Source of the DNA: Parvularculaceae bacterium
GTDB taxonomy: Bacteria; Pseudomonadota; Alphaproteobacteria; Caulobacterales; Parvularculaceae
Reading direction: 5' to 3'
Length of the DNA stretch: 64,000 nucleotides
Assembly: GCA_021776475.1 (NCBI GenBank)
Contig: JAJFFV010000005.1
Coordinates: forward strand, 186,001-250,000
Below are positions 1-64,000 of this stretch, piece by piece. Position numbers and translations under genes: made by a program. The notes under the pieces are model-generated. The model had not been told where the DNA came from, did no database searches, and saw nothing but the letters and a program-made list of their open reading frames with translations. Position 1 is the first letter of the stretch. Each line of letters starts with the position of its first letter.

Positions 1-91
1 ATTTTCGCGCCCACAACCCGCGCCAAAGAAGGCTGCTTAATTGTTCAGCTGCTGCTCCATGCGTTGAACACTGACCATAAAGGAATACGCC

Positions 92-877
92 ATGACTGAT
101 CTTAAAGGCAAAACGGCTGTCATCACCGGCTCCACTTCCGGCATCGGCCTTGGCTTCGCGCAAGGCCTTGCGCAGGAGGGTGTCAACATTGTGATGAACG
201 GGTTTGGCGATGCTGACGAAATTGAGGCAAATCGCAAGGCACTGGAGGGGCATGACATAAAAGCTGTTTACGATGGCGCCGATATGACCAGACCTGACCA
301 AATTGGCGCTCTGATCGGCAAAGCAAAAGCGACATTCGGCACGATTGATATTCTGGTGAACAATGCCGGTATTCAGAAAGTCTCGCCGATTGAGGATTTC
401 CCGGATGATAAGTGGGACGCGATCATCGCGATCAATCTCTCATCCGCTTTTCACACGATCAAACATACCGTTCCGATCATGAAAGACCAGGGACATGGGC
501 GGATCATCAATCTTGCTTCTGTACACGGCCTTGTCGCGTCACCGTTCAAGTCAGCCTATGTGGCAGCCAAACACGGTATTATTGGACTAACCAAAACCGT
601 CGCCCTGGAAGTGGCCGAGTTTAGCATTACCTGCAATGCGATCTGCCCCGGCTATGTGGCAACCCCGCTGGTCGCCGGCCAGATTGCCGATACGGCAAAA
701 GCGCGTGGCATGACTGAACAGCAGGTCCAAAACGATGTCATGCTGAAGGCTCAGCCAACCAAGAAATTCATCACCTATGACAACCTTAACGGTCTTATTG
801 TTTATCTGTGCTCAGATGCAGGGAGCGGCGCTAACGGGGCATCGTTTACGGTCGACGGCGGCTGGGTTGCGCAGTAA
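92..877 (+). CDS. bdhA: 3-hydroxybutyrate dehydrogenase (SDR family)
   Basis: Classical short-chain dehydrogenase of 261 residues that would oxidise D-3-hydroxybutyrate to acetoacetate with NAD in the cytosol, the last step of polyhydroxybutyrate use. Visible are the Rossmann glycine motif TGSTSGIG near residue 12, NNAG near 90, the catalytic Ser in INLASVHG and the YVAAK Tyr/Lys pair near 155-160. The C-terminal NGASFTVDGGWVAQ ending is typical of this family. The ATG is preceded by AAGGAA. A patatin-like gene follows by 32 bases, so the two may be cotranscribed. Substrate is inferred from overall similarity to known 3HBDH enzymes; the SDR call itself is secure. Confidence 0.93.
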   Translation: MTDLKGKTAVITGSTSGIGLGFAQGLAQEGVNIVMNGFGDADEIEANRKALEGHDIKAVYDGADMTRPDQIGALIGKAKATFGTIDILVNNAGIQKVSPIEDFPDDKWDAIIAINLSSAFHTIKHTVPIMKDQGHGRIINLASVHGLVASPFKSAYVAAKHGIIGLTKTVALEVAEFSITCNAICPGYVATPLVAGQIADTAKARGMTEQQVQNDVMLKAQPTKKFITYDNLNGLIVYLCSDAGSGANGASFTVDGGWVAQ

Positions 878-909
878 GCTCAAACGGCGGGTCTGTCGAA
901 GGGAACGAC

Positions 910-1968
910 GTGCCAAACAGTAATTCAAAGAGGATTGATATCGCCCTGCAGGGCGGCGGGTCTCATGGCGCCTTTGCCTGGGGCGTGCTCGATTACCTTC
1001 TGGAAGACGGCCGGCTTCAATTTGCCAGCATAACCGCAGCTTCGGCTGGCGCGATGAATGCCACTGTCATGACCTATGGTCTTGGCACCGGCGGACCGGC
1101 GCAAGGTCGGGCGTGTCTTGAGAATTTCTGGCGCGATGTCAGCCAGTCGCAGTTTAGTTTCGATGCCCTCAAGCCATCTATCCTCGATGATATGTTTCCG
1201 CATATTCAAGAGGCTAAGGAGTGGATGTCCTATCTGATGATGGGCAGTTTTACCCATGCGGTATCTCCTTATCAGTTCAACCCGATGAACATCAATCCGC
1301 TTAAAGATATTCTGCTGAAGAATGTAGATTTTGACATTCTGCATGAATGCAATACATCGAAGCTTTATATTTCGGCGACCAATGTGCGCACCTGTAAGGC
1401 GAAGGTGTTTTCCCGCGAGGAAGTGACCGCCGACGTGGTGATGGCGTCTGCCTGTCTGCCCAACCTGTATCAGGCGGTTGAGGTTAACGGCGAATTTTAC
1501 TGGGATGGCGGTTTTACCGGCAACCCGCCCTTATGGCCTCTGTTTTATGACCGCGAAAGTCGCGACGTTCTCGTGATCATGCTGAACCCGCTCGAGCGTC
1601 AAGAAATTCCAAAGACAGCGGCTGAAATCCATAACCGGATGAACGAGATTTCATTCAACTCATCTTTGCTGAAAGAAATGCGCGCTGTTTCGTTTGTACA
1701 AAAACTGATCCACAAGGATATGCTGAAGGAGGAATTTCGCGATCACTACGTGGACATGTTATTCCACAATATTCGCGCCGATCAATATCTGCAGGATTTA
1801 TCGGTCGCAACAAAATATTCGACCGACTGGAAATTCCTGACGACCTTACGCGATCGCGGCCGCAACTCCGCTAAAGACTGGCTCAACAAGAGCTATGATA
1901 AAATCGGGATAGAATCTACGGTCAGCCTGCGCGATGAGTTTTTTGAAGCCAGCCCTGGCGGGGATTAA
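910..1968 (+). CDS. patatin-like phospholipase
   Basis: Cytosolic or membrane-associated acyl hydrolase of 352 residues, starting at GTG. The patatin signature is complete: the oxyanion-hole glycines in GGGSHGAFAWG near residue 17, the nucleophile elbow ASAGAMNA near residue 45-50, and the catalytic Asp in WDGGFTGNPP near residue 197. No signal peptide is evident. It lies directly after 3-hydroxybutyrate dehydrogenase; this pairing is common in alphaproteobacteria and suggests a role in lipid or polyhydroxyalkanoate turnover, which is inference. The lipid substrate cannot be read from the sequence. Confidence 0.9.
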   Translation: MPNSNSKRIDIALQGGGSHGAFAWGVLDYLLEDGRLQFASITAASAGAMNATVMTYGLGTGGPAQGRACLENFWRDVSQSQFSFDALKPSILDDMFPHIQEAKEWMSYLMMGSFTHAVSPYQFNPMNINPLKDILLKNVDFDILHECNTSKLYISATNVRTCKAKVFSREEVTADVVMASACLPNLYQAVEVNGEFYWDGGFTGNPPLWPLFYDRESRDVLVIMLNPLERQEIPKTAAEIHNRMNEISFNSSLLKEMRAVSFVQKLIHKDMLKEEFRDHYVDMLFHNIRADQYLQDLSVATKYSTDWKFLTTLRDRGRNSAKDWLNKSYDKIGIESTVSLRDEFFEASPGGD

Positions 1969-2119
1969 TTATTTGATTTCTGCGTCTTTGTTCTTGGTCA
2001 GCCCACAATTCCGGCTGAATTCAGTAAACGCGTTGTCCACAGATGGAAGATCCAAACCTTGCCAAGGTTGGCCATCCTGCACGTTTGCTTGACGGAAACA
2101 AAAGACGTAAGACTTGCAG

Positions 2120-3448
2120 ATGTCCAAATCCTTCGATCTGATTCTCAAAAACGGCACCGTGATCAACCATGACGGCGAGGGTCTGCGGGATGTTGGCGTG
2201 ACCGCTGGCCGGATTGCGGAAATCGGCACTCTTGGTCGTGCGAGTGCCCGTGAGACGATAGATTGTACCGGTCTTCATATCCTTCCCGGCGTCATCGATT
2301 CACAAGTACATTTCCGCGAACCCGGTAATGAGTATAAGGAAGACCTTGAAAGTGGTAGCCGCGCGGCGGTTATGGGCGGTGTGACGGCAGTGTTTGAAAT
2401 GCCCAACACCAATCCGTTGACGACCACCGCTGCTGCGATCAATGATAAACTCGCCCGCGCCACAGATCGGATGTGGTGCGAGCACGCGTTTTATGCCGGC
2501 GCGACCCACGAAAATGCCCGCGACCTGGCCGAGCTTGAGCTCCTGCCCGGCGTGTGCGGTGTCAAGATTTTCATGGGCGCTTCCACCGGCGACCTGCTGG
2601 TACCCGATGATGACGGCGTACGCGAAGTTTTGCGCCACGGCAGGCGCCGGGTGGCAATCCACTCCGAGGATGAAGAAATTCTGCGCAAAAACCAGGTTCT
2701 GGCACGACAGGGTGACTGGACTTCCCACCCCGAGGTGCGCTCGGCTGAAGCGGCATTGCGTTGTACCGGGCGACTGATCGCGATCGCTCGCGAGGTGAAA
2801 CGTCGGATTCACGTTCTGCACATTTCGACCGCCGACGAAATCCCGCTGCTCGCGGCCAACAAGGACATCGCGACCGCTGAAATTACGCCCCAGCATCTGA
2901 CGTTGGAAGGCCCTGAGGTCTATGAACGCCTCAAAGGATATGCGCAGATGAACCCGCCGATCAGAGACGCCTGGCATCGGCGGGGCCTGTGGCAGGGCCT
3001 GGCGCAAGGGGTCTTTGATGTCATCGGCTCCGACCACGCACCGCATACTTCCGAAGAAAAATCAATGCCTTACCCAGCGTCGCCGTCAGGGATGCCGGGA
3101 GTTCAAACCCTCGTACCGGTGATGCTGACCCACATCGCCGAGGGCCGGTTATCGCGCGCGCGCTTTGTTGATCTTGTCTGTCACGGGCCTAACCGGATTT
3201 TCGGCATTGCCGGCAAAGGCCGTATCGCCGCCGGTTATGACGCTGATTTTACCTTGGTAGATTTGCAGGAAAAGCGTACAATATCGAGTGAATGGATCGA
3301 GTCTACATGCGGCTGGACCCCGTTTGCTGGGATGGAATGTAAAGGCTGGCCTCGGGGGACAATCATTCGCGGCCAGCGTGTGATGTGGGACGGAGAGTTG
3401 GTTGGCACCGCGAGCGGCCAGCCGATCCGGTTCCAGGAGAGTTTGTAG
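2120..3448 (+). CDS. dihydroorotase-family amidohydrolase
   Basis: Amidohydrolase-superfamily enzyme of 442 residues, expected to interconvert carbamoyl aspartate and dihydroorotate in pyrimidine synthesis. Visible: the VHFREPG strand near residue 60, GVKIFMGAS with the lysine that is usually carboxylated, the HSEDE histidine, HVLHIST histidine, and GSDHAPH with the catalytic Asp. The first metal motif, normally HxH, reads QVH here, a variation I recall in an alphaproteobacterial clade annotated as dihydroorotase. I chose ATG at 2120; a TTG lies two codons earlier. No pyrB gene is adjacent, so hydantoinase or allantoinase-like activity remains possible. Confidence 0.82.
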   Translation: MSKSFDLILKNGTVINHDGEGLRDVGVTAGRIAEIGTLGRASARETIDCTGLHILPGVIDSQVHFREPGNEYKEDLESGSRAAVMGGVTAVFEMPNTNPLTTTAAAINDKLARATDRMWCEHAFYAGATHENARDLAELELLPGVCGVKIFMGASTGDLLVPDDDGVREVLRHGRRRVAIHSEDEEILRKNQVLARQGDWTSHPEVRSAEAALRCTGRLIAIAREVKRRIHVLHISTADEIPLLAANKDIATAEITPQHLTLEGPEVYERLKGYAQMNPPIRDAWHRRGLWQGLAQGVFDVIGSDHAPHTSEEKSMPYPASPSGMPGVQTLVPVMLTHIAEGRLSRARFVDLVCHGPNRIFGIAGKGRIAAGYDADFTLVDLQEKRTISSEWIESTCGWTPFAGMECKGWPRGTIIRGQRVMWDGELVGTASGQPIRFQESL

Positions 3449-3467
3449 AGAAGCAGTAGGGGGCTTC

Positions 3468-3941
3468 ATGCGTGCAACAAGTCTGATAGCGATTTTCTTG
3501 GCCGTGCAATTGATTTTGCCGGCAGCAGCAGGTGTCAGGGCCCCGGAACCGCAGGACGACAATCTGGCGCCGCCGGGATATAGCATTATCGCCTCCGGCA
3601 ATGCCGCGCTTTTGGTCAAGCGCACTGAAAATATTCTAATCCTCGATGTGCGATCGGCAACCGCATACGAACGCGGCCACATCAAAGATGCGGTCAATCT
3701 CGATCTTGCTGAACAGGATTTTGAGCGGCAGCTCAACAAGCTCGACAGCACTAAACCGATTCTTGTCTACAGCGATATTGATCCGCCGACCAATGAAACT
3801 CACTCAGTTTTGCATTCGGCAGGCTTTGACACGATCATTTACCTGCGCGATGGATTTCGAGGTTGGCAACTCAACAGTCTGCCGATCGAGACAGGCGGCG
3901 AGCCGTTCAGGTTTGATTCAAGCGCACGCGGGATTGACTGA
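3468..3941 (+). CDS. secreted rhodanese-like domain protein, catalytic Cys absent
   Basis: A 157-residue protein starting at ATG 3468 behind a GTAGGGGG ribosome-binding site, 19 bases after the dihydroorotase stop. An N-terminal signal peptide (hydrophobic run to about residue 20, AAAGV) sends it to the periplasm. A rhodanese fold follows: ILDVRSATAYERGHIKDAVNLD near residues 56-77 and GFRGWQL near 130. The loop that should hold the active-site Cys reads VYSDIDPPTNET, so sulfurtransferase chemistry is unlikely and a binding role is more plausible. Function unknown beyond the fold. Confidence 0.82.
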   Translation: MRATSLIAIFLAVQLILPAAAGVRAPEPQDDNLAPPGYSIIASGNAALLVKRTENILILDVRSATAYERGHIKDAVNLDLAEQDFERQLNKLDSTKPILVYSDIDPPTNETHSVLHSAGFDTIIYLRDGFRGWQLNSLPIETGGEPFRFDSSARGID

Positions 3942-3953
3942 TGTAGCAATCGA

Positions 3954-4403
3954 TTAGTTAGTTACGTCCTCATCTTCCGAGTAGTAATCATATCCTTCAA
4001 TAGTATTGAATGGTGACGCAAGGCGAGCTGTCAGAACGGTGCCCTCTTTTGCAAGCCGCCGCCGTTCCGTTTCGGTTTCCGCGCTGCAACTTTGATAGGC
4101 CGCTTTGGTAGACTGAAATCCGTTATTGAACGCCGCAACCATTTTGCTTTTTGTTGCTTCTGGCGGCTCCTCCAATGCCACAAGCTCCTTCATGCGGTCA
4201 CGAAACCGGTCCGGCAAATAATCATAGGGCTGACAGGTTATGTGCATGTGGTGCATGCGACCGAGAAGACGCGCCATTTCAACCAGTTGATCCTGGCGTT
4301 CGGCGAAAGAATAAAATTCCGGCACAGTTTCGCCGCTCCCTTCGGGTGTAACCGGCGCCGTCTGAAACAGGGCCGCCGCAATAAATAAAACCGAGTAGAT
4401 CAT
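3954..4403 (-). CDS. TIGR02301-like secreted protein
   Basis: A 149-residue protein with an N-terminal signal peptide (MIYSVLFIAAALFQTAPV). The conserved pieces LLGRMHHMHITC and FNNGFQSTKAAYQSC resemble the alphaproteobacterial TIGR02301 family of unknown function; the two Cys residues could form a disulfide in the periplasm. Its start overlaps the stop of the upstream serine hydrolase gene by four bases (ATGA), so the two are translationally coupled. The family call rests on remembered pattern, not a search. Confidence 0.68.
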   Translation of the reverse strand: MIYSVLFIAAALFQTAPVTPEGSGETVPEFYSFAERQDQLVEMARLLGRMHHMHITCQPYDYLPDRFRDRMKELVALEEPPEATKSKMVAAFNNGFQSTKAAYQSCSAETETERRRLAKEGTVLTARLASPFNTIEGYDYYSEDEDVTN

Positions 4404-5530
4404 TCAGACAACTTCGCCTCCGATTGTGATGAAGATAGGGCAAGCTGTTTTGCCAGGGTAAACAATTCCGGCTCCGCCTTTCTGAAATTGCCATCATTGC
4501 TTGTGAAGGCCATGACCATTTCCTTTTCCGGCAGAATGACCAGCAGCGCATACCACATCGTGTTGCTGCCATTGTGCCAGATCAGCTTACCATCGGCCCA
4601 GTTCCGCTCGAATACGACCCAGCCCGAGGCATAGTTCTCCAGAAACGGCGCGTGTAGCCGGCGGTATGTCTCTGTTTTCAAAAATGTGTCCCTACCAAGT
4701 TCACCGTCGAGATGGTGCTGACCGTAAACTGCCAAATCTGTGAGCGTCATATGTGCCCGCCCCGCCGGTGCCATCACTGGCGTGTTGTCGGCCCGGTCCG
4801 CCGGGTTCATGGCAGACTTGAAGCCAAATTTCAGCGCATGACCCCAAGGGTTGTCGCCATCCGGTGCGCCAAAGCCAGCACTGTCCAAACCAAGCGGCTC
4901 AAAGACCCGTTGCTGCATCAGCTCCTCATAAGGCATTTCGGTGAAGCTCTCGGCAATATGCCCGGCGATAGTCAGCCCGATATTGGAATAGAGAAATTTT
5001 TTGCCGGCGGCTGATTTTGGCGGCCTGGAGAGGATTTTGGCAATCTCCTGGCGCCTCTTGCGCACCAGTTCAGCGGCTGTCTCTGGCCAAATATACTGTG
5101 TCGTCAGAGGAAAATTGGCGGGCGCTCCTGAACTGTGGGTCAGCAGATTGTGGAGCGTCACCTCACGCCAGCCTGCGTCCATCTTGCCGGAAAGGTCGGG
5201 CAGCAGGTCCAACAGGGTACTGTCAAAGTCGACCACGCCGTCATCGACCAATAGACCCATCAAGGTGCCGGTCATTGACTTGGTAATCGAGCCAACATGC
5301 CAGAGATCGTCTTCCTGGATCAGATCACCCGTGCCCTTGCGGCGGAGGCCGTCCACTGAAAGCGCTATAACCTCTCCTTTGTGCAGAACAATGCCGCCAA
5401 CACCGACAAGCCCTGCCCGCGCACGTGCGCCAGCAAGCTGTTCATCCAGTTGCGCCTGCATGTCTTCTGCCGCGATGACCGAGGGCACGAAAACTGATAA
5501 CACAACGATAATCTTGAGCATGAACTGCAT
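4400..5530 (-). CDS. serine hydrolase, class C beta-lactamase fold
   Basis: Exported penicillin-binding-protein-like serine hydrolase of 376 residues with a signal peptide of about 20 residues (cleavage near VIAAED). Motifs of the family are present: SxxK in SITKSMTG near residue 82-85, YxN in YSNIGLT near 181, and HxG in WHNGSNTMW near 317, in place of the KTG box. Such proteins act as peptidases or esterases on cell-wall or small-molecule substrates; most are not resistance enzymes. Coupled by ATGA overlap to the TIGR02301-like gene. An alternative ATG lies three codons downstream. Confidence 0.88.
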   Translation of the reverse strand: MQFMLKIIVVLSVFVPSVIAAEDMQAQLDEQLAGARARAGLVGVGGIVLHKGEVIALSVDGLRRKGTGDLIQEDDLWHVGSITKSMTGTLMGLLVDDGVVDFDSTLLDLLPDLSGKMDAGWREVTLHNLLTHSSGAPANFPLTTQYIWPETAAELVRKRRQEIAKILSRPPKSAAGKKFLYSNIGLTIAGHIAESFTEMPYEELMQQRVFEPLGLDSAGFGAPDGDNPWGHALKFGFKSAMNPADRADNTPVMAPAGRAHMTLTDLAVYGQHHLDGELGRDTFLKTETYRRLHAPFLENYASGWVVFERNWADGKLIWHNGSNTMWYALLVILPEKEMVMAFTSNDGNFRKAEPELFTLAKQLALSSSQSEAKLSE

Positions 5531-5649
5531 ATTTGGCCTTAGAACCGAACTTTAAGGCAACTATGAGCAGCGAGCGGCCTTCTGACAAGGTGATGCTCAT
5601 GCTAACCTGAACCAGGCTGTTATTCGGCGCGCGGAACGGAGTGAGCTTC

Positions 5650-6090
5650 ATGGAATATCTGCATACTATGGTCCGGGTTTCCGACCTCGCCGCGTCGCTC
5701 GATTTCTACTGCGACAAACTAGGGCTCGTCGAAGTAAACCGGACCGACCACGAACAGGGCCGATTCAGCCTTGTTTTTCTGTGTGCACCGAACGATCGAG
5801 ACCTCGCGGAGAAACGCGATGCACCACTGCTCGAGCTAACATACAACTGGGATCCAGAGGCCTATAATGGCGGTCGGAACTTCGGCCATCTGGCATTTCG
5901 GGTCGATAATATTCATGCGTTCTGCCAGACGCTGATGGACAAAGGGGTCAGCATAAACCGTCCGCCGCGCGACGGACGTATGGCATTTGTGCGCTCCCCT
6001 GATGGCATCTCAATCGAATTGCTGCAGCGCGGCAAAGCCCTTGCGCCAGCTGAGCCATGGGCCAGCATGGAAAATATTGGAATCTGGTAG
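5650..6090 (+). CDS. gloA: lactoylglutathione lyase / glyoxalase I
   Basis: A 146-residue VOC-fold metalloenzyme that would isomerise the methylglyoxal-glutathione hemithioacetal to lactoylglutathione. It has HTMVRVSDLAASLDFYCDKLG at the start, the LLELTYN strand with a metal-binding Glu, FGHLAFRVDN with the metal His near residue 79, and SPDGISIELLQ with the final Glu near 124. I chose ATG 5650, preceded by AACGGAG, rather than the in-frame GTG at 5641 that abuts that site. It stands alone between opposite-strand and unrelated genes. Confidence 0.88.
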   Translation: MEYLHTMVRVSDLAASLDFYCDKLGLVEVNRTDHEQGRFSLVFLCAPNDRDLAEKRDAPLLELTYNWDPEAYNGGRNFGHLAFRVDNIHAFCQTLMDKGVSINRPPRDGRMAFVRSPDGISIELLQRGKALAPAEPWASMENIGIW

Positions 6091-6283
6091 AATCACATCC
6101 ACGACATCCGGTCCCAGCGCCGCTGTGCCTTGACATAATCGCCTTGCTTTCAGCGGGGGAGCACCATATCTTTCGTTCATAAGTTGCGTGAGCGGTGATT
6201 GATTCTCCGGTGCGAATGGCGGGCGTGAAAACCGGGGGTGGGGACCACGCACCGCTTATGAGAGACATTTTGGGGGAAACAGT

Positions 6284-8107
6284 ATGCAAGTTAAGTTCTG
6301 GGGTACGCGCGGATCGATTGCCGCCTCCGGAAAAAGCACACTCAAATACGGTGGCAATACGTCCTGTGTCGAGGTGCGCTCCCAATCAGGTACGTTGGTC
6401 GTTATTGACTGCGGAACCGGTGCCTACCCGCTTGGCCAACAGCTGATCTCTGAGTTTAACGGCAAAATCAGCGGCCACATGTTGATCAGCCATACACACT
6501 GGGACCATATTCAGGGCTTCCCGTTTTTTACACCTTATTTCATTCCCGGCAACGAATGGCACATTTATGGCCCGAGCGGTTTTGGCCCTTCCCTCAACGA
6601 AGCGTTGTCTGATCAAATGCAGTACACGTATTTTCCTATTTCAATGGAGTATATGGCTGCGACATTGAACTTTCACGACCTGGTCGAAGGCTCGTTCAAG
6701 ATTGGTGATATTACTGTTCGTGCACGTTATCTGAACCACCCTGCCCTCACACTCGGCTATCGCCTCGAAGCAGACGGCGTTTCACTGGTGTATTCGTGCG
6801 ACCACGAACCACACTCTCATGCCTGCGCACTTGGCCACGGAAATATTACTGGCAATGATCTTGCTCACGCTGAATTTATGGCGGAAGCGGATCTTGTTAT
6901 CCATGATTCGCAGTACGTGGCAGACGAGTACGAGAAGAAAATCGGCTGGGGCCACAGTACATACGAATATGCGTACAAAATCAGTCAGTATGCAGAAGTC
7001 AAGAAACTTCTGTTTACCCACCACGACCCTACACGGAGCGACAAGCAGATTGATACGATCGTCAAGTCCGTGCAAAAACGCATGGGTGGCAAAGGCAAGA
7101 TGAAATCATTTGCCGCCTCTGAGGGCACAACGGTCAGCCTCAAAGGGAATTCGCTGACACACAAAATCAAGTCAATGTCAGTCAAGCCGGTCCGCGATTC
7201 AGAAGTCGATGCTTTCTCGCGCCCATTGACGGCGTTGATGACACACGCCGTTCTTCTCAATTTCGGATCGCCAGAGGAAATAAAAACGGTCACCGATATT
7301 CTCAAAACCGATTCCATTAAAATGATCATTGCCAAGAACACCGAAGATGTGATGCAGGCTATCGCTTCGCAGCCGGTCTCACTCCTTGTCGCCGATATGG
7401 ATCTCGGCCTGTTCCAGCTCGACAATGTGGTCTCTGAGATCAGAAAACGGGTGGATACGGGCGGCTCCGCCCTGCCGGTCATCGCCATTTCTTCGGAAGA
7501 GCGCGGCGAGGAAGTACGGCCGGAGGAATTACAAGACTGGATTATTAAGCCGTTTTCCATCGAATATTTGCGCACGCGCATTCGGGCTGCTTTGTTGCAA
7601 CAAGCTGGCAAATGGGTGCGTGCGCCGCTGCTTAAAGGCGAAGAAGCTCGCCTCAGCGAAATTCAGCGCTTCGGCCTGATGACCCGGAAGAACGAAGAAC
7701 GCTATGACCGGATCACCCGCCTGGTTTCGTCGTATTTCGATCTGCCGATTTCATTGATTACGGTTGTCGACCTGGAAACCCAGTTCTTCAAATCGAAAAT
7801 CGGCACACCGATCGATCAAACATCAAGAGATCAATCGTTTTGCGCCCATGCAATCATGAAGCGTGAGATAATGGTTGTGCCCGACACCTTGCAGGATGAC
7901 CGGTTTGCGGAGAATCCGATGGTCCTTGGGGAGCCGCAAATCCGTTTCTATGCGGGCGTGCCGATTTCCATGCCGAGCGGACACCATATCGGCACGTTGT
8001 GTATTCTCGATACCAAGCCGCGTGATCTAACCAACAAACAACTGGATGACCTTAAAGAATTTGCAGCGATGGTCGAAGCGGAGCTTGCCCGCGAAAAGCC
8101 ACTATAG
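6284..8107 (+). CDS. metallo-beta-lactamase + receiver + GAF fusion protein
   Basis: A 607-residue cytosolic multidomain protein. Residues 1-280 form a metallo-beta-lactamase domain with HTHWDH near residue 70, a distal HP metal ligand region and HSTYEYA/FTHHDP near 225-250, similar to Zn phosphodiesterases. Residues 310-430 resemble a response-regulator receiver: acidic VADMDLG as possible phospho-acceptor and WIIKPFS with the conserved Lys. Residues 455-605 form a GAF domain (QSFCAHAI, FYAGVPI, GTLCILD). No output HTH or GGDEF domain is present, so the enzyme domain is probably the regulated output. The substrate is unknown. ATG 6284 follows GGGGGAAACAGT. Confidence 0.85.
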   Translation: MQVKFWGTRGSIAASGKSTLKYGGNTSCVEVRSQSGTLVVIDCGTGAYPLGQQLISEFNGKISGHMLISHTHWDHIQGFPFFTPYFIPGNEWHIYGPSGFGPSLNEALSDQMQYTYFPISMEYMAATLNFHDLVEGSFKIGDITVRARYLNHPALTLGYRLEADGVSLVYSCDHEPHSHACALGHGNITGNDLAHAEFMAEADLVIHDSQYVADEYEKKIGWGHSTYEYAYKISQYAEVKKLLFTHHDPTRSDKQIDTIVKSVQKRMGGKGKMKSFAASEGTTVSLKGNSLTHKIKSMSVKPVRDSEVDAFSRPLTALMTHAVLLNFGSPEEIKTVTDILKTDSIKMIIAKNTEDVMQAIASQPVSLLVADMDLGLFQLDNVVSEIRKRVDTGGSALPVIAISSEERGEEVRPEELQDWIIKPFSIEYLRTRIRAALLQQAGKWVRAPLLKGEEARLSEIQRFGLMTRKNEERYDRITRLVSSYFDLPISLITVVDLETQFFKSKIGTPIDQTSRDQSFCAHAIMKREIMVVPDTLQDDRFAENPMVLGEPQIRFYAGVPISMPSGHHIGTLCILDTKPRDLTNKQLDDLKEFAAMVEAELAREKPL

Positions 8108-8113
8108 GACCTG

Positions 8114-8551
8114 TCAGGCGCCTTCTCTTTCTTCAGCTTTTTCGAGCGCCTGTTTGGCTTGTTGTAGGGCTGTACGTGTCTTGTCCCAGGAGAGCCGATC
8201 CAATGCCTCCGAAAATGACACAAATTCAGCGGCGTCGGCATCATCTCCCGCGACAACATCGCCACTGGCCCAGCGCGCAACATAATCCACCATCAGATAA
8301 TGTCCGTCTCGATCTTCTTGTGGCAGCGCTTCGAACACATTGATCAGGCCGACCAGCTCCACTTCAATACCGGTCTCTTCCCGCACTTCGCGCCGCAGCG
8401 CTGCCTCGAGTGTTTCACCAAATTCAATTTTACCACCGGGGATTGACCAGCGACCTTTGAGCGGCGCGTTGCCACGCTTGATCAGCAAAACGTCTGGCCC
8501 CTTAAATACAATCGCCCCAACCGACGGTTTGATCATCCCGGTGTTTTTCAT
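8114..8551 (-). CDS. NUDIX hydrolase
   Basis: A 145-residue NUDIX pyrophosphohydrolase. The complete Nudix box GGKIEFGETLEAALRREVREE followed by TGIEV lies near residues 31-55, so Mg-dependent hydrolysis of a nucleoside diphosphate derivative is expected; the substrate (oxidised nucleotide, ADP-ribose or NADH type) cannot be told. It is convergent with the metallo-beta-lactamase fusion, ending six bases after it, and divergent from ygfZ. The frame remains open to 8830, but the domain begins at Met 8551 and the extension overlaps the ygfZ start, so I use 8551. Confidence 0.85.
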   Translation of the reverse strand: MKNTGMIKPSVGAIVFKGPDVLLIKRGNAPLKGRWSIPGGKIEFGETLEAALRREVREETGIEVELVGLINVFEALPQEDRDGHYLMVDYVARWASGDVVAGDDADAAEFVSFSEALDRLSWDKTRTALQQAKQALEKAEEREGA

Positions 8552-8714
8552 GAAATCGCTATAAAGATATTTGTGGCACGAGGCTACCGGACAACAGTAG
8601 AGGTGCCCGGCGTCATTATGCACAACCAAACTGCACACCAGACCGTTGTAACGGTGCCAGCTTTTATGTATGTGTTCGACCACCATCTTCCGGGGATTGG
8701 TCCAATTTAGCTCA

Positions 8715-9605
8715 ATGACCTTGTTCAAGACTTTTTGCGATGATCGTGCCGTACTGCATTTGGCAGGAAGCGATGTCGCGCAATTTTTGCAAGGGCTTGT
8801 GACGCAGGACATCGATCGGGTCACAACCAACGAGGCGTGTTATGCTTGCCTGCTGACACCGCAGGGCAAAATTGTTGCTGACTTTTTTCTGATGAAATCC
8901 GGCCATGACATTTTGCTAGATTGTGATGCGGAAATCGCTGGACCGCTCTTGAAAAAACTTCGGTTTTACAAACTAAGAGCGGAGGTTGAGGTTAAAGATG
9001 TTTCAAGCGCCTGGCGGATTGGCCTTGTATGGGGCGATCTGACCACCGCAACACCCGGCCACGTCGTGGATCTGGGACAGGACAGCACCGCCGCAATCGC
9101 TTTCACCGACCCGCGCCACACCGGGCTTGGTTTCCGCATCGTCATGCCTGCTGTTGCGGGCGAGAGACCACTATCGCGGGTCGATGCTTCGCCTGTTGCG
9201 ATGGAAGATTACGACCAGCATCGGCTGCGCTTGGGCATACCGGTCTTCGGCAAAGATATTTTGACAGAGCAGACATTTCCCCTCGATGCGAACCTCGACG
9301 CCCTCGGGGGTATCGATTACTCCAAAGGCTGTTTTGTCGGTCAGGAAGTTGCAAGCCGTATGAAACGTAAAGGCGATATCCGGAAACGTATCTGGACGGC
9401 ATCAACCGAAGGCACCTTCCTTGCGCCGGGAACCGGTATCATGGCGGGCGAGGCAACTGTCGGAGAAATCTCGTCTGGCAACGATAGGCTCGCCCTTGCC
9501 CGCGTGCGTCTGGACCGGCTGGCGAAAGTCAGCGGGCCTTTAAAAACCAAAAATGGAGTTGCAGTGCGTTTGATAGAACCTTCTTATCTTGGGAAAACAA
9601 AATGA
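8715..9605 (+). CDS. ygfZ: folate-binding protein YgfZ (CAF17 family)
   Basis: A 296-residue tetrahydrofolate-binding protein that supports assembly and repair of certain iron-sulfur clusters. The family signature KGCFVGQEV is present near residue 211, followed by ASRMKRKGDIRKR, and the N-terminal FLQGLVTQDI block matches the aminomethyltransferase-like fold. ATG 8715 matches where family members begin; an upstream ATG at 8670 would overlap the divergent promoter region. The stop overlaps the start of the next gene, tag, by four bases (ATGA), suggesting cotranscription. Confidence 0.92.
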   Translation: MTLFKTFCDDRAVLHLAGSDVAQFLQGLVTQDIDRVTTNEACYACLLTPQGKIVADFFLMKSGHDILLDCDAEIAGPLLKKLRFYKLRAEVEVKDVSSAWRIGLVWGDLTTATPGHVVDLGQDSTAAIAFTDPRHTGLGFRIVMPAVAGERPLSRVDASPVAMEDYDQHRLRLGIPVFGKDILTEQTFPLDANLDALGGIDYSKGCFVGQEVASRMKRKGDIRKRIWTASTEGTFLAPGTGIMAGEATVGEISSGNDRLALARVRLDRLAKVSGPLKTKNGVAVRLIEPSYLGKTK

Positions 9606-10180
9606 CACAACATCGCTGTACCTGGGTTCCACCAGGGGATGATCTGTATTGTGCGTATCATGATGAAGAATGGGGTGTACCGGAATATGACAGCCGGTCA
9701 CTTTATGAAAAACTGATTCTCGATGGGTTTCAGGCTGGCCTCTCCTGGCGAACAATTCTTTATAAGAGAGACAACATGCGCAAGGCCTTCAAGGGCTTTG
9801 ATCTCACCAAGGTCGCCCGCTATAAGGAAAAAGACATTGAACGCCTGCTAAAGAATGAAGGCATCATCCGGCACCGCGGAAAAATAGAGGGCGCTATCAC
9901 CAACGCCCAACTCTGCCTGCGCATGGAGCGAAATGGCGATAGCTTTTCAGATTATTTGTGGTCCTATGTTGATGGCAAACCGCTACAGAATACATGGAAA
10001 AGCGACAAGGATGTGCCAGCCAAAACGCTATTGAGCGAGGCGATCGCCAAGGACCTAAAAAAACGCGGGTTCAAATTCTGTGGACCAACAATAATCTACG
10101 CATTCATGCAAGCAGTTGGCATGGTCAATGACCATGTTGTGGATTGCCACCGCTTTCATGATGTGAAGGCGATGGGATAG
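9602..10180 (+). CDS. tag: DNA-3-methyladenine glycosylase I
   Basis: A 192-residue base-excision repair enzyme that removes 3-methyladenine from alkylated DNA. It has the Tag signature CTWV...YCAYHDEEWGVP with the first zinc Cys and His, the ILDGFQAGLSW block near residues 38-50, and VNDHVVDCHRF near the end providing the second His and Cys of the zinc site. Full length for the family. Its ATG overlaps the ygfZ stop, so it is translated from the same message; a GNAT gene follows within seven bases. Confidence 0.95.
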   Translation: MTQHRCTWVPPGDDLYCAYHDEEWGVPEYDSRSLYEKLILDGFQAGLSWRTILYKRDNMRKAFKGFDLTKVARYKEKDIERLLKNEGIIRHRGKIEGAITNAQLCLRMERNGDSFSDYLWSYVDGKPLQNTWKSDKDVPAKTLLSEAIAKDLKKRGFKFCGPTIIYAFMQAVGMVNDHVVDCHRFHDVKAMG

Positions 10181-10186
10181 CTGTAG

Positions 10187-10687
10187 GTGGAGTTGGCGAT
10201 ACAGCGCTTTTGCAACGAGGACTGGCCCGACCTCTGGACCATGATCAAGCCGGTGTTCAGGGAGGGTGAAACTTATCCCTGCGATCCGCAGATAAGCGAA
10301 ACTAATGCGCGGGCCTATTGGGTGGAAACACCGCGCGCAACTTATGTGGCGCGCACGCTGGATGGTGAGATCGCCGGTAGCTACTATGTTCGCCCAAACC
10401 AGCCGACCCTCGGGGATCACGTCTGCAATTGCGGCTATATTGTTGCCGAGGAGAGGCGCGGCCAAGGCGTCGCCTCGAGGCTTTGCCTTCATTCACAGGC
10501 GCAAGCTCTCAGCCACGGTTTTAGCGGGATGCAGTATAATCTGGTGATCGCCAGCAACGATACTGCGGTCCGTGTCTGGCAGAAAGCCGGTCTTGAAATC
10601 ATTGGCACCATCCCCAAAGCCTTTCGTCATAAGAAACTCGGACTGGTCGATGCCCACATTATGTATAAATGGCTGATTGACAATTGA
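10187..10687 (+). CDS. GNAT-family N-acetyltransferase
   Basis: A 166-residue acetyltransferase starting at GTG six bases after the tag stop, so third in a ygfZ-tag-GNAT unit. The acetyl-CoA loop is seen as EERRGQGVASRL near residues 88-99 and the NDTAVRVWQKAGLEIIGTIP region near 123-145 is the usual C-terminal half of the fold. The acceptor substrate cannot be inferred. The start has no strong Shine-Dalgarno match, consistent with coupling to the upstream gene. Confidence 0.85.
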   Translation: MELAIQRFCNEDWPDLWTMIKPVFREGETYPCDPQISETNARAYWVETPRATYVARTLDGEIAGSYYVRPNQPTLGDHVCNCGYIVAEERRGQGVASRLCLHSQAQALSHGFSGMQYNLVIASNDTAVRVWQKAGLEIIGTIPKAFRHKKLGLVDAHIMYKWLIDN

Positions 10688-10694
10688 ATTGAAC

Positions 10695-11024
10695 CTAGCG
10701 CGACGCTGCGTCGATGCACTGCTTGTATTGTTTGCTCTTAAGCGCCACCGCCTCCGGGTCGGTCAGCGATTCAAGTCGTTCACGTGTCTCCTCGTGCGGG
10801 TCTGAATTGCAAGATGATCTACTGCCAGTATTGTGCGCGACACAATCGATCCCGCTCAGCATATTTTCTGAGAAGCGCAGATTTTCTGTCGCCGCAATTG
10901 CCATCTCAAGACATTGCCGCTCGGTCATTCCCTGATATTTGGAGACATCCTGCGGCTCATAGATCTGCGTGCTGCACGCGGTAAGTACGCCGCCAGCTAT
11001 CCAAGGTAATATATAATCTTTCAC
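10695..11024 (-). CDS. small predicted lipoprotein
   Basis: A 109-residue protein starting at GTG 11024 with AGGAG eight bases upstream. The N terminus is a short hydrophobic segment ending in a lipobox-like LTAC, so it is probably a lipoprotein. The rest is hydrophilic with Cys residues in QCLEMA, IDCVAHN, SSCNSD and KQCIDA that could pair in the periplasm. No family recognised. It is convergent with the GNAT gene, with eight bases between stops. A longer upstream extension in frame lacks a signal and is rejected. Confidence 0.62.
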   Translation of the reverse strand: MKDYILPWIAGGVLTACSTQIYEPQDVSKYQGMTERQCLEMAIAATENLRFSENMLSGIDCVAHNTGSRSSCNSDPHEETRERLESLTDPEAVALKSKQYKQCIDAASR

Positions 11025-11232
11025 CGTTGATACTCCTGTTTTCTTCTTCCTTGTGATGCGCGATCTGTTCTCGTCAGGCTTTGACACAGGTCAGTTTTGC
11101 CAGAAATGTTGCGATGGCCCGCCCATGCTAGCGCAAGAACGGTTCGACGCCTCTTGCACATTTGGCGGCTTGCCCTTGCTTCTCGAACCGCGCAATATGG
11201 GCTAGTTTTTAAGAACAATTCTCAGAGGGTAC

Positions 11233-12351
11233 ATGTCAGACTTCATTCCCGCCCGCATCGTCTCAACCGGCCTTTTTACGCCGAAAGAGTCCATCACGAA
11301 TGAGGAGCTGGTTGCTTCATTCAACGCCTGGGTCGAAAAGCATAATGCTGAAAACCCTGACGATCAGAAGGAGCCCTCCTCTGTCGGTTTTATCGAGAAA
11401 GCGTCGGGTATCAAATCCCGTTATGTACTCAACAAGGAAGGTATTCTAGATATTAACCGTATGCGTCCTAAATTACCGCAGCGGAGCGATGACGAACCCT
11501 CTATCCTGGCTGAAATCGCTATTGCCGCCGCGCGCGATGCGATGAAGGCCGCCGATTACCAGGCCGGCGATATTGATGTTGTGATTTGTGCTGCCTCGAA
11601 TATGCAACGGGCCTATCCTGCGATGGCGGTCGAGATACAAAAAGAGCTGGGCATTGATGGTTTTGGCTTCGACATGAATGTCGCCTGCGCCTCTGCCGCC
11701 TTCGGCATTCAAAATGCTGTCGGCCTTCTGCAGACCGGCGCCCGCAGGGTTTTGATGGTCAATCCGGAGATCTGTTCAGCACACCTAAATTTCCGTGACC
11801 GGGATGCCCATTTCATTTTCGGTGATGTCGCGACCGCAGTGATTGTGGAACGGGCAACCGGGGAAGCGGCACCAGACAGCTGGGATATTCTAGATACTCG
11901 GCTCAAGACATTGTTCTCGAATAATATACGCAACAATTTCGGTTTCCTCAACCACACCAGCGACGAACTTGATATTTCTGATCCTAACACAGACAAACTT
12001 TTTGTTCAGGAGGGAAGAAAGGTCTTCAAAGATGTCGTGCCAATGGTTGGTGCACTGATTTCCAAGCACCTTGAGGATAACAATATCGCAACGACAGACC
12101 TGAAACGCATGTGGTTGCATCAGGCCAATCTCGGCATGAACCAGTTTATCGCCCGCAAAGTGCTTGGTCGCGATGCCACCGAGGCGGAGGCACCAGTGGT
12201 GCTCGACAAATATGCCAACACATCTTCCGCCGGTTCCATCATTGCTTTCCACAGGCACCGCGACGGGATTGATACTGGCGATATCGGCGTCATTTCAGGC
12301 TTCGGTGCTGGATATTCTGCCGGCTCGGTCATCGTGCGCAAAGCTGCCTGA
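11233..12351 (+). CDS. 3-oxoacyl-ACP synthase III-like thiolase-fold enzyme
   Basis: A 372-residue FabH-type condensing enzyme. The catalytic Cys is in NVACASAAFG (about residue 152), the His in MWLHQANLGMNQF near 299 and the Asn in KYANTSSAGS near 334, giving the Cys-His-Asn triad of KAS III. It is longer than the roughly 317 residues of E. coli FabH, with an inserted segment around residues 35-90, so it may belong to a subgroup that uses longer or unusual acyl starters rather than the housekeeping fatty-acid initiator. It is followed by an HD hydrolase gene nine bases on. Confidence 0.85.
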   Translation: MSDFIPARIVSTGLFTPKESITNEELVASFNAWVEKHNAENPDDQKEPSSVGFIEKASGIKSRYVLNKEGILDINRMRPKLPQRSDDEPSILAEIAIAAARDAMKAADYQAGDIDVVICAASNMQRAYPAMAVEIQKELGIDGFGFDMNVACASAAFGIQNAVGLLQTGARRVLMVNPEICSAHLNFRDRDAHFIFGDVATAVIVERATGEAAPDSWDILDTRLKTLFSNNIRNNFGFLNHTSDELDISDPNTDKLFVQEGRKVFKDVVPMVGALISKHLEDNNIATTDLKRMWLHQANLGMNQFIARKVLGRDATEAEAPVVLDKYANTSSAGSIIAFHRHRDGIDTGDIGVISGFGAGYSAGSVIVRKAA

Positions 12352-12360
12352 CTTCCTGCA

Positions 12361-12984
12361 ATGGCCAAACTTGATCAAAAAAAGGGCGGAGCGCCGAGAG
12401 CCTGGCAGCGGATGTTATCCGGCAGACGGCTTGATATTCTTGATCCATCGCCGCTCGACATCGAGATCGATGACATCGCCCACGGCCTTGCCCGTGTCGC
12501 GCGCTGGAATGGCCAGACCACGGGTGCACTGCCGTTCAACGTCGCCCATCATTCGGTTATCGTTGAAGATATCTGTTGTCAGTTAAAACCTGGCTGGCCT
12601 GTGAAATGGCGCCTGGCCGCCCTGCTCCATGACGCACCGGAATATGTAATCGGCGATGTGATCTCGCCGTTCAAGGCAGCCCTCGGTACAGGCTATAACC
12701 GGGTCGAGACAGGCCTCGAACGGGCCGTTCATCTGCGCTTCGGTCTGCCGGCGAGATTGCCTGAAACAATCGAGAAAACCATCAAACGGGCGGACCGCGC
12801 CTGCGCTTTTTTTGAAGCCTGTCAGATCGCTGGCTTTGATGACGCAGAAGCCCGCAAAATCTTTGCCGCGCCGCGCGGGATCGCCCCGATTACCATCAAG
12901 GCGCTCGACACCGAAGCCTCGCAACAGCTGTATTTGAAACGGTTTCATGATCTGTACCGCCAGTACGCGGCGGCGCTGTCATGA
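12361..12984 (+). CDS. HD-family hydrolase, YfbR-like
   Basis: A 207-residue metal-dependent phosphohydrolase. The metal-binding His residues are in NVAHHSVIVEDI near residue 61-65 and the HD pair in ALLHDAPEYVIGD near 92-100, the arrangement seen in YfbR-type 5'-deoxynucleotidases. Expected to dephosphorylate deoxyribonucleoside monophosphates in the cytosol; this is from family knowledge only. It sits downstream of the KAS III-like gene and just upstream of a tyrosine-phosphatase-like gene, a conserved-looking pair of small phosphatases. Confidence 0.82.
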   Translation: MAKLDQKKGGAPRAWQRMLSGRRLDILDPSPLDIEIDDIAHGLARVARWNGQTTGALPFNVAHHSVIVEDICCQLKPGWPVKWRLAALLHDAPEYVIGDVISPFKAALGTGYNRVETGLERAVHLRFGLPARLPETIEKTIKRADRACAFFEACQIAGFDDAEARKIFAAPRGIAPITIKALDTEASQQLYLKRFHDLYRQYAAALS

Positions 12985-13036
12985 TTGTGAAATGTTGCTA
13001 CTGGCGAAGAGCAGCGCAGCAGCCCATTATCTTGTC

Positions 13037-13582
13037 ATGATCGTTATCAGCCCATATGACGATATTGCTGCTGCGGTTGAGCGCTATCGCCCTACCAGCG
13101 CAATCTCCATCCTCGACCAGGGTGAGCCGCCGCCCGTGATCACCCGGCTACCGCCAGGCCAGCATCTGAAACTGTGCCTTTCGATGGCCTCTGCGGAAAT
13201 GGTCGAGCCGCCCTGCCCTGAACAGGAAGACCGACGCATCCGTGAACTTATCGCTTTTGCTGAAAACATCGACTGGAGCCATGCGTTGCTCATTCACTGC
13301 CGGCTCGGTCTCAGCCGGTCGCCGGCCGCCGGATTTATTATTCAGTGTGCGTTATCACCAGATCGAGACGAAGCACATATTGCCGAAGAATTACGAGCCT
13401 GCAGTGACAAGGTCGAGCCCAGTTTGATGATGGTTGCGAAGGCGGATGAAATCCTCGATCGCGATGGCCGTATGATCGATGCCATTGACAGTATTGGTTT
13501 TGGCTCTTCCTGCATTGCTGGAGAAGCGTTTGAAATTGCCTTTTTGCCGCAGCAAAAAAGCGATATTTCCCAGGCACGTTAA
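13037..13582 (+). CDS. protein tyrosine phosphatase-like protein
   Basis: A 181-residue protein with the Cys-X5-Arg phosphatase loop HCRLGLSRS near residue 90-97, the hallmark of the dual-specificity/tyrosine phosphatase fold. A general-acid Asp could lie in AENIDWSH just before. ATG 13037 gives a natural beginning of the fold (MIVISPYDDI); an upstream in-frame ATG at 12992 is possible but has no better ribosome-binding site. Substrate unknown; bacterial relatives act on proteins, inositol phosphates or RNA ends. Follows the HD hydrolase by 52 bases. Confidence 0.78.
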   Translation: MIVISPYDDIAAAVERYRPTSAISILDQGEPPPVITRLPPGQHLKLCLSMASAEMVEPPCPEQEDRRIRELIAFAENIDWSHALLIHCRLGLSRSPAAGFIIQCALSPDRDEAHIAEELRACSDKVEPSLMMVAKADEILDRDGRMIDAIDSIGFGSSCIAGEAFEIAFLPQQKSDISQAR

Positions 13583-13788
13583 AAACGCGGTACCAGCATT
13601 TTTTAAGTTTCAGGCGAATAACTCGCATACGGTTGTTATTCTTGACGCTTGATGCGGGAAGATCACATCCTTGCTACGCCAAATAGGCGGTACACGGCGC
13701 CTCAATTAACCAGTTAACCGGTGATATATGGACGGATTGTTAGCCGTGTGGTTGATTATCACGTAACGATTTTTCTGGGGCTATTGTT

Positions 13789-16113
13789 ATGGTATGGGGT
13801 AAGTCCAAAGACCGCCTGCATCAATCATTTTTTGATGTACGGATCCATTTATTTATTCTGTGTGGGGCGGTTTTTCTGCTGCTGCTGTTGGCATCGATAG
13901 GCCAAGCAACCGCGCAAACGCAAGGTGGCCAGGGCTCGATAAACATTATCAAGTCAACCAACTTCGATAGCACGTTCAGTTTCACCGGCACCAACGGCAT
14001 TGCCGATTTCGATATTACAACGAGTGGCCTCACCGGGTCGAACCTCATCGACAATCTCCCTTCAGGCTCCTACACGATCACCGAATCTGCAAATTCCGGG
14101 TTCAGTCTGGACAACATAGAGTGTGACGTGGAATTCCAAGCGGTTCGAGGCCCCTCGGATCCCAAAGGCACGCATAGCGGCATCATCAATATTGATATTC
14201 CCAACCGACAGGTCACCATCGAAATCCAGGAAGCCGAGAATGTCGAATGTACCTTCACGAACTCCGCCCTGCCCGGATCAATCACTATAGAAAAACAGTC
14301 CGACGTCACCGGTTCGTTCGACTTCTCGGGAACCGGTGCTATTGGCAGCTTCACACTCACACCAAGTCCCGGTAGTCCAGCCTCCAATGTGACCTCGGGT
14401 CTCGATGCTGGCACCTACACCGTCACCGAAACCGCCACCCCTGACTTCGATTTAATCGATATCAGCTGTTCCGGCGATGCCGATAATGGCACCGTCATTG
14501 ACCTTGCCGGGCGGCAGGCAACGATTGACCTTGATCCCGGCGAGAGCATCATCTGCACGTTCACCAGCCAGGACAATTTTGACGAAGACAAATTCCGCGA
14601 TGATAGTATGCGCGCCGCCAAGGGGTTCGCCTATCGGCGGGCCCGCGCGATGCTCAGTTCCGAACCAGACCGGGTCAGTTTTGTCAGACGAAACCCTGAC
14701 GTGCTCTGGGGTGGTGCGGACGGTGCCGAGGCGAAAAACAAACCTGTGCGCTATGCGATGAACGTATCCGAAGGCGCTGCGCAGCTTGACGTGGCTGCCG
14801 CCACGGGTCGGACCGAAACATCAAACGGCATTGGCGGTGTTGAGCTTTGGATCGAAGGAAGCTTCACCAAAGCAGATGACGATATCAGCGGCGTCGCAAA
14901 AATCGACAGTCAATATAGCGTTGTTCATTTTGGTGCGGACATTCAGGTCACGGAGAACATCATCATTGGTGCTTTGGCCTCGATTGACCGGGCCAAAGAG
15001 GACGTTGACACTTTCGACGGTACCACTGCCTTCAAAAGCCAGGAAGTCGATGGTAACGGCTGGATGGCTGGGCCTTATCTGTCGGCGCGATTGTCTGAAA
15101 ACCTGTTCTTCAATACGCGGTTTGCTGTCGGCTTGTCGCAGAACGATCTGACGATCCCGGGCGTTGTTAGCAATGATGAGTTTGAGACCGGCCGGGCGCT
15201 TGCCCGCGCGAGCCTCAGCGGGAACCAGAATTTCGGCGAAGACGGCAAGTGGCGCTTCACACCGACCGCGTCGATTTCCTATTTCAAGGAAAACCTCAAA
15301 CGATATACAAGCAAAACAGGCGTTGAAATCCCGTCACAATCCCTGACATTGGGCCGGGCCGAGTTTGAGCCGGAAATTGGCTATCGCCACCAAACAGCAC
15401 GCGGCACAGTGATTGAACCGCAACTCTCCGTCGCCGCTGTCTGGGATTTCGATGCACCCGATAATCTCGCGGTTCAGGGCATCACTTTCAAGACAGACGA
15501 TTTCAGGGGCCGGGTTGAAGGCGGTGTTCAGGTTAATTGGGAGGGCGGCACCTCAGCGCGCTTGTCTGCTGCCTACGATGGTATCGGGTCGAGCAATTTC
15601 GACGCTTACAGCATCGATGCGTGGATGGATTTTCCGTTTAACAAGCCAAAACCACGTGCTGTACGGCGCGCACCGATTGCCTCACCATCAGTTCAGTACA
15701 AGGAGTGCCCAGATGGGACGCGGGTACCTGTAATGGATGATTGCCTGGTCGTATTGGTTGAAACATACACGCCGGAACCGATTGAGTTCATCATATATTT
15801 CGACTTCGACAAGGATGACCTGCTGCCCTCAGAAGCTAGCAAGATAGACGATGCTGTTGCAAGATCGCTCGGCCACGAACTCGACATCATCGTCCTCGAG
15901 GGCAATACGGACCGGGCCGGCAGTGAGAATTACAATGACGAGCTGTCTGTTCGCCGCGCCTTGACCGTCCGCAATGCCCTAATTGAGCGCGGTATCGACC
16001 GCAACAAACTCAGGTTCGATGCCTTCGGTGAGAACAATCCGGCCGTGCCGACAAATGACGGTGTTGCGCTTCGTGCCAATCGCCGGACGGAAGTGCTCAT
16101 CCGCTTTAACTAG
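13789..16113 (+). CDS. composite surface protein: SpaA-like repeats, beta-barrel region, OmpA domain
   Basis: A 774-residue exported protein. Residues 22-45 are a hydrophobic signal (cleavage near ATAQTQ). Two prealbumin/SpaA-like repeats follow (about 47-165 and 166-262); each starts GSI.I.K, contains GSYTITE or GTYTVTE and ends with CTFT. A charged linker leads to a beta-strand-rich region (about 335-615) resembling an autotransporter barrel. An OmpA C-terminal peptidoglycan-binding domain (about 660-774) has YFDFDKDDL, GNTDRAGS and NRRTEVLI. It probably spans the outer membrane, binds the wall, and displays the repeats. No sortase motif. A terminator hairpin follows. Confidence 0.82.
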   Translation: MVWGKSKDRLHQSFFDVRIHLFILCGAVFLLLLLASIGQATAQTQGGQGSINIIKSTNFDSTFSFTGTNGIADFDITTSGLTGSNLIDNLPSGSYTITESANSGFSLDNIECDVEFQAVRGPSDPKGTHSGIINIDIPNRQVTIEIQEAENVECTFTNSALPGSITIEKQSDVTGSFDFSGTGAIGSFTLTPSPGSPASNVTSGLDAGTYTVTETATPDFDLIDISCSGDADNGTVIDLAGRQATIDLDPGESIICTFTSQDNFDEDKFRDDSMRAAKGFAYRRARAMLSSEPDRVSFVRRNPDVLWGGADGAEAKNKPVRYAMNVSEGAAQLDVAAATGRTETSNGIGGVELWIEGSFTKADDDISGVAKIDSQYSVVHFGADIQVTENIIIGALASIDRAKEDVDTFDGTTAFKSQEVDGNGWMAGPYLSARLSENLFFNTRFAVGLSQNDLTIPGVVSNDEFETGRALARASLSGNQNFGEDGKWRFTPTASISYFKENLKRYTSKTGVEIPSQSLTLGRAEFEPEIGYRHQTARGTVIEPQLSVAAVWDFDAPDNLAVQGITFKTDDFRGRVEGGVQVNWEGGTSARLSAAYDGIGSSNFDAYSIDAWMDFPFNKPKPRAVRRAPIASPSVQYKECPDGTRVPVMDDCLVVLVETYTPEPIEFIIYFDFDKDDLLPSEASKIDDAVARSLGHELDIIVLEGNTDRAGSENYNDELSVRRALTVRNALIERGIDRNKLRFDAFGENNPAVPTNDGVALRANRRTEVLIRFN

Positions 16114-16135
16114 ACGCAGACTGACATTCAAAAAG

Positions 16136-16169
16136 CGGCACAGGATTGATTCTTTGTGCCGGTTTTTTT
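16136..16169 (+). terminator. intrinsic terminator after the surface-protein gene
   Basis: A 7-bp inverted repeat, CGGCACA at 16136-16142 and TGTGCCG at 16155-16161, with a 12-base loop, is followed by seven T residues at 16163-16169. It starts 22 bases after the stop of the surface protein gene and so should end that transcript. Confidence 0.8.
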
Positions 16170-16224
16170 GATGTCAGCTTAACCCCCAAAAACGTCTCGA
16201 CCTTGCAAAACAATCGGCGGTATC

Positions 16225-17265
16225 ATGGGCCATATGAGTGATGGCGCGCGTCCCCCCCTGACCACCCGAATCATGATCGGCCTCAACGCCGTTCTGGCAG
16301 CGATTGATGGCGACCGACCGCTGGTCCTGTGTACCAAGGCAAAAGGCGACAAAGGCCTGTGGGGGCTGCCCTACGGCCCTTTCGATCCGGTTCGCCAGCG
16401 CACGTTTGAATTGGGCTTGCGCGATTTCGTGGCCGAGCAGACGCGGATGCGGCTCGGCTATGTCGAACAACTCTACACTTTCGGCGACAAGGGCCGGGAG
16501 GCACCAAGCGCCGTCTTTGAGGGCGGCGGCGCGGAAGACCGGATCGTCTCCGTCGGTTATCTGGCGCTGGCGCCAGGGGCTGAGCCGGTTGCCATGGAAA
16601 ATACGGCCTGGCGCAACTGGTATGATCATTTTCCCTGGGAAGACTGGCGTGACGGTGAACCACGTATTCTCAGTGAACGGATTATCCCGGCGTTGCAAAA
16701 CTGGGTCGACGATGCCGAATCTCCGGCCGAACAACGCAACCGCCGCGATCGTGTGGTCCTCGCCTTCGGTTATGAAGAGTCTGGCTGGGAGGAAGAACGC
16801 ACACTCGATCGCTACGAACTCCTATACGAAGCTGGTATTGTCACGGAAGCCGAGCAGGACGGGCTGGGAGAAACACTGCCTTTTCAGATCGTCGAAGCGC
16901 CGATGATTTCCGATCACCGCCGCATTCTTGCAACAGCTATTGGCCGCCTGCGCGGCAAGTTACGCTACCGGCCGATCATATTCGAAATGATGCCGCCGGC
17001 CTTCACCCTGCTCGATTTACAACGGAGCGTCGAGGCGATCATCGGTTTTCCTCTGCACAAGCAGAACTTCAGGCGCGGAATAGATAATTCCGGGCTCGTC
17101 GTAAAAACTGGCAATGTCAGCGCAGAAACTGGCGGTCGCCCGGCAGCGATGTTCCGATTTGACCGCAGCCGCGTCACCGGAAAGGCAGCCCAGGACAGGA
17201 CGATAAAGGGCCTGACGCTACCCCGGCTTCGACAAAGCCCGAACGCTAAGCTACGCGCATCCTAG
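16225..17265 (+). CDS. nadQ: NAD biosynthesis regulator, NadQ/NrtR-like NUDIX-wHTH
   Basis: A 346-residue cytosolic regulator. Residues 1-175 form a NUDIX-like domain whose Nudix box is degenerate (LRDFVAEQTRMRLG instead of REx2EExG), expected to sense an NAD-related ligand without hydrolysing it. Residues 225-330 hold a winged-helix region (FTLLDLQRSVEAIIG, FPLHKQNFRRGI, GRPAAMFRF) like the DNA-binding end of NrtR proteins. The neighbours nadA, nadB and nadC downstream fit repression of NAD synthesis. The symbol is by analogy with the alphaproteobacterial NadQ regulator; the ligand and operator are inferred. Confidence 0.8.
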   Translation: MGHMSDGARPPLTTRIMIGLNAVLAAIDGDRPLVLCTKAKGDKGLWGLPYGPFDPVRQRTFELGLRDFVAEQTRMRLGYVEQLYTFGDKGREAPSAVFEGGGAEDRIVSVGYLALAPGAEPVAMENTAWRNWYDHFPWEDWRDGEPRILSERIIPALQNWVDDAESPAEQRNRRDRVVLAFGYEESGWEEERTLDRYELLYEAGIVTEAEQDGLGETLPFQIVEAPMISDHRRILATAIGRLRGKLRYRPIIFEMMPPAFTLLDLQRSVEAIIGFPLHKQNFRRGIDNSGLVVKTGNVSAETGGRPAAMFRFDRSRVTGKAAQDRTIKGLTLPRLRQSPNAKLRAS

Positions 17266-17361
17266 CGCGCTTATGCTCAAAAGTGTGATAATATAACTAA
17301 CTGTAATTGTTGTCCCTTTGCCGGGTTGACTCGTCGCATCTAACCGTTATTTTTCACCCTC

Positions 17362-17383
17362 GCCCCTTGCGGGGCTGTTTTTT
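17362..17383 (+). terminator. intrinsic terminator between nadQ-like gene and nadA
   Basis: GCCCC (17362-17366), loop TTGC, GGGGC (17371-17375), then TGTTTTTT. A compact GC stem with a U-run about 97 bases after the regulator stop, so nadA should have its own promoter downstream of it. Confidence 0.78.
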
Positions 17384-17394
17384 GGGTCCTATAT

Positions 17395-17411
17395 ATGCTC
17401 TAGTTGAGTAT
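17395..17411. promoter_or_regulatory. candidate NadQ operator upstream of nadA
   Basis: Imperfect 17-bp palindrome ATgCTCtAgTtGAGtAT centred at 17403, 64 bases before the nadA ATG, in an AT-rich stretch. It lies between the terminator of the regulator gene and the nadA ribosome-binding site, where an NAD-responsive repressor would be expected to act. Assignment to this regulator is inference from position and symmetry. Confidence 0.5.
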
Positions 17412-17474
17412 TATTAATTGAGCGGCGCGGGAGGCGTATTTCCAAGCGCGCGAATGTTAAAACAGGAGGCGCAA

Positions 17475-18578
17475 ATGCCTGCTTTTGGTAACGAAATTAA
17501 CGTCGCACATCTGCCCTACACAGCCGAAGTGAAGGCAAAAACTGATCATCTTTATCCGCTGGTCAAGGCATTCATTCCCGAACTCGAATGGGAATTGCAA
17601 GCACCCTACATCGCCGCAATCAATGACCTGAAAGCAACAAAGAACGCGGTAATTCTGGCGCATAACTATATGACACCAGAAATTTTTGCCTGTGTCGGCG
17701 ATTATCAAGGCGACAGTTTGATGCTGGCAAAGGAAGCAGCCAAAACGGATGCCGATATCATCGTGCAGGCCGGCGTCCATTTCATGGCGGAAACCTCAAA
17801 AATCCTCAGCCCGGAAAAGATTGTTCTCATTCCCGACCTGCGCGCTGGCTGTTCTCTTGCCGCCTCGATCAGCGGGGCCGATGTTCGACTTCTGAGAGAA
17901 AAATATCCAGGCATTCCCGTGGTCACCTATGTCAACACCACAGCGGACGTCAAAGCTGAGACTGATATCTGCTGCACCTCGTCCAATGCTGTTGAAGTGG
18001 TGGAATCAATTGCCGAGGAGTTTGGCGTCGATACGGTCATGCTGCTACCCGATCAGTATCTGGCTAAAAACGTCGCCGCGATGACCGACATCAAGATCAT
18101 CACCTGGGCCGGGTCCTGCGAAGTACACGAACAGTTTTCAGCGGACGACATCCGCGAGATCCGTGCTGGCAATCCGGGCGTCGTTGTCCTTGCGCACCCT
18201 GAATGTCCGCCGGATGTCCTGTCTGAAGCAGATTATGCCGGATCAACCAGCGGTATGAGCAACTATGTGAAAGACAATCAGCCTAATAACGTGGTTCTGA
18301 TTACCGAATGCTCGATGTCTGACAATGTAGCGCTAGAAAATCCGAATGTGAATTTTGTGCGGCCGTGCAATCTCTGCCCGCACATGAAGCGGATTACCTT
18401 GAAAGGCATTTTGAATGCGTTACAAAATATCGAGCATGAAGTCGTGGTCGATCCAGACATTGCCAAAAAAGCCCGCCGTGCCGTCCAGCGTATGATTGAT
18501 CTGCCGATGAAGAAAGGCCAGTCCACCTATAGTCATATCGGCAAACCCGAAGTGATGGCCATCGAGGCCAGAGGTTAG
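17475..18578 (+). CDS. nadA: quinolinate synthase
   Basis: A 367-residue iron-sulfur enzyme that condenses iminoaspartate with dihydroxyacetone phosphate to quinolinate, the second step of NAD synthesis from aspartate. Visible are [10 protein letters not shown] near the start of the fold, the Cys in [18 protein letters not shown] and AHPECPPDV, and [10 protein letters not shown] near the C terminus, which supply the [4Fe-4S] ligands. ATG 17475 follows AGGAGGC at 17464-17470; a TTG further upstream is ignored. It is followed by nadB and nadC in the same direction, with a strong hairpin between nadA and nadB. Confidence 0.96.
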
Positions 18579-18612
18579 TCATTGACTTCTCCAGAACCAA
18601 TGACAATCTTGC

Positions 18613-18650
18613 TGCTGCCGAAATTGCATATGTTTCGGCAGCATTTATTT
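18613..18650 (+). terminator. strong hairpin between nadA and nadB
   Basis: A perfect 11-bp inverted repeat, TGCTGCCGAAA (18613-18623) and TTTCGGCAGCA (18633-18643), with a nine-base loop and TTTATTTT after it. It looks like an intrinsic terminator 34 bases after nadA and 22 bases before the nadB start, so nadB-nadC may depend on read-through or a promoter in the hairpin region. Confidence 0.82.
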
Positions 18651-18671
18651 TCACGGGCAGATTATTGAGCT

Positions 18672-20282
18672 ATGGCAGACGCACCAGACCTCCAGCCCCT
18701 TTCGCCTGACAGTACCCTGATCATCGGCGCCGGCGTCGCCGGGCTCTTTACAGCGCTAAAGATGGCGCCGCGACCAGTGACCATCATCACTGCCTCACCA
18801 TTGGGAAAAGGTTCGTCTTCATTCTGGGCACAGGGCGGCGTCGCTGCGGCGATGGGATCGGATGACAATGCGGCTCTGCATTATCAAGATACGATCAAGG
18901 CAGGTGCTGGTCTCGTCGATGAACCAGCCGCGCATATCTTGACGCAGGAAGGCCCGGGCCGCGTCAACGATCTGATCGATCTCGGCATTAAGTTCGACAG
19001 AAGCGACGACGGCAGGCTCAAGCTCGGCAAGGAGGCCGCCCACAGCCGCCACCGTATTATCCACGCAACCGGAGATAAGGCTGGCGCTACTATTATGGCC
19101 GGCCTGATCGCCGCTGCCCGCAAGGCCGATCACATCACGATCCAAGAGCGAATCGTTGTCGAAGAACTGATCGTCACTGAGGACGATACTGTTTACGGCG
19201 TCCTCGCCTATGACATTACTGCCGAACGGCGCGTTTTGATCAGCTGCCCGCGCACAGTATTAGCGACCGGCGGCGTTGGCGGGCTCTACGCGGTCACCAC
19301 TAACCCGGTCCGGGCACAAGGTCACGGCATCGCGATGGCATTTCGCGCCGGTGCAGAAATCATGGACCCAGAATTCGTCCAGTTCCATCCCACCGCACTT
19401 GATGTCGGTATTGACCCGGCACCTCTTGCAACCGAAGCCTTGCGCGGCGAGGGCGCAAAACTTGTGGACAGGCATGGTGCTCATATGATGGCCGGCGTCC
19501 ACCCGGACGCCGACCTGGCGCCGCGGGACATCGTTGCCCGAACGGTGGCTTCTTCCATCGCGAACGGCAACGGTGCCTTTCTTGATGCCCGCATGGCAAT
19601 CGGTGCCTCATTCCCTGAAGCATTCCCGACCGTTTATGCGGCGTGTATGAAATCAGGCATTGATCCGATTACTCAGACGATCCCAATCGCACCGGCCGCG
19701 CATTACCATATGGGCGGTGTACGGACGGATGAAGATGGCCGGACAACCAGGCCGGGTCTTTGGGCGATCGGCGAAGTGGCAAATACCGGCATACACGGCG
19801 CGAACCGTCTCGCCTCAAATTCACTTCTGGAGGCGCTGGTCTTCGGGGCCCGGGCCGCCTGCGACCTCACAGTGGACGGGCGCGGCGAGCCCGACAAACA
19901 GATAGGCTTCCCATCAGCACGGCTCGACTTGCCGCCATTGCCAGCGACGCCCGGCGAAATGATGGCGCTGCGTCGCTTGATGGCCGACAATGCCGGCCTC
20001 ATACGTAGCCGGGCAAGTCTCGGCGAGGCGCTGCAATTTGTCCATGATTGCATGCACGCTGTTGACGTAACAAGCGGCTTCCACAATGCCCTGATGACCT
20101 CTTCTCTTATTCTCGGCGGCGCCAACAACAGGCTTGAAAGCCGTGGAAGCCATACGCGTACGGACTATCCTGATATGCACAAACCAAGTCACGGCATCAT
20201 GTGGCTTGATCACAGCGCCCAGAAAGCCAGATATCGGATCGATCCGATCAAAAGGATCAGCACGACCAGAGGTGCCGCATGA
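18672..20282 (+). CDS. nadB: L-aspartate oxidase
   Basis: A 536-residue FAD enzyme that oxidises L-aspartate to iminoaspartate, first step of de novo NAD synthesis; oxygen or fumarate would be the electron acceptor. The FAD-binding GAGVAGLFTALK is near residue 17, SFWAQGGVAAA near 49, the catalytic-loop region FHPTALD near 237 and the C-terminal flavin motif IHGANRLASNSLLEALVFG near 375-394. Full length. It overlaps nadC by four bases (ATGA), so the two are coupled. Confidence 0.95.
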   Translation: MADAPDLQPLSPDSTLIIGAGVAGLFTALKMAPRPVTIITASPLGKGSSSFWAQGGVAAAMGSDDNAALHYQDTIKAGAGLVDEPAAHILTQEGPGRVNDLIDLGIKFDRSDDGRLKLGKEAAHSRHRIIHATGDKAGATIMAGLIAAARKADHITIQERIVVEELIVTEDDTVYGVLAYDITAERRVLISCPRTVLATGGVGGLYAVTTNPVRAQGHGIAMAFRAGAEIMDPEFVQFHPTALDVGIDPAPLATEALRGEGAKLVDRHGAHMMAGVHPDADLAPRDIVARTVASSIANGNGAFLDARMAIGASFPEAFPTVYAACMKSGIDPITQTIPIAPAAHYHMGGVRTDEDGRTTRPGLWAIGEVANTGIHGANRLASNSLLEALVFGARAACDLTVDGRGEPDKQIGFPSARLDLPPLPATPGEMMALRRLMADNAGLIRSRASLGEALQFVHDCMHAVDVTSGFHNALMTSSLILGGANNRLESRGSHTRTDYPDMHKPSHGIMWLDHSAQKARYRIDPIKRISTTRGAA

Positions 20283-21133
20283 CGATCTCCTTCCCGCTTC
20301 CAGCAGCGTTGGTTGACACAGCTGTCGCTGCCGCGCTGGCCGAGGACCTCGGTGATGCCGGCGACATCACAACGCGCGCAACAATCCCGCGTGATGCCCA
20401 AGGCAAAGCCATCATCCAAGCCCGTAAGGAAGGCGTCGTCGCTGGAACCGAGATTGCGGTTGCCGTGTTCTGCTTTGTTGATCCGTCGCTCCAAGCGGAC
20501 GTCAATCTCCATGACGGCGCACCGGTCAAACCAGGCGACACAATCATCAGCCTGAACGGCCCTTCCCGCACAATCCTTAGCGCCGAACGGGTCGCCCTTA
20601 ATTTTCTCGGCCATCTTTCAGGTGTCGCAACAGCGACCCACGATCTTGTCAATGCCGTTCGTGGCACTGACACAAAGATAGTCTGCACACGCAAGACGTT
20701 GCCGGGTTTGCGCGGCTTCCAAAAACACGCTGTGCGCTGCGGTGGCGGATTTAATCACCGCTTCGGCCTTTATGACGCTGTGATGATCAAGGATAACCAC
20801 ATCGCTGCGTGTGGTGGCATCACGGGCGCGCTAAAAGCCGCAAAAGCGACTCTCGGCCATACCGTCAAAATCGAAATCGAGGTGGATACGCTCAAACAGC
20901 TTGCGGAGGCCTTGAGCGAAGGCGCTGATATCATCATGCTGGACAACATGGATACCGACACCTTGAAAAAGGCAGTCGGAATAGCCAAGGGCAAAGCTGT
21001 TCTCGAGGCCTCCGGCAACATCACCGTTGAAAACGTCCGAGCTATCGCAGAAACCGGTGTTGACGTTATTTCGTCCGGCTGGATTACCCACTCGGCACCA
21101 AACCTTGATCTCGGGCTGGAATACCTTGACTAA
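20279..21133 (+). CDS. nadC: nicotinate-nucleotide diphosphorylase (carboxylating)
   Basis: A 284-residue quinolinate phosphoribosyltransferase that makes nicotinate mononucleotide from quinolinate and PRPP. Signatures: EDLGDAGDITTRA near residue 22, CTRKTLPGLRGFQKHAV near 138, GGGFNHRFGLYDAVMIKDNHI near 160-180, EIEVDTL and IMLDNM near 200-220, and SSGWITHSAPNLDLGLEY at the end. Translationally coupled to nadB. Convergent with the sleB-like gene eleven bases further on. Confidence 0.96.
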   Translation: MTISFPLPAALVDTAVAAALAEDLGDAGDITTRATIPRDAQGKAIIQARKEGVVAGTEIAVAVFCFVDPSLQADVNLHDGAPVKPGDTIISLNGPSRTILSAERVALNFLGHLSGVATATHDLVNAVRGTDTKIVCTRKTLPGLRGFQKHAVRCGGGFNHRFGLYDAVMIKDNHIAACGGITGALKAAKATLGHTVKIEIEVDTLKQLAEALSEGADIIMLDNMDTDTLKKAVGIAKGKAVLEASGNITVENVRAIAETGVDVISSGWITHSAPNLDLGLEYLD

Positions 21134-21144
21134 CCAAAGTCAGA

Positions 21145-21891
21145 TTATTGCGCCGCTGCAGTAATCGTCGTGGTTCTTTTGTTCGGGAATTTATAAAATT
21201 TGTGCGCACCGATTTGGGCCGTCGGTGTCAGTTTAGGGGCCCAATATGGTTTCACATAATCTGCGTGATAGTGGGTTGCATTGTTGCTGACCGGCAAATG
21301 CACGCCGGCAAGGATTGCCCCCGCCAATTTGTCCGACTCAGTGAACGTCGTTTGATGACGTCTACGGTTCAGCGAACCATCACAGGTAAACGAGAACTGA
21401 CACCCGGTTGTCCGGTGCGAGCCCTGGTAGACAACACCGCAAATCGAGTCCGGGTATTGTGGACTTTTCACGCGGTTCAGCACGACGTCAGCAACAGCCA
21501 TCCGTCCAATCACAGGCTCGAATCCAGCTTCGTGATAAATCGCTTCAGCGAGGCATCGGCGCTCATCAGCCTTGATTTCGGCCTGCTCGATCACCTTGAA
21601 ATCGAACGAAACGAGCTTGGAAACACTCCTCGATGTTGCTTCTGCAACTTCGAGGAAAGAGGCGGCTTGTGCTTTTTCATCGCCGCCAGAGATACGCCAG
21701 TTTGTATATTCCTGAGCAATAACAGCAAACTCGGCTGCTTTCGCAGCGTCGGCAGTGTGAACCAGGCTTTGTTTGTACTGCGCATGACCGACAAAAATGA
21801 ACAGCATCGCACAGCTCACAACGCCCAGCGAGGCGAGCCAGCCACGGAATGCCCAATTTGGCACTGTGTTATTCATCTCTGTTTTTCTCAT
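21145..21891 (-). CDS. SleB-family cell wall hydrolase
   Basis: A 248-residue membrane-anchored or exported wall hydrolase. An N-terminal hydrophobic helix (about residues 18-35, WLASLGVVSCAMLFIFVG) precedes a hydrolase_2 domain (about 125-240) with the catalytic Glu in AEAIYHEAGFEP, then VADVVLNRV, GCQFSFTCDG and ATHYHADYV. Such proteins cut peptidoglycan as amidase or lytic transglycosylase. I chose ATG 21891 because TGGAG lies ten bases upstream; ATG 21876 is an alternative. In non-sporulating alphaproteobacteria the role is growth or septum remodelling, by inference. Confidence 0.85.
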   Translation of the reverse strand: MRKTEMNNTVPNWAFRGWLASLGVVSCAMLFIFVGHAQYKQSLVHTADAAKAAEFAVIAQEYTNWRISGGDEKAQAASFLEVAEATSRSVSKLVSFDFKVIEQAEIKADERRCLAEAIYHEAGFEPVIGRMAVADVVLNRVKSPQYPDSICGVVYQGSHRTTGCQFSFTCDGSLNRRRHQTTFTESDKLAGAILAGVHLPVSNNATHYHADYVKPYWAPKLTPTAQIGAHKFYKFPNKRTTTITAAAQ

Positions 21892-22187
21892 GTTCCAAAA
21901 AAACTCCAGCGTCTCGCAGACCCGTGAAAAACACCCAAACGCAGTAGGGGAGCGCCCCAATTACCCAAATACCCTGCAATCACCATACCATTAGCCCGCG
22001 ATGCTTGCGCAGGTTAACGAAGAGCGCTAGCCAGCGGACGGCGGGTTATGCCTGCACGGCCAACCCCTGCCAAGCATTTTCTCTAATTTTTGACGCAATG
22101 TTAATGGTTAACGGACGGAAACTTGTCCACACGCTGCCAAGTGTTGCTTTTGTGCAACGCAGCATTTTTCTAACCATCTGATTTTGT

Positions 22188-24863
22188 TTACTTTTTTAGA
22201 ATTGCAAGCGCAGACTGTGCGGCGGCCAATCTTGCAATCGGAACCCGATAAGGCGAGCAGGATACATAATCCAGACCAGCATTTTCGACGAATCGGATCG
22301 AATCAGGGTCGCCGCCATGCTCTCCGCAAATGCCCAGTTTAATGTCAGGGCGGGTCTTTCGGCCCTTCTCCACGGCCATCTCCACCAGCGCCCCAACGCC
22401 GTCAGGGTCAAGCGTGACAAAGGGGTCGCGTTCCAGAATCCCCTGGCGAATGTAGTCCGGCAGAAAGGTTCCCGCGTCGTCACGTGAAAGACCGAAGGTG
22501 GTCTGCGTCAAATCATTGGTACCAAAAGAGAAAAACTCCGCATCCACCGCAATCTCGTCTGCGGTCAGCGCCGCGCGCGGTAATTCGATCATGGTACCAA
22601 TCATATAATCGAGGCTCATGCCCTTCTCGGCAAAAACCGCTTTGGCAACGGCGATCACCCTCTCTTTCAGGAAGCTTAGCTCCTTTTGCTGTGCGACCAA
22701 CGGGATCATGATCTCCGGTGTTACCGGTGCGCCGGACGCCGATACCTCGCACGCAGCCTCGATGATCGCCCGCGCCTGCATCTCATAAATTTCAGGGTAC
22801 GTCACACCAAGGCGGCAACCGCGATGCCCAAGCATCGGGTTTGATTCCTGTAAATTGTGGGCACGCAATTTTAGTTTCCCGGCGTCAATGCCGGATGATT
22901 TGGCAACTTCCTCAATCTCGCTGTCCGAATGCGGCAAGAATTCATGCAGCGGCGGGTCAAGTAGGCGCACAGTAACCGGCAGGCCGCTCATCACCTCAAA
23001 CAATTCCTTGAAGTCGCTGCGTTGCATCGGCAGCAGTTTGGCAAGAGCCACTTCGCGATCGGCGCGACTGTCGGCGAGGATCATTTCACGCACAGCGACA
23101 ATCCGCTCAGGATCAAAGAACATGTGCTCGGTCCGGCAAAGACCAATGCCCTCGGCGCCAAAATCACGCGCCGTTTGCGCATCTAGCGGGGTTTCTGCAT
23201 TGGCTCTAACGCCCATCCGACGGCATTTGTCGGCCCAAATCATTACTTTAGCAAAATCGCCTGAGAGTTCCGGCTGCACCGTTTTAACTTCACCGAAGAA
23301 TACCTGCCCGCTTGATCCATCAACGGTGATCTGCTCACCCTTGGCGACGCTGCGGCCAGCAACAGTGAACGCTGAACCGTCTTTCTCAATCCGCAGATCA
23401 CCGGCACCGCAAACACAAGGACGGCCCATCCCGCGCGCAACAACTGCTGCATGCGATGTCATGCCGCCGCGTGCTGTCACAATGCCTTTGGCCGCGTGCA
23501 TACCGTGAATGTCTTCCGGACTTGTCTCCACCCGGACGAGTATGACTTTGTAGCCATCCTGCGCAAGCCGCTCGGCTTCATCAGAATTGAACACAACCAT
23601 ACCTGAGGCAGCGCCGGGCGATGCCGGCAGGCCCTTGGTCAACTGGTCGCGCGGGGCATCCGGATCAAGCGATGGGTGCAGCAATTGATCGAGCGATCCC
23701 GGTTCAACCCGCATCACCGCATCTTCCTCAGAGATCAAGCCTTCGTCGCACATATCAACAGCGATCTTCAGCGCCGCCTTGGCGGTGCGCTTACCGCTGC
23801 GCGTCTGCAACATCCACAACTTACCCTGCTGGATCGTGAATTCGATATCCTGCATGTCACGATAATGCTTTTCAAGCTTCTGGAAGACAGCGATCAGTTC
23901 CTGATACGTCTCTGCCATCGCTTCTTCAAGCGACGGCGATGTCTCCCCCATTGCTTTTTTTGCCTTAATGGTCAGCGGCTGCGGCGTTCTGATACCAGCG
24001 ACGACATCTTCGCCCTGCGCATTGATCAAAAACTCTCCGTAATAGGCATTTTCACCGGTAGAGGGGTCTCTCGTAAAAGCAACGCCGGTGGCAGAACTCT
24101 CGCCCATATTGCCGAACACCATCGCCTGCACGTTGACAGCAGTGCCCCAGCTCTCTGGAATATTGTGTAACCGGCGATAAGTATTCGCGCGATCATTACG
24201 CCATGAGCCGAACACCGCGTCGATCGCGCCCCTCAGCTGTTCACGCACATCCTGAGGAAATGGTTTTCCAAGATGTCCTTCAACTTCCTGTTTGTACGCA
24301 GTGATGACTTTCTTCCAGTCAGCCGCCTTCAGGTCTGTGTCTAGAATATGATCATTCTCTTCCTTGTACGTATCGAGTATTTCCTCGAAATTGTGATGAC
24401 TGACACCAAGCACAACATCTGAATACATCTGGATGAAGCGCCGATAGCTGTCATAGGCAAAACGTTCATCACCGGATAGTTTCGCAAGCCCGGCCACCGT
24501 CTCGTCGTTGAGGCCAAGGTTCAAAACCGTGTCCATCATCCCCGGCATAGAGGCACGGGCGCCGGAGCGAACTGAAACCAACAGCGGGTTGGCTGTTTCG
24601 CCGAACTTCTTGCCGACAACTTCGCCGATTTTAGCAAGCGCCTGATCAACCATCTTGTTAAGGCCTTTCGGCCATGAACGGTCATTTTCGTAGTACAGGG
24701 TACAGAGTTCGGTGGTGATCGTAAATCCAGGTGGCACCGGCAGACCGAGGCTCGCCATCTCCGCGAGGTTGGCGCCCTTGCCGCCAAGCAGGTTTTTCAT
24801 CGACGCATCCCCATCGCTGGTCCCGCCGCCAAAATTGTAAACCCATTTCTGTTCCGTACTCAT
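22188..24863 (-). CDS. ppdK: pyruvate, phosphate dikinase
   Basis: An 891-residue enzyme interconverting pyruvate, ATP and phosphate with PEP, AMP and pyrophosphate. The N-terminal ATP-grasp region begins KWVYNFGGG and LLGGKGANLAEM; the phosphohistidine domain has GGMTSHAAVVARGMGRPCV near residues 451-469; the C-terminal PEP/pyruvate barrel shows GLCRTEHMFF near 558, the FSFGTNDLTQ block near 767 and the CGEHGGDP motif near 832 with the catalytic Cys. Full length. It lies 19 bases downstream of glyS, so a glyS-ppdK operon is likely. It supports gluconeogenesis. Confidence 0.97.
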   Translation of the reverse strand: MSTEQKWVYNFGGGTSDGDASMKNLLGGKGANLAEMASLGLPVPPGFTITTELCTLYYENDRSWPKGLNKMVDQALAKIGEVVGKKFGETANPLLVSVRSGARASMPGMMDTVLNLGLNDETVAGLAKLSGDERFAYDSYRRFIQMYSDVVLGVSHHNFEEILDTYKEENDHILDTDLKAADWKKVITAYKQEVEGHLGKPFPQDVREQLRGAIDAVFGSWRNDRANTYRRLHNIPESWGTAVNVQAMVFGNMGESSATGVAFTRDPSTGENAYYGEFLINAQGEDVVAGIRTPQPLTIKAKKAMGETSPSLEEAMAETYQELIAVFQKLEKHYRDMQDIEFTIQQGKLWMLQTRSGKRTAKAALKIAVDMCDEGLISEEDAVMRVEPGSLDQLLHPSLDPDAPRDQLTKGLPASPGAASGMVVFNSDEAERLAQDGYKVILVRVETSPEDIHGMHAAKGIVTARGGMTSHAAVVARGMGRPCVCGAGDLRIEKDGSAFTVAGRSVAKGEQITVDGSSGQVFFGEVKTVQPELSGDFAKVMIWADKCRRMGVRANAETPLDAQTARDFGAEGIGLCRTEHMFFDPERIVAVREMILADSRADREVALAKLLPMQRSDFKELFEVMSGLPVTVRLLDPPLHEFLPHSDSEIEEVAKSSGIDAGKLKLRAHNLQESNPMLGHRGCRLGVTYPEIYEMQARAIIEAACEVSASGAPVTPEIMIPLVAQQKELSFLKERVIAVAKAVFAEKGMSLDYMIGTMIELPRAALTADEIAVDAEFFSFGTNDLTQTTFGLSRDDAGTFLPDYIRQGILERDPFVTLDPDGVGALVEMAVEKGRKTRPDIKLGICGEHGGDPDSIRFVENAGLDYVSCSPYRVPIARLAAAQSALAILKK

Positions 24864-24882
24864 CCAAAAACTCCAGACATCT

Positions 24883-26985
24883 TCAGCCCTCGATCCGCGA
24901 CAGGTCCGCTACCTGGTCGCAGGTTCGTTTGATCGATGCGAGCAACGCGAGCCGGTTCGCCCGCAGGGTTTTGGCGTCGGCATTCACCGTCACATCGTCA
25001 AAAAATGCATCAAGCGGCCGACGTAACCCTGAAAGCGCCGTCATCGCCGTCGCAAAATCCTCGTTCTCCAGCGCGGGCCCGAAAGTCCCTGAGGATTTCA
25101 CCATCGCCGTGTGCAGCGCCCGTTCAGCTTTTTCTCTCAGAAGACTCTCATCAACTGCATCAGTACGCACCGCGCCGTCTTTCTTTGCTTCCGCTTTTAG
25201 AATATTTGCCGCCCGCTTGTAGGCCACCAGCAGATTGGCCCCGTCATCAGTTTTCAGGAATGCTTCCAATGCTTCAAGTTTCTTGACGATCAACACCAGA
25301 TCATCTTCGAGTACGCGGTCAGCTCTGATCCTCACGGCATCAACGTGATCATGCCGGTGCCCTTTGTCTTTGAGGTAGACTTTCAAGCGATCATGGAAGA
25401 AGGAGAGAAGGTCTTCCGACCAACCCAGTATCGCAACCCTTGTCGGCTCATCTGAGGTCGGCTTATCTGCCAATCGGATACCAAAATCAGGAGACCCGAT
25501 CTTACGGTACTTAATCCGAATACCGTTTTCCAAGACTATTGATATCACTCCCAAGGCCGCGCGCCTTAGAGAGAATGGATCCTTTGACCCCGTGGGCTTT
25601 TGGTTGATGGACCAAAAACTTGCAAGCGTAGACATCTTGTCGCCCAAGGCCAGCACTGTTGAAACAGGCGCATTCGGAACAACATCCTCTTGTCCGGCAG
25701 GTTTGTAGTGATCTCGGATGGCATCCGCTATATCCCCATCTACGCCCTGGGCCAAAGCATAATAGCGCCCAATGTGTCCCTGCAATTCGGGGAACTCGCC
25801 GACCATGCCGGTGACCAAATCAGCTTTGGCAAACCGTGTTGCTTTCTCGGCCCTAGCGGCATCGACGCCCAACTGTCCAGCAAACCATTGCGCGTAGAAT
25901 AAGGTGCGCTCAACTTTATCCGCGACCGTCCCAAGTCCCTCAAAGAAGGTCACATCCGTAAGCTTTTTCGCATGCTGTTCCAGTGGCACGGCTAAATCCT
26001 GTTGATACAGAAACCATGCATCCGACAACCGTGCCGTCAGTACACGCTCATAACCAGGGCGCATGGCCGCCCCGCCGTCCGGTGCTTCGATGTTTGAGAC
26101 AAAAACGAACCGGTTGGCGAGACGCCCTGTCTTCGGGTCACGAACAGAAAAATATTTCTGGTGACCTTTCATGGTGCAGGTCAAAACTTCGTCGGGCAGT
26201 TTCAGGAACTTCTTGTCAAACGATCCGATCATCACCACTGGCCATTCGGCTAATCCGGCGACTTCCGCCACAAGCCCGGCGTCATCGACCAACTCCAGCC
26301 CTTGCGCGGCACAAAGACCATTTGCGTCGGCCAAAATCTGTTCGGCTCGGGCCTCTTTGTCGAGCACCACTTTGGCCCGTGACAGCGCCAACTGATACGC
26401 TTCAAACCCGCGTACCTGAATCTCATCAGGCGCCATGAATCGGTGGCCATAGGTCTTGTCACCGCTGGTCATGCTACCGACTTCAAATTCAACCACTTCA
26501 CCATCAAAAGCGCACAAGATCGAATGCAGCGGCCGCACCCAGGCGAGCGAACCGTCGCCCCAGCGCATCGATTTCGGCCACGGGAATTTACGGATCAAGT
26601 CAGGCATAAAGCCGGCGATCACGTCAGCCGTCGGGCGACCCTGTTCGTCGATCACCGCGACGTAATATTCACCCTTTTTGTCAGCGCGGGTTTCGCACTG
26701 TTCGAGGCTCGCCAGCCCGGCGGATTTCAAAAAGCCTTCGAGCGCTTGATCCGGCGCACCGACCCGCGGGCCTTTTTTTTCTTGCTTGCGTTCCGGCTGC
26801 GCGTGCGGCAGGCCGGTCACCACCAGCGCCAGCCGCCGCGGCGTCGCAAACGCCTTCGATCCTCCAGGCATGAACCCGGCGGCAAAAAGCTGTTCCTGCA
26901 CAAGCTTCTGCAGATCGTCAGCCGCGCGCGTCTGCATCCGCGCTGGGATTTCCTCTGAGAACAATTCGAGCAACAGGTCAGGCAT
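24883..26985 (-). CDS. glyS: glycyl-tRNA synthetase beta subunit
   Basis: A 700-residue beta chain of the bacterial alpha2beta2 glycyl-tRNA synthetase; it binds tRNA-Gly. The start MPDLLLELFSEEIPARM is the family signature, FKTYG-like MTSGDKTYGHRF lies near 180, the HD-like core near 370-440 and an anticodon-binding DALR-type end (AYKRAANILKAE) near 605. Upstream by 51 bases is a small lipoprotein gene, while the partner glyQ is about 5.7 kb away on the same strand. ppdK follows. Confidence 0.96.
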   Translation of the reverse strand: MPDLLLELFSEEIPARMQTRAADDLQKLVQEQLFAAGFMPGGSKAFATPRRLALVVTGLPHAQPERKQEKKGPRVGAPDQALEGFLKSAGLASLEQCETRADKKGEYYVAVIDEQGRPTADVIAGFMPDLIRKFPWPKSMRWGDGSLAWVRPLHSILCAFDGEVVEFEVGSMTSGDKTYGHRFMAPDEIQVRGFEAYQLALSRAKVVLDKEARAEQILADANGLCAAQGLELVDDAGLVAEVAGLAEWPVVMIGSFDKKFLKLPDEVLTCTMKGHQKYFSVRDPKTGRLANRFVFVSNIEAPDGGAAMRPGYERVLTARLSDAWFLYQQDLAVPLEQHAKKLTDVTFFEGLGTVADKVERTLFYAQWFAGQLGVDAARAEKATRFAKADLVTGMVGEFPELQGHIGRYYALAQGVDGDIADAIRDHYKPAGQEDVVPNAPVSTVLALGDKMSTLASFWSINQKPTGSKDPFSLRRAALGVISIVLENGIRIKYRKIGSPDFGIRLADKPTSDEPTRVAILGWSEDLLSFFHDRLKVYLKDKGHRHDHVDAVRIRADRVLEDDLVLIVKKLEALEAFLKTDDGANLLVAYKRAANILKAEAKKDGAVRTDAVDESLLREKAERALHTAMVKSSGTFGPALENEDFATAMTALSGLRRPLDAFFDDVTVNADAKTLRANRLALLASIKRTCDQVADLSRIEG

Positions 26986-27036
26986 AGTCGGCGTGTTTAC
27001 GGGCCGCTGCTCGCAAGTGCAACAAAAGAGTGTGCC

Positions 27037-27435
27037 CTAGCCGTCGAGCAGGTCCTCAAGATTGTCGCCACTGGATGTCTTGCCGAAAAAGGATGAGATA
27101 TCGAAGGTCACATTGAAATCGAGCCCATTGGAATCGCGCAGGGTAATTACCTCGGCCACCTGGCCGTTACACTGGGTCCGACGCCGGCCAATCGTTTGCG
27201 CGCCCGGATGGTTGCGGGCGATCCAGCCATCTTCCTTGGCGATCCCCTCACCGGTGTTCCGTGCGATGATCGGCACCACATTGTCGCAATCATCGGCGAG
27301 CGGCACCCGGCGCGAGACCGGCACACCGCCGCCATCGACCGGGACATCGGTTGGCGGTCGCTTCGCGCCTGGCAGTACACAGCCAGCGACAACAACGAGG
27401 GATGAGACAGCAAACAGAGATTTTAACGCCGACAT
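27037..27435 (-). CDS. small predicted lipoprotein
   Basis: A 132-residue protein starting at ATG 27435 with GGAGAG nine bases upstream. The signal segment ends in a lipobox VVAGC near residue 19, then a Pro/Gly/Val-rich linker. The remaining domain has DDCDNVVPII and RRTQCNGQV with two Cys that could pair. I do not recognise a family. It is immediately upstream of glyS on the same strand and may share its promoter. Confidence 0.65.
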   Translation of the reverse strand: MSALKSLFAVSSLVVVAGCVLPGAKRPPTDVPVDGGGVPVSRRVPLADDCDNVVPIIARNTGEGIAKEDGWIARNHPGAQTIGRRRTQCNGQVAEVITLRDSNGLDFNVTFDISSFFGKTSSGDNLEDLLDG

Positions 27436-27606
27436 TTTGAATACTCTCCAATTTTTGCCTGCATCATAAAACCCGCTGGGGCATGCCGCCAGTAAAAAAG
27501 TGGCAACAAAAGCAGCGCGCTGATCAGGCTTTGCCTGATGGGTACGAGCCAACGCCGATTACTGGCCTTAAAAATCAGTCTACTGACTTTTTTGATGCGC
27601 GGCGCG

Positions 27607-28341
27607 CTACCGAAAAAGACACCCGTCAAGGCCATCCCGGCGCACATCGGCCATGCGTTTGCGCAGCTTTGCCGCCCGGCTCGCCACATAGGGCCCGGGC
27701 GGATTAGCCGCCCATTTGTTCGGGCTCGGTAGAACCGCCGCCAGCAAGGATGCTTCATAGGCCGTCAGCTCTGCTGCCGACTTGCCGAAGCGGGCGCGTG
27801 CTGCTGCCTCAGCACCGAAATTGCCGTCACCCCATTCTGCGATATTGAGATAAACCTCCATGATCCGTCGCTTCGGCCAGAACAATTCCTCCAGCCCGGT
27901 AAACCACACTTCAACCAGTTTGCGCAACGGATCCCGCCCTGGCCACAAAAATGCGTTCTTCGCTGTCTGCTGTGAAATCGTTGAGGCGCCACGCCAGCCC
28001 GAGCCCGCGCGTGCATCGTCAAGCGCTGACTTGATCTCGCCGAAGTCAAAACCTATATGGCGGCAGAACTTCATGTCCTCGGCGGCGATCACGGCGCGTA
28101 CAAGCTGCGGCGAAATCTCTTCAAGCGCCGTCCAGTCCTTGCTGACATCGGTGCCCTGCACCACCCGCAGGCCCATCAATGTCGTGCCCGGCACTGGCAC
28201 CAGCCCGTACAAAATTACCCAGACCACGGACAACGTCACGCCGAGCACACCGATCCGCATCGCCGCGTTTGTCATGTCGCGAAGAAGGCGGGGCGCTTCC
28301 CCGCCTTTCCTGCTTTTCTTGCGCGACTTTGATTTTACCAC
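27607..28341 (-). CDS. mtgA: monofunctional peptidoglycan glycosyltransferase
   Basis: A 244-residue inner-membrane enzyme that polymerises lipid II into glycan strands. After a basic N terminus and one transmembrane helix (about residues 28-50) the GT51 motifs appear in order: EDMKFCRHIGFD near 89-100 with the catalytic Glu, GASTISQQTAKN near 119-130, and KRRIMEVYLNIAEWG near 155-170. There is no transpeptidase domain, so it is the monofunctional type. Neighbours on the same strand are DUF1761 upstream and a lipoprotein downstream. Confidence 0.95.
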   Translation of the reverse strand: MVKSKSRKKSRKGGEAPRLLRDMTNAAMRIGVLGVTLSVVWVILYGLVPVPGTTLMGLRVVQGTDVSKDWTALEEISPQLVRAVIAAEDMKFCRHIGFDFGEIKSALDDARAGSGWRGASTISQQTAKNAFLWPGRDPLRKLVEVWFTGLEELFWPKRRIMEVYLNIAEWGDGNFGAEAAARARFGKSAAELTAYEASLLAAVLPSPNKWAANPPGPYVASRAAKLRKRMADVRRDGLDGCLFR

Positions 28342-28364
28342 CTTGCCCCCTCAACTCACAACTG

Positions 28365-28772
28365 TCAGCGCATCATCGTCATGATCGCCGCCGATGCAAC
28401 CCAGCCGACAAACAGATGACTTGCATCAACGAAGAACAATGGCAGCGAATGTGCGACACTATAGATCAGCTGATAGGCGGCAAATGGCAGGGCAAAACAA
28501 ATGCCGAGCACCACAGCCGTGGTGACGGCACCTTGCAGGTCCGGCCAGCCCCGCCATTTCAAGATGAAACCGAGACCGATCACTTGAGCGAAGGTTTGCG
28601 GAAAGCCGAGCAGCATCCACATTGGACTGCTGCCCTCAAGCTCGGCTTCGGTATAGCCGTGCCCGGCGATCCAGATGTCGCTAAAAAACATGCCATACCA
28701 AAAGACTCCCAACGCATAAAAAACGACAAAAGCAACCAAAACGCCCCAAAGCGGCAACCCAAAAATTTTCAT
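28365..28772 (-). CDS. DUF1761 membrane protein
   Basis: A 135-residue protein with four hydrophobic segments (about 8-27, 45-65, 78-100 and 112-132). The opening LWGVLVAFVVFYALGVFWYGMFFSD pattern, with its FWYG element, and the Phe/Trp-rich loops are typical of DUF1761 proteins, whose function is unknown. ATG 28772 follows GAGGAGGGACC. It precedes mtgA by 23 bases on the same strand and is divergent from the calmodulin-like gene. Confidence 0.8.
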   Translation of the reverse strand: MKIFGLPLWGVLVAFVVFYALGVFWYGMFFSDIWIAGHGYTEAELEGSSPMWMLLGFPQTFAQVIGLGFILKWRGWPDLQGAVTTAVVLGICFALPFAAYQLIYSVAHSLPLFFVDASHLFVGWVASAAIMTMMR

Positions 28773-28901
28773 GCGGTCCCTCCTCTTTTTTTTGTCTGGA
28801 CACAGGAGCTTATGCTGGTTTCCCGAGGCTGGCAATTCAGCCGTGCGGCTTGCAAGGCGCTACTGGACCCCATACAGTACAAACCCCGGAGGGCCTTATT
28901 C

Positions 28902-29432
28902 GTGAAATATCTCGTTTTTTGCTGCGCAGCACCATTAGCCCTTATTGCTGGCACGGCCGCGGCGTTCCCGCCCGAGGCGCCAATGACGGCTCCTGGCGCT
29001 GATCAGCGCATTGCCGAGATACAAGAAGCCTTTTCGGTTTTCGACAAAAACGCCAATGGCACAGTCGTCATCGACGAGCTTGAAACTGTGTTGCGCTCGC
29101 TTGGCCAGGAACCGAGCGCTGCCGACCTTCAGCTTATGATGAGCCAGGCCGACATAGATGGCAATGCCGCCATTGATTTTCCCGAATTCAGCACCATGAT
29201 GGCAAAGCAACTGGACGACGCCGATCTCGAGCGGGAGATGGCCGGCGCCTTCAAGGTTTTCGACAGCGACGAGAACGGCTTTATCTCGGCCAGCGAGCTG
29301 GGCGCTGTAATGCTCCAGCTTGGTGAAAATCTGTCGTCGGAAGAACTGACGGAGATGATCAACGAAGCTGACGCCAGCGGCGATGATAAGATTAGCTTTG
29401 ACGAATTCGCCGCGATGATGGCGTCGGAGTAA
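28902..29432 (+). CDS. secreted calmodulin-like protein with four EF-hands
   Basis: A 176-residue protein starting at GTG 28902 behind GGAGGG. Residues 1-21 form a signal peptide (KYLVFCCAAPLALIAGTAAA). Four EF-hand loops follow in calmodulin spacing: residues 48-59, 84-95, 121-132 and 157-168; positions 1, 3, 5 and 12 carry oxygen ligands in each, but the position-6 glycine is lost in loops 2 (Ala89) and 4 (Asp162). The central linker and helix patterns (LRSLGQ, IDFPEF, FISASEL, MINEAD) match eukaryotic calmodulin far better than usual bacterial EF-hand proteins. It should bind calcium in the periplasm or outside. Adjacent FecR gene is convergent. Confidence 0.92.
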   Translation: MKYLVFCCAAPLALIAGTAAAFPPEAPMTAPGADQRIAEIQEAFSVFDKNANGTVVIDELETVLRSLGQEPSAADLQLMMSQADIDGNAAIDFPEFSTMMAKQLDDADLEREMAGAFKVFDSDENGFISASELGAVMLQLGENLSSEELTEMINEADASGDDKISFDEFAAMMASE

Positions 29433-29450
29433 TCGCCCGATCACTGTTGC

Positions 29451-30380
29451 CTAAAACGACTGGCCGCCTCCTTCTTCCTGATTGTTCGGGCATTCACCTG
29501 GGCATGGTTTGCCACCGGGGCCTCCTGGCGGCGCTGGTCGCCGAACGCCGCGAAGATCATCACCCGTTCTGGTAACGCGGCCAAGATCAGCCGGCGGGCG
29601 TGGTGGCCGCGGCAATCCGGCACCCTCCGCCCGCGAACCCAGATTGCCGGCAAACGCGAGAAATACGCTGTCGCGCAGTCGGAACGGCCCGATGATCCGA
29701 GCGCCCGAGCGGGGCACGAAAGCAGCGGTCCCTGCCTCCCACAAGGTCAGTTCATCACCGCCGGAATTGATGTAGGCAGCGCCGTCTTTGGTCACACCGG
29801 ACTGATCACGGCCTGGGCCGCGCAGCACCACAAGCGCCGCATCATCGCCAGCACCTTCCAGGGCTTCGGCAGAAACAAGGCCACTTTCGCGTGCCAGGGT
29901 CACTGCCACGTCACCCACCGCCAGATCTAGCATCGTGCCGCGCACGCCGAGGTAACCTGCCGGCGTATTAATCCGTACCGCATCAGTGTTGCGCGTGGCA
30001 ATCTTACCCGACATGAAACGAAAGGTTCCCTTCTGGATCGACGCGACGATCGATCCGGCCTGCGAAGAGGGGTCGTACACGAATTCATCAATCGTCATGT
30101 CGCAGTTCTCACCAACCGTGAAAACGGTTTCATCGTTGAGCAGGATCTGCAACGCGGCAGCCTCACCGCTGCTCACCTGGTCGCCAAGAAAAACCTGCTC
30201 AGCGGCGACCGCCGGACGGACGGCGTCATCACCGGCGCTTTGTAAGACCACCTCATTTCGGACAGCCGCGTTGACGCCGACATCGGTAAGCTGCGCCAAC
30301 GCTGGTGTGGTCATGACGAGGAAGGCAGCGAATGCTGCCAGCGGGATTTTGCCAGGTGCGGTTACGTATCTTATGCTCAT
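29451..30380 (-). CDS. FecR-domain secreted protein
   Basis: A 309-residue exported protein with a signal peptide (cleavage near PALAQL, about residue 29). A FecR-like domain spans about 40-150 (VFLGDQVSSGEAAALQILL, GTFRFMSGKI, INTPAGYLGVRGT). The C-terminal 60 residues are rich in Pro, Gly and Arg with two Cys in KPCPGECP, possibly surface exposed. It lacks a sigma-factor partner, so it is not the classic iron-signalling FecR. Start ATG overlaps the stop of the TPR/barrel gene upstream (ATGA), so the two proteins are made together. Confidence 0.82.
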   Translation of the reverse strand: MSIRYVTAPGKIPLAAFAAFLVMTTPALAQLTDVGVNAAVRNEVVLQSAGDDAVRPAVAAEQVFLGDQVSSGEAAALQILLNDETVFTVGENCDMTIDEFVYDPSSQAGSIVASIQKGTFRFMSGKIATRNTDAVRINTPAGYLGVRGTMLDLAVGDVAVTLARESGLVSAEALEGAGDDAALVVLRGPGRDQSGVTKDGAAYINSGGDELTLWEAGTAAFVPRSGARIIGPFRLRDSVFLAFAGNLGSRAEGAGLPRPPRPPADLGRVTRTGDDLRGVRRPAPPGGPGGKPCPGECPNNQEEGGGQSF

Positions 30381-31693
30381 TGACCGAACCCCCAAACAAA
30401 GCGGATATCCGCACCTGTGTTATCATACTCAAAGAATTGAGGATTGAACAAAGCATCGACATCCCGCCGCTCGTGATAAATCGATATTTCAGCGGTCACC
30501 GCCTCAAGCTGCTGCAGGGTCGGATCAGCGCCGCGGGCGACGAGCAGTCGCAAAGGTGTGCCAAGACTGGCTCTGACATAATGCAGATTTTCTGCGCGCT
30601 CCACGAAACCGCTATAATTTCGTTTCTGGTAGGCATAGTCAAAATCCGTATACACCCCTTTACCCCACTCTTTCGAGAAAGCAGCATCGGCGAGCCATCC
30701 GTCATATTCGAAAACCTGCTGATCGGCTGATCTGTCATAGACACCTATTGAAATCTGCCCTGAGTGATTGGGGTCAAATCTGTGACTGACGCCAATCGTC
30801 CCAGTTGTTTCCTGCCCGCTGCGTCCTGATTCACCAAAAGTCTGAAAACCATTGACGTTAATTTCGTCATAATCGAGATCTTCACGACGGACATTGACTT
30901 CAGCGGTCGTTTTGGCCGTCAAATCGCGTGACAGCATACCCTGAACGCCTAACCCGTTCACATATCGGTCACCGTCAACCAGTACGGTGCGCGCCGTCAC
31001 ATACGCGCCCCAGTCAAAACGGCCAGCCCCGCCTTCAACGCCGGCATCACCATACAACACCGCATAACTGAAATCGCTGAACTCAAAATACTGTTTGGTG
31101 AAAGCCTGCAAGCTCGCGACAAATGTCAGGTCGCGCGTCTCGCTCAAATCATTTTCAAACATCAGACTGCCGCTGACGATCGCGGCACCGTCTCCCTTGG
31201 CATTGAGAAAACCAAAAATGTCGCTCAATGTACCAAGCACTGTTTGATCATACCCGAGCCCAACAACGAGTTGCCCATCGACGCGTGACGTTTGACGCCT
31301 GCCGGATACCCGGTCGCGATAATACGCGTAGTCCGCAGCAGCAGAAGGTGACAAGGCCACCCCGTCCAAGGCCTCAAGTTGACGAGCGGCGGCCTGCAAA
31401 TCATCAAGTCGAAAAAGAACCACAGCATATAGCAGCCTCGCCTCATGCCAGCCAGGCTCGACCATCAGGATCCGTTCCAGCGCGGCGGCAGCGGAAAGAA
31501 GTTCTCCCTTGCCCGTTTGCTGCACTGCATAGTCATAGTTTAGGTCCGCATTGGCCGGATCGCGTAAGATATCGGTAAACTCAATTTCCTGGGCCTGTGC
31601 CAATGGCAGTGGCAAAAGCACCATCGCCATCGCTACCGCCAGCCATTGCAGAAGCCTTCCCGCGCATCTGGTTTTTGTCCTGGTCAATTTCAA
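30377..31693 (-). CDS. TPR protein with outer-membrane barrel region
   Basis: A 438-residue exported protein. TTG at 31693 is the likely start, seven bases after GGGGAGG, and gives a clean signal peptide (AMVLLPLPLAQAQE, to about residue 37). TPR-like helices fill about 40-140 (ANADLNYDYAVQQ, EARLLYAVVLFRL). From about 160 the chain is alternating beta-strand with aromatic ends (GLGYDQ, SADQQVFEYDG, FDYAYQKRNY) to the terminal RFVWGFGQ, as in outer-membrane barrels such as the surface-lipoprotein assembly modifiers. The Slam-like role is conjecture. Coupled to FecR gene downstream. Confidence 0.72.
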   Translation of the reverse strand: MKLTRTKTRCAGRLLQWLAVAMAMVLLPLPLAQAQEIEFTDILRDPANADLNYDYAVQQTGKGELLSAAAALERILMVEPGWHEARLLYAVVLFRLDDLQAAARQLEALDGVALSPSAAADYAYYRDRVSGRRQTSRVDGQLVVGLGYDQTVLGTLSDIFGFLNAKGDGAAIVSGSLMFENDLSETRDLTFVASLQAFTKQYFEFSDFSYAVLYGDAGVEGGAGRFDWGAYVTARTVLVDGDRYVNGLGVQGMLSRDLTAKTTAEVNVRREDLDYDEINVNGFQTFGESGRSGQETTGTIGVSHRFDPNHSGQISIGVYDRSADQQVFEYDGWLADAAFSKEWGKGVYTDFDYAYQKRNYSGFVERAENLHYVRASLGTPLRLLVARGADPTLQQLEAVTAEISIYHERRDVDALFNPQFFEYDNTGADIRFVWGFGQ

Positions 31694-31907
31694 CTTTTGT
31701 CCTCCCCTACCCGTCCCGAAGGATATTTTATCATCAAGGCTGGAAAACACCAGGGTTTGCAAGCACTTTGAGGATCTATTCCTCAGTATCGCGCCCACCG
31801 CCAGCAAGAGCGTTTGGTGGGTCGCGGCGCCGCGCGAGCGGAAGGGTACCTTGTTCACAAACCATCAGCAGGCTAGGATCAGAACAAACCTGCCAAAGGA
31901 AAGACCA

Positions 31908-32177
31908 ATGAAAAAAGGGCCGAATGTCTGGAACCGCAACGAGGACGGTTCGATCACGTTCAAACTGGTGAAATCCGCCTCGACGACTCTGATTCAGGAC
32001 GACAAAGTCGCGGTTCAGGTGACCTTCCTGCACAAACCCACAGATGATCCGAAATTCAAACCAGAAAGCGTCCAGTTCATCCTGCCCGTCGCCGCTGCCA
32101 AAGAACTAGCTGGCTACATCCAGAATTTCGCCGACAAAAACGATCTGATTGAGCCAGAAAGCTCAACTCTTCACTAG
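31908..32177 (+). CDS. small conserved-looking protein, function unknown
   Basis: An 89-residue soluble protein from ATG 31908 with AAAGGAAAG just upstream. It is mixed in composition with short strands (SITFKLVKS, KVAVQVTFLHK, VQFILPV) and a C-terminal helix, and has no signal or Cys. I do not recognise the family. It is divergent from the TPR/barrel gene (214 bases between starts) and convergent with the GFA gene. Confidence 0.62.
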   Translation: MKKGPNVWNRNEDGSITFKLVKSASTTLIQDDKVAVQVTFLHKPTDDPKFKPESVQFILPVAAAKELAGYIQNFADKNDLIEPESSTLH

Positions 32178-32212
32178 AGGCACAAAGCGTAAGAGATAAC
32201 GATCTCAAATGC

Positions 32213-32686
32213 TTAGCCCTCAAACAAATCGAGTGCCTTAAATTTCGCCAGCAGCGGCTGATAATCAGGTGGCTGAGCGTCGTATTTCAGATCATCGTCA
32301 GTAAATTGAAACCATTTCTGCGCGCTCTTCGTCCAGATATGCGCTGTTGGGGACAGCCAGGAAGCATCGTCAAGCGTGCCACCGCGCACCACCAGCATTT
32401 CGCCATCGGGCAAACTGCCGTGGGAAATCCGTGTACCGCAGTCTGCGCAAAAATCACCAAATCGTTTGTTGCCGGAGTCAGCTACCCACTCGATCCGATT
32501 GCTTTTGCCTGTCATGCGCTTCAGATAATCTGTCAGAATAATGATCGAGATCGCAAAAGCGCTGCCAGAGATACGCTGGCAGTTTTTGCAATGGCACGCA
32601 TAGATGACGAGCGGCGCTTGCGTAATTTCATAGGTCAGCGCGCCACAATGACACGCACCTTTCAGAGGAAGAGAAACCTTACTCAT
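32213..32686 (-). CDS. GFA-family zinc protein
   Basis: A 157-residue Mss4-like protein of the glutathione-dependent formaldehyde-activating family. The Cys motifs are complete: CHCGALTYEI near residue 12, CHCKNCQRISGSAF near 30 and FCADCGTRISHG near 78, giving two zinc sites. Many members are not true formaldehyde enzymes, so the substrate is open. Its ATG directly follows the glyQ stop codon, so it is probably translated from the glyQ message. Confidence 0.85.
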   Translation of the reverse strand: MSKVSLPLKGACHCGALTYEITQAPLVIYACHCKNCQRISGSAFAISIIILTDYLKRMTGKSNRIEWVADSGNKRFGDFCADCGTRISHGSLPDGEMLVVRGGTLDDASWLSPTAHIWTKSAQKWFQFTDDDLKYDAQPPDYQPLLAKFKALDLFEG

Positions 32687-33616
32687 TTATGCCTCCGCGT
32701 AATCGACAACTCCGGCACCTTCTGTTCGCCCCTGCGGGCTTGCCAGCCAGGCCTCACAACACGCTTTGGCGAGCGTGCGTACCCGGAGAATATAAGACTG
32801 GCGTTCGGTAACAGAAATGACACCGCGTGCATCCAGAAGATTGAACAAATGCGACGCCTTGATGCATTGATCATATGCCGGCAGTGCATAAGACTTGCCG
32901 GCTTCCTTGCCCGCCTCAATGGTTTTCATGCAGGCCACTTCTGCTTCTTTGAACTGATCGAGCAGATCATCCGTGTTGGCCAGTTCGAAATTGTAGCCGG
33001 AGAATTCGACTTCCTGCTGATGAAAAACGTCACCGTATGTGACGCCAAGCCCGTTGAAATCGAGATCATACCCGTTGTCGACGCCCTGGACATACATAGC
33101 AAGGCGCTCAAGCCCATAGGTCAGCTCACCTGTGACGGGCCTACAGTCAAAACCGCCAACTTGCTGAAAATAGGTGAACTGAGATACTTCCATCCCGTCA
33201 CACCAGACTTCCCAGCCGAGACCCCAAGCACCCAGCGTCGGGCTCTCCCAGTCGTCTTCAACAAAGCGAATGTCGTGAATTTTCCGGTCGATCCCAATCG
33301 CATCCAGAGAGCCGAGATACAGCTCCTGAATATCATCAGGGCTCGGTTTCAAAACCACCTGAAACTGATAATAATGCTGGAAGCGGTTGGGGTTGGCACC
33401 ATAGCGGCCGTCCGTTGGCCGGCGGCACGGTTGCACATAAGCCGCTTTCCACGGTTTTGCCCCCAGCGAGCGCAAAGTTGTGGCCGGATGGAAGGTGCCC
33501 GCACCCATTTCCATGTCATAAGGCTGCAAAATGACGCAGCCATGATCGGCCCAATAATGCTGCAAGGTCATGATAAGCCCTTGGAAGGACTGGTCTTTTT
33601 TTACCGTCTTGGTCAT
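32687..33616 (-). CDS. glyQ: glycyl-tRNA synthetase alpha subunit
   Basis: A 309-residue catalytic alpha chain of glycyl-tRNA synthetase, forming glycyl-adenylate. The start has [22 protein letters not shown], then [26 protein letters not shown] near 66-79, the [15 protein letters not shown] block and [19 protein letters not shown] near 143-161, all class II signatures. The upstream region reaches the divergent NnrU gene. Unlike most alphaproteobacteria, glyS does not follow closely; a run of unrelated genes intervenes. Confidence 0.96.
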
Positions 33617-33739
33617 CTGGAAGTTCCGGTGATCCGTTGGTGCGGACGCTATCTTCAGCGCTCGAGCGGGTCAAGCGATGAGTTCCCTTGCGCTCGAACG
33701 GGCCTATACTGAAGGGAAACAATTGGGAGCAACCACGCC

Positions 33740-34306
33740 ATGACAGTTCTGATTGCCGGTTTGATCATTTTCATCGCTGTGCATTTGTTGCCATCAATGC
33801 CCATGACCCGGCAGCGACTTCAAAAACAAGTCGGCGCCGGGCCTTATCGCGGCCTATTCTCGCTCATCGCTGTGGCCGGCTTTGCCCTCATCGTCTGGGG
33901 CTATGGCCTTTCGCGGCTCGACCCGATGACCGTTTACACGCTGCCGCTTTGGCTACGGAACATCACCTATCTCCTGATGTTACTGGTGATCATCTTGTTG
34001 ATGGAGACCGGCCTTCCCGGCCGGATTGCAGCCGCCGTCAAACATCCTATGCTGTTGGCAGTCAAAATCTGGGCTGTTGCACATCTGCTCGTCAATGGCA
34101 CCGTTGCCGACCTGCTGCTGTTTGGCAGTTTCCTCGCCTTTGGCGTCTTCGACAGGATTTCGCTTAAAAAGAGAGACGCTGCAGTTGCTATTGCCGGACC
34201 AAACGCCACACGCAACGACATCATTTCGATTGTTGGCGGGGTCGCCGTCTATGCCATCTTCATCATATGGCTGCATCCAATTTTGATTGGTGTGCCGGTT
34301 TTTTAA
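33740..34306 (+). CDS. NnrU family membrane protein
   Basis: A 188-residue integral membrane protein with about five helices. The pattern HLLPSMPMTRQRLQKQVGAGPYRGLFSLIAVAG near the start and IWAVAHLLVNGTVADLLLFGSFLAFGV near 110-140 are typical of NnrU, linked by literature to nitric oxide/nitrite metabolism in denitrifiers and related to carotenoid isomerase regions. No nir or nor genes are near, so the role here is unknown. Convergent with the SDR gene, 16 bases apart. Confidence 0.85.
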   Translation: MTVLIAGLIIFIAVHLLPSMPMTRQRLQKQVGAGPYRGLFSLIAVAGFALIVWGYGLSRLDPMTVYTLPLWLRNITYLLMLLVIILLMETGLPGRIAAAVKHPMLLAVKIWAVAHLLVNGTVADLLLFGSFLAFGVFDRISLKKRDAAVAIAGPNATRNDIISIVGGVAVYAIFIIWLHPILIGVPVF

Positions 34307-34322
34307 AGAGTGCCAGGAGCCG

Positions 34323-35252
34323 CTACCAGACGACGCCGGTCAGCTCCGCGGACATCGCCCAAAGTCTGGCCGCCGCTTGGTCATCGCGTGCATAAGTAGC
34401 CGCTTGTGTTTCGCCAACAGGACCACCCAATTCCCGAAAACCGGTTGGTCCATAATAGCTACCACTTTTTGCCCGGTCATCTGCCGCTGCGAGCAACGTT
34501 GGATATGATCCGTACTCGGCTTTTTGTGCGAAAACGACATTCATTAGTGATAGCATCGGTCCCCAAAACTTGCCGGGTCCGGTTGACTGCAAATTGGTGG
34601 CTGAATAGCCGGGATGACAAGAAACCGCTTTCATGGCGCTTTGTTCCGCTTGCAAGCGATTATTTAACTCATGGATGAAGAGGAGGTTTGCGAGTTTGCT
34701 CTGGGCATAGGCCGAGACGGGATTGTAGCCCTTCTCCCAGTTGAGGTCATCAAAGTTAATCGCTTTCAGTCCGTATTTGTGGGCAAGGCTGGCCACACTA
34801 ACCACTCGGCCACCAGCGTTTTTGACCAGAGGGATCAACTGACCCGCCAACGCAAAATGGCCGAGATGATTGACTCCAATCTGCACTTCAAATCCGTCCT
34901 CGGTCAGCTCGCGGTTTGGCGTCATCATGATCCCGGCATTCAGGACCAAAGCATCTATCCGGTCGGTTTCCCTGGCGATCTGGCCGGCGGCTTTCTCGAC
35001 CGATGATAAATCAGACAGATTAAGACCGGCGGCTCTGACATCGGCTTGTGGTGCTTCTGCCTTGATTTGTTTGACAGCGCTGTCCGCCTTTTCAGGATTG
35101 CGGCACAGGATCAGGATTTCTGCGCCGCGGCCGGCCAGGATCCGCGCCGCTTCAAATCCGATGCCACTGTTGCCACCGGTGATCACGAAAAACTTGCCCG
35201 ATACATCACCCAGTTGCTCCGGCTTCCAGCCAGCTGCGCCAAATCGTTCCAT
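34323..35252 (-). CDS. short-chain dehydrogenase/reductase, retinol-dehydrogenase-like
   Basis: A 309-residue SDR oxidoreductase. Rossmann motif TGGNSGIGFEAARIL near residue 26, LVLNAGIM near 105, Ser in VVSVASLAH and the YAQSKLANLL Tyr/Lys pair near 180-184. The extended N terminus and the C-terminal region resemble the WWOX/retinol dehydrogenase-like subgroup. Cytosolic; the substrate is not evident. No operon partner. Confidence 0.85.
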   Translation of the reverse strand: MERFGAAGWKPEQLGDVSGKFFVITGGNSGIGFEAARILAGRGAEILILCRNPEKADSAVKQIKAEAPQADVRAAGLNLSDLSSVEKAAGQIARETDRIDALVLNAGIMMTPNRELTEDGFEVQIGVNHLGHFALAGQLIPLVKNAGGRVVSVASLAHKYGLKAINFDDLNWEKGYNPVSAYAQSKLANLLFIHELNNRLQAEQSAMKAVSCHPGYSATNLQSTGPGKFWGPMLSLMNVVFAQKAEYGSYPTLLAAADDRAKSGSYYGPTGFRELGGPVGETQAATYARDDQAAARLWAMSAELTGVVW

Positions 35253-35306
35253 CGTTCCCTGCCTTATTAAGTGCTTTTATGAGTATAGCGCGAATACTTG
35301 ATGATC

Positions 35307-36137
35307 TCAAAGGCCGCTGCGTAGTGCCATTTTTGTCTGATCTTTTGCGGCACCGATCAGCGACAACCGGACAAGCGCAGAGCTGGCGATCTGATCGTCC
35401 GGATAGAGTTTTAACAAACGCTCAAGCAACATTTCCGCTTTAGCAAGGTCACCGTAGGCGGCACTGCATAACGCAATCATCCTGTATGCTTCCAGATCCC
35501 AGGCATTTATCTGCAACCGGGTCTGATAGCTCGGGCATTTGATACGGCTCAGGACAAGCGGGCTTATCTTCCGAAGATCTGCGGCAATCTCCGCGGACCA
35601 GGTGTCCGGGTTAGTCAAATCTGTTCGGATGGAGACATTTCTCGTTGCCTGCCCGTCGGACACCGTCGGTTTGGGCGCTGTTTGAGATTTCTCCGGCAAT
35701 GGGATCGGCATAGTTTTCTTTTCTGGTGGGGTTTCCTCCGCACTCCTGAATTGCCCCACCTTTTTGGGGTGCGCAAAATCGATGCAGATAACAGCATCAC
35801 CGCAATCTGCGAGCACCACGTCGCTGGGAGCCTCATTCGTGTCGACGCGCAGGAAAGCACCAGCGGACAAATCTTCAACACGCAGTGCGGAGATAAAACC
35901 TGCACGTTCGCCCAAATTTATATCGAGGCTGCCCGAAACGCCGTCCAGATAAAAACTGCCATCCCTATCTTGCTCGGCAACACACTGCGCCGCACAAATG
36001 ACAATCACCCTGGAAATCCCAACATCCTCGCCAATACGCACATCTTTAAAACGTGGCGCAGCTTCACCTCCATCGGCAAAAGCGCTTTGCACCAAGACCA
36101 GCAAAAGCAGAGATATGTGGCAACATATTCGCAACAT
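35307..36137 (-). CDS. secreted TPR-containing protein
   Basis: A 276-residue protein with a signal peptide from ATG 36137 (LRICCHISLLLLVLVQSAFADG). The middle is a beta-rich region with paired Cys (VICAAQCVAEQ, LADCGDAVICIDF), then a Pro/Lys linker near 135-165, and a C-terminal helical-repeat part (AYGDLAKAEMLLERLLKLYPDDQIASSALVRLSLIG) typical of TPR. Function not recognised. A TTG 36 bases upstream is in frame but lacks a ribosome-binding site. It is divergent from the 53-residue gene, and a CRP-type palindrome lies between. Confidence 0.7.
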   Translation of the reverse strand: MLRICCHISLLLLVLVQSAFADGGEAAPRFKDVRIGEDVGISRVIVICAAQCVAEQDRDGSFYLDGVSGSLDINLGERAGFISALRVEDLSAGAFLRVDTNEAPSDVVLADCGDAVICIDFAHPKKVGQFRSAEETPPEKKTMPIPLPEKSQTAPKPTVSDGQATRNVSIRTDLTNPDTWSAEIAADLRKISPLVLSRIKCPSYQTRLQINAWDLEAYRMIALCSAAYGDLAKAEMLLERLLKLYPDDQIASSALVRLSLIGAAKDQTKMALRSGL

Positions 36138-36244
36138 AAACGTCAAAATCTGCTTATTCGGAAATCGAGGCAACGCGTAACTTGCAGCATCTCGAACACC
36201 CGGTTTTTGGCTAATTTTGGAGTTTTCTGCTAATCGTTAACAAT

Positions 36245-36260
36245 TGTGATCGCCATCACA
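36245..36260. promoter_or_regulatory. CRP/FNR-type palindrome
   Basis: TGTGATcgccATCACA is a perfect palindrome matching the CRP consensus TGTGA-N6-TCACA, with AA/T-rich flanks. It is 108 bases before the start of the 36137-end gene's mirror-oriented neighbour at 36368 and 108 bases upstream of the TPR gene start at 36137, so either or both could be controlled by a cAMP-receptor-like regulator. Confidence 0.7.
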
Positions 36261-36367
36261 GTCACTTCGAACGCTTTCTGTTAACCATATAAATACGATG
36301 ATGCGGGACCCGGCAAAGCCACCCCCGCGAAGACCAAAGAATTCATACGTCTACGGGAGAGAGCGAG

Positions 36368-36529
36368 ATGACATTCAGGAATTCGTATAACAGGGGACTT
36401 TATACCCAGATGAGGGACCATCAAGATTATCCGCGCAACAGCAACTGGCTCAGCAGTATTGTGATGGTATTGGTTGGCGCAGCGCTAAGCGCCGGTGGTC
36501 TATACCTCTCAGGGAATTTCCCTCTCTAA
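36368..36529 (+). CDS. 53-residue single-helix membrane protein
   Basis: Short gene behind GGGAGAGAGCGAG. The protein has a polar, Arg/Asn/Tyr-rich N terminus of about 27 residues (NSYNRGLYTQMRDHQDYPRN) and one transmembrane helix (about 29-48, SIVMVLVGAALSAGGLYL) ending FPL. The good ribosome-binding site, amphipathic layout and the upstream CRP-like palindrome support a real gene. No family recognised. A hairpin with a T-run in the loop follows the stop. Confidence 0.62.
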   Translation: MTFRNSYNRGLYTQMRDHQDYPRNSNWLSSIVMVLVGAALSAGGLYLSGNFPL

Positions 36530-36839
36530 GCCTGGCGTTTTTTTGGGCCCGCCAGAGGACCTGCCGGCTAGCAAGGGGGATGGCCGGCATCGCTCATTAG
36601 GGAGAATAAATCGCGGCTCAACCCACAAGCAAATCCACGAACTTACCAGCCGCGTTTGGGGCGGAAAATTAATTCCGGCCCCAGGACTTTCGGCTCCAGG
36701 ACTTTCGGCTCCAGCGACGCGCAGATAAACCGGCTTTACCGCCAGCACAACGCGGCGCGAATTTTCTTGTGCAAGGCCAAGGCTCGAACCGCCGATGACA
36801 GGTTTTCAGGTGTGGTGAGGACAATCCGCATGGAGATTG
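36530..36839. other. gene-free stretch with hairpins and a short tandem repeat
   Basis: No convincing gene. It holds the inverted pair CTGGCG/CGCCAG around a T-run just after the 53-residue gene, a 7-bp stem TGCCGGC (36562-36568) with GCCGGCA (36583-36589), and two direct copies of a 15-base unit at 36681-36695 and 36696-36710 starting CCAGGACTTT. Open frames here are made by these repeats. Confidence 0.6.
36681..36714. repeat. 15-bp tandem repeat, two and a bit copies
   Basis: CCAGGACTTTCGGCT occurs at 36681-36695 and again at 36696-36710, followed by a third start CCAG. A small slippage-type duplication in non-coding DNA. Confidence 0.85.
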
Positions 36840-37151
36840 TTACAGAAGTGGTGGGAAGTCTTCCTCCATGTCGATCGGACAGGCCCGCGTGCCAAGCTCT
36901 TTTACCACTTCCTTGAACGCAACGCGTGTTTTTGCGTAATTGCTGTTTGCTTTGATCTCGGGCAGGAGATCCTTTTCCTTCTTGGATTGAGCCGTTGCTC
37001 GCTGTACCGCGACATAGTCGCGCGTCAACTGAGCGGACAATTCTTCATATTGGGCACAGAGATCTGCAAGGCTTTGAAGCTCCATTAAATCCTTAGCATC
37101 GCGCGTTTGCCCGCTCGTAACCAACATCAAAAACAGCATCGGAATAATCAA
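36840..37151 (-). CDS. small exported protein, function unknown
   Basis: A 103-residue protein. I favour TTG 37151, which has AAAGGAA about nine bases upstream and yields a signal peptide (IIPMLFLMLVTSGQ). A frame extending to ATG 37229 adds a basic stretch without signal character. The mature part is a helical, Lys/Gln/Glu-rich segment (AVQRATAQSKKEKDLLPEIK) with Cys in LADLCAQYE and RACPID. No family recognised. Confidence 0.55.
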   Translation of the reverse strand: MIIPMLFLMLVTSGQTRDAKDLMELQSLADLCAQYEELSAQLTRDYVAVQRATAQSKKEKDLLPEIKANSNYAKTRVAFKEVVKELGTRACPIDMEEDFPPLL

Positions 37152-37229
37152 AAACTGGTTCCTTTGACTTCTGCTTCTGCCCACAATTGCGGACGAGCTT
37201 CTGCTTGCAACTCGCGTCATCGGGATCAT

Positions 37230-37914
37230 GCGAATGGGTTGTCCGGTGCAACTCCGTCCAACGTAGCATCTTTTGGCAGGTTATTTAACCCTGCATATAA
37301 TCTCTAATACGCCTCAAGCTGAACCATAGGGGTACGTCCAATAGATCGGTAAAAATCGTAATTGAGAAACTGCCAATCGACGCTAGCGTTACCTAACCAC
37401 ATGACCGATCGCCAGATCCGCCATAGTTTGCACCGAATCTGGAACAATGCCCCAGTCCAGTCACGGCCGTGCTAATTTGGTCAAGGAAGAAGAGCCGGAA
37501 AAAGGATCGAATCCAGTGGCAGGTGGTGCACAGCCTGAAGTCGAGGGCTGTCCCTTTTCCGGCTATCTAATCGGTCTGCCAGATTTATTTCAGGGCAGTG
37601 TCTAACAGACCATAGTGTCAGCAGGAGCATTCAGGGAAGAAAAGCTCCTAGAGGTCAGCCTAGGATATTCAGATCGCTTGCGCTGTGACGCACGTCACAG
37701 CTCCAGCCAGTTTCCCAAAAACCGGATATTTCGACCCCTGGAGCGCTCCCTGATCCCACGACCGCTATTCATTTAACTTATTGATTTTATTATCAAAATT
37801 ACCAACCTCTTAGTGAACATCAAGCTGGACATAACAGCCCGGATTCTGCATCCTATGACGGGTCGGCGCGCAAAATTACGCTCGCAGATATGTAGAATAC
37901 GCGAGGTGAACCAG
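37230..37914. other. 685-base gene-poor region with several inverted repeats
   Basis: No convincing protein gene. The part 37493-37665 has a run of possible stems: AGCCGGAAAAAGGA (37493-37506) with TCCCTTTTCCGGCT (37551-37564), one mismatch; CAGCC/GGCTG (37531-37535/37546-37550); GGTCTG/CAGACC (37573-37578/37606-37611); GGAGC/GCTCC (37624-37628/37644-37648); TCCTAG/CTAGGA (37646-37651/37660-37665). This could be a structured RNA or leader. A CRP-type palindrome follows at 37682. Confidence 0.5.
37682..37701. promoter_or_regulatory. second CRP/FNR-type palindrome
   Basis: Two perfect 9-bp arms, GCTGTGACG and CGTCACAGC, separated by CA; it contains TGTGA-N6-TCACA exactly. It is 213 bases before the four-helix membrane protein gene start and right after the inverted-repeat-rich segment. 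Confidence 0.65.
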
Positions 37915-38415
37915 ATGACATCATTTTTTACTTTTGCTGCCAGAACGCCTGTGATCTTGGCCTCACTCATTGTTTCAGTCGCCGTTGGTCTGGCGTTCAC
38001 TCTTGTGACGAGCGCGATGGATGGCGCACCCCTGCTCGACATGACATCGGATGCCGAAATTGTGCGTGCGCGGCTCGGGTCGATGTCCGAAGAAGCCAAG
38101 CGGGCGCATTTTATGGGTACACTGACGCTTGACATTGCCTATCCGCTGTCTTTGATGACCTTGCTGGGCGGAATTACGTACCGGTTCGCACCGCGGGCGA
38201 TCGCCGCGCCGTTAGCGCTCGTATCAGTTGTCGCTGCCCTTACCGATTTCGCAGAAAACGCCTCGATCCTGCTTTTGTTGAGCGGCATTGACTCTCTGAT
38301 TGAATTCAAAAGCCTGATGACTCAGATCAAGTTTTCCTTGTTCACGGTTGCTGGCGTGATCACGCTTCTTTGTCTTCTCTATGGTGCTGGTAGGCGCCTT
38401 TTCGGTCGGCGCTGA
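37915..38415 (+). CDS. integral membrane protein, four helices
   Basis: A 166-residue protein from ATG 37915 behind GAGGTG. Four hydrophobic segments: about 11-32, 75-95, 97-117 and 137-158. The first loop is acidic with LGSMSEEAKRAHFMGTLTLDIAYPLSL. It resembles small alphaproteobacterial membrane proteins of unknown function; I do not recognise a named family. pepN follows 89 bases later. Confidence 0.7.
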   Translation: MTSFFTFAARTPVILASLIVSVAVGLAFTLVTSAMDGAPLLDMTSDAEIVRARLGSMSEEAKRAHFMGTLTLDIAYPLSLMTLLGGITYRFAPRAIAAPLALVSVVAALTDFAENASILLLLSGIDSLIEFKSLMTQIKFSLFTVAGVITLLCLLYGAGRRLFGRR

Positions 38416-38504
38416 AACGGTTTGCAACAGTTTAGCGGATCCAGCGTTTTATCCATTCAAGAACCCTGCTATCAGAGCTGTTCGTCTTTTCAAGAAAGCC
38501 ACAG

Positions 38505-41132
38505 ATGAAAACTGACACCCAGCCGGAACAACCCTCAAAGATTTATTTAAAAGACTACGCCGCGCCTGTTTATGGCGTGCGTCATGCCCGGTTAGAGTTT
38601 GACCTTGCCTACGATGCAACCAAAGTTACCGCGCGTCTGCAGATCGGACTGAACCCGGACCAGCCAGAGGGTGCACCCCTGGTTTTGGACGGTGAGTCGC
38701 TGGACCTTGTCGGTGTCCGTCTGGATGGTCGCGACCTGTCAGCTGATGATTATGAAGTCAATAATACACAATTGATTATTCCATCAGTCCCACCAAGCTT
38801 CACTCTCGAAACAGAGGTTGTCATCAATCCCTCGGCGAACTCATCTTTGTCGGGCCTGTACATGTCGAACGGCATGTTCTGTACCCAATGCGAGGCGGAG
38901 GGCTTCCGGCGGATAACGTATTATCCGGACAGGCCTGACGTCCTTGCCACGTTCGACGTCCGGATCGAGGCCGACAAGAAAGCGTATCCGGTACTCCTGG
39001 CCAATGGCAATCCCGGCCAGAACGACGATCTGCCGGAGGCGGCTGATCGCCCGGGATGGCACTTTGCGGAGTGGTCGGATCCACACCCCAAGCCATCCTA
39101 TCTTTTTGCGCTTGTTGCAGGTGATCTTGCCCATACGGAAGATCAGTTCACAACTAAAGGCGGCAACACCGTCATTCTGCGCGTTTATGTTCAGCCGGAA
39201 AACATTAAGAAGTGCGACTATACGCTTGACGCCCTAAAACGCTCTATGGCCTGGGATGAAGAAACCTTTGGCCGCGAATACGACCTCGATGTCTTTATGA
39301 TCGTGGCTGTCGATCATTTTAATTTCGGAGCGATGGAGAACAAAGGTCTCAATATTTTCAACTCCGCTTATGTTCTTGCTAGCGCCGAGACAGCGACGGA
39401 TACAGACTACGAACTTATAGAGGGCATAGTCGCACATGAGTATTTTCACAACTGGTCGGGGAACCGGGTCACATGTCGTGACTGGTTTCAGCTTTGCCTG
39501 AAGGAAGGGTTCACCGTTTTTCGGGACCAGGAATTTTCATCGGACCAGCGCTCCCGCGCTGTTCAGCGCATCAAGGATGTGCGCCGTTTGTGGCAGACAC
39601 AATTTCCGGAAGATGGCGGCCCGCTCGCACACCCGGTACGTCCTGAAAACTATATCACAATCGATAACTTCTACACGGCGACCGTCTATAACAAAGGCGC
39701 TGAACTCGTCCGCATGATGAAAACTCTTATCGGTTCTGATGACTTCCGCCGCGCAACTGACATCTATTTCGACCGCCACGACGGAGAAGCAGCCACAGTC
39801 GAGGATTTCGTTATCTGTATGGAAGAGGCGAGTGGTCGCGATCTGGCTCAGTTCCGGCGTTGGTATTGTGATGCCGGCACGCCCGAGGTCGATGTGACCG
39901 ACAACTGGCATGATGGCTCTTACACATTGACCGTGAGCCAGAAAACCGCGCCGACCCCGGAGCAGGACACCAAACCACCCCAACACATCCCTATTCGGTT
40001 AAAACTAATTGGCCAAGCAGGACCGCTTGGGGATGAACGACTCATTGAGTTGACCGAAGAGCGGTTGACGCTTGCCTTTAACGACTTGCACCAAAAGCCT
40101 GTTGCCTCGATATTTCGGGAATTTTCGGCTCCAATCAAGCTCACACAGAGATTGTCCCTTGAAGACCGGATGACCCTGATCAGGGTGGACGACGATCCGT
40201 TCAATCGTTGGGCAACCGCGCATACCCTGGCGATGGAACTGATCCGAAGTTTCGCCGGTGACGGAGAAATTGTTCAACCAGAGGAAACGCTTTTTGCCTA
40301 CGCCAACGCGATCGGACACGTTCTGCAGCAAGATCAGCTCGACCCTGCTTTTAAAGCCGAAATTCTCCGCACGCCGACGGAATCTGATGTCGCTCGCGCT
40401 GTCAGCGTGATTGATCCTGATGCGATCATCGCGGCGCGCAAGCGTTTCCGTTCCGGCCTCTTGGCAACCCTGAAGGAGCAGTTGTTTGAGATTTATCAGT
40501 CGAACAAAAATGACGAAGCATACAATCCGGGAGCCGCGCAGGCCGGTCAACGAGCCTTTAAGAACGGCGCACTTGGTCTTTTGATGGCCGAGCCGACGGA
40601 CAAAGTAATGGGTCTTGCGCTCGCTCAGGCAAGCGATGCAAGCAACATGACGGACGAAGCGGCAGCTGTCTTACTCATCGCTCATGCTGATCGACCGGAG
40701 CGCCAGCAAGTGCTTGACCAATTTTATGCCAAATGGCGCCAGGAAACTCTGGTCGTGAATAAATGGCTTGCCTGGCAGGCAATGTCGGGCGTGGCGGGCA
40801 CTCTTCAGCGCCTTCGCGAGCTTGCTAAGCATGAGGCGTTTGATCTGCGCAATCCGAACAAAGTCCGCAGTTTGATCGGCGGTTTCGCTATGGAAAATCT
40901 TGGCACGTTCCACGCCGCTGACGGCGCAGGTTACGAATTCTTTTTTGGCAAGATCCGCGACCTCGACCCGGTTAATCCACAGGTTGCAGCCCGTCTTTTG
41001 ACAGCGGTCGAAAGCTGGGAAAAGTTTGAGCCGTCACGCCGGGAGAAACTCGGGGCCGCCCTGAAGGCGCTCGCCGCGGTGCAGGGTCTTTCCAAAAACG
41101 TCTATGAAATGGCGACCCGGCTCTCCGGCTAA
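38505..41132 (+). CDS. pepN: aminopeptidase N
   Basis: An 875-residue M1 zinc metallopeptidase of the cytosol that removes N-terminal residues from peptides. The exopeptidase motif GAMENKG is near residue 276, the zinc site HEYFHNWSGNRVTCRDWFQL near 311, with the second Glu in CLKEGFTVF near 334, and the transition-state Tyr in YTATVYNKGAEL near 390. The long C-terminal helical domain is complete; length matches E. coli PepN. Stands alone. Confidence 0.96.
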   Translation: MKTDTQPEQPSKIYLKDYAAPVYGVRHARLEFDLAYDATKVTARLQIGLNPDQPEGAPLVLDGESLDLVGVRLDGRDLSADDYEVNNTQLIIPSVPPSFTLETEVVINPSANSSLSGLYMSNGMFCTQCEAEGFRRITYYPDRPDVLATFDVRIEADKKAYPVLLANGNPGQNDDLPEAADRPGWHFAEWSDPHPKPSYLFALVAGDLAHTEDQFTTKGGNTVILRVYVQPENIKKCDYTLDALKRSMAWDEETFGREYDLDVFMIVAVDHFNFGAMENKGLNIFNSAYVLASAETATDTDYELIEGIVAHEYFHNWSGNRVTCRDWFQLCLKEGFTVFRDQEFSSDQRSRAVQRIKDVRRLWQTQFPEDGGPLAHPVRPENYITIDNFYTATVYNKGAELVRMMKTLIGSDDFRRATDIYFDRHDGEAATVEDFVICMEEASGRDLAQFRRWYCDAGTPEVDVTDNWHDGSYTLTVSQKTAPTPEQDTKPPQHIPIRLKLIGQAGPLGDERLIELTEERLTLAFNDLHQKPVASIFREFSAPIKLTQRLSLEDRMTLIRVDDDPFNRWATAHTLAMELIRSFAGDGEIVQPEETLFAYANAIGHVLQQDQLDPAFKAEILRTPTESDVARAVSVIDPDAIIAARKRFRSGLLATLKEQLFEIYQSNKNDEAYNPGAAQAGQRAFKNGALGLLMAEPTDKVMGLALAQASDASNMTDEAAAVLLIAHADRPERQQVLDQFYAKWRQETLVVNKWLAWQAMSGVAGTLQRLRELAKHEAFDLRNPNKVRSLIGGFAMENLGTFHAADGAGYEFFFGKIRDLDPVNPQVAARLLTAVESWEKFEPSRREKLGAALKALAAVQGLSKNVYEMATRLSG

Positions 41133-41264
41133 GCACCTGATATGGGGAAAATACCCGCAAAAAGTGAACTTCCTTAACCGTTTCACGCGTGACAGAGCGC
41201 TGCGAATGGGAATAGTTTCAAAAGGGTAAACAACAGATCACTTTTTCACAGCGCGGACCCGTAC

Positions 41265-43652
41265 ATGTCAGCACCAAATGAGCCATCCAGGGGGTTGAGG
41301 CTCGGTTTCCCTGATGCGGAAAACCGGCAGCGGCTGAGTGTACCAGCGGCGCCTGACGAGGCATTGATCGCGTCACCTGGCGAAGTGAACCGGCTCAACA
41401 CCCGGGATCTGCCGTCTGTCAGGCTTTCGATCGTTTTGGGCGCCGTGCTGTTTGGCGCATTGGCGCTTCTTCTCGCCACCAAAGCTGGCCAAGAAGCGAA
41501 CGCCCGTCGCATCGAGACGGAACTGACACAAGCTTCGATCACCACCAGAACGGCGGATATTCTGAATGCGGTGCGTACAAGGGCGCTACTTGACGGCGCT
41601 GAACTGGCAGACAGCCAGATCAAGAAGCTACTAGGCGACGCGGCGATTGGACCAAACACAGCGATCTACGACATCGCTGCTGATCAGCGATCCTATTACG
41701 GCGGCGGTGCGGTTGCCGAATTCCTTATCCGGCCGAGCAGCCTTGAGGCGCTTAATTTGACCGCCCCAGGGGTCGCGCTTTTCGACCGTGGCGCGATCGC
41801 CAGCAGCTCATTTGGCAAGGTCCTTGCGACATGGAGACCTATGGAAGATGGCCGGTTAATCATGACGCTGTCTCCGGCAGCCGACATCCATGACCGGGTA
41901 CCGGTCTGGATGCTGTATGGCCTCGCGCTTGTTGCAATCTGCTTGATTGCCGGCTCGATGCTGCTTGCCTTTTTGCGCCAGTCTCGAGCAATTCGCCATG
42001 CCGGTCTTGCAATAGCCAATATGGATGACCGGCTTGATGAATTTGCCGAAGCCGGCTGTGGTATCTGGTCGTATGACGGCGTGACCAAACAGCTCACCCT
42101 ACCCGCAAGTGTAATGGCCCATCTCGGTTTTGATCATGCGGCCCGCAGCTGCACGTTGCGAGAAGCATCAGCGATCATTCATCCGAAGGACGCAAGACAA
42201 GCCCTCTCCATCTGGTCCGGTCTGCAAAACCACCTGAGCAAAGGCCAGTTCAGGATGCGCAATGCGGGTGGCGGCTGGCAATGGGTGATGGCAAGAAGCC
42301 TCGGTACAGCGGGTGAAGCCCGCGGACTTATCCTACCGCTCGGCGCTGACGCGATTGACAATGATCGTATCTCGCGCATTGAGGCGCGCATGAAGGATGC
42401 GATCGAGAGCATCCCCGAAGCGTTCCTCCTGTGGGATGAGCATGGCCGCCTAATGGCGTGGAATCGCAAGTTTTGCAATATCTGCCGGATCCCGTCCGCC
42501 CTGCTGCAGCACGGTCAGACCTCCAGCAAAATTGCCGAGATTGCACCGGATGCGGAAAGCGCTGAATTAATCCGTGACCATTTCTCACCGCCGCCGGACG
42601 GCAACGAGCAGTCGGTTGAAGTTAAACTGCCCGGCAATCGTTGGGGCCATGTGGCCAGGCGACGCACCGGCGAGGGCGGCTGGGTCTGCATCATCACCAA
42701 TATTACTGACATGAAACGCCGCGCCAAAGCGCAAAAACGCAAAGAACGCGAACTAGAGATGACTGTCGAGACGATGGAAAAATCGCGCGCTGAACTGCAT
42801 GAGGCCGTTGCCAAATACGAAATGGAGAAATCGCGCGCTGAAGAGGCGAACCGCTCCAAATCTGAGTTCCTTGCCAATATGAGCCACGAGTTGCGCACGC
42901 CGCTGAATGCCATCAACGGCTTTTCAGAAGTTATGCAGTCGGAACTGTATGGCGCACTGGGTCATGTAAAATATGCGGAGTACGTTAACGACATCCTGCA
43001 AAGCGGGCGTCACCTGCTGGCTCTGATCGACGATGTGCTCGACATGTCGAAAATCGAAGCTGGCCGGATGGAGCTTGAGATCGGGCCGGTTGATATCGAG
43101 CGCATCCTGCAGGAGGGCTTGCGCTTTGTCGAACCGCAAACGCGCGAGCGCAACATCACCCTCACCGCTTCTTTCGCCAGTCTGCCGTCGGTCTGGGCCG
43201 ATACACGGGCGACCAAACAGGTTTTTATCAACCTCCTGTCCAATGCGGTCAAATTTACACCGCGCAGCGGCTCGGTCAGTGTGACGGCACAGGCCGACCT
43301 TGATTCGATCACGGTACTGATTGCTGATACCGGTGTTGGTATTCCAAAATCCCGCCTGCCGAAACTCGGCGAACCGTTCGAGTTGATCGGCGATCATCTG
43401 TCCAAATCGAAGCGCGGCTCCGGCCTCGGTCTTGCGCTGTCAAAATCCCTGATGGAACTGCAGCACGGCATTCTGGCGCTCGCCAGCGAACAGAACCGGG
43501 GTACGGTCGCCGCTTTCACGCTGCCACGGCGCTCCGGTGTTGTTGTTCGCCTGCCAGCGTTGCTTGATGGCAAAGCCCATGTTCTCAGCAAAGAGCCAAC
43601 ACCGTCGCAAGGGATCAGCCTTGCGGTCGCCAATGACACGGCCGCGGAATAA
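41265..43652 (+). CDS. PAS-domain sensor histidine kinase, PleC/DivJ-type
   Basis: A 795-residue membrane kinase. Transmembrane helices near 52-70 and 206-228 flank an extracytoplasmic region of about 130 residues. PAS-like regions follow (about 240-380 and 385-480; SIPEAFLLWDEHGRLMAWNRKF), a coiled coil near 485-530, the HisKA box NMSHELRTPLNAINGFSEVM with the phospho-His near 546, and the ATPase boxes NLLSNAVKF, DTGVGIP and GSGLGLALS near 655-730. The dimerisation box and surrounding residues resemble Caulobacter PleC/DivJ. No response regulator is adjacent. An overlapping hairpin with the convergent neighbour ends it. Confidence 0.9.
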   Translation: MSAPNEPSRGLRLGFPDAENRQRLSVPAAPDEALIASPGEVNRLNTRDLPSVRLSIVLGAVLFGALALLLATKAGQEANARRIETELTQASITTRTADILNAVRTRALLDGAELADSQIKKLLGDAAIGPNTAIYDIAADQRSYYGGGAVAEFLIRPSSLEALNLTAPGVALFDRGAIASSSFGKVLATWRPMEDGRLIMTLSPAADIHDRVPVWMLYGLALVAICLIAGSMLLAFLRQSRAIRHAGLAIANMDDRLDEFAEAGCGIWSYDGVTKQLTLPASVMAHLGFDHAARSCTLREASAIIHPKDARQALSIWSGLQNHLSKGQFRMRNAGGGWQWVMARSLGTAGEARGLILPLGADAIDNDRISRIEARMKDAIESIPEAFLLWDEHGRLMAWNRKFCNICRIPSALLQHGQTSSKIAEIAPDAESAELIRDHFSPPPDGNEQSVEVKLPGNRWGHVARRRTGEGGWVCIITNITDMKRRAKAQKRKERELEMTVETMEKSRAELHEAVAKYEMEKSRAEEANRSKSEFLANMSHELRTPLNAINGFSEVMQSELYGALGHVKYAEYVNDILQSGRHLLALIDDVLDMSKIEAGRMELEIGPVDIERILQEGLRFVEPQTRERNITLTASFASLPSVWADTRATKQVFINLLSNAVKFTPRSGSVSVTAQADLDSITVLIADTGVGIPKSRLPKLGEPFELIGDHLSKSKRGSGLGLALSKSLMELQHGILALASEQNRGTVAAFTLPRRSGVVVRLPALLDGKAHVLSKEPTPSQGISLAVANDTAAE

Positions 43653-43668
43653 AAAATTTATTTTCCGC
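43644..43668. terminator. hairpin spanning the stops of two convergent genes
   Basis: GCGGAA at 43644-43649 pairs with TTCCGC at 43663-43668 across an A/T-only middle. The stop codons of the sensor kinase (43650-43652) and of the PhnB-like gene (43658-43660) both lie in the loop. The A-run and T-run on either side would suit a bidirectional terminator. Confidence 0.55.
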
Positions 43669-44080
43669 TCAGGTTCATGTTGATCATCCAGTGAAAACCG
43701 AATTTGTCGATGCACATGCCGAAATAGGATTGCCAAAATGTTTCCTGCAGCGGCATTTTTTCAACGCCGCCGTGCTTCAGCGCAGCAAAGATTTTGTCGG
43801 CCTCTTCTTTGGTTTCCGGATCATAGCAAATAGAAAACCCGTCGGTTGATTTAGGCGCCTCGCCAAAACCGGTCGCGATATCAGAGCCCATCAATACGGA
43901 GGAGCCGATGGGCAAAGAAACGTGCATGATTTTGCCTTTGTCGCCATCGCTCACCGGCATATCTGGCGGCGCCTCAGCAAAAGTCGACCTCGACAGAAAG
44001 TCGCCGCCGAAGACCGATTTGTAGAAATCAAACGCGTCGGCGCAATTACCATTGAAAGTTAAATAGGGATTGAGAGACAT
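43658..44080 (-). CDS. PhnB-like VOC protein
   Basis: A 140-residue VOC-superfamily protein of the PhnB/3-demethylubiquinone-methyltransferase-like type. It has LNPYLTFNGNCADAFDFYKSVFGG, VMLMG-like SVLMGSD, and the end FWQSYFGMCIDKFGFHWMIN. Family members are dimers of unknown substrate, often wrongly called methyltransferases. No partner gene. Confidence 0.85.
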   Translation of the reverse strand: MSLNPYLTFNGNCADAFDFYKSVFGGDFLSRSTFAEAPPDMPVSDGDKGKIMHVSLPIGSSVLMGSDIATGFGEAPKSTDGFSICYDPETKEEADKIFAALKHGGVEKMPLQETFWQSYFGMCIDKFGFHWMINMNLSGK

Positions 44081-44292
44081 CAGGAGCTCCTTCTTTATTC
44101 TAGATAAGAGTTTACACTACCTGTCTGCCTGCCAGTTTAGCACGGCGGAGCGAGCAAAACCATGCCGGGTCAGAGGTGGCTGTTCGCTGTGCGCTGCCTT
44201 CCTACCGCTTTTTTTTTTCGAAACTTACGAGACTGCTACAGTGCTGCTTTTTTAAGGTCTGGGGCAATTCGCCGGTGCCCGTAACAGCGCCG

Positions 44293-45999
44293 CTACCAGC
44301 CGCCCCCGCCACCACCACCGCCGCCGCCGCCTGAGGAGCCGCCGCCGCCTGAGCCAGAGGAGGATGAGCTTTGCGGCAGGGCACTAGTGACGCCCGAATT
44401 GATATTGGCGACCAGCGCCTTATTTAATCCGTGCAGGGAATGCCCTCTCCCAGCTCTCATGCCGGACCATTGCGGGGAATAATTCTCAGCCTCTTCCGGG
44501 ATGAGACGTTCAAAATGTCTGGTCCAGGGTTGCTCAACCCCCAGCGCGACCGCATAGGGCAAGAATTTTTCATAGCGCTCGGTGGTCATTGGTGGCGGTA
44601 CGTCCGAGCCGACTTTCACCGCGTTCAACTGCAGTTTCTCAGCGGTCTCAAGATAGAGCTTGAATCCTTCAATCGCTGTACGGATAGCCTGGCCTTTTAT
44701 TGTCGGAGCCGGCATCAAATAGATGAACAGGCCATTGAGTACGGCAAGGCCGAGCACCGCCAGTGTATGCAGGGTTGACCAGACCGTCGCCTGGGCAATC
44801 GCAAAAAACACAGCAAGGCCGGTCGCGAGGATGGCGATGAACACATATCCAAGGTTCCATTTAAAATATGCATCGCCATACGCTTTGGAAACGTTTGATT
44901 TGAACTTCTTGTAGGTACGGGTAAAGTCGGCGTCATATTTCTTGCCCAGCACAAGTTCTGCCTTTCCGTTGAACAGCCCTTGCTCCAGAGCAATGTCTTC
45001 GGCTGCGATCACTGCGTCCGCACTGGCATTCTCTTTCCTTGAGAGCCTTGTGATTTTGCTGGTCGCGTTAATTGACATCCGATCTTTTGTGCCGAGATAC
45101 ATCAGCGTCGCAATCAAGGCTTTGTGGCCACTAAAGACGCGATAATAAACCTGGTGAACCGCCGCAGGGGAATAGCCCTTGGGCGGTGCATAACGCGGGA
45201 ACACGGGTCCTTTTGCTGGATCACGACCGACACGGTCGAAACTCCTGTAATAGTAACCGGTCAATCCGAGCAGCGAGCCGATCAATATCGCAATCGCTCC
45301 ATAGCGCTGCCACCACGCGGAGCGTTTGTCAGAGGCAGATGGTGGGTCGATCAGGCCTTTGTTGAAGCCGAGTGCCACCGTCAGGCCTTCGCGCTGGCGG
45401 AGCGGTTTCGTCGTGCGGAACATATATGCATTGCCATTTTGGTTGTAAGAGTAATCGGTGCCGCTCTGACCACTGGCGCCAGTGTAGCCACTGGCACCGG
45501 TAATCTCGGCGCCCGGCGGTAGGTTGATGGTGGCGCGCGCCGAATTTATTGGGAAGGCCCAGTAGGAACCGGTCACATTCCAGTAGATCTCGTCATAGTC
45601 GCTGAAATAGCGAACCTGATTTTTGACGCGATATTTTATTTCATAGAGGTGCTTGCCGTTGCGCAAAAAAACTTCCGCGTCACCGATCCTGATACGGACG
45701 GCGCTCCCGTCAGTACTGTTTGTGTATGATTCTGCGCGGCCTTCCCGCAGAACACTCATATCCTCGTAGTCGTAAACAAAGCGCGCGCCGTTGTTTGTGT
45801 AATAGCGCGGCAAGTCCCGGAAAATACCTCGCCGGATCTGATTGCCTTCGGAGGTGACAGTGATTGTCTCCGTAACGCTGATATCGCCATCGGTCGCGAC
45901 ATCGATGACAACCTCGAAACTGTCGATCTGCTCAGCGGCTATTGCGTGATTGGTGAGGAACCAGGCAAGGATTACAAACAGGCCGGCGCGCAACCCCAT
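44293..45999 (-). CDS. DUF2207 membrane protein with glycine-rich tail
   Basis: A 568-residue membrane protein: a signal peptide (to about residue 22), a large extracytoplasmic beta-rich DUF2207 domain (about 23-230; ETITVTSEGNQIRRGIFRDLPR), a helix near 238-258, cytosolic loop, two helices near 395-435, and a C-terminal Ser/Gly-rich tail ending in a long Gly run and Trp. The start overlaps the LemA gene stop. DUF2207 and LemA genes are often paired; function is unknown, with envelope-related roles suggested. Confidence 0.86.
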   Translation of the reverse strand: MGLRAGLFVILAWFLTNHAIAAEQIDSFEVVIDVATDGDISVTETITVTSEGNQIRRGIFRDLPRYYTNNGARFVYDYEDMSVLREGRAESYTNSTDGSAVRIRIGDAEVFLRNGKHLYEIKYRVKNQVRYFSDYDEIYWNVTGSYWAFPINSARATINLPPGAEITGASGYTGASGQSGTDYSYNQNGNAYMFRTTKPLRQREGLTVALGFNKGLIDPPSASDKRSAWWQRYGAIAILIGSLLGLTGYYYRSFDRVGRDPAKGPVFPRYAPPKGYSPAAVHQVYYRVFSGHKALIATLMYLGTKDRMSINATSKITRLSRKENASADAVIAAEDIALEQGLFNGKAELVLGKKYDADFTRTYKKFKSNVSKAYGDAYFKWNLGYVFIAILATGLAVFFAIAQATVWSTLHTLAVLGLAVLNGLFIYLMPAPTIKGQAIRTAIEGFKLYLETAEKLQLNAVKVGSDVPPPMTTERYEKFLPYAVALGVEQPWTRHFERLIPEEAENYSPQWSGMRAGRGHSLHGLNKALVANINSGVTSALPQSSSSSGSGGGGSSGGGGGGGGGGGW

Positions 46000-46562
46000 C
46001 AGCTGTCTCCAAGCTCAACGGCCGGCGCGGCGCGGTCGGCGGTCTCAATTTCGAAATAGGCCTGTTGGCCAAAACCAAAAGCGCCCGCGACGAGATTGTT
46101 CGGGAAGCTCTGGACCGATGTGTTCAACTCGCGCACAGCGCCGTTGTAGAAGCGACGGGCCATCTCGATATGGCCTTCAGTGTCAAAGAGCTCGCGTTGC
46201 AGATCGAGAAAATTGCTATTTGCTTTCAGATCAGGATAATCCTCCGCGATCGCAACCAGCCGGGCGACAGGCTGCGACAGGGCAGTTTCTGCGGTGCCGC
46301 GTTTCGCCGGATCGTCGCCCGCGTTCATTGCCTGGTGACGTTTTTCAACGACCTCTTCAAACAGGGCCCGCTCATGGGCCGCATAGGCTTTCACAGTGGT
46401 GACCAGTTGCGGAATGAGATCGGCGCGGCGCTTCAACTGCACATCGATATCGGCCCAGCCATTCCCGACCATTTGGCGGCGATGAACGAGGCGGTTGTAG
46501 ATCACCATGCCAGCGACCAGCACCAGCATGATCAGCCCGATACCAACGTAAATCTCAGTCAT
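45999..46562 (-). CDS. lemA: LemA family protein
   Basis: A 187-residue protein with one N-terminal helix (about 4-23) and the long helical LemA domain: NRLVHRRQMVGNGWADIDVQLKRRADLIPQLV near 23-54, then LVAIAEDYPDLKANSNF and NNLVAGAFGF. ATG 46562 was chosen because the family starts with the short helix; the frame extends ten codons upstream. It overlaps the DUF2207 gene by one base, so they form an operon. Confidence 0.92.
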   Translation of the reverse strand: MTEIYVGIGLIMLVLVAGMVIYNRLVHRRQMVGNGWADIDVQLKRRADLIPQLVTTVKAYAAHERALFEEVVEKRHQAMNAGDDPAKRGTAETALSQPVARLVAIAEDYPDLKANSNFLDLQRELFDTEGHIEMARRFYNGAVRELNTSVQSFPNNLVAGAFGFGQQAYFEIETADRAAPAVELGDS

Positions 46563-46665
46563 GGAAGGTCCCTCTCGCGCTTCATCGAGCAAGTATCGAT
46601 GAAACCGGGGATGTTGTGAAGCCGGATCGAAGCATTATTCAAGGGCTGAACAGCTCATGGATGAG

Positions 46666-47256
46666 TTATTGACCGCCACCGTCAGCGTCATCATCCGGTT
46701 TCTGCTGTTCGCGTTGTTGGCGCTCTTCGATCATCCGCTCACGCATCTCACCGCCAATGCGCTTGCGCATTTCCTGCTGCCTCGTTTCGCGCTGCATCTT
46801 GCGGAACTCTTCAATCCGTATAAGGAGGGCTATGCGTTCAGCATCCGGCAGATCCGTCAGTACTTTTTTGATAGTGTCTGCAGTGAGTTTTTGTTGCTTG
46901 AATTGCGCAGCCTGCATGGCATCAACGGTGGCAGCGAATTCCTCCGGATCGAGGCTCGACTGTTTGAGCAATTCGACTGTTTTCTGGCGATGCCCGGCAA
47001 TTTCTTCTTGCAGGGCGCGTGATTGCGGCAAAAATGCCTCGATGGTGCGCCGCGCCACCCGTCTGTGCTCCGGCGGCAGCGTCTGGATCGCCCGCAATGG
47101 CAATATGTTGTTGGGGTCGGACATGGCCTGGTCAACCCCGGGCCGGTTGCCCGGCCCCTGATCGCGCGCGCCGCCGCCAAACAGCTGGCCGCCGGCAACG
47201 AGGCCGATCAGGAAGATATTTATCGCAAGCGATGCCAGCAAAACTACATTACGCAT
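46666..47256 (-). CDS. Spy/CpxP-like periplasmic sensor-type protein
   Basis: A 196-residue protein with an N-terminal membrane anchor or uncleaved signal (VVLLASLAINIFLIGLVAGG) and a long-helix periplasmic part rich in Gln, Glu, Arg with repeated Leu. It resembles the heavy-metal-resistance/CpxP-ZraP group (DUF-type 'periplasmic heavy metal sensor'). It is the third gene of the sigma factor operon, overlapping the preceding gene by one base, so it could modulate the sigma pathway by sensing the envelope. Confidence 0.78.
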   Translation of the reverse strand: MRNVVLLASLAINIFLIGLVAGGQLFGGGARDQGPGNRPGVDQAMSDPNNILPLRAIQTLPPEHRRVARRTIEAFLPQSRALQEEIAGHRQKTVELLKQSSLDPEEFAATVDAMQAAQFKQQKLTADTIKKVLTDLPDAERIALLIRIEEFRKMQRETRQQEMRKRIGGEMRERMIEERQQREQQKPDDDADGGGQ

Positions 47257-47663
47257 CAGTTTACTCCATCCGCAGTCTGATCATCGAATATGCCGGAGCC
47301 CAAATGAACCGCAAACTCAAAATGAGACGCAAGCTCCTGCTCCGGTGTCAGCTCAGCATAGGCCGGCGCGGCGAGTAAACCGCCTGCGGCAAGTCCTGCC
47401 AGACCGGCGAGGCCCAGCGTGCCGATTGCAACCGGGCGCAACAATGTCTCAAGCCCGCCGGAGAGGCGGTCTGTCAGGGCGCTGAATGCATCGCCTAAAG
47501 GCTGGCGTGACACGGCGGGCATAGCGCTCGACCTTGCCGCGTGCACAATCGCGGCCCGCGATGCACTACTTAAGGCTGGCGCCGGATTGGCAGCTTTTAT
47601 TTTGCGGATTTCATCGAACAACGGATCGTTTTCCGACATCCTGGTCCTGCTTTCATCGCTCAT
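47256..47663 (-). CDS. single-pass membrane protein, possible anti-sigma factor
   Basis: A 135-residue protein, start ATG 47663 with AAGGAGTT. The N-terminal half is cytosolic and helical; one transmembrane helix lies at about 80-102 (IGTLGLAGLAGLAAGGLLAA) followed by a short periplasmic tail. It sits between an ECF sigma factor and a Spy-like protein, twelve bases after the sigma stop, and so is the natural anti-sigma candidate. It has no zinc-binding ZAS motif. The role is inferred from context alone. Confidence 0.62.
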   Translation of the reverse strand: MSDESRTRMSENDPLFDEIRKIKAANPAPALSSASRAAIVHAARSSAMPAVSRQPLGDAFSALTDRLSGGLETLLRPVAIGTLGLAGLAGLAAGGLLAAPAYAELTPEQELASHFEFAVHLGSGIFDDQTADGVN

Positions 47664-47675
47664 TTTGTCAACTCC

Positions 47676-48284
47676 TTACACCGCACCTGCGACAATCTCC
47701 TCCGTCTCGTCCGACAGATCGTCCTGCAATTGCGTGTCACAGCGCAGGGCCCGGCGAGCCCGCGCCAGCAACGATTCAAGGGCATAAACGGATATCTCCA
47801 TGAATTCAGCCGCTTCGACGTTACTTAATTCTTCAAAATGGCACAAAACGACCGCCATTTTTTGCCGCTCCGGCAAACGCTCCAGCGCCTCTTGTAATGC
47901 CGATCCACGTTCTGACGCTTCAAGCGTCGCCAGACCATCAGCCTTGCCGTCGACCATTTCCGGCAGGTCATCGCCAGCCGTATGCTCATATCTGGTCGAG
48001 GCCTTGCGCAACCTGTCATAGCACAGATTGATGGTGACGCGATGCAGCCAGGTTGAAAACATCGCCGTCTCCGGCCGCCAGTTGCAGGCGTGCTTCCACA
48101 TCCGGATAAACGCCTCCTGGACGATATCTTCCGCTGCATCACGGTTGCCAAGCATGCGGTAGGCAACGGCCATTAGCCGGTCGCCATAGGCCTCGACCAG
48201 GACGCGCGCCGCCTCGGCATCACCTTTAGCGATGCGGCGCACAAACTCGATATCCGGGTCGTTAACGGCCAAGCGGTTACTCAT
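47676..48284 (-). CDS. ECF-type RNA polymerase sigma factor
   Basis: A 202-residue sigma-70 family factor. Region 2 is seen in LVEAYGDRLMAVAYRMLGNRDAAEDIVQEAFIRMWKHA near residues 29-66 and TWLHRVTINLCYDRLRK near 76-92; region 4 in LERLPERQKMAVVLCHFEELSNVEAAEFMEISVYALESLLARARRALR near 131-180. Heads an operon with a membrane protein and a Spy/CpxP-like protein, indicating envelope stress or metal control. The start ATG 48284 has a weak ribosome-binding site; the frame runs upstream into the glnE 3' region but that extension is a shadow. Confidence 0.88.
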   Translation of the reverse strand: MSNRLAVNDPDIEFVRRIAKGDAEAARVLVEAYGDRLMAVAYRMLGNRDAAEDIVQEAFIRMWKHACNWRPETAMFSTWLHRVTINLCYDRLRKASTRYEHTAGDDLPEMVDGKADGLATLEASERGSALQEALERLPERQKMAVVLCHFEELSNVEAAEFMEISVYALESLLARARRALRCDTQLQDDLSDETEEIVAGAV

Positions 48285-48345
48285 CCCATGGGTACTGGTT
48301 CTTAAACGGCGCGGCACCGGCAAACCAGTCGCTGATCCTGGTAGC

Positions 48346-51288
48346 TCAAAGCGTGCCAATTTGCCGGGCAAATATCTTTTGCACCTGTTCACGGTGTTTG
48401 GCGAGGTGGGGCAGGATATCACCTGGCCGGGCCAGATCGAGCCGCGCGGCGAGAGCACGGGCAAGGGGTGGAGGAATGCTGTCTGCGCCGTCCAGATTGC
48501 CGATCGCGGCGCGGATAAGCTGCATCGTGGTTTCATAGGAGCGCCACGCTGCAAGGAGCTTTTTGGCATCTGCCGGAGGGATCAGTTCCTGGCTTGCAAA
48601 AACCGGCAGCGCATCGGCGATGTGCGGTGGAAAGCGGCCCAGATCATGGGCGTGAAGCAGCGAGAGATGTTGGCAGATGAAGTCAATGTCGGTGAGCCCG
48701 CCATTGACCAGTTTCAGGTCCCAGTCACTGGCGGCAGGCTTGTCGCACAAGAGACGCTGACGCATATTGAGCGCGTCGGCGGTGACTTTATCGCGATCGC
48801 GTTTGCGCGTGAGGATGCTGGTAATTTCATCACTGATCATCGCCGCAAGGCCGGGCGCCCCTGCAACCACGCGCGCCTTAACCAGAGCCATCTGTTCCCA
48901 GGTCCAGGCTTCCTCTTTGTAGTAGCGTTGAAAGGCCGCCAGAGAGACCGCAGCAGGTCCGGCACTACCTGAAGGGCGCAGCGCCATATCAACCTCATAG
49001 AGCCCGCCCTCTTCGGTTTGCGCCGACAGGGTTGTCAGCAGGCGGCGGACGTAGCGGGTGAACCAGGTCACGCCATCAAGCGGCTGTTCGTGATCTGACT
49101 GACTAGTCTCCTGCCGATCGTACACAAAGATGAGATCAAGATCAGAAGTTGCGGTGAGCGCGGAAGCACCAAGACGGCCCATGCCGATAATTGCCAGTGC
49201 CCCTTCGATCTCGCCGTGGTTGCGGATCATTTCAGTTCTCGCAACAGGCAGACTTGCCCTGATCGCGATCTCCGCCTGACGGGTGTAGAACCGGCTTTGC
49301 TGGCGCGTGCCTGCCGCTGTCAACAACAGCCGGCTGGTGACGCGAAAGCGTTCTTCGCGGACATGACGGCGCAGCAGATTGAGCGCTTCTTCAAAGCTTG
49401 GCTGTTCGGCAATTTCGCCCTCAAGCCTGTTCAACGCCGATTGCATCGAGCGTCTTTCTTCCTTCAGAAATGAGGTCTGCAGCATTGCCTCGACAAGGTG
49501 CGCATGTGTTGCCATTTCATGCGCGAGGCTGGGCGACAGGCACGAAAGCGCAACCAGATCATCGAGCACCTGCGGGTTATTCAGTACCAGGGAGAAAAAC
49601 TGGACCCCGCCGGGCATATGGCGCAACAGCGCATCAAAGGAATTGAAACTCTGTTGTGGATCATCGGTGCGCCCAAGAGTGCGCAGAATCATCGGCACAA
49701 GTTTTGTGAGAAGCTCGCGGGCTCTGGTCGATTTTGTGGCGCGAATACCGCCGGCATGCCAGTTGCGGATAGTCGCGGAGATATGCGACGCATCGCGGTA
49801 GCCCATCTTGGTGAGGGTCGTCAGCGTATCCGGATGATCATCAACGCCAGTGAAAACAAGTGATCCCCTCCTGGCTGACAGCCTCTCTCCTTCTTCAAAC
49901 AAATCTGCATAGTGATCATGCACGAGCCGTAAGCAGGCGGTGACACTTTGCTCAAATGCCGCGCTGTCATCATATCCGGCGAGATGGGCAAGGCGCAAAA
50001 TCTGGTCCGGTTGGCGCGGTATTGTGTGGGTTTGTTCGTCATTGACCATCTGGATGCGATGCTCAACCCGGCGCAACAGGAGATAGGCGACGCGCAATTC
50101 CTGCGCCACGTTCTGTTTGATATGACCGGCGCTTGCCAGGGCTTGCAGGCCGCCTAACGTGGTACGCTCCCGCAAGGCGCGGTTGCGACCACCCAGGATC
50201 AGCTGCTGCGTCTGGACAAAAAATTCGATCTCACGAATGCCGCCCCGCCCGAGCTTAATATCATGGCCAGGAAAACTGATAGTCCCCATGCCTTTCACGG
50301 CATGAATTTGTCGTTTAATGGAATGAATGTCCTCAATCGCAGCATAATCCAGATACTTCCGCCAGATGAACGGACGCAGAAAATCGGTCACCTGTTTTGA
50401 GACTTGTCGGTGCCCCGCTATCACCCGCGCCTTGGAGAATGCTGCGCGCTCCCAGTTCTGACCATAGGTTTCATAATAAAGTTCTGCCGCACCGACAGTA
50501 ACAGCGATATTAGACGTACCCGGATCAGGCCTCAAGCGAAGATCAGTTCTGAAAACATAGCCGTCCTCGGTCAGGTCCTGCAGGATCGACACGGCGGTTT
50601 GCGTTGCCCGGATCGCGACTTTCCGCGGATCGGCTAGCCGTGGCTGGGCAGAATTGGTCTCGAGAAATGCCTGCAATATGTACGGATCGTAAAAGACGAC
50701 CAGATCAATATCGCTCGAATAATTCAGTTCACCGGCGCCGTGTTTTCCCATGCCCAGAACAACAAAACCGCAATCCTGCAACGGATCGTCAGATCTCACA
50801 CCCGTGACATTTTTGAGTGCGCTTGCAAACGCCTTAACCACCGCGACATCGGCAAACGATGAAAGCGCTTCCATGATCGTGAGGTCGTCGGAGACACCGG
50901 CAAGATCACATAGCGAGAACAGGATCATGGCGCGATCCTTAATCTGACGCAGCTGTGCTTTCACAGTCTCTGTATCATCCGGCACGTTGCTCGCCTCATC
51001 GAGCAGTTGTTCTAGCGATCTGTTCGCGTCCTCTCGCAATAGCGGTGCGACCCGTGAAATGTTTCTGGTGATCAGACGCTCAAGATAGGGTGAGGCGCTG
51101 GCAGCGACAGAAATCAGCGACGCGACTTTATCCGATATCTGCAGACCCGTCAGTACAGGGCCAATGCGACTGGCAGCTGCGTGATCATGCAGGCGGGGCC
51201 AAGCAGCTGCATCCGCTTCCTCAATCCGTGCCTGCAATGGGCGATGATCCGGCATCAGGCCTTTTGTCTTCCCTTCTGTTTCTGACAC
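48346..51288 (-). CDS. glnE: glutamine synthetase adenylyltransferase/deadenylase
   Basis: A 980-residue bifunctional nitrogen-control enzyme that adds or removes AMP on glutamine synthetase in answer to PII and glutamine. It has two nucleotidyltransferase halves: GFVVLGMGKHGAGELNYSSDIDLVVFY near 177-203 for the deadenylase, and LAIIGMGRLGASALTATSDLDLIFVY near 698-723 for the adenylylase, each with the paired Asp residues, separated by helical regions. Full length. No operon partner, and the HU gene lies upstream on the same strand, past a shared terminator. Confidence 0.95.
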   Translation of the reverse strand: MSETEGKTKGLMPDHRPLQARIEEADAAAWPRLHDHAAASRIGPVLTGLQISDKVASLISVAASASPYLERLITRNISRVAPLLREDANRSLEQLLDEASNVPDDTETVKAQLRQIKDRAMILFSLCDLAGVSDDLTIMEALSSFADVAVVKAFASALKNVTGVRSDDPLQDCGFVVLGMGKHGAGELNYSSDIDLVVFYDPYILQAFLETNSAQPRLADPRKVAIRATQTAVSILQDLTEDGYVFRTDLRLRPDPGTSNIAVTVGAAELYYETYGQNWERAAFSKARVIAGHRQVSKQVTDFLRPFIWRKYLDYAAIEDIHSIKRQIHAVKGMGTISFPGHDIKLGRGGIREIEFFVQTQQLILGGRNRALRERTTLGGLQALASAGHIKQNVAQELRVAYLLLRRVEHRIQMVNDEQTHTIPRQPDQILRLAHLAGYDDSAAFEQSVTACLRLVHDHYADLFEEGERLSARRGSLVFTGVDDHPDTLTTLTKMGYRDASHISATIRNWHAGGIRATKSTRARELLTKLVPMILRTLGRTDDPQQSFNSFDALLRHMPGGVQFFSLVLNNPQVLDDLVALSCLSPSLAHEMATHAHLVEAMLQTSFLKEERRSMQSALNRLEGEIAEQPSFEEALNLLRRHVREERFRVTSRLLLTAAGTRQQSRFYTRQAEIAIRASLPVARTEMIRNHGEIEGALAIIGMGRLGASALTATSDLDLIFVYDRQETSQSDHEQPLDGVTWFTRYVRRLLTTLSAQTEEGGLYEVDMALRPSGSAGPAAVSLAAFQRYYKEEAWTWEQMALVKARVVAGAPGLAAMISDEITSILTRKRDRDKVTADALNMRQRLLCDKPAASDWDLKLVNGGLTDIDFICQHLSLLHAHDLGRFPPHIADALPVFASQELIPPADAKKLLAAWRSYETTMQLIRAAIGNLDGADSIPPPLARALAARLDLARPGDILPHLAKHREQVQKIFARQIGTL

Positions 51289-51302
51289 ACCTTACCACAT
51301 GA

Positions 51303-51336
51303 AAAAAGCCCGCTGCTATTGGCACACGGGCTTTTT
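51303..51336 (-). terminator. intrinsic terminator after the HU gene
   Basis: A perfect 10-bp stem: AAAAAGCCCG (51303-51312) and CGGGCTTTTT (51327-51336) with a 14-base loop. Reading on the minus strand it follows the HU stop, with the T-run arm ending the transcript 22 bases after the gene, and lies before the glnE start. Confidence 0.85.
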
Positions 51337-51357
51337 CCATAATTGCTGGTGCATGTA

Positions 51358-51645
51358 TTATTTGCAGCCAGCTGCCTCTTTAAGATTGCTTGACGGGCGG
51401 AACCGGAGAGATTTTGATGCCTTGATTTTAATCTCTTCGCCGGTCCTTGGGTTACGACCTTTGCGGGCAGCCCGCTTGTTGATTGTAAAAGTCCCAAAAG
51501 TGCCGATTGTAAATTTGCCGTCTTTTTTGCCTTTTTTGAGACCGCTTTCGATCTCGCCAAAAACAAGCTCAACGACGCGTTTGGCTTCCGCGTTGCTCAT
51601 CTCGCCAGCGTCGGCCACGTTCGTAATAAAATCTGCTTTGCTCAT
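51358..51645 (-). CDS. HU family DNA-binding protein
   Basis: A 95-residue nucleoid protein that bends DNA. The DNABP signature GRNPRTGEEIKIKASKSLRFRPS runs near 62-84, and the dimer core FTIGTFGTF precedes it. It is slightly longer than the typical 90 residues owing to a tail NLKEAAGCK that ends with a Cys, which is unusual for HU. Single gene with its own terminator. Confidence 0.92.
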   Translation of the reverse strand: MSKADFITNVADAGEMSNAEAKRVVELVFGEIESGLKKGKKDGKFTIGTFGTFTINKRAARKGRNPRTGEEIKIKASKSLRFRPSSNLKEAAGCK

Positions 51646-51805
51646 TTTGAATATCCTGTTTTGAGTTAGACTGCACCGCTGCGCATTCTCGTGAGCGGAT
51701 GCTTAGACAAAGCCCTGATTTTTGCTGGCTTTCAAGAAAGAAATTACAAAGAACCCTGTATTTTTAAGGGAAATATTGCATCTGGCTGGTTGCGCCTGCC
51801 GCGAA

Positions 51806-53398
51806 TCAAGCTTTACGTGGCTCAGAACCAGCATCACGAATGCGCTCGAGCAGTTTCTTGGGGGATGAGGGGAACGCGATTCGCACGCCAAGACCAAAGC
51901 TGCGCTCGCCTGCGGGCGCTACGCCGGCCTGTTGATTAGCCAAGCCATTGCCAATCGAGAGCTGACCATTATGGAATCTGACAATTGCCGAGACCATCGA
52001 GAGGCCAAGGCCAGAGCCTTGGGTTGAGCGGCTTTGTCCCAGCCGAACAAAGCGATGGAGGATACGGTCACGATCCTCCGGCGGTACACCCGGACCATTG
52101 TCCGCAATGGACAGCAAGGCACCGCCACCGATACGCGGGGCTACCTTAATCTCAATACGCGGCTCGATATCCGACCTGCCCGGTGCGTGACCGTATTTAA
52201 AGGCATTATCAAGGAGATTAGCCACGGCCTGAGAAATCAGTTCGCGAGATCCCATAATCGTCGGCGTCTGCTGCAGATCCGTCAGCAGCGTGAACCCTGC
52301 GTCTTCGGCAGCTGGTTCATAAAGCTCCATTACTTCATTAACGACGGATATCAGATCAACTTTCTGCAGCTTCCCTTTCGCCTGCTCACCAGCTTCGATG
52401 CGTGTGATGGAGAGCAGCGCATTAAAAGTCGCCAGCAACCGGTCAACATCCGCAGAGGTCTGGTCGATAACTTCCTGAAAATCCGTATCAGGTTCTTTGG
52501 TTGCAGACTCGAGCCGGTTGCGTATTCGGGTCAGGGGTGAGCGCAAATCATGGGCGATGTTATCGCTGACCTGCCGCATCCCCATCATCAGGCGTTCTAT
52601 CCGGTCAAGCATAGCGTTGAGATTTCTGGCGAGACTGTCAAATTCGTCCGCCGCCCCGGACAATGGCACACGCTGGGACAAGTCCCCTGCCCGCACCGCT
52701 TCTGCCGTCCGGTTGACGGCATCAATCCGTGCCAGGAACGAGCGGCTCGAAAAGAATGCCAGCAACAGGGCAAGCACCAATGTTCCAAGCGCCATGTTCA
52801 ATATGACACCTCTGGCTGACGCCCGGATGCTGACGAGTTCCGAAATATCGCGCGCAAGAAAGATGATCGCTTCCTGCTCGCCGGTCACCGGATTGAAGAA
52901 CCGCTCCAGCCGGCCGATGGCGTAGCGTATTTCGTAGTCTTCCGGTTCGAGATAAGTGTTGTCGAGGTTTTTCCGGTCTCGGCGATATTCAAATTCCACC
53001 ATCCGGTCAGTCTTGAGTGCCTCGGACGGCACTTCCTCAAGATCACGAATTACGAGGTCTTTGGTTTGGGCATCGATGAAAATGTAGAGGCTGTCACTCG
53101 AATATGGATTAAACAGGAGGCGGTTCTGGCGTGACGCCCGCATACCGATGGTACCACGCAGGCTGCCAAAGCCTCTAAGTTTGTAAATCTTCTGCAGGTT
53201 TTGGAATTCGTTGTCGATCTGCAATTCAACGCCATCGATCGCTGCGCCAATCGTCGCCCGGTAGCTGAATGCCCCCAGCAACATAACGGACATCATGAAC
53301 AGGGAAACGGTGATCAGGGCGAAGCGGAAGGAGGTTGTTCGAATTAGGCGCAGGAACATATTGGTCTTGCGCTGATTATTCTGGTCTGATCGGTCCAT
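51806..53398 (-). CDS. membrane sensor histidine kinase
   Basis: A 530-residue two-transmembrane kinase. TM1 near 22-45, a periplasmic sensor region of about 140 residues, TM2 near 192-213, HAMP near 214-265, HisKA with DNIAHDLRSPLTRIRNRLESA near 284 (phospho-His), and ATPase boxes NLLDNAFKYG, IADNGPGVP and GSGLGLSMVSAIVRFH near 390-480. It follows the response regulator by 20 bases in a degP-regulator-kinase operon, suggesting an envelope-stress system comparable to CpxAR, by inference. Confidence 0.92.
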   Translation of the reverse strand: MDRSDQNNQRKTNMFLRLIRTTSFRFALITVSLFMMSVMLLGAFSYRATIGAAIDGVELQIDNEFQNLQKIYKLRGFGSLRGTIGMRASRQNRLLFNPYSSDSLYIFIDAQTKDLVIRDLEEVPSEALKTDRMVEFEYRRDRKNLDNTYLEPEDYEIRYAIGRLERFFNPVTGEQEAIIFLARDISELVSIRASARGVILNMALGTLVLALLLAFFSSRSFLARIDAVNRTAEAVRAGDLSQRVPLSGAADEFDSLARNLNAMLDRIERLMMGMRQVSDNIAHDLRSPLTRIRNRLESATKEPDTDFQEVIDQTSADVDRLLATFNALLSITRIEAGEQAKGKLQKVDLISVVNEVMELYEPAAEDAGFTLLTDLQQTPTIMGSRELISQAVANLLDNAFKYGHAPGRSDIEPRIEIKVAPRIGGGALLSIADNGPGVPPEDRDRILHRFVRLGQSRSTQGSGLGLSMVSAIVRFHNGQLSIGNGLANQQAGVAPAGERSFGLGVRIAFPSSPKKLLERIRDAGSEPRKA

Positions 53399-53418
53399 CC
53401 GTGCCCCGGCCGTCGGTG

Positions 53419-54096
53419 CTAGTCTTCGTCTGACAGTGTGTATCCTGCACCGCGGACAGTTTTCAAAAGCGCTCGGTCAAAATCCTTATCGATCTTGCCG
53501 CGCAACCTGGAAATATGGACATCGATAACATTTGTCTGCGGATCGAAATGATATTCCCAGACATTTTCCAGCAACATGGTCCGTGTTACGACTTGACTTG
53601 CATGGCGCATTAAATATTCCAGCAGGCGAAATTCCCGCGGCTGTAAATCAATCTTGCGACCAGCCCGCCTGACGGTTCTGGACAGGATATCCATCTCCAG
53701 ATCACCAACGTTGAATTTTGTCATGGTATTGGTTGGTGCACGGCGGCGCCCGAGGGCTTCGACACGGGCCAGAAGCTCAGAAAACGCATACGGCTTGACC
53801 AGATAGTCATCGCCGCCCGCCTGCAAACCCGCGACACGATCATCAACTTCGCCCAGAGCAGAAAGAAATAGGGCCGGGGTCTCGTCGCCAGCATTGCGGC
53901 GCTGCTCAAGCAGCGTTAACCCGTCCAGTTCAGGCAACATGCGGTCAATCACATATGCATCATAACCGCCATGCTCAGCCATATTGAGGCCGGTGGCACC
54001 GTCCAATACATGATCGACGGCATGTCCGGCTTCGCGCAGACCTTTCACGAGAAAGGCTGCGGCGTCCGCATCATCTTCGATTACGAGAATGCGCAT
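53419..54096 (-). CDS. OmpR-family response regulator
   Basis: A 225-residue two-component regulator. The receiver has EDDADAA acidic pocket at residues 7-9, phospho-Asp in DAYVIDRMLPELDG near 51, and the KPYAF Lys near 101. The winged-helix output (about 130-225) ends LKTVRGAGYTLSDED. It lies between degP and the kinase gene, on the same strand, as is common for envelope-stress operons. Confidence 0.95.
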   Translation of the reverse strand: MRILVIEDDADAAAFLVKGLREAGHAVDHVLDGATGLNMAEHGGYDAYVIDRMLPELDGLTLLEQRRNAGDETPALFLSALGEVDDRVAGLQAGGDDYLVKPYAFSELLARVEALGRRRAPTNTMTKFNVGDLEMDILSRTVRRAGRKIDLQPREFRLLEYLMRHASQVVTRTMLLENVWEYHFDPQTNVIDVHISRLRGKIDKDFDRALLKTVRGAGYTLSDED

Positions 54097-54222
54097 AAGG
54101 GTCTCCGCTGCTGTTATGCTCCGCCGGGCTTGCTTCGCTGTTAGCCCTGCAAAGGATCGTCCATGTTCATATAGGGAAAAACGCAGCCGTTCCCAAGCAG
54201 GACCTCACCGCGTTTTCAGGAT

Positions 54223-55728
54223 TTAGTCACTTTGTTTCTCAAGCGGCAGCGCCCTGAAGTCCTTCCGACCACCTACTTGCACCCTTAAAAGCAAAGCTTC
54301 CTTGCCATCCTTAATGGCATTCTTGATCTTTTTCTGCAGATCCGCCGGCGAGGTTACCGTCTTCCGGTCCGCTTCAAGAATGACCATCCCAGGGGCAAGC
54401 AGCGCTTCGGCCCCGAGGCTGCCGGGCATCACAGCGGTGATGACGACACCGCTGACGTCGTAATCAAGCGAAAGTTCTTCCCTTGCATCATCATCAAGAG
54501 AGCGGAACCGCACACCAAGATCTTCTGCCAGCTCGTCTTTTGATTCTGGTTCGTCTGCCGGCTCTTCCATCACCCCTGCCAGCATTTGCTCATCGCGCTC
54601 GCCGAGCTTGACCCGTACTGTTTTGTTCTGGCCACCGCGATAAATCAGAAGATTAACGGTTTTGCCGGGCTCAACGCCGCCGACCGCGCGGGTCAGCTCT
54701 CTTGCGTCTTCCACTTCCTCGCCGTCAAATTGCAAAACAATATCGCCATCCTCAATACCAGCACGACCGGCGGGTGTATCATCTTGGACATTCACGACCA
54801 GCGCCCCTTTTGCTTCCGGTAGGCCGACCGCCGCCGCGTGATTGTTATCGAATTCCCGGATCTCAACACCGAGCCACCCGCGCGTGACCGAACCGTTATT
54901 GATCAGCTGGCCAACGATATAACTCGCAGTATCCGCCGGAATTGCAAACCCGATGCCGACACTGCCGCCGGTCGGGGAGTAGATCGCAGTATTTACGCCG
55001 ACTACGCGGCCGTTAAGGTCAAATGTCGGGCCGCCAGAATTGCCGCGGTTGATCGGTGCGTCAATCTGAATGAAATCGCTGTAGTTACTGGTGTTATTGG
55101 GGCGACCGATCGCCGAGACAATACCACTGGTGACAGTGCCGCCGAGCCCAAAAGGGTTGCCAACCGCCAGGACCCAGTCGCCCACGCGCAGATCCACATT
55201 ACCAGCAAACTCCACATAAGGCTGACTGCGTTCAACATCGACTTTCAACACGGCAAGATCTGTACCCGGATCACTACCAACGAGCTTAGCTTCAACTTCG
55301 TCGCCATTTGTCAGCCGGACAGTGATCTTGTCCGCCCCATCAACAACATGATGGTTTGTAACAACGTGCCCCTGCTGATCAATAAAGAAGCCGGAACCCT
55401 GTGACTGCGCGCGCTGTTCTCCACGGTCGCGATCACGGAACTGGTCCTGAAAACCTGGCCCGAAGCGGCGCTCAAAAAATTCCTCGAACCCTTCGGGCAT
55501 ACGTGATGATTCTACTTCGATCGATTGCTCCGTGCTCACACTAACCACCGCCGGGCTGACTTGCTCAACGAGGTCTGCAAAAGAAAGCTGCCCCCCGATG
55601 CCAAGGCTCGGTGTCATCAGGCGCGGGGCCTGGGCAAATCCTGGTGCCGCCATCGTGGCGCCCACTGCGACCAGCGAAAATGCGGCGATACCGCTTACCA
55701 GTATTTTTTTGAGACCCGATTTGTTCAT
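54223..55728 (-). CDS. degP: Do-family periplasmic serine protease
   Basis: A 501-residue HtrA protease/chaperone. After a signal peptide (about 1-32, cleavage near FAQAP) the catalytic triad is seen: His in VTNHHVVDGAD, Asp in SDPGTDLAVLK, Ser in RGNSGGPTFDL. Two PDZ domains follow (about 290-380 and 405-495; GWLGVEIREFD, LEADRKTVTSPAD). Start ATG 55728 is chosen, ten bases after GGAG, since the longer frame adds a region lacking signal character. It heads the operon with the regulator and kinase. Confidence 0.92.
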   Translation of the reverse strand: MNKSGLKKILVSGIAAFSLVAVGATMAAPGFAQAPRLMTPSLGIGGQLSFADLVEQVSPAVVSVSTEQSIEVESSRMPEGFEEFFERRFGPGFQDQFRDRDRGEQRAQSQGSGFFIDQQGHVVTNHHVVDGADKITVRLTNGDEVEAKLVGSDPGTDLAVLKVDVERSQPYVEFAGNVDLRVGDWVLAVGNPFGLGGTVTSGIVSAIGRPNNTSNYSDFIQIDAPINRGNSGGPTFDLNGRVVGVNTAIYSPTGGSVGIGFAIPADTASYIVGQLINNGSVTRGWLGVEIREFDNNHAAAVGLPEAKGALVVNVQDDTPAGRAGIEDGDIVLQFDGEEVEDARELTRAVGGVEPGKTVNLLIYRGGQNKTVRVKLGERDEQMLAGVMEEPADEPESKDELAEDLGVRFRSLDDDAREELSLDYDVSGVVITAVMPGSLGAEALLAPGMVILEADRKTVTSPADLQKKIKNAIKDGKEALLLRVQVGGRKDFRALPLEKQSD

Positions 55729-55948
55729 AACCCAATGCTCCATCTTCAACTTTATTTGCCGCGCCAACCGGTCCGGTGTTAGCGGCCCTTCCGACACTTT
55801 GACAATCCGCATTGCCCCCTGGTCAGAATAGCCGTTTGAGCCCTCAATATGTGCTTATCTTCCTTACCGCGCACTGTCGAACTGATTAAACTTACGTAAT
55901 CCGAGTTACGGTAAACAGCTGATTTTGCAGGTGGAATTTGGTCTCGAG

Positions 55949-57520
55949 TTAAGCGGCTCTGGCCGCATCATCAAACAGTCGCTGGGCCTGTTCTCCGGCC
56001 TGCTCTCCAGAAAGGCGACCGATGAGTGCAATCACATGCACCGACATCTTGACGGTCTTCAGCCTATCATCACCAGCAGAGCCACGAATAACCTTCAGCA
56101 GCTGATCCGCAAAGCCATCGATTTCTTCTGCTGCACGCTGTTTTGCGCGTTCATACAATTGCACCTGGTCAAGCGCTGCAGCGGTGCTGCCGGCGGTGGC
56201 AAGAAAGGCCGCAGCGGCGAGCGCTTCATCGATGAGCGCCTTGCGTTCTTGTTCGCGGAATATCCAGGCTGTATCGGGCTCAAAAGTACTGTCCTGCCCG
56301 GTCGCCAAAGGTAAGACTTCATGGATGGCCGTAAGTGCATGTTTGAACAATCTTGCCAGTATCTCGCCGCCCTTGACGATCACCGGCTGCAGACGGTCTT
56401 TTAACAAGGTGTTGTCGCTCAGTGTCTCAATCTCAGCACAGAGGCCACCAACGAGGGCAGAAAACGCCATTAACGCGTCTGAGGTTTCAGGACGGAACGC
56501 GCCCTGCAATACCAGGCGTTCGAGCCATTCAGGCTGGGCGGTCACGAGTGCCAGCAAATGATCTGCGATCAGACAACTCTCGGCGCCGCGCGATAGCTTG
56601 GCGCCGCGTAATTGCTCCTGCAAGTGCAGGGCCCGCCACGGTTCCGCCATATAGGACAGGACCGACAACTGCAGATAACCCGCCATCGCTGGATTGAGCC
56701 GCGCTTCATCCGTAATGATGGCTGCGATTTTTTTGATATCGGGCTCGGCAAATTTGACGATAAGAGATTTCACCTTAGCGAAAGCTTCTGACAGACGGGC
56801 ACCAAGAGGCAGCAAGGTCTGGAATTCGAACAGATCACCCAGAATCGGGTTTGACCCAAGACGGCTGATAAGCGCTCGGCGGATTGCCGGGTCTTCACGT
56901 GAACGGCTGGTGAGATCATCGAGGACGCCGCGGGCGGCTACGTGCATCTGCTCTGTAATCTGACGGTAAAATGCCTCGTCACCCGGCTCTGAAAGAACTT
57001 CTGCTTTGATCCAGGCATCGCGAATCACCGATCCGGACGCCTCCTCATTCAAAAGACGCCAGATCGCCGGCAACGAGGTTGAGCAAATGTATCCATCGAG
57101 CCGTGGCTGGTATTTTGGCGGGTCGATGATCAGGGGCTCAAATGGCCCAAAAAACGCGTGCATGGCGTTGCGCGGCGGCTCATATGCCCGTGTCGTTGCG
57201 TCTCCAACAATCTTGACCGCTTCTTCGAGGATGAGCGGCTCGTTGTCGGCAAGCGCCGCGACGGCGCCGTTCTCTTGATGTGAACGATCTTCTCCAACCG
57301 GCTCCGGTGCAGGATCTGGTGCAGCAAAATCAGGATCGGTGAGCGTTAGTCCACGCGTTTCAGCCGCCTCTTCCAGAAGACCGATCATCGCGCCATAGGG
57401 CAGACCATCAGGATCGTTGTCAGCACCAAATTCCATCGCCAGACGCAACTGCCTGAGCACTGCCTCAGGCACAGCATCAAACAGGATACGCAACTTTTGT
57501 ATTTTGCGGGCGTCGGTCAA
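55949..57520 (-). CDS. DUF2336 domain protein
   Basis: A 523-residue helical cytosolic protein typical of DUF2336 in alphaproteobacteria. It opens with a conserved-looking helical domain, followed by an acidic/variable linker near 60-85, and then several amphipathic helices to the end. No enzymatic motif is seen. Members are implicated in regulation in the literature only loosely; role unknown. It stands between degP and the YHYH remnant. Confidence 0.7.
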   Translation of the reverse strand: MTDARKIQKLRILFDAVPEAVLRQLRLAMEFGADNDPDGLPYGAMIGLLEEAAETRGLTLTDPDFAAPDPAPEPVGEDRSHQENGAVAALADNEPLILEEAVKIVGDATTRAYEPPRNAMHAFFGPFEPLIIDPPKYQPRLDGYICSTSLPAIWRLLNEEASGSVIRDAWIKAEVLSEPGDEAFYRQITEQMHVAARGVLDDLTSRSREDPAIRRALISRLGSNPILGDLFEFQTLLPLGARLSEAFAKVKSLIVKFAEPDIKKIAAIITDEARLNPAMAGYLQLSVLSYMAEPWRALHLQEQLRGAKLSRGAESCLIADHLLALVTAQPEWLERLVLQGAFRPETSDALMAFSALVGGLCAEIETLSDNTLLKDRLQPVIVKGGEILARLFKHALTAIHEVLPLATGQDSTFEPDTAWIFREQERKALIDEALAAAAFLATAGSTAAALDQVQLYERAKQRAAEEIDGFADQLLKVIRGSAGDDRLKTVKMSVHVIALIGRLSGEQAGEQAQRLFDDAARAA

Positions 57521-57664
57521 ATCTTCCCCATCCAGGCAGGCCCATCACGGGCAGAGTTGGCTATTCAGCCTTCTTGACTAGGCCCGTTCGGGCACGCTTC
57601 GCAACAGGAGGGTTTCGTCACAAGATCATCATGAAATCATTCAGCGCCGCGACCGCACCTAGTA

Positions 57665-57960
57665 TTATGGCGCGGCAAACTGCAGAAGCCAGGTCAATCT
57701 CGCGGGCCGCCGCGCATCAGGTGGGCTATCAGGCTGGATAAAGTCCGTTGACGGGGTGCCTTTGAAGCAGCGCGGGATGATCGGCCATTCATGGGTCAGG
57801 TAAGAAGCTTAAGTCCCGTCCGGGAATTGCGCGGCCCTCAATATTCGTCATCGGCTACAAATGTCCCATCGTAGGTGCCGCCGGGATCAGAGGCGGTGGC
57901 ATCCGACCATCCGTAGGCCGCATAGACCGGAGCGCCATCGGCGGCCCAGCCGACCAGCGC
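57665..57960 (-). pseudogene. decayed YHYH-domain protein gene fragment
   Basis: On the minus strand, beginning right after the CbpA-like stop, a 40-codon frame reads LVGWAADGAPVYAAYGWSD and then GGTYDGTFVADDEY before TGA at 57840. In another frame downstream come AQFPDGT, a TAA, and then THEWPIIPRCFKGTPSTDF and on to TAA at 57665. These blocks, in order, match the YHYH domain (GWA.DG.P.Y..YG.SD; GGTYDGTF..DYEY; FP.GT; P.IPRC.KGTP), with an internal deletion, a frameshift and a stop. Proteins of this family are exported and of unknown function. No intact upstream part is present here. Confidence 0.78.
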
Positions 57961-58914
57961 CTAGCTCTTCATCCTGGCCCGAGGATTCTGGTTTTTGTCA
58001 CCCCGCCAATTTGAAATGAACTGTTCAAACTCTTCGTCAGCTGTATCAGGCAACACAATTTTGAGCCGGACGATCTGATCCCCGGCACTACCCGTCTTGC
58101 TGTTTTTAAGCCCCTTGCCCTTCAAACGCAGTGAGGTGCCCGAGCTCGATCCCTTTGGCACCGTGACCGAAACCTCACCATGTACCGTCGGCACGATGAT
58201 CTTGGCGCCGAGCACTGCTTCCGACAAAGTGACCGGTATTTCCACATGGACATTGTCGCTTTCAGCTTCAAAAAAACGATGTGGTCGCAGCGTTACTTCA
58301 ACATATACATCGCCGGGCGGGCCTCCCTTGATGCCGGCCTCGCCCTGGCCGCGCAGGCGTAAGGTCTGGCCATCGCGCAGACCTGGAGGAATGGTCACGT
58401 TAAGGGTTTTGCCGTCAGGCATTGTCACCCGTTTGGTCACCCCGCGCGCCGCCTCAACAAAATCAACCTCCATACGGTATCGCGCGTCCCGTCCCTGCAT
58501 CGGCCCTGCCTGACGCCGGCCACCGCCAGCGCCGCCCATGCCGCCAAACATTTCAGAAAATATATCGCCGATATCTTCAAATCCCTGACCGCTAGCGCCG
58601 CCGCGGTAGCCGCCATTGGCCTGGCGCGATTGGTAGGCGCCGCCGGCAAAAGGCCCGCCGCGCTGATTGCCATTGGCATCGATTTCGCCGCGATCATATT
58701 TCGCGCGCTTTTCCTTATCGCCAACAATATCAAATGCAGCGGAGGTGGCTTTGAATTTCTCTTCGGCTGCCGCATCACCAGGATTTATGTCTGGGTGATG
58801 TTTTTTTGCAAGCTTCCGATACGCCGCGCGGATCGCCTTGGCATCAGCCGATTTGCCAACTCCCAGCACTGAATATGGATCGCGCGCCAATTTCTCGTCT
58901 TTCCTGCTATACAT
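57961..58914 (-). CDS. cbpA: DnaJ-family co-chaperone, CbpA-like
   Basis: A 317-residue J-domain protein. J domain at about 10-75 with PYSVLGVGKSADAKAIRAAYRKLAKKHHPDINPGDA and the HPD motif near residue 38; then a Gly/Arg-rich region (about 80-140) and the C-terminal client-binding domains (about 150-300; FVEAARGVTKRVTMPDG, DVYVEVTLRPHRFF). It lacks the zinc-finger, so it is type II (CbpA-like) and would work with DnaK. The following 3' flank holds the YHYH remnant. Confidence 0.92.
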   Translation of the reverse strand: MYSRKDEKLARDPYSVLGVGKSADAKAIRAAYRKLAKKHHPDINPGDAAAEEKFKATSAAFDIVGDKEKRAKYDRGEIDANGNQRGGPFAGGAYQSRQANGGYRGGASGQGFEDIGDIFSEMFGGMGGAGGGRRQAGPMQGRDARYRMEVDFVEAARGVTKRVTMPDGKTLNVTIPPGLRDGQTLRLRGQGEAGIKGGPPGDVYVEVTLRPHRFFEAESDNVHVEIPVTLSEAVLGAKIIVPTVHGEVSVTVPKGSSSGTSLRLKGKGLKNSKTGSAGDQIVRLKIVLPDTADEEFEQFISNWRGDKNQNPRARMKS

Positions 58915-59065
58915 ATTTATAACGTCGCGGCGATCCCACGGATGCGCCGTTCATGCATATGTCAGGTCATATAGGCGATTTCGCAAGGGCAGGGAGAATT
59001 ATTCCGCTGGTTTCAGTTAAGGACTGACGCTGGCACAGAACTCAACCTCAGCCCTTTCGACCTGG

Positions 59066-60007
59066 TTATTCTCCGGCCCAGCGCCGGAGTTGTTCCAGAT
59101 CATAAAGTGACCGGTGTTCAGCGGCACTCAAGCTCGTTTCAGCTAAGATCAGTTGCGCTTGAATATCAGAGATCCCTGCCACTGCAACAGCAGAATTCCC
59201 GCCGAGCAGAAACCTCACATTGCTAGATTGGCGTGAAAGCATTTCGAGCATCGCTCGCTGATCTGACAGATCGGCCGCCGCATAACGCTCATACATCAGG
59301 CCCAGCATATGTTGTGCACTGACGAGCAGAAAAGCGGCCGTTTCGGTGTCATCGCGTCGCGCTGCTTCTTCAGCAGCGCTCAGTACACGCCTGACATCGT
59401 TAATGGCGTTTGAGACAGTGCGTCTGTCTTGCCCTGCGGGACAGGCTGTTCGATCAAGGTGGGAGACATAAGCAACAAGCCCGTCGATCACGGCACTAGA
59501 CGCCTCGCCCTGAAACTCTTCTTCAACGGCGCTGCCGATGAAATCATGAAGGGAGGTCTTCGGCGTGGTTGACCCAAAGCTTGCCCGATCACCAATATCA
59601 AGTAAAACCGGGATCGGCACAGGATTGAAAACGCCGTCTTCGCGCACTTTGCTGAACATGGAGGTCGTTACATCTGCCGTGCCCGGTGTGTCGCTTATGC
59701 CAGCCACCAGAAAGTCTGGATTGTCGTGTCCATTGCGATGACAGCTGTCGCAGGAGAGTTCCCTGCGGGCAGCCTGTCCACCGAATAAAAATGGGCTCTT
59801 GAAAGCCGCACGGCCAACTTCGACGAGATACTGGTTTTCGGCATCCTCAGCCAGGCGAAGGCATTCACCGGGCGCGGTTGCAAGGAACGCCGCAACATCC
59901 GTATCCGGCCCAAGCCAGCTTGTTTCGGTCAGTGTCGCCTCATCCGCTGTTGCGGCGCAAACAAAGCTGCCCAAAAACGCAACCGTCAGCGCCGCCCGGC
60001 GCAACAT
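59066..60007 (-). CDS. secreted monoheme cytochrome-like protein
   Basis: A 313-residue exported protein with signal peptide (LRRAALTVAFLGSFVCAATA). One c-type heme site, SCDSCHRNGH near residue 85, within a region resembling MauG/cytochrome c peroxidase folds (LFGGQAARRELSCDSCH, NPVPIPVLLDIGDR). A second CxxCH is absent, so a diheme peroxidase is unlikely. The C-terminal half is helical. It follows a TPR protein with TAATG overlap, an operon. The electron partner is unknown. Confidence 0.75.
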   Translation of the reverse strand: MLRRAALTVAFLGSFVCAATADEATLTETSWLGPDTDVAAFLATAPGECLRLAEDAENQYLVEVGRAAFKSPFLFGGQAARRELSCDSCHRNGHDNPDFLVAGISDTPGTADVTTSMFSKVREDGVFNPVPIPVLLDIGDRASFGSTTPKTSLHDFIGSAVEEEFQGEASSAVIDGLVAYVSHLDRTACPAGQDRRTVSNAINDVRRVLSAAEEAARRDDTETAAFLLVSAQHMLGLMYERYAAADLSDQRAMLEMLSRQSSNVRFLLGGNSAVAVAGISDIQAQLILAETSLSAAEHRSLYDLEQLRRWAGE

Positions 60008-61014
60008 TACCGCGCCGCCAATCGATCAGACTGTTTGACCGCTATTAAGCGGGCCAGATCCTCACGCTCGGCACAGCCAAAGGTGCACAACTTGTCCAAG
60101 CGGGCGAGCTGCCGCTTTGCCTTGGCCAATTCACCGGTTTCCAAATAAAGCTCGCCGAGATATTCAGTCACGCCCAGATGTTCCGGATCAATTTTCAGGG
60201 CCAGCGCGTAATATTCTTTTGCCTCGTCGAACCTATTTAACTTGCGATGCGCAAACCCGAGATAGTTTAATATATCAGGATGCGGACCAACAATCGCCTG
60301 CGCTTTGTAAAGATCAGTGATCGCCTCTGTATATTTTTCCTGATTGATCAACTTGACCGCCTCAATATAGCGCGTGTCACCAACGCTTAACGGTGCAAGC
60401 CTTACAAATCGATCGATTGCGCCAGGCAACCTGCTCATCTCGTCACTTTCTTCTGTGGGATCTGCGTCCTCTTCTGTATTGACGCCGAGCGCCGCTTCTA
60501 CGTTCGCAATCGCCTGCTCAGTACGCGTCATAACAACTTCCTCGCAGCCATTATTTGCACACGAGGCAAGCATGTCCTTTAAAGCGACGAGTTGTTTTTC
60601 AGCCTCTTCAGGTCTTTCCGTCCGGATATATACCAAAGCGACTTGCTCACGAGCCTCAATAAAATCCGGCCGCTCCTTGATTGCGCGGTTGAAAAAACGC
60701 ACAGACGCTTTGTCTTTTTCGCGGCCAACCTTGGCAAGGCCCATATAATAATTTGCCTCCGGCATATCCTTGGCGACACTCAAAACTTCTTCAAATCTTT
60801 TTTCCGCGGTCCGGTAGTCACCTGCCTTTAAGGCCTCGACCCCTTCGCGATAGGATTCAGCCGCATCGACGCGTTTGCCAGACGAAATACTACCCCCGCC
60901 TCCACCGCCGCCGCCATTTGCTATCGCTGGCGTCATGGTGGTGAGCAGCGCGATCGAAATCGCCGCCACCAGAAAATTTTTTGACCTGTAAAAAAGCAAA
61001 TTTCTCGCCATCAT
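60007..61014 (-). CDS. exported TPR protein
   Basis: A 335-residue protein with a signal peptide (FLVAAISIALLTTMTPAIANG), a Gly-run linker near 35-44 and TPR repeats: YREGVEALKAGDYRTAEKRF, EANYYMGLAKVGREKDKASVRFF, IEAREQVALVYIRTE near 55-130 and ILNYLGFAHRKLNRFDEAKEYYALALKIDPE near 235-265. Periplasmic scaffolding is likely. Its stop overlaps the start of the cytochrome-like gene, so the two are probably partners. Confidence 0.85.
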   Translation of the reverse strand: MMARNLLFYRSKNFLVAAISIALLTTMTPAIANGGGGGGGGSISSGKRVDAAESYREGVEALKAGDYRTAEKRFEEVLSVAKDMPEANYYMGLAKVGREKDKASVRFFNRAIKERPDFIEAREQVALVYIRTERPEEAEKQLVALKDMLASCANNGCEEVVMTRTEQAIANVEAALGVNTEEDADPTEESDEMSRLPGAIDRFVRLAPLSVGDTRYIEAVKLINQEKYTEAITDLYKAQAIVGPHPDILNYLGFAHRKLNRFDEAKEYYALALKIDPEHLGVTEYLGELYLETGELAKAKRQLARLDKLCTFGCAEREDLARLIAVKQSDRLAAR

Positions 61015-61141
61015 GGAACCGTTCCTTCCCGCATCTAATCTGGGCCAGAGCCTGCGTCAGCCCAGGCCTCTTTGTCAATCAGCGCGCCGATCACATTCAG
61101 GTCACAAACCGGCTTTCACGCGCTGATGAATTCGTCCACCG

Positions 61142-62887
61142 TCACAGATTCGGAGCGAACGACTGTGCTGCCTTCAAATCAGTTTCGATCATATCAATGA
61201 GTGGTTCAGAAAACTGCCTGATGCGCAGCATCGCTCCGGGATCGCTGGCAAATTCGGGATAGGTTTCTGTCAAATTTATCCACCTGGTGCCGGCCTCCTG
61301 ATTAAGCCCTTTGCGGACGCTTGCGGCAATTAGCAGGATTTTGGAAAGAGCCGAATTGTCCTGCGTGAATGCTGTCGCATGGTAATACGCTTCTTCACTG
61401 TTTCCTTTGCGGTAGTGATAAATGGTGGGTCCAATGTGGAACCAGGGGGGGTGACCCGGATTGAGGCTGAGGGCTTTTTCGGACATTAACAGTCCGTCTT
61501 CAGAGTTTCCCCAAATTTGCATAATTTGGCCGGCACTTGCCAGTGCTTCTGAATTATTCGGGTTGAGATCAAGCGCCCTGGCGGTTGATTGCTGAAACCC
61601 TTCTTTCTTTCCCTGCATGAAAAAAACAACCGCTAGATACTCATGCGCCATTGAATTGTAGGGATCGGTAGCAACTGCCGTCTGTGCCGCGTTCAGTGCG
61701 CGTTCCAAGGGCCCCTCAGCGTTGCTACGACGATTAAAACCATATCGCGCTTCATCGCCGTAGATCCAAGATAATGCGGCCCAGGCGTCGGAGTAATTCG
61801 GAAATTTCGTGGTTGCTGCCTCGAGGCAGTCACGCACCGTGGCATGGTCCTCGGCCGTTTTCTTGCGGGCATAATCGTAAAAACGCAGGACACAGATATA
61901 GTCGTCGAACATCAAGCCTTCAAGGTCGGCTGCGTTTCGTTTCATATAACTTTCGATGACGCCATATGGCTGACCCAGCGTTGCCGCCACTTCGCTCACT
62001 ATCATTGCCTTGACGCTATTTATTTCACTCGGGCTGGCGATGATGTTTGCATAAGTGTCGGACCACACCACAACGGCGCGCGAGACGTCAAAGAGCTGGC
62101 TGGTCACACTCAACTGATCACCGGCGAGCGCGATTGATCCGGAGAGGATGAACTCCGGACGACCCGCATTGTCATCAATTGTTGAAGCTGCTGACAGAAG
62201 TGTCTCAAAGGACGTATACGGCCCATAAACAAAGACATTTTTGAACCGGCTGAGGCGGTCGATCAGTTCAACCCGGAACCCGACTGGAATTACTTCCGCC
62301 AGTTCCGTATCACCGGCAAAACTGAATTGCGCAACCAACACGCGCGGCCCCGATGGCATTTGAAGTGATGGGTCAGTTTGCCTGCCAGTCATCGCAGCAC
62401 TAATGAGCAGGATAACAACCACTGCAATTAATGCCAGCACTGTGAGGGGTCCGAAACGGCGGAGCCGGCCCAGTGCTGGGTGGTCGGTGGGCGCATCAGG
62501 CGTAGCCGCAAATTGTGTTACAGGTGGGCTGATTTGTGCCACCTGTGGCTCTGATGGCGTCGTCCGGGTCTCAATTTTTGGGGCATATCGGCCTTTGGGA
62601 ATGGTGATCAATACAGGGTCCGCGGCCCCGTCGCCGTGATAGTACGCCGCCAGCATGGCGCGCAGACGGCCCATTTGAACCCGGACGATCGGGTCGGTAT
62701 TGGAATCGAAAGTCTCGTCGCGGCCCAAAACATCCTGAGCGATAATCGTGCCTAAAAGCTGCTCAGCGCGGCCTTCCAAATGCTCTTCTATGATGTATTT
62801 GAGCAGCTCGGTGCTGCGTGCCGATTTCTGGAACGCTGGGCTGCCCAAAACCCGATCTAGAGCATCGCGAATAGCTGTTTTGTCCAT
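61142..62887 (-). CDS. membrane-anchored winged-helix regulator with TPR-like sensor
   Basis: A 581-residue one-component regulator. N-terminal DNA-binding-like domain (about 5-95; VLGSPAFQKSARSTELLKYIIEEHLEG, DPIVRVQMGRLRAMLAAYYHGDG, LITIPKGRYAP). One transmembrane helix (about 145-165). A TolB-like N-terminal domain near 180-290 and TPR-like helices near 330-540. Such CadC-like layouts sense outside conditions and act on DNA at the membrane. It is divergent from a small LuxR-type regulator, with TGTAAC sites between. Start ATG 62887 follows the domain; ATG 62899 is an alternative. Confidence 0.78.
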   Translation of the reverse strand: MDKTAIRDALDRVLGSPAFQKSARSTELLKYIIEEHLEGRAEQLLGTIIAQDVLGRDETFDSNTDPIVRVQMGRLRAMLAAYYHGDGAADPVLITIPKGRYAPKIETRTTPSEPQVAQISPPVTQFAATPDAPTDHPALGRLRRFGPLTVLALIAVVVILLISAAMTGRQTDPSLQMPSGPRVLVAQFSFAGDTELAEVIPVGFRVELIDRLSRFKNVFVYGPYTSFETLLSAASTIDDNAGRPEFILSGSIALAGDQLSVTSQLFDVSRAVVVWSDTYANIIASPSEINSVKAMIVSEVAATLGQPYGVIESYMKRNAADLEGLMFDDYICVLRFYDYARKKTAEDHATVRDCLEAATTKFPNYSDAWAALSWIYGDEARYGFNRRSNAEGPLERALNAAQTAVATDPYNSMAHEYLAVVFFMQGKKEGFQQSTARALDLNPNNSEALASAGQIMQIWGNSEDGLLMSEKALSLNPGHPPWFHIGPTIYHYRKGNSEEAYYHATAFTQDNSALSKILLIAASVRKGLNQEAGTRWINLTETYPEFASDPGAMLRIRQFSEPLIDMIETDLKAAQSFAPNL

Positions 62888-62921
62888 GAAACCCCGCACA
62901 TAGTCTGACTTAACAGCTTCA

Positions 62922-62934
62922 TGTAACCGTTACA
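62922..62934. promoter_or_regulatory. TGTAAC palindrome, site 1
   Basis: TGTAAC-C-GTTACA, a perfect 6-bp inverted repeat with one central base, 35 bases upstream of the winged-helix regulator gene start. First of three related sites in this divergent region. Confidence 0.65.
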
Positions 62935-62987
62935 ATATTCCCGTTATGAGTGTGTCCAACAAATATGTTCCCGTCAATAGACACTCC

Positions 62988-63000
62988 TGTAACTGTTACC
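62988..63000. promoter_or_regulatory. TGTAAC palindrome, site 2
   Basis: TGTAAC-T-GTTACC, matching site 1 at 11 of 12 arm bases. It starts 66 bases after site 1 and 130 bases before the LuxR-type gene. Confidence 0.6.
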
Positions 63001-63033
63001 TCCAAGGCGCCAGTAATTGTCATCAGCAACAAA

Positions 63034-63046
63034 TGTAACGGTAAGA
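63034..63046. promoter_or_regulatory. TGTAAC half-site, site 3
   Basis: TGTAAC-G-GTAAGA: a complete left arm and a degraded right arm, in the same orientation as sites 1 and 2. It starts 46 bases after site 2 and 84 bases before the LuxR-type gene ends its leader. Confidence 0.45.
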
Positions 63047-63129
63047 TACTCCTGAAACATAACGGCCCGACCTAGAAATTCAATCAGACAGAAAGGCAGC
63101 AAGGTTTCTTAATCGTAGAAAGGGCAGAC

Positions 63130-63459
63130 ATGGTATCAACCCAACAGGCGAGTTGGTTAAAAGTTGGCAACTTCAACGTCAAACTCGAACGCACGTCCAA
63201 GCAAACACAGTCCGCCCTTGGCCTGGCATCTAGAGAAATCACTTTCCTGACCCTGCTGGCCCAAGGACACGGCCTTAAAAGCATTGCCAGAGCAATGGAA
63301 ATCTCGCCCCACACAGCTGACACCTACCGGCGACGCGTTTATGAAAAGCTCGGGGTCAACTCCGCTGCCTGCGCCGTTTTGATCGCGGTCGCTCACTATG
63401 CCGGGGCCACGATTGAATATCACGATCAGGCCGCGCCACCCTTTGACGAAGCTGCCTGA
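63130..63459 (+). CDS. small LuxR-type HTH regulator
   Basis: A 109-residue protein consisting of a short N terminus and a GerE/LuxR helix-turn-helix (about 32-90; SREITFLTLLAQGHGLKSIARAMEISPHTADTYRRRVYEKLGV). It has neither a receiver nor an autoinducer-binding domain, so it may act as an orphan regulator. ATG 63130 follows AAAGGG. It is divergent from the membrane winged-helix regulator across three TGTAAC sites, and is followed nine bases later by a DUF488 gene. Confidence 0.85.
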   Translation: MVSTQQASWLKVGNFNVKLERTSKQTQSALGLASREITFLTLLAQGHGLKSIARAMEISPHTADTYRRRVYEKLGVNSAACAVLIAVAHYAGATIEYHDQAAPPFDEAA

Positions 63460-63468
63460 AGGAACCAA

Positions 63469-63813
63469 ATGCTGATCAAGCTGAAACGTGCTTATGAAGC
63501 GCCGGCAAGAGCCGACGGCTACCGCGTACTGGTTGAACGACTATGGCCGCGCGGCGTCAGCAAGGATGAGGCGGCCTTGGATCGCTGGCTGAAGGACATT
63601 GCCCCCAGCCCTGAGTTGCGTAATTGGTACGGTCACGATCCTGAGAAGTGGCCCGAATTTCAACAACGATACCAACGTGAACTGATGGCTAACAACGACC
63701 AGGTCGAGGTGTTGCGGGCGCTCTGTGAACAAAAGACGGTGACCTTTATCTACGCAGCGAAGGACGAAGAGCACAACAGCGCTGTTGTGCTGAAGGCATT
63801 TCTGGACGGTTAG
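63469..63813 (+). CDS. DUF488 family protein
   Basis: A 114-residue cytosolic protein of the DUF488 family: IKLKRAYEAPARADGYRVLVERLWPRGVSKDEAALDRWLKDIAPS at the start and the ELRNWYGHD and FIYAAKDEEHNSAVVLKAFL blocks. Function unknown; sometimes linked to stress. GAAGGAAC precedes its ATG. Probably cotranscribed with the LuxR-type gene. It overlaps by four bases with the end of the opposite-strand TetR gene. Confidence 0.9.
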   Translation: MLIKLKRAYEAPARADGYRVLVERLWPRGVSKDEAALDRWLKDIAPSPELRNWYGHDPEKWPEFQQRYQRELMANNDQVEVLRALCEQKTVTFIYAAKDEEHNSAVVLKAFLDG

Positions 63814-64000
63814 GCCCGTTCAGCGGCGATATGCCTGTTGATCCAGTGTTGCGCCGTGCTTCTTGCATGCCTGGCGATAGTTGGATCGCCGGTGATTTGG
63901 GCAACCGCGACTGCCCCCTCCTGAAGCAGGTTTAGTTCGATCGCCAGGCGCTCTGGTTCGGGATGTTCTGCTGCGCGGGCAAGCTCTTCAAAATATGCGA
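63810..64000 (-). CDS. TetR-family regulator, C-terminal part only
   Basis: The last 62 or so codons of a gene that begins beyond the window edge. The visible end reads ARAAEHPEPERLAIELNLLQ, then EGAVAVAQITGDPTIARHARS and a final HIAAERA before TAA (63812-63810). The LLxEGAxxxAQxTGDP pattern is common in the ligand-binding end of TetR regulators. The DNA-binding end is outside the window. The stop overlaps the end of DUF488. Confidence 0.68.
   Translation of the reverse strand, partial: AYFEELARAAEHPEPERLAIELNLLQEGAVAVAQITGDPTIARHARSTAQHWINRHIAAERA

What the first reader, a model, noticed from the sequence alone, without database searches (positions are those of the whole stretch)
28902..29432. 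Secreted bacterial protein with calmodulin-grade similarity
Seen: four EF-hand loops in calmodulin spacing, with calmodulin-specific text such as LRSLGQ, IDFPEF, MMA, FISASEL and INEAD, after a signal peptide. A hand alignment against remembered vertebrate calmodulin gives about half identical positions (77 of 143). Known: bacterial EF-hand proteins are usually far less like calmodulin. Inference: gene transfer from a eukaryote, or unusual convergence, with the protein retargeted to the periplasm or outside, where calcium is high. Loops 2 and 4 lack the position-6 glycine, so affinities may be altered.
Basis: partly seen in the sequence, partly recalled or inferred. Interest (0 to 1): 0.82.

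Follow-up and report, generated by a model that had tools for sequence, protein, structure and literature searches.

The report
Exported calmodulin in an alphaproteobacterium
A bacterium carries one intact gene for an exported protein that is 54% identical, without a single gap, to human calmodulin (the calcium sensor of eukaryotic cells), most likely descended from a eukaryotic calmodulin gene; its sister species lack it and its function is untested.

Summary
ORF 28902-29432 (+) encodes 176 aa: a Sec-type signal peptide, then four EF hands in exact calmodulin register. Identity is the same outside the metal loops (51/94) as inside (26/48); 7 of 9 target-binding methionines and all 29 checked hydrophobic positions are kept; the N lobe matches CaM's N lobe far better than either C lobe. 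Convergence is therefore rejected. The AlphaFold2 model superposes on CaM crystal structures. The gene is on a 1.81-Mb contig with ordinary codon usage. It is absent from all five sister species and the other 298 sampled genomes of its order; human CaM finds nothing else at E<=1e-10 in 398 genomes of the phylum. Weaker exported CaM-like proteins occur in three other alphaproteobacteria. Transfer from a eukaryote is the best reading (about 0.65), but trees are unresolved (an all-bacterial grouping is not rejected, p 0.32), so direction and donor are unproven. It fails curated models for lanmodulin and XopAW. Likely role (inferred): Ca-loaded peptide-binding or calcium-buffering protein of periplasm or exterior. 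New variant of a known kind.

The parts
28888..28893 (+). Ribosome-binding site GGAGGG, 8 bases before the GTG start
   Evidence: read directly from the sequence
28902..29432 (+). Gene for the exported calmodulin, 176 aa, GTG start, TAA stop
28902..28964 (+). Signal peptide, residues 1-21, predicted cleavage TAAA^FPPEA
   Evidence: sequence pattern only (n-region MK, hydrophobic core, A-A-A); the AlphaFold2 model has pLDDT under 50 for residues 1-30
29043..29078 (+). EF-hand loop 1, DKNANGTVVIDE
29151..29186 (+). EF-hand loop 2, DIDGNAAIDFPE (Ala at position 6)
29178..29261 (+). Central helix, residues 93-120, same length as in CaM
   Evidence: AlphaFold2 model; gapless alignment
29262..29297 (+). 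EF-hand loop 3, DSDENGFISASE
29370..29405 (+). EF-hand loop 4, DASGDDKISFDE (Asp at position 6)

Best explanation
The gene encodes an exported calmodulin: a four-EF-hand protein of the eukaryotic calmodulin lineage that entered this alphaproteobacterial lineage by gene transfer, gained a Sec signal peptide, and took on the codon usage of its host. Shown by computation: intact ORF, gapless CaM alignment, conserved Ca loops and target-binding surface, CaM fold in the model, chromosomal location, absence from sister species. Inferred: export by Sec to the periplasm or beyond, where calcium is high, so that the lobes are calcium-loaded most of the time; binding of amphipathic helices of some exported partner through the methionine-rich clefts, with calcium buffering as the simpler alternative. 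The changed loops (Ala and Asp at position 6 of loops 2 and 4; Asn at positions 3 and 5 of loop 1; Ser at position 3 of loop 4) suggest weaker affinity suited to a high-calcium compartment. Partner, donor and physiology are unknown.
For: 77/143 identical to human CaM, gapless; more similar to CaM (score 409) than human CaM is to its own eukaryotic paralogues cardiac troponin C (395), centrin-2 (385) or CALML5 (380). Identity outside loops 51/94, inside 26/48; 7/9 Met and 29/29 hydrophobic positions kept. N lobe to CaM N lobe 228, against 127 to CaM C lobe and 121 to its own C lobe; C lobe to CaM C lobe 174. Top PDB sequence and fold hits are all CaM (TM-score up to 0.92 by target length, rmsd 1.4-2.1 A). 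One copy on a 1.81-Mb contig. Missing in the five congeners, and 1 of 299 genomes of the order, 4 of 385 of the class, 1 of 398 of the phylum have a match. Left-hand gene block conserved in congeners without the CaM gene. Codon usage ordinary.
Against: Trees are unresolved; an all-bacterial clade cannot be rejected (p-AU 0.32). CaM evolves so slowly that any diverged sister or descendant looks nearest to it, so identity alone does not give direction. No donor lineage stands out (52-55% to all typical CaMs). No intron trace, no mobile-element trace, no partner gene. Reduced Ca affinity is an inference from loop sequence only.
Confidence: 0.62

Rival explanations
1. It belongs to an old, rare bacterial family of exported CaM-like proteins (with L004, L005, L006), lost in most lineages, that shares a bacterial ancestor with eukaryotic CaM rather than descending from it.
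For: Three other alphaproteobacteria hold exported four-hand proteins (L004/L005 45-47% identical to human CaM, L006 33%); L004 and L005 sit at the same place, between infC-type and pheS-type genes in two genomes, so they are inherited. The clade is not rejected (p-AU 0.29-0.37). A bacterial origin of CaM has been proposed (PMC7016017, from cyanobacteria or actinobacteria).
Against: P0001 is 54% identical to CaM but only 36-38% to these proteins; they lack five residues of the central linker (L004/L005) or CaM-type text (L006); it would need loss in nearly all sampled relatives. It shares 10 of 23 CaM-only residues, against 4-6 in L004-L006.
Confidence: 0.25
2. Convergence: an ordinary bacterial EF-hand protein that drifted to look like CaM.
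For: EF-hand loops are strongly constrained, and two other exported EF-hand proteins are in the same genome (L048, L049).
Against: Identity outside the loops equals that inside; no gaps over 143 residues; lobe-specific match. The two other EF-hand proteins of the genome do not resemble CaM beyond the loops.
Confidence: 0.02
3. A lanthanide-binding or other metal-delivery protein of the lanmodulin kind.
For: Lanmodulin is also a periplasmic four-EF-hand protein of alphaproteobacteria (PMC9260416).
Against: NCBIfam LanM model 16.1 bits against a cut-off of 135; no proline at loop position 2; CaM, not LanM, spacing of hands.
Confidence: 0.03
4. Contamination or misassembly from a eukaryote.
For: Unusual similarity to a eukaryotic protein.
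Against: 1.81-Mb contig, genome 0.29% contaminated; bacterial ribosome-binding site and signal peptide; host-like codon usage; only 54% identical to any CaM.
Confidence: 0.01

Closest known systems
Eukaryotic calmodulin (e.g. human CALM1, Chlamydomonas, Drosophila CaM)
   Same: Four EF hands in the same register, gapless over 143 residues, 52-55% identity, same central-helix length, methionine-rich target clefts, pI about 4.05
   Different: Signal peptide; loops 1, 2 and 4 altered; Met36 and Met76 replaced by Leu; bacterial gene
Exported CaM-like proteins of other alphaproteobacteria (L004/L007 in JANQMY010000071.1, L005, L006)
   Same: N-terminal export signal, four EF hands, partly CaM-like text
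   Different: 33-39% identical; L004/L005 have a shortened central linker, L006 an altered C-terminal end; different gene neighbourhoods
Caulobacter CaBP (CCNA_02838), a periplasmic EF-hand protein (PMC13171946)
   Same: Sec-exported, periplasmic, EF hands; deletion affects stress adaptation
   Different: 133 aa, three predicted hands; not compared by sequence here
Lanmodulin (NF053806; PMC9260416)
   Same: Periplasmic four-EF-hand protein of alphaproteobacteria
   Different: Far below the family cut-off; no loop proline
Calerythrin, CabC/CabD, calsymin (reviewed in PMC10574481)
   Same: Bacterial EF-hand proteins that have been called CaM-like
   Different: Calerythrin is of the sarcoplasmic calcium-binding type, calsymin has three EF-hand domains; sequences not compared here

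Membership tests
Calmodulin (eukaryotic CaM family) | Four EF hands in the CaM register without gaps | tested here: met
Calmodulin (eukaryotic CaM family) | Ligand residues of all four Ca loops (positions 1, 3, 5, 12) | tested here: met
   D/N/S at 1, 3, 5 and E at 12 in all four; positions 6 of loops 2 and 4 and position 9 of loop 1 are non-canonical
Calmodulin (eukaryotic CaM family) | Methionine-rich hydrophobic target clefts | tested here: met
   7 of 9 Met identical (other two Leu), 29 of 29 hydrophobic positions kept
Calmodulin (eukaryotic CaM family) | Two lobes joined by a central helix | tested here: met
   AlphaFold2 model, helix 93-120, EF-hand pLDDT 83-89 but pTM only 0.42; top fold hits are CaM
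Calmodulin (eukaryotic CaM family) | Groups within the CaM clade in a phylogeny | tested here: inconclusive
   nearest rows by path are CaMs, but the forks are unsupported
Calmodulin (eukaryotic CaM family) | Ca-dependent binding of target peptides; cytosolic sensor | not testable with these tools
   needs the mature protein; the signal peptide argues against a cytosolic place
Lanmodulin | NCBIfam NF053806 cut-off of 135 bits | tested here: not met
   16.1 bits
Lanmodulin | Proline at loop position 2 (AM1 type) | tested here: not met
   K, I, S, A at position 2; feature from PMC9260416
XopAW type III effector | NCBIfam NF041410 cut-off of 120 bits | tested here: not met
   57.8 bits

The most novel reading that the evidence does not exclude
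P0001 and the exported CaM-like proteins of other alphaproteobacteria are relics of an alphaproteobacterial calmodulin family that is sister to, or the source of, eukaryotic calmodulin, so that calmodulin began as an exported bacterial protein.
Probability: 0.07. Interest if true: 0.92.

Novelty: new variant of a known kind. Interest (0 to 1): 0.58.

Why it matters
[quoted passage not shown] A stand-alone, exported, full-register calmodulin on a bacterial chromosome gives a direct test of what a calmodulin does without calmodulin's eukaryotic targets and in a compartment where calcium is always high, and it bears on gene flow from eukaryotes to bacteria and on the origin of calmodulin.

Tried and rejected
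Convergence (rejected by the lobe and outside-loop tests). Lanmodulin and XopAW membership. Contamination. Phage or plasmid origin: no match to P0001 at 1e-5 in plasmids or phages, none in the viral contigs with P0001 or two alignments; PHROGs none. Trees with three row sets and six clade tests gave no resolution. An operon or partner gene: the CaM gene is alone on its strand, divergent from DUF1761 and convergent with a FecR-domain gene; no promoter match upstream.

Full report
What is there. The ORF at 28902-29432 (+) is intact: GTG start, GGAGGG ribosome-binding site 8 bases upstream, TAA stop, 176 aa. Residues 1-21 look like a Sec signal peptide with an A-A-A cleavage site (by eye). The mature 155 aa have pI 4.05, no Cys, Trp or Tyr, 10 Met and 10 Phe. 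Pfam finds four EF hands (EF-hand_1 four stretches, EF-hand_7 101.8 bits).

How like calmodulin. phmmer against all PDB chains gives only eukaryotic calmodulins at the top, E about 1e-46. For scale, human CaM scores 395 with cardiac troponin C, 385 with centrin-2 and 380 with CALML5, and 409 with this bacterial protein.

Descent, not convergence. If only the EF-hand loops had converged, loops should match better than the rest. They do not: 26/48 inside, 51/94 outside. The N lobe scores 228 with CaM's N lobe, 127 with CaM's C lobe and 121 with its own C lobe; the C lobe scores highest with CaM's C lobe (174, against 152 with the N lobe). Seven of the nine target-binding methionines are identical and the other two are Leu; all 29 further positions checked stay hydrophobic. 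So the protein shares the four-hand ancestor of CaM.

Model. AlphaFold2 on an alignment of the window protein with L004-L006 gave pLDDT 83-89 over most of the EF-hand region, 74 overall, pTM 0.42, with one continuous helix 93-120. Foldseek places it on Ca-CaM crystal structures such as 1cll, 4cln and 1ooj, rmsd 1.5-2.0 A. AlphaFold2 probably knows CaM, so this adds little independent weight, and the lobe orientation is not reliable.

Where it occurs. One copy in its 3.41-Mb genome (99.5% complete, 0.29% contaminated), on a 1.81-Mb contig. Two other EF-hand proteins there are unlike CaM. None of five congeners has it; in 61 relatives only two weak, unrelated matches appear. Order: 1 of 299 genomes at 1e-8. 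Class: 4 of 385, the others being L004 and L005 (34%) and L006 (39%); a profile search of the same sample added only weak partial matches. Human CaM against 398 genomes of the phylum found only this one at 1e-10. No plasmid or phage match at 1e-5. These are samples, one genome per species.

Neighbourhood. On the left, ppdK-glyS-ORF-mtgA-DUF1761 is wholly or largely conserved in the five congeners, with no CaM gene beyond DUF1761. On the right, a FecR-domain gene and a TPR/beta-barrel gene with a sub-threshold match to surface lipoprotein assembly modifiers lie together elsewhere in three congeners, also without CaM. The gene therefore sits at a rearranged spot. It is divergent from DUF1761 and convergent with FecR, so no operon partner is indicated. 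Codon usage (0.099) and GC3 (0.655) fall within the range of window genes: either long resident or adapted.

Tree. With 21 rows, and with 14 after removing long branches, IQ-TREE leaves the forks around it open. By path length its nearest rows are CaMs. Clade tests reject neither an all-bacterial clade (p 0.32), nor P0001 with L004 and L005 (0.29), nor P0001 inside CaM plus CALML5 and troponin C (0.26), nor a eukaryotic clade without it (0.42). Because CaM barely evolves, any diverged relative looks closest to it. Of 23 residues fixed in six CaMs and absent from centrin, troponin C and calcineurin B, P0001 has 10, yeast CaM 16, CALML5 7, L004-L006 4-6: suggestive of CaM descent, not proof. Transfer from a eukaryote rests mainly on patchiness.

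Function. Shown: nothing experimental. Inferred from anatomy: export, calcium binding at most or all loops, and a CaM-like peptide-binding surface. In a millimolar-calcium compartment an unaltered CaM would be saturated; the departures in loops 1, 2 and 4 would fit a lowered affinity, or simply relaxed constraint. I favour a Ca-loaded clamp or buffer for exported proteins over a signalling switch. A role towards nearby eukaryotes is possible and untested.

Comparison. It fails the curated cut-offs for lanmodulin (16.1 of 135) and XopAW (57.8 of 120). Published bacterial 'calmodulin-like' proteins (calerythrin, Cab proteins, calsymin, Caulobacter CaBP; PMC10574481, PMC13171946) share the motif and in part the export. 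PMC7016017 argues that eukaryotic CaM itself came from bacteria. I know of no described stand-alone exported bacterial protein this close to CaM, but I could not search UniProt/nr.

An independent case of CaM on bacterial DNA turned up in passing: a Streptomyces prophage-like contig with a CaM ORF 69-70% identical to human CaM. It is not closer to P0001 (46%).

Noticed in passing
L055:6001-6468 (+), IMG/VR contig IMGVR_UViG_2872861354_000001 (39,031 bases): An Attoomivirus-like Streptomyces phage or prophage contig carries an intact calmodulin ORF, 69-70% identical to human CaM, GC 55% in a 65% GC locus, on the opposite strand between endolysin and minor tail genes, where phage Attoomi has only a small ORF. 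No second viral contig and no phage record has it; chimerism not excluded.
   Followed up: partly
window 29451-31858 (-): A FecR-domain gene and an overlapping TPR/beta-barrel gene (sub-threshold match to surface lipoprotein assembly modifier, PF04575) form a pair that lies in other places in three sister species.
   Followed up: partly
L020 about 5.3-6.0 kb (-) and L021 6049-6501 (+): Two related alphaproteobacteria keep an exported CaM-like gene (45-47% identical to human CaM, short central linker) at the same place between infC-type and pheS-type genes.
   Followed up: partly

Follow-up and report, generated by a model that had tools for sequence, protein, structure and literature searches.

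The window, a stretch of 64,000 nucleotides, carries on its minus strand an intact dnaJ/cbpA-type co-chaperone gene with a native 3' end (57961..58914) and the gene of a 523-aa protein that matches no Pfam or NCBIfam family (55949..57520). Between the two, at 57960-57737 on the same strand, three collinear pieces, together about 65 codons long, can be aligned with YHYH proteins (Pfam PF14240). Piece 1 (ALVGWAADGAPVYAAYGW; 57907..57960) corresponds to residues 262-279 of an intact 381-aa protein and immediately abuts the dnaJ stop codon; piece 2 (SDPGGTYDGTFVADDEY; 57841..57891) is in the same frame, 20 codons closer to piece 1 than in the intact gene, and ends at an in-frame TGA; piece 3 (FPDGT, a TAA stop and ASYLTHEWPIIPRCFKGTPSTDFI; 57737..57826) lies in another frame behind a net 43-bp deletion. 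The original prediction had described ordered YHYH blocks in two frames, and all four are present on the minus strand: LVGWAADGAPVY and GGTYDGTFVADDEY share one frame (57960-57841), which is that of dnaJ just past its TAG (57963-57961), as had been noted for the first block, and FPDGT and WPIIPRCFKGTP, separated by the TAA, share a second one (57826-57737). The extent originally given, 57665-57960, held for 57737-57960; YHYH homology stops at about 57737, and 57665-57736 is merely the open tail of the piece 3 frame. The tail and spacer up to the 523-aa protein gene (57521..57736, minus strand) cannot be aligned and showed no terminator-like or promoter-like site and no Rfam match. The protein encoded at 59066-60007 combines a putative signal peptide with a CxxCH motif (CDSCH) and is possibly a c-type cytochrome; its only Pfam match, to PPE, is weak and under the cut-off.

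Pieces 1 and 2 match PF14240 at an E-value of 8.8e-5 and piece 3 at 0.038, both under the curated Pfam cut-off; the remnant scores 23 bits against a cut-off of 25 (22.7 bits in another profile search) and so falls short of the score expected of a functional YHYH protein. When the whole genome was searched at E<=10 with a custom profile of 12 intact YHYH proteins, three matches were obtained, all at the remnant and in profile order (136-162, 185-201 and 212-254; E-values of 7.7e-5, 0.129 and 1.8e-9), and no second intact copy. Of the 1,778 fragments obtained by six-frame translation of the window, just two fell under an E-value of 2, both from the remnant (1.2e-9 and 5.7e-8), followed by the next-best fragment at 2.5. 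The PF14240 matches, the ordered matches across the whole genome and the ranking of the six-frame fragments exclude a chance origin of the resemblance; the blocks do match YHYH proteins, on which the original prediction stood or fell. The remnant keeps the conserved residues G265, A268, D269, G270, P272, Y274, D312, G313 and D318 of the family, and piece 3 the conserved PxxPR stretch, but it differs from other members in comprising only about 65 of 381 codons, in the loss of all conserved histidines, and in its frameshift and stops. A DNA match in another genome (G091; E 5.8e-4, 32 bp) was judged to be due to chance, as its flanking sequence is unlike that of YHYH genes; the genome also has no PF14240 match.

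Intact YHYH genes of 381, 381 and 398 aa occupy the same slot on the same strand in three of the five congeners (G001, G003 and G005, respectively), flanked by orthologues of the dnaJ/cbpA gene of the window and, on the opposite side, of its 523-aa protein gene. The search among relatives for an intact copy and its original neighbour, proposed with the original prediction, thus recovered both, and the presence of an intact orthologue at the same place, as expected for a pseudogene, bears out its reading of the locus as a decayed gene. A profile search of six genus genomes (the five congeners and the source genome, which has only the remnant) found a single intact gene in each of G001, G003 and G005 and no YHYH gene in G002 and G004. 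By their inferred identity, G003 and G001 are Aquisalinus sp. MAGs (Parvularculaceae), and G004 and G002 are A. flavus and A. luteolus; the window would accordingly come from an Aquisalinus-like member of Parvularculaceae. In the Aquisalinus sp. MAGs CC_bin25 and CC_bin13 (L095 and L096), the neighbours, order and strand of the YHYH gene are the same as in the window, whereas the 381-aa frame is intact. In G005, a 222-aa YbjN-like gene (L005:2767-3435; PF10722, E 9.4e-8) sits between dnaJ and the YHYH gene; it is missing from this spot in G001 and G003, and the window genome has three distant relatives elsewhere and none at the dnaJ/YHYH slot.

The lesions were mapped by alignment against G003, G001 and G005, with all sizes relative to G003. 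The largest is a loss of 878 bp, made up of the 95 bp of spacer that follow dnaJ and the first 261 codons; it joins the dnaJ stop straight to codon 262, at a junction whose exact base is ambiguous. Where the intact gene has 25 codons between pieces 1 and 2, the remnant has 5 (60 bp lost, in frame); between pieces 2 and 3, there are 14 bp instead of 57 (net 43 bp lost, with a shift of frame). The stop inside piece 3 stands at the position of a tyrosine in the intact proteins. The stop and the frameshift had been predicted correctly, but the single deletion assumed with them turned out to be three. The remnant thus carries the disabling lesions of a pseudogene and has no open frame with a start codon, as a functional YHYH protein would need. 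It also lacks the conserved histidines required of such a protein: H148, H233, H241 and H243 (G003 numbering), invariant in the 12 intact proteins, all lie within the lost part, while one conserved aspartate, D269, is retained.

The continuation of the first block in the dnaJ frame would also be compatible with a live C-terminal extension of DnaJ, in which readthrough of the TAG adds 40 residues of YHYH sequence. Such agreement of frames, however, has one chance in three of arising by itself, and the TGA would cut off the product before the rest of the domain, with the conserved histidines all missing. Moreover, DnaJ ends in RARMKA in three congeners and in RARMKS in the window, with the stop in the same place, and what comes behind it in G003 is an unrelated spacer; an extension is therefore very improbable. 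The same shared residues and stop show that the end of DnaJ is native, and they dispose of one of the two options in the original prediction, namely that the 5' part of the YHYH gene had been replaced by the end of the co-chaperone; the other, that this part was lost, is correct.

It is similarly improbable that the remnant gives rise to a small live gene or RNA. The bias of changes towards third codon positions is still detectable, but this is to be expected from the time before decay. Pieces 1 and 2 have no start codon, a stop and a frameshift separate the pieces, and scans of the remnant for promoters (sigma-70 consensus only), terminators and Rfam RNAs found none. Short pieces might also reflect a chance resemblance or an assembly error, and a frameshift or a stop on its own could be a sequencing slip; yet the order and position of the pieces and the synteny match those of the intact orthologues, and a base-calling slip in a 1.8-Mb contig does not account for a loss of 878 bp and three more lesions, which leaves this explanation with next to no probability. 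Given the intact counterparts that three of five congeners carry at this position, the remnant at 57737-57960 is almost certainly a pseudogene of a gene encoding a putatively secreted YHYH-domain protein.

The YHYH gene has a patchy distribution at this locus. Taking the next gene of at least 150 aa on the same strand behind dnaJ as its neighbour, a 523-type gene directly follows dnaJ, without a YHYH gene, in 12 of the 15 genomes examined from the genus and family (gap of 14-145 bp), namely in two congeners and ten other genomes of the family. The remaining genomes have the YHYH gene (G001 and G003) or a YbjN gene and then the YHYH gene (G005) behind dnaJ. Sixteen regions had been fetched, and the 15 with a dnaJ were counted; G044, fetched for its YHYH gene, was left out. 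The identity of the 523-type gene was established by tblastn for 11 of the 12 genomes and by a separate search for G010. The 523-type protein, present in 29 of 61 related genomes searched, represents a conserved, unnamed neighbour of DnaJ.

In a tree of DnaJ, the species of the window groups with G001, G003 and G005 at a support of just 91/95; because of this value, the 523-type protein was added, and in the resulting tree of 11 genomes the same four are split from the others at 99.9/100. The placement of G003 differs between the trees (with G005 in the DnaJ-only tree, at a weak 82/71, and with G001 in the concatenated tree, at 97/97). The simplest account of this split and of the 12 genomes without a YHYH gene is a single gain followed by decay; probably the gene was gained in an ancestor of the window lineage and the three congeners and decayed in the window lineage. 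Less simply, the gene may have been gained earlier and lost in the pair of A. flavus and A. luteolus; gain and repeated loss were weighed by parsimony from few genomes. By the same parsimony, that common ancestor of the window lineage and the three congeners would have received the YHYH gene in the slot between dnaJ and the 523-aa-type gene. The 878-bp deletion would then have cut away the spacer along with the front of the gene, including its start, the putative signal peptide and every conserved histidine; a 60-bp in-frame deletion, a net 43-bp deletion with frameshift and the stop in piece 3, to which no order is assigned, would have added to the damage. Lacking a start codon, the remnant most likely yields no product.

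The original prediction had called the decay recent, which is plausible, although the codon positions of the sequence changes test it weakly. At sites invariant across the three intact genes, window-specific changes at codon positions 1, 2 and 3 amount to 11/60, 9/59 and 9/28 in the remnant and to 37/283, 28/295 and 61/142 in dnaJ. The ratio of positions 1 and 2 to position 3 is 0.52 in the remnant (95% range of about 0.27 to 1.0, from just 29 changes) versus 0.26 in dnaJ, which leans towards relaxed constraint in the remnant, and a third-position excess is still present. The ratio of the remnant lies between constraint and neutrality, as expected of a gene that remained functional along part of the branch. 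The DNA identity to G003 is 72.3% for the remnant and 72.2% for dnaJ; piece 3 shares 83% identity over 77 bp.

The YHYH domain is not known to have been studied by experiment, and nothing on this locus was found in the literature excerpts consulted. The intact proteins of the congeners start with what looks like a putative signal peptide. In a comparison of jumbo phages, the domain has been predicted to be a metal-dependent hydrolase with a triad of histidines and an aspartate binding zinc, although the relevant passage does not map these histidines onto H148, H233, H241 and H243 (PMC7824862). Based on this prediction and the putative signal peptide, the product of the intact gene would probably be a zinc-binding hydrolase located outside the cytoplasm. 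No solved structure of a relative was found by sequence at E<=1, and with a mean pLDDT of 32 from 3 rows, the AlphaFold prediction for the intact protein is unusable.

The phage baseplate and tail families PHROGs 2885, 2576 and 708 align with residues 254-354 of the intact protein, which is approximately the region represented in the remnant. PHROGs 2885 and 708, however, are named baseplate wedge subunits and are parts of large virion proteins, whereas the examined neighbours of the remnant include no phage genes. A 1271-aa protein encoded on an IMG/VR contig (L108:2611-6426) includes a YHYH-like region in which the HYH motif is seemingly absent (YFVDGSG instead), so that phage forms may be without the predicted zinc ligands. 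Two other IMG/VR contigs (L109 and L110, both at 3001-4044) have YHYH matches where no open reading frame of 150 aa was found, possibly representing intron-bearing eukaryotic DNA or decayed copies.

Counting the remnant in, PF14240 is matched in 8 of 100 genomes of relatives and in 30 of 289 genomes of a sample of the class (about one in ten), and of 72,556 plasmid records, 8 carry YHYH genes. The occurrences on plasmids and in virion proteins fit an accessory gene capable of movement. The spacer behind dnaJ might tentatively be regarded as a landing slot through which secreted accessory genes pass within the genus, with a single gain of a YHYH gene and its decay in the window, a YbjN-like gene acquired in G005 and an empty slot in the others; this reading is rather unlikely. 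The locus is an ordinary pseudogene of little importance beyond annotation, where 57521-57960 is best labelled a YHYH pseudogene instead of spacer or an extension of dnaJ. It provides one resolved case of gain and loss of an accessory family and suggests that YHYH proteins are dispensable in this genus.
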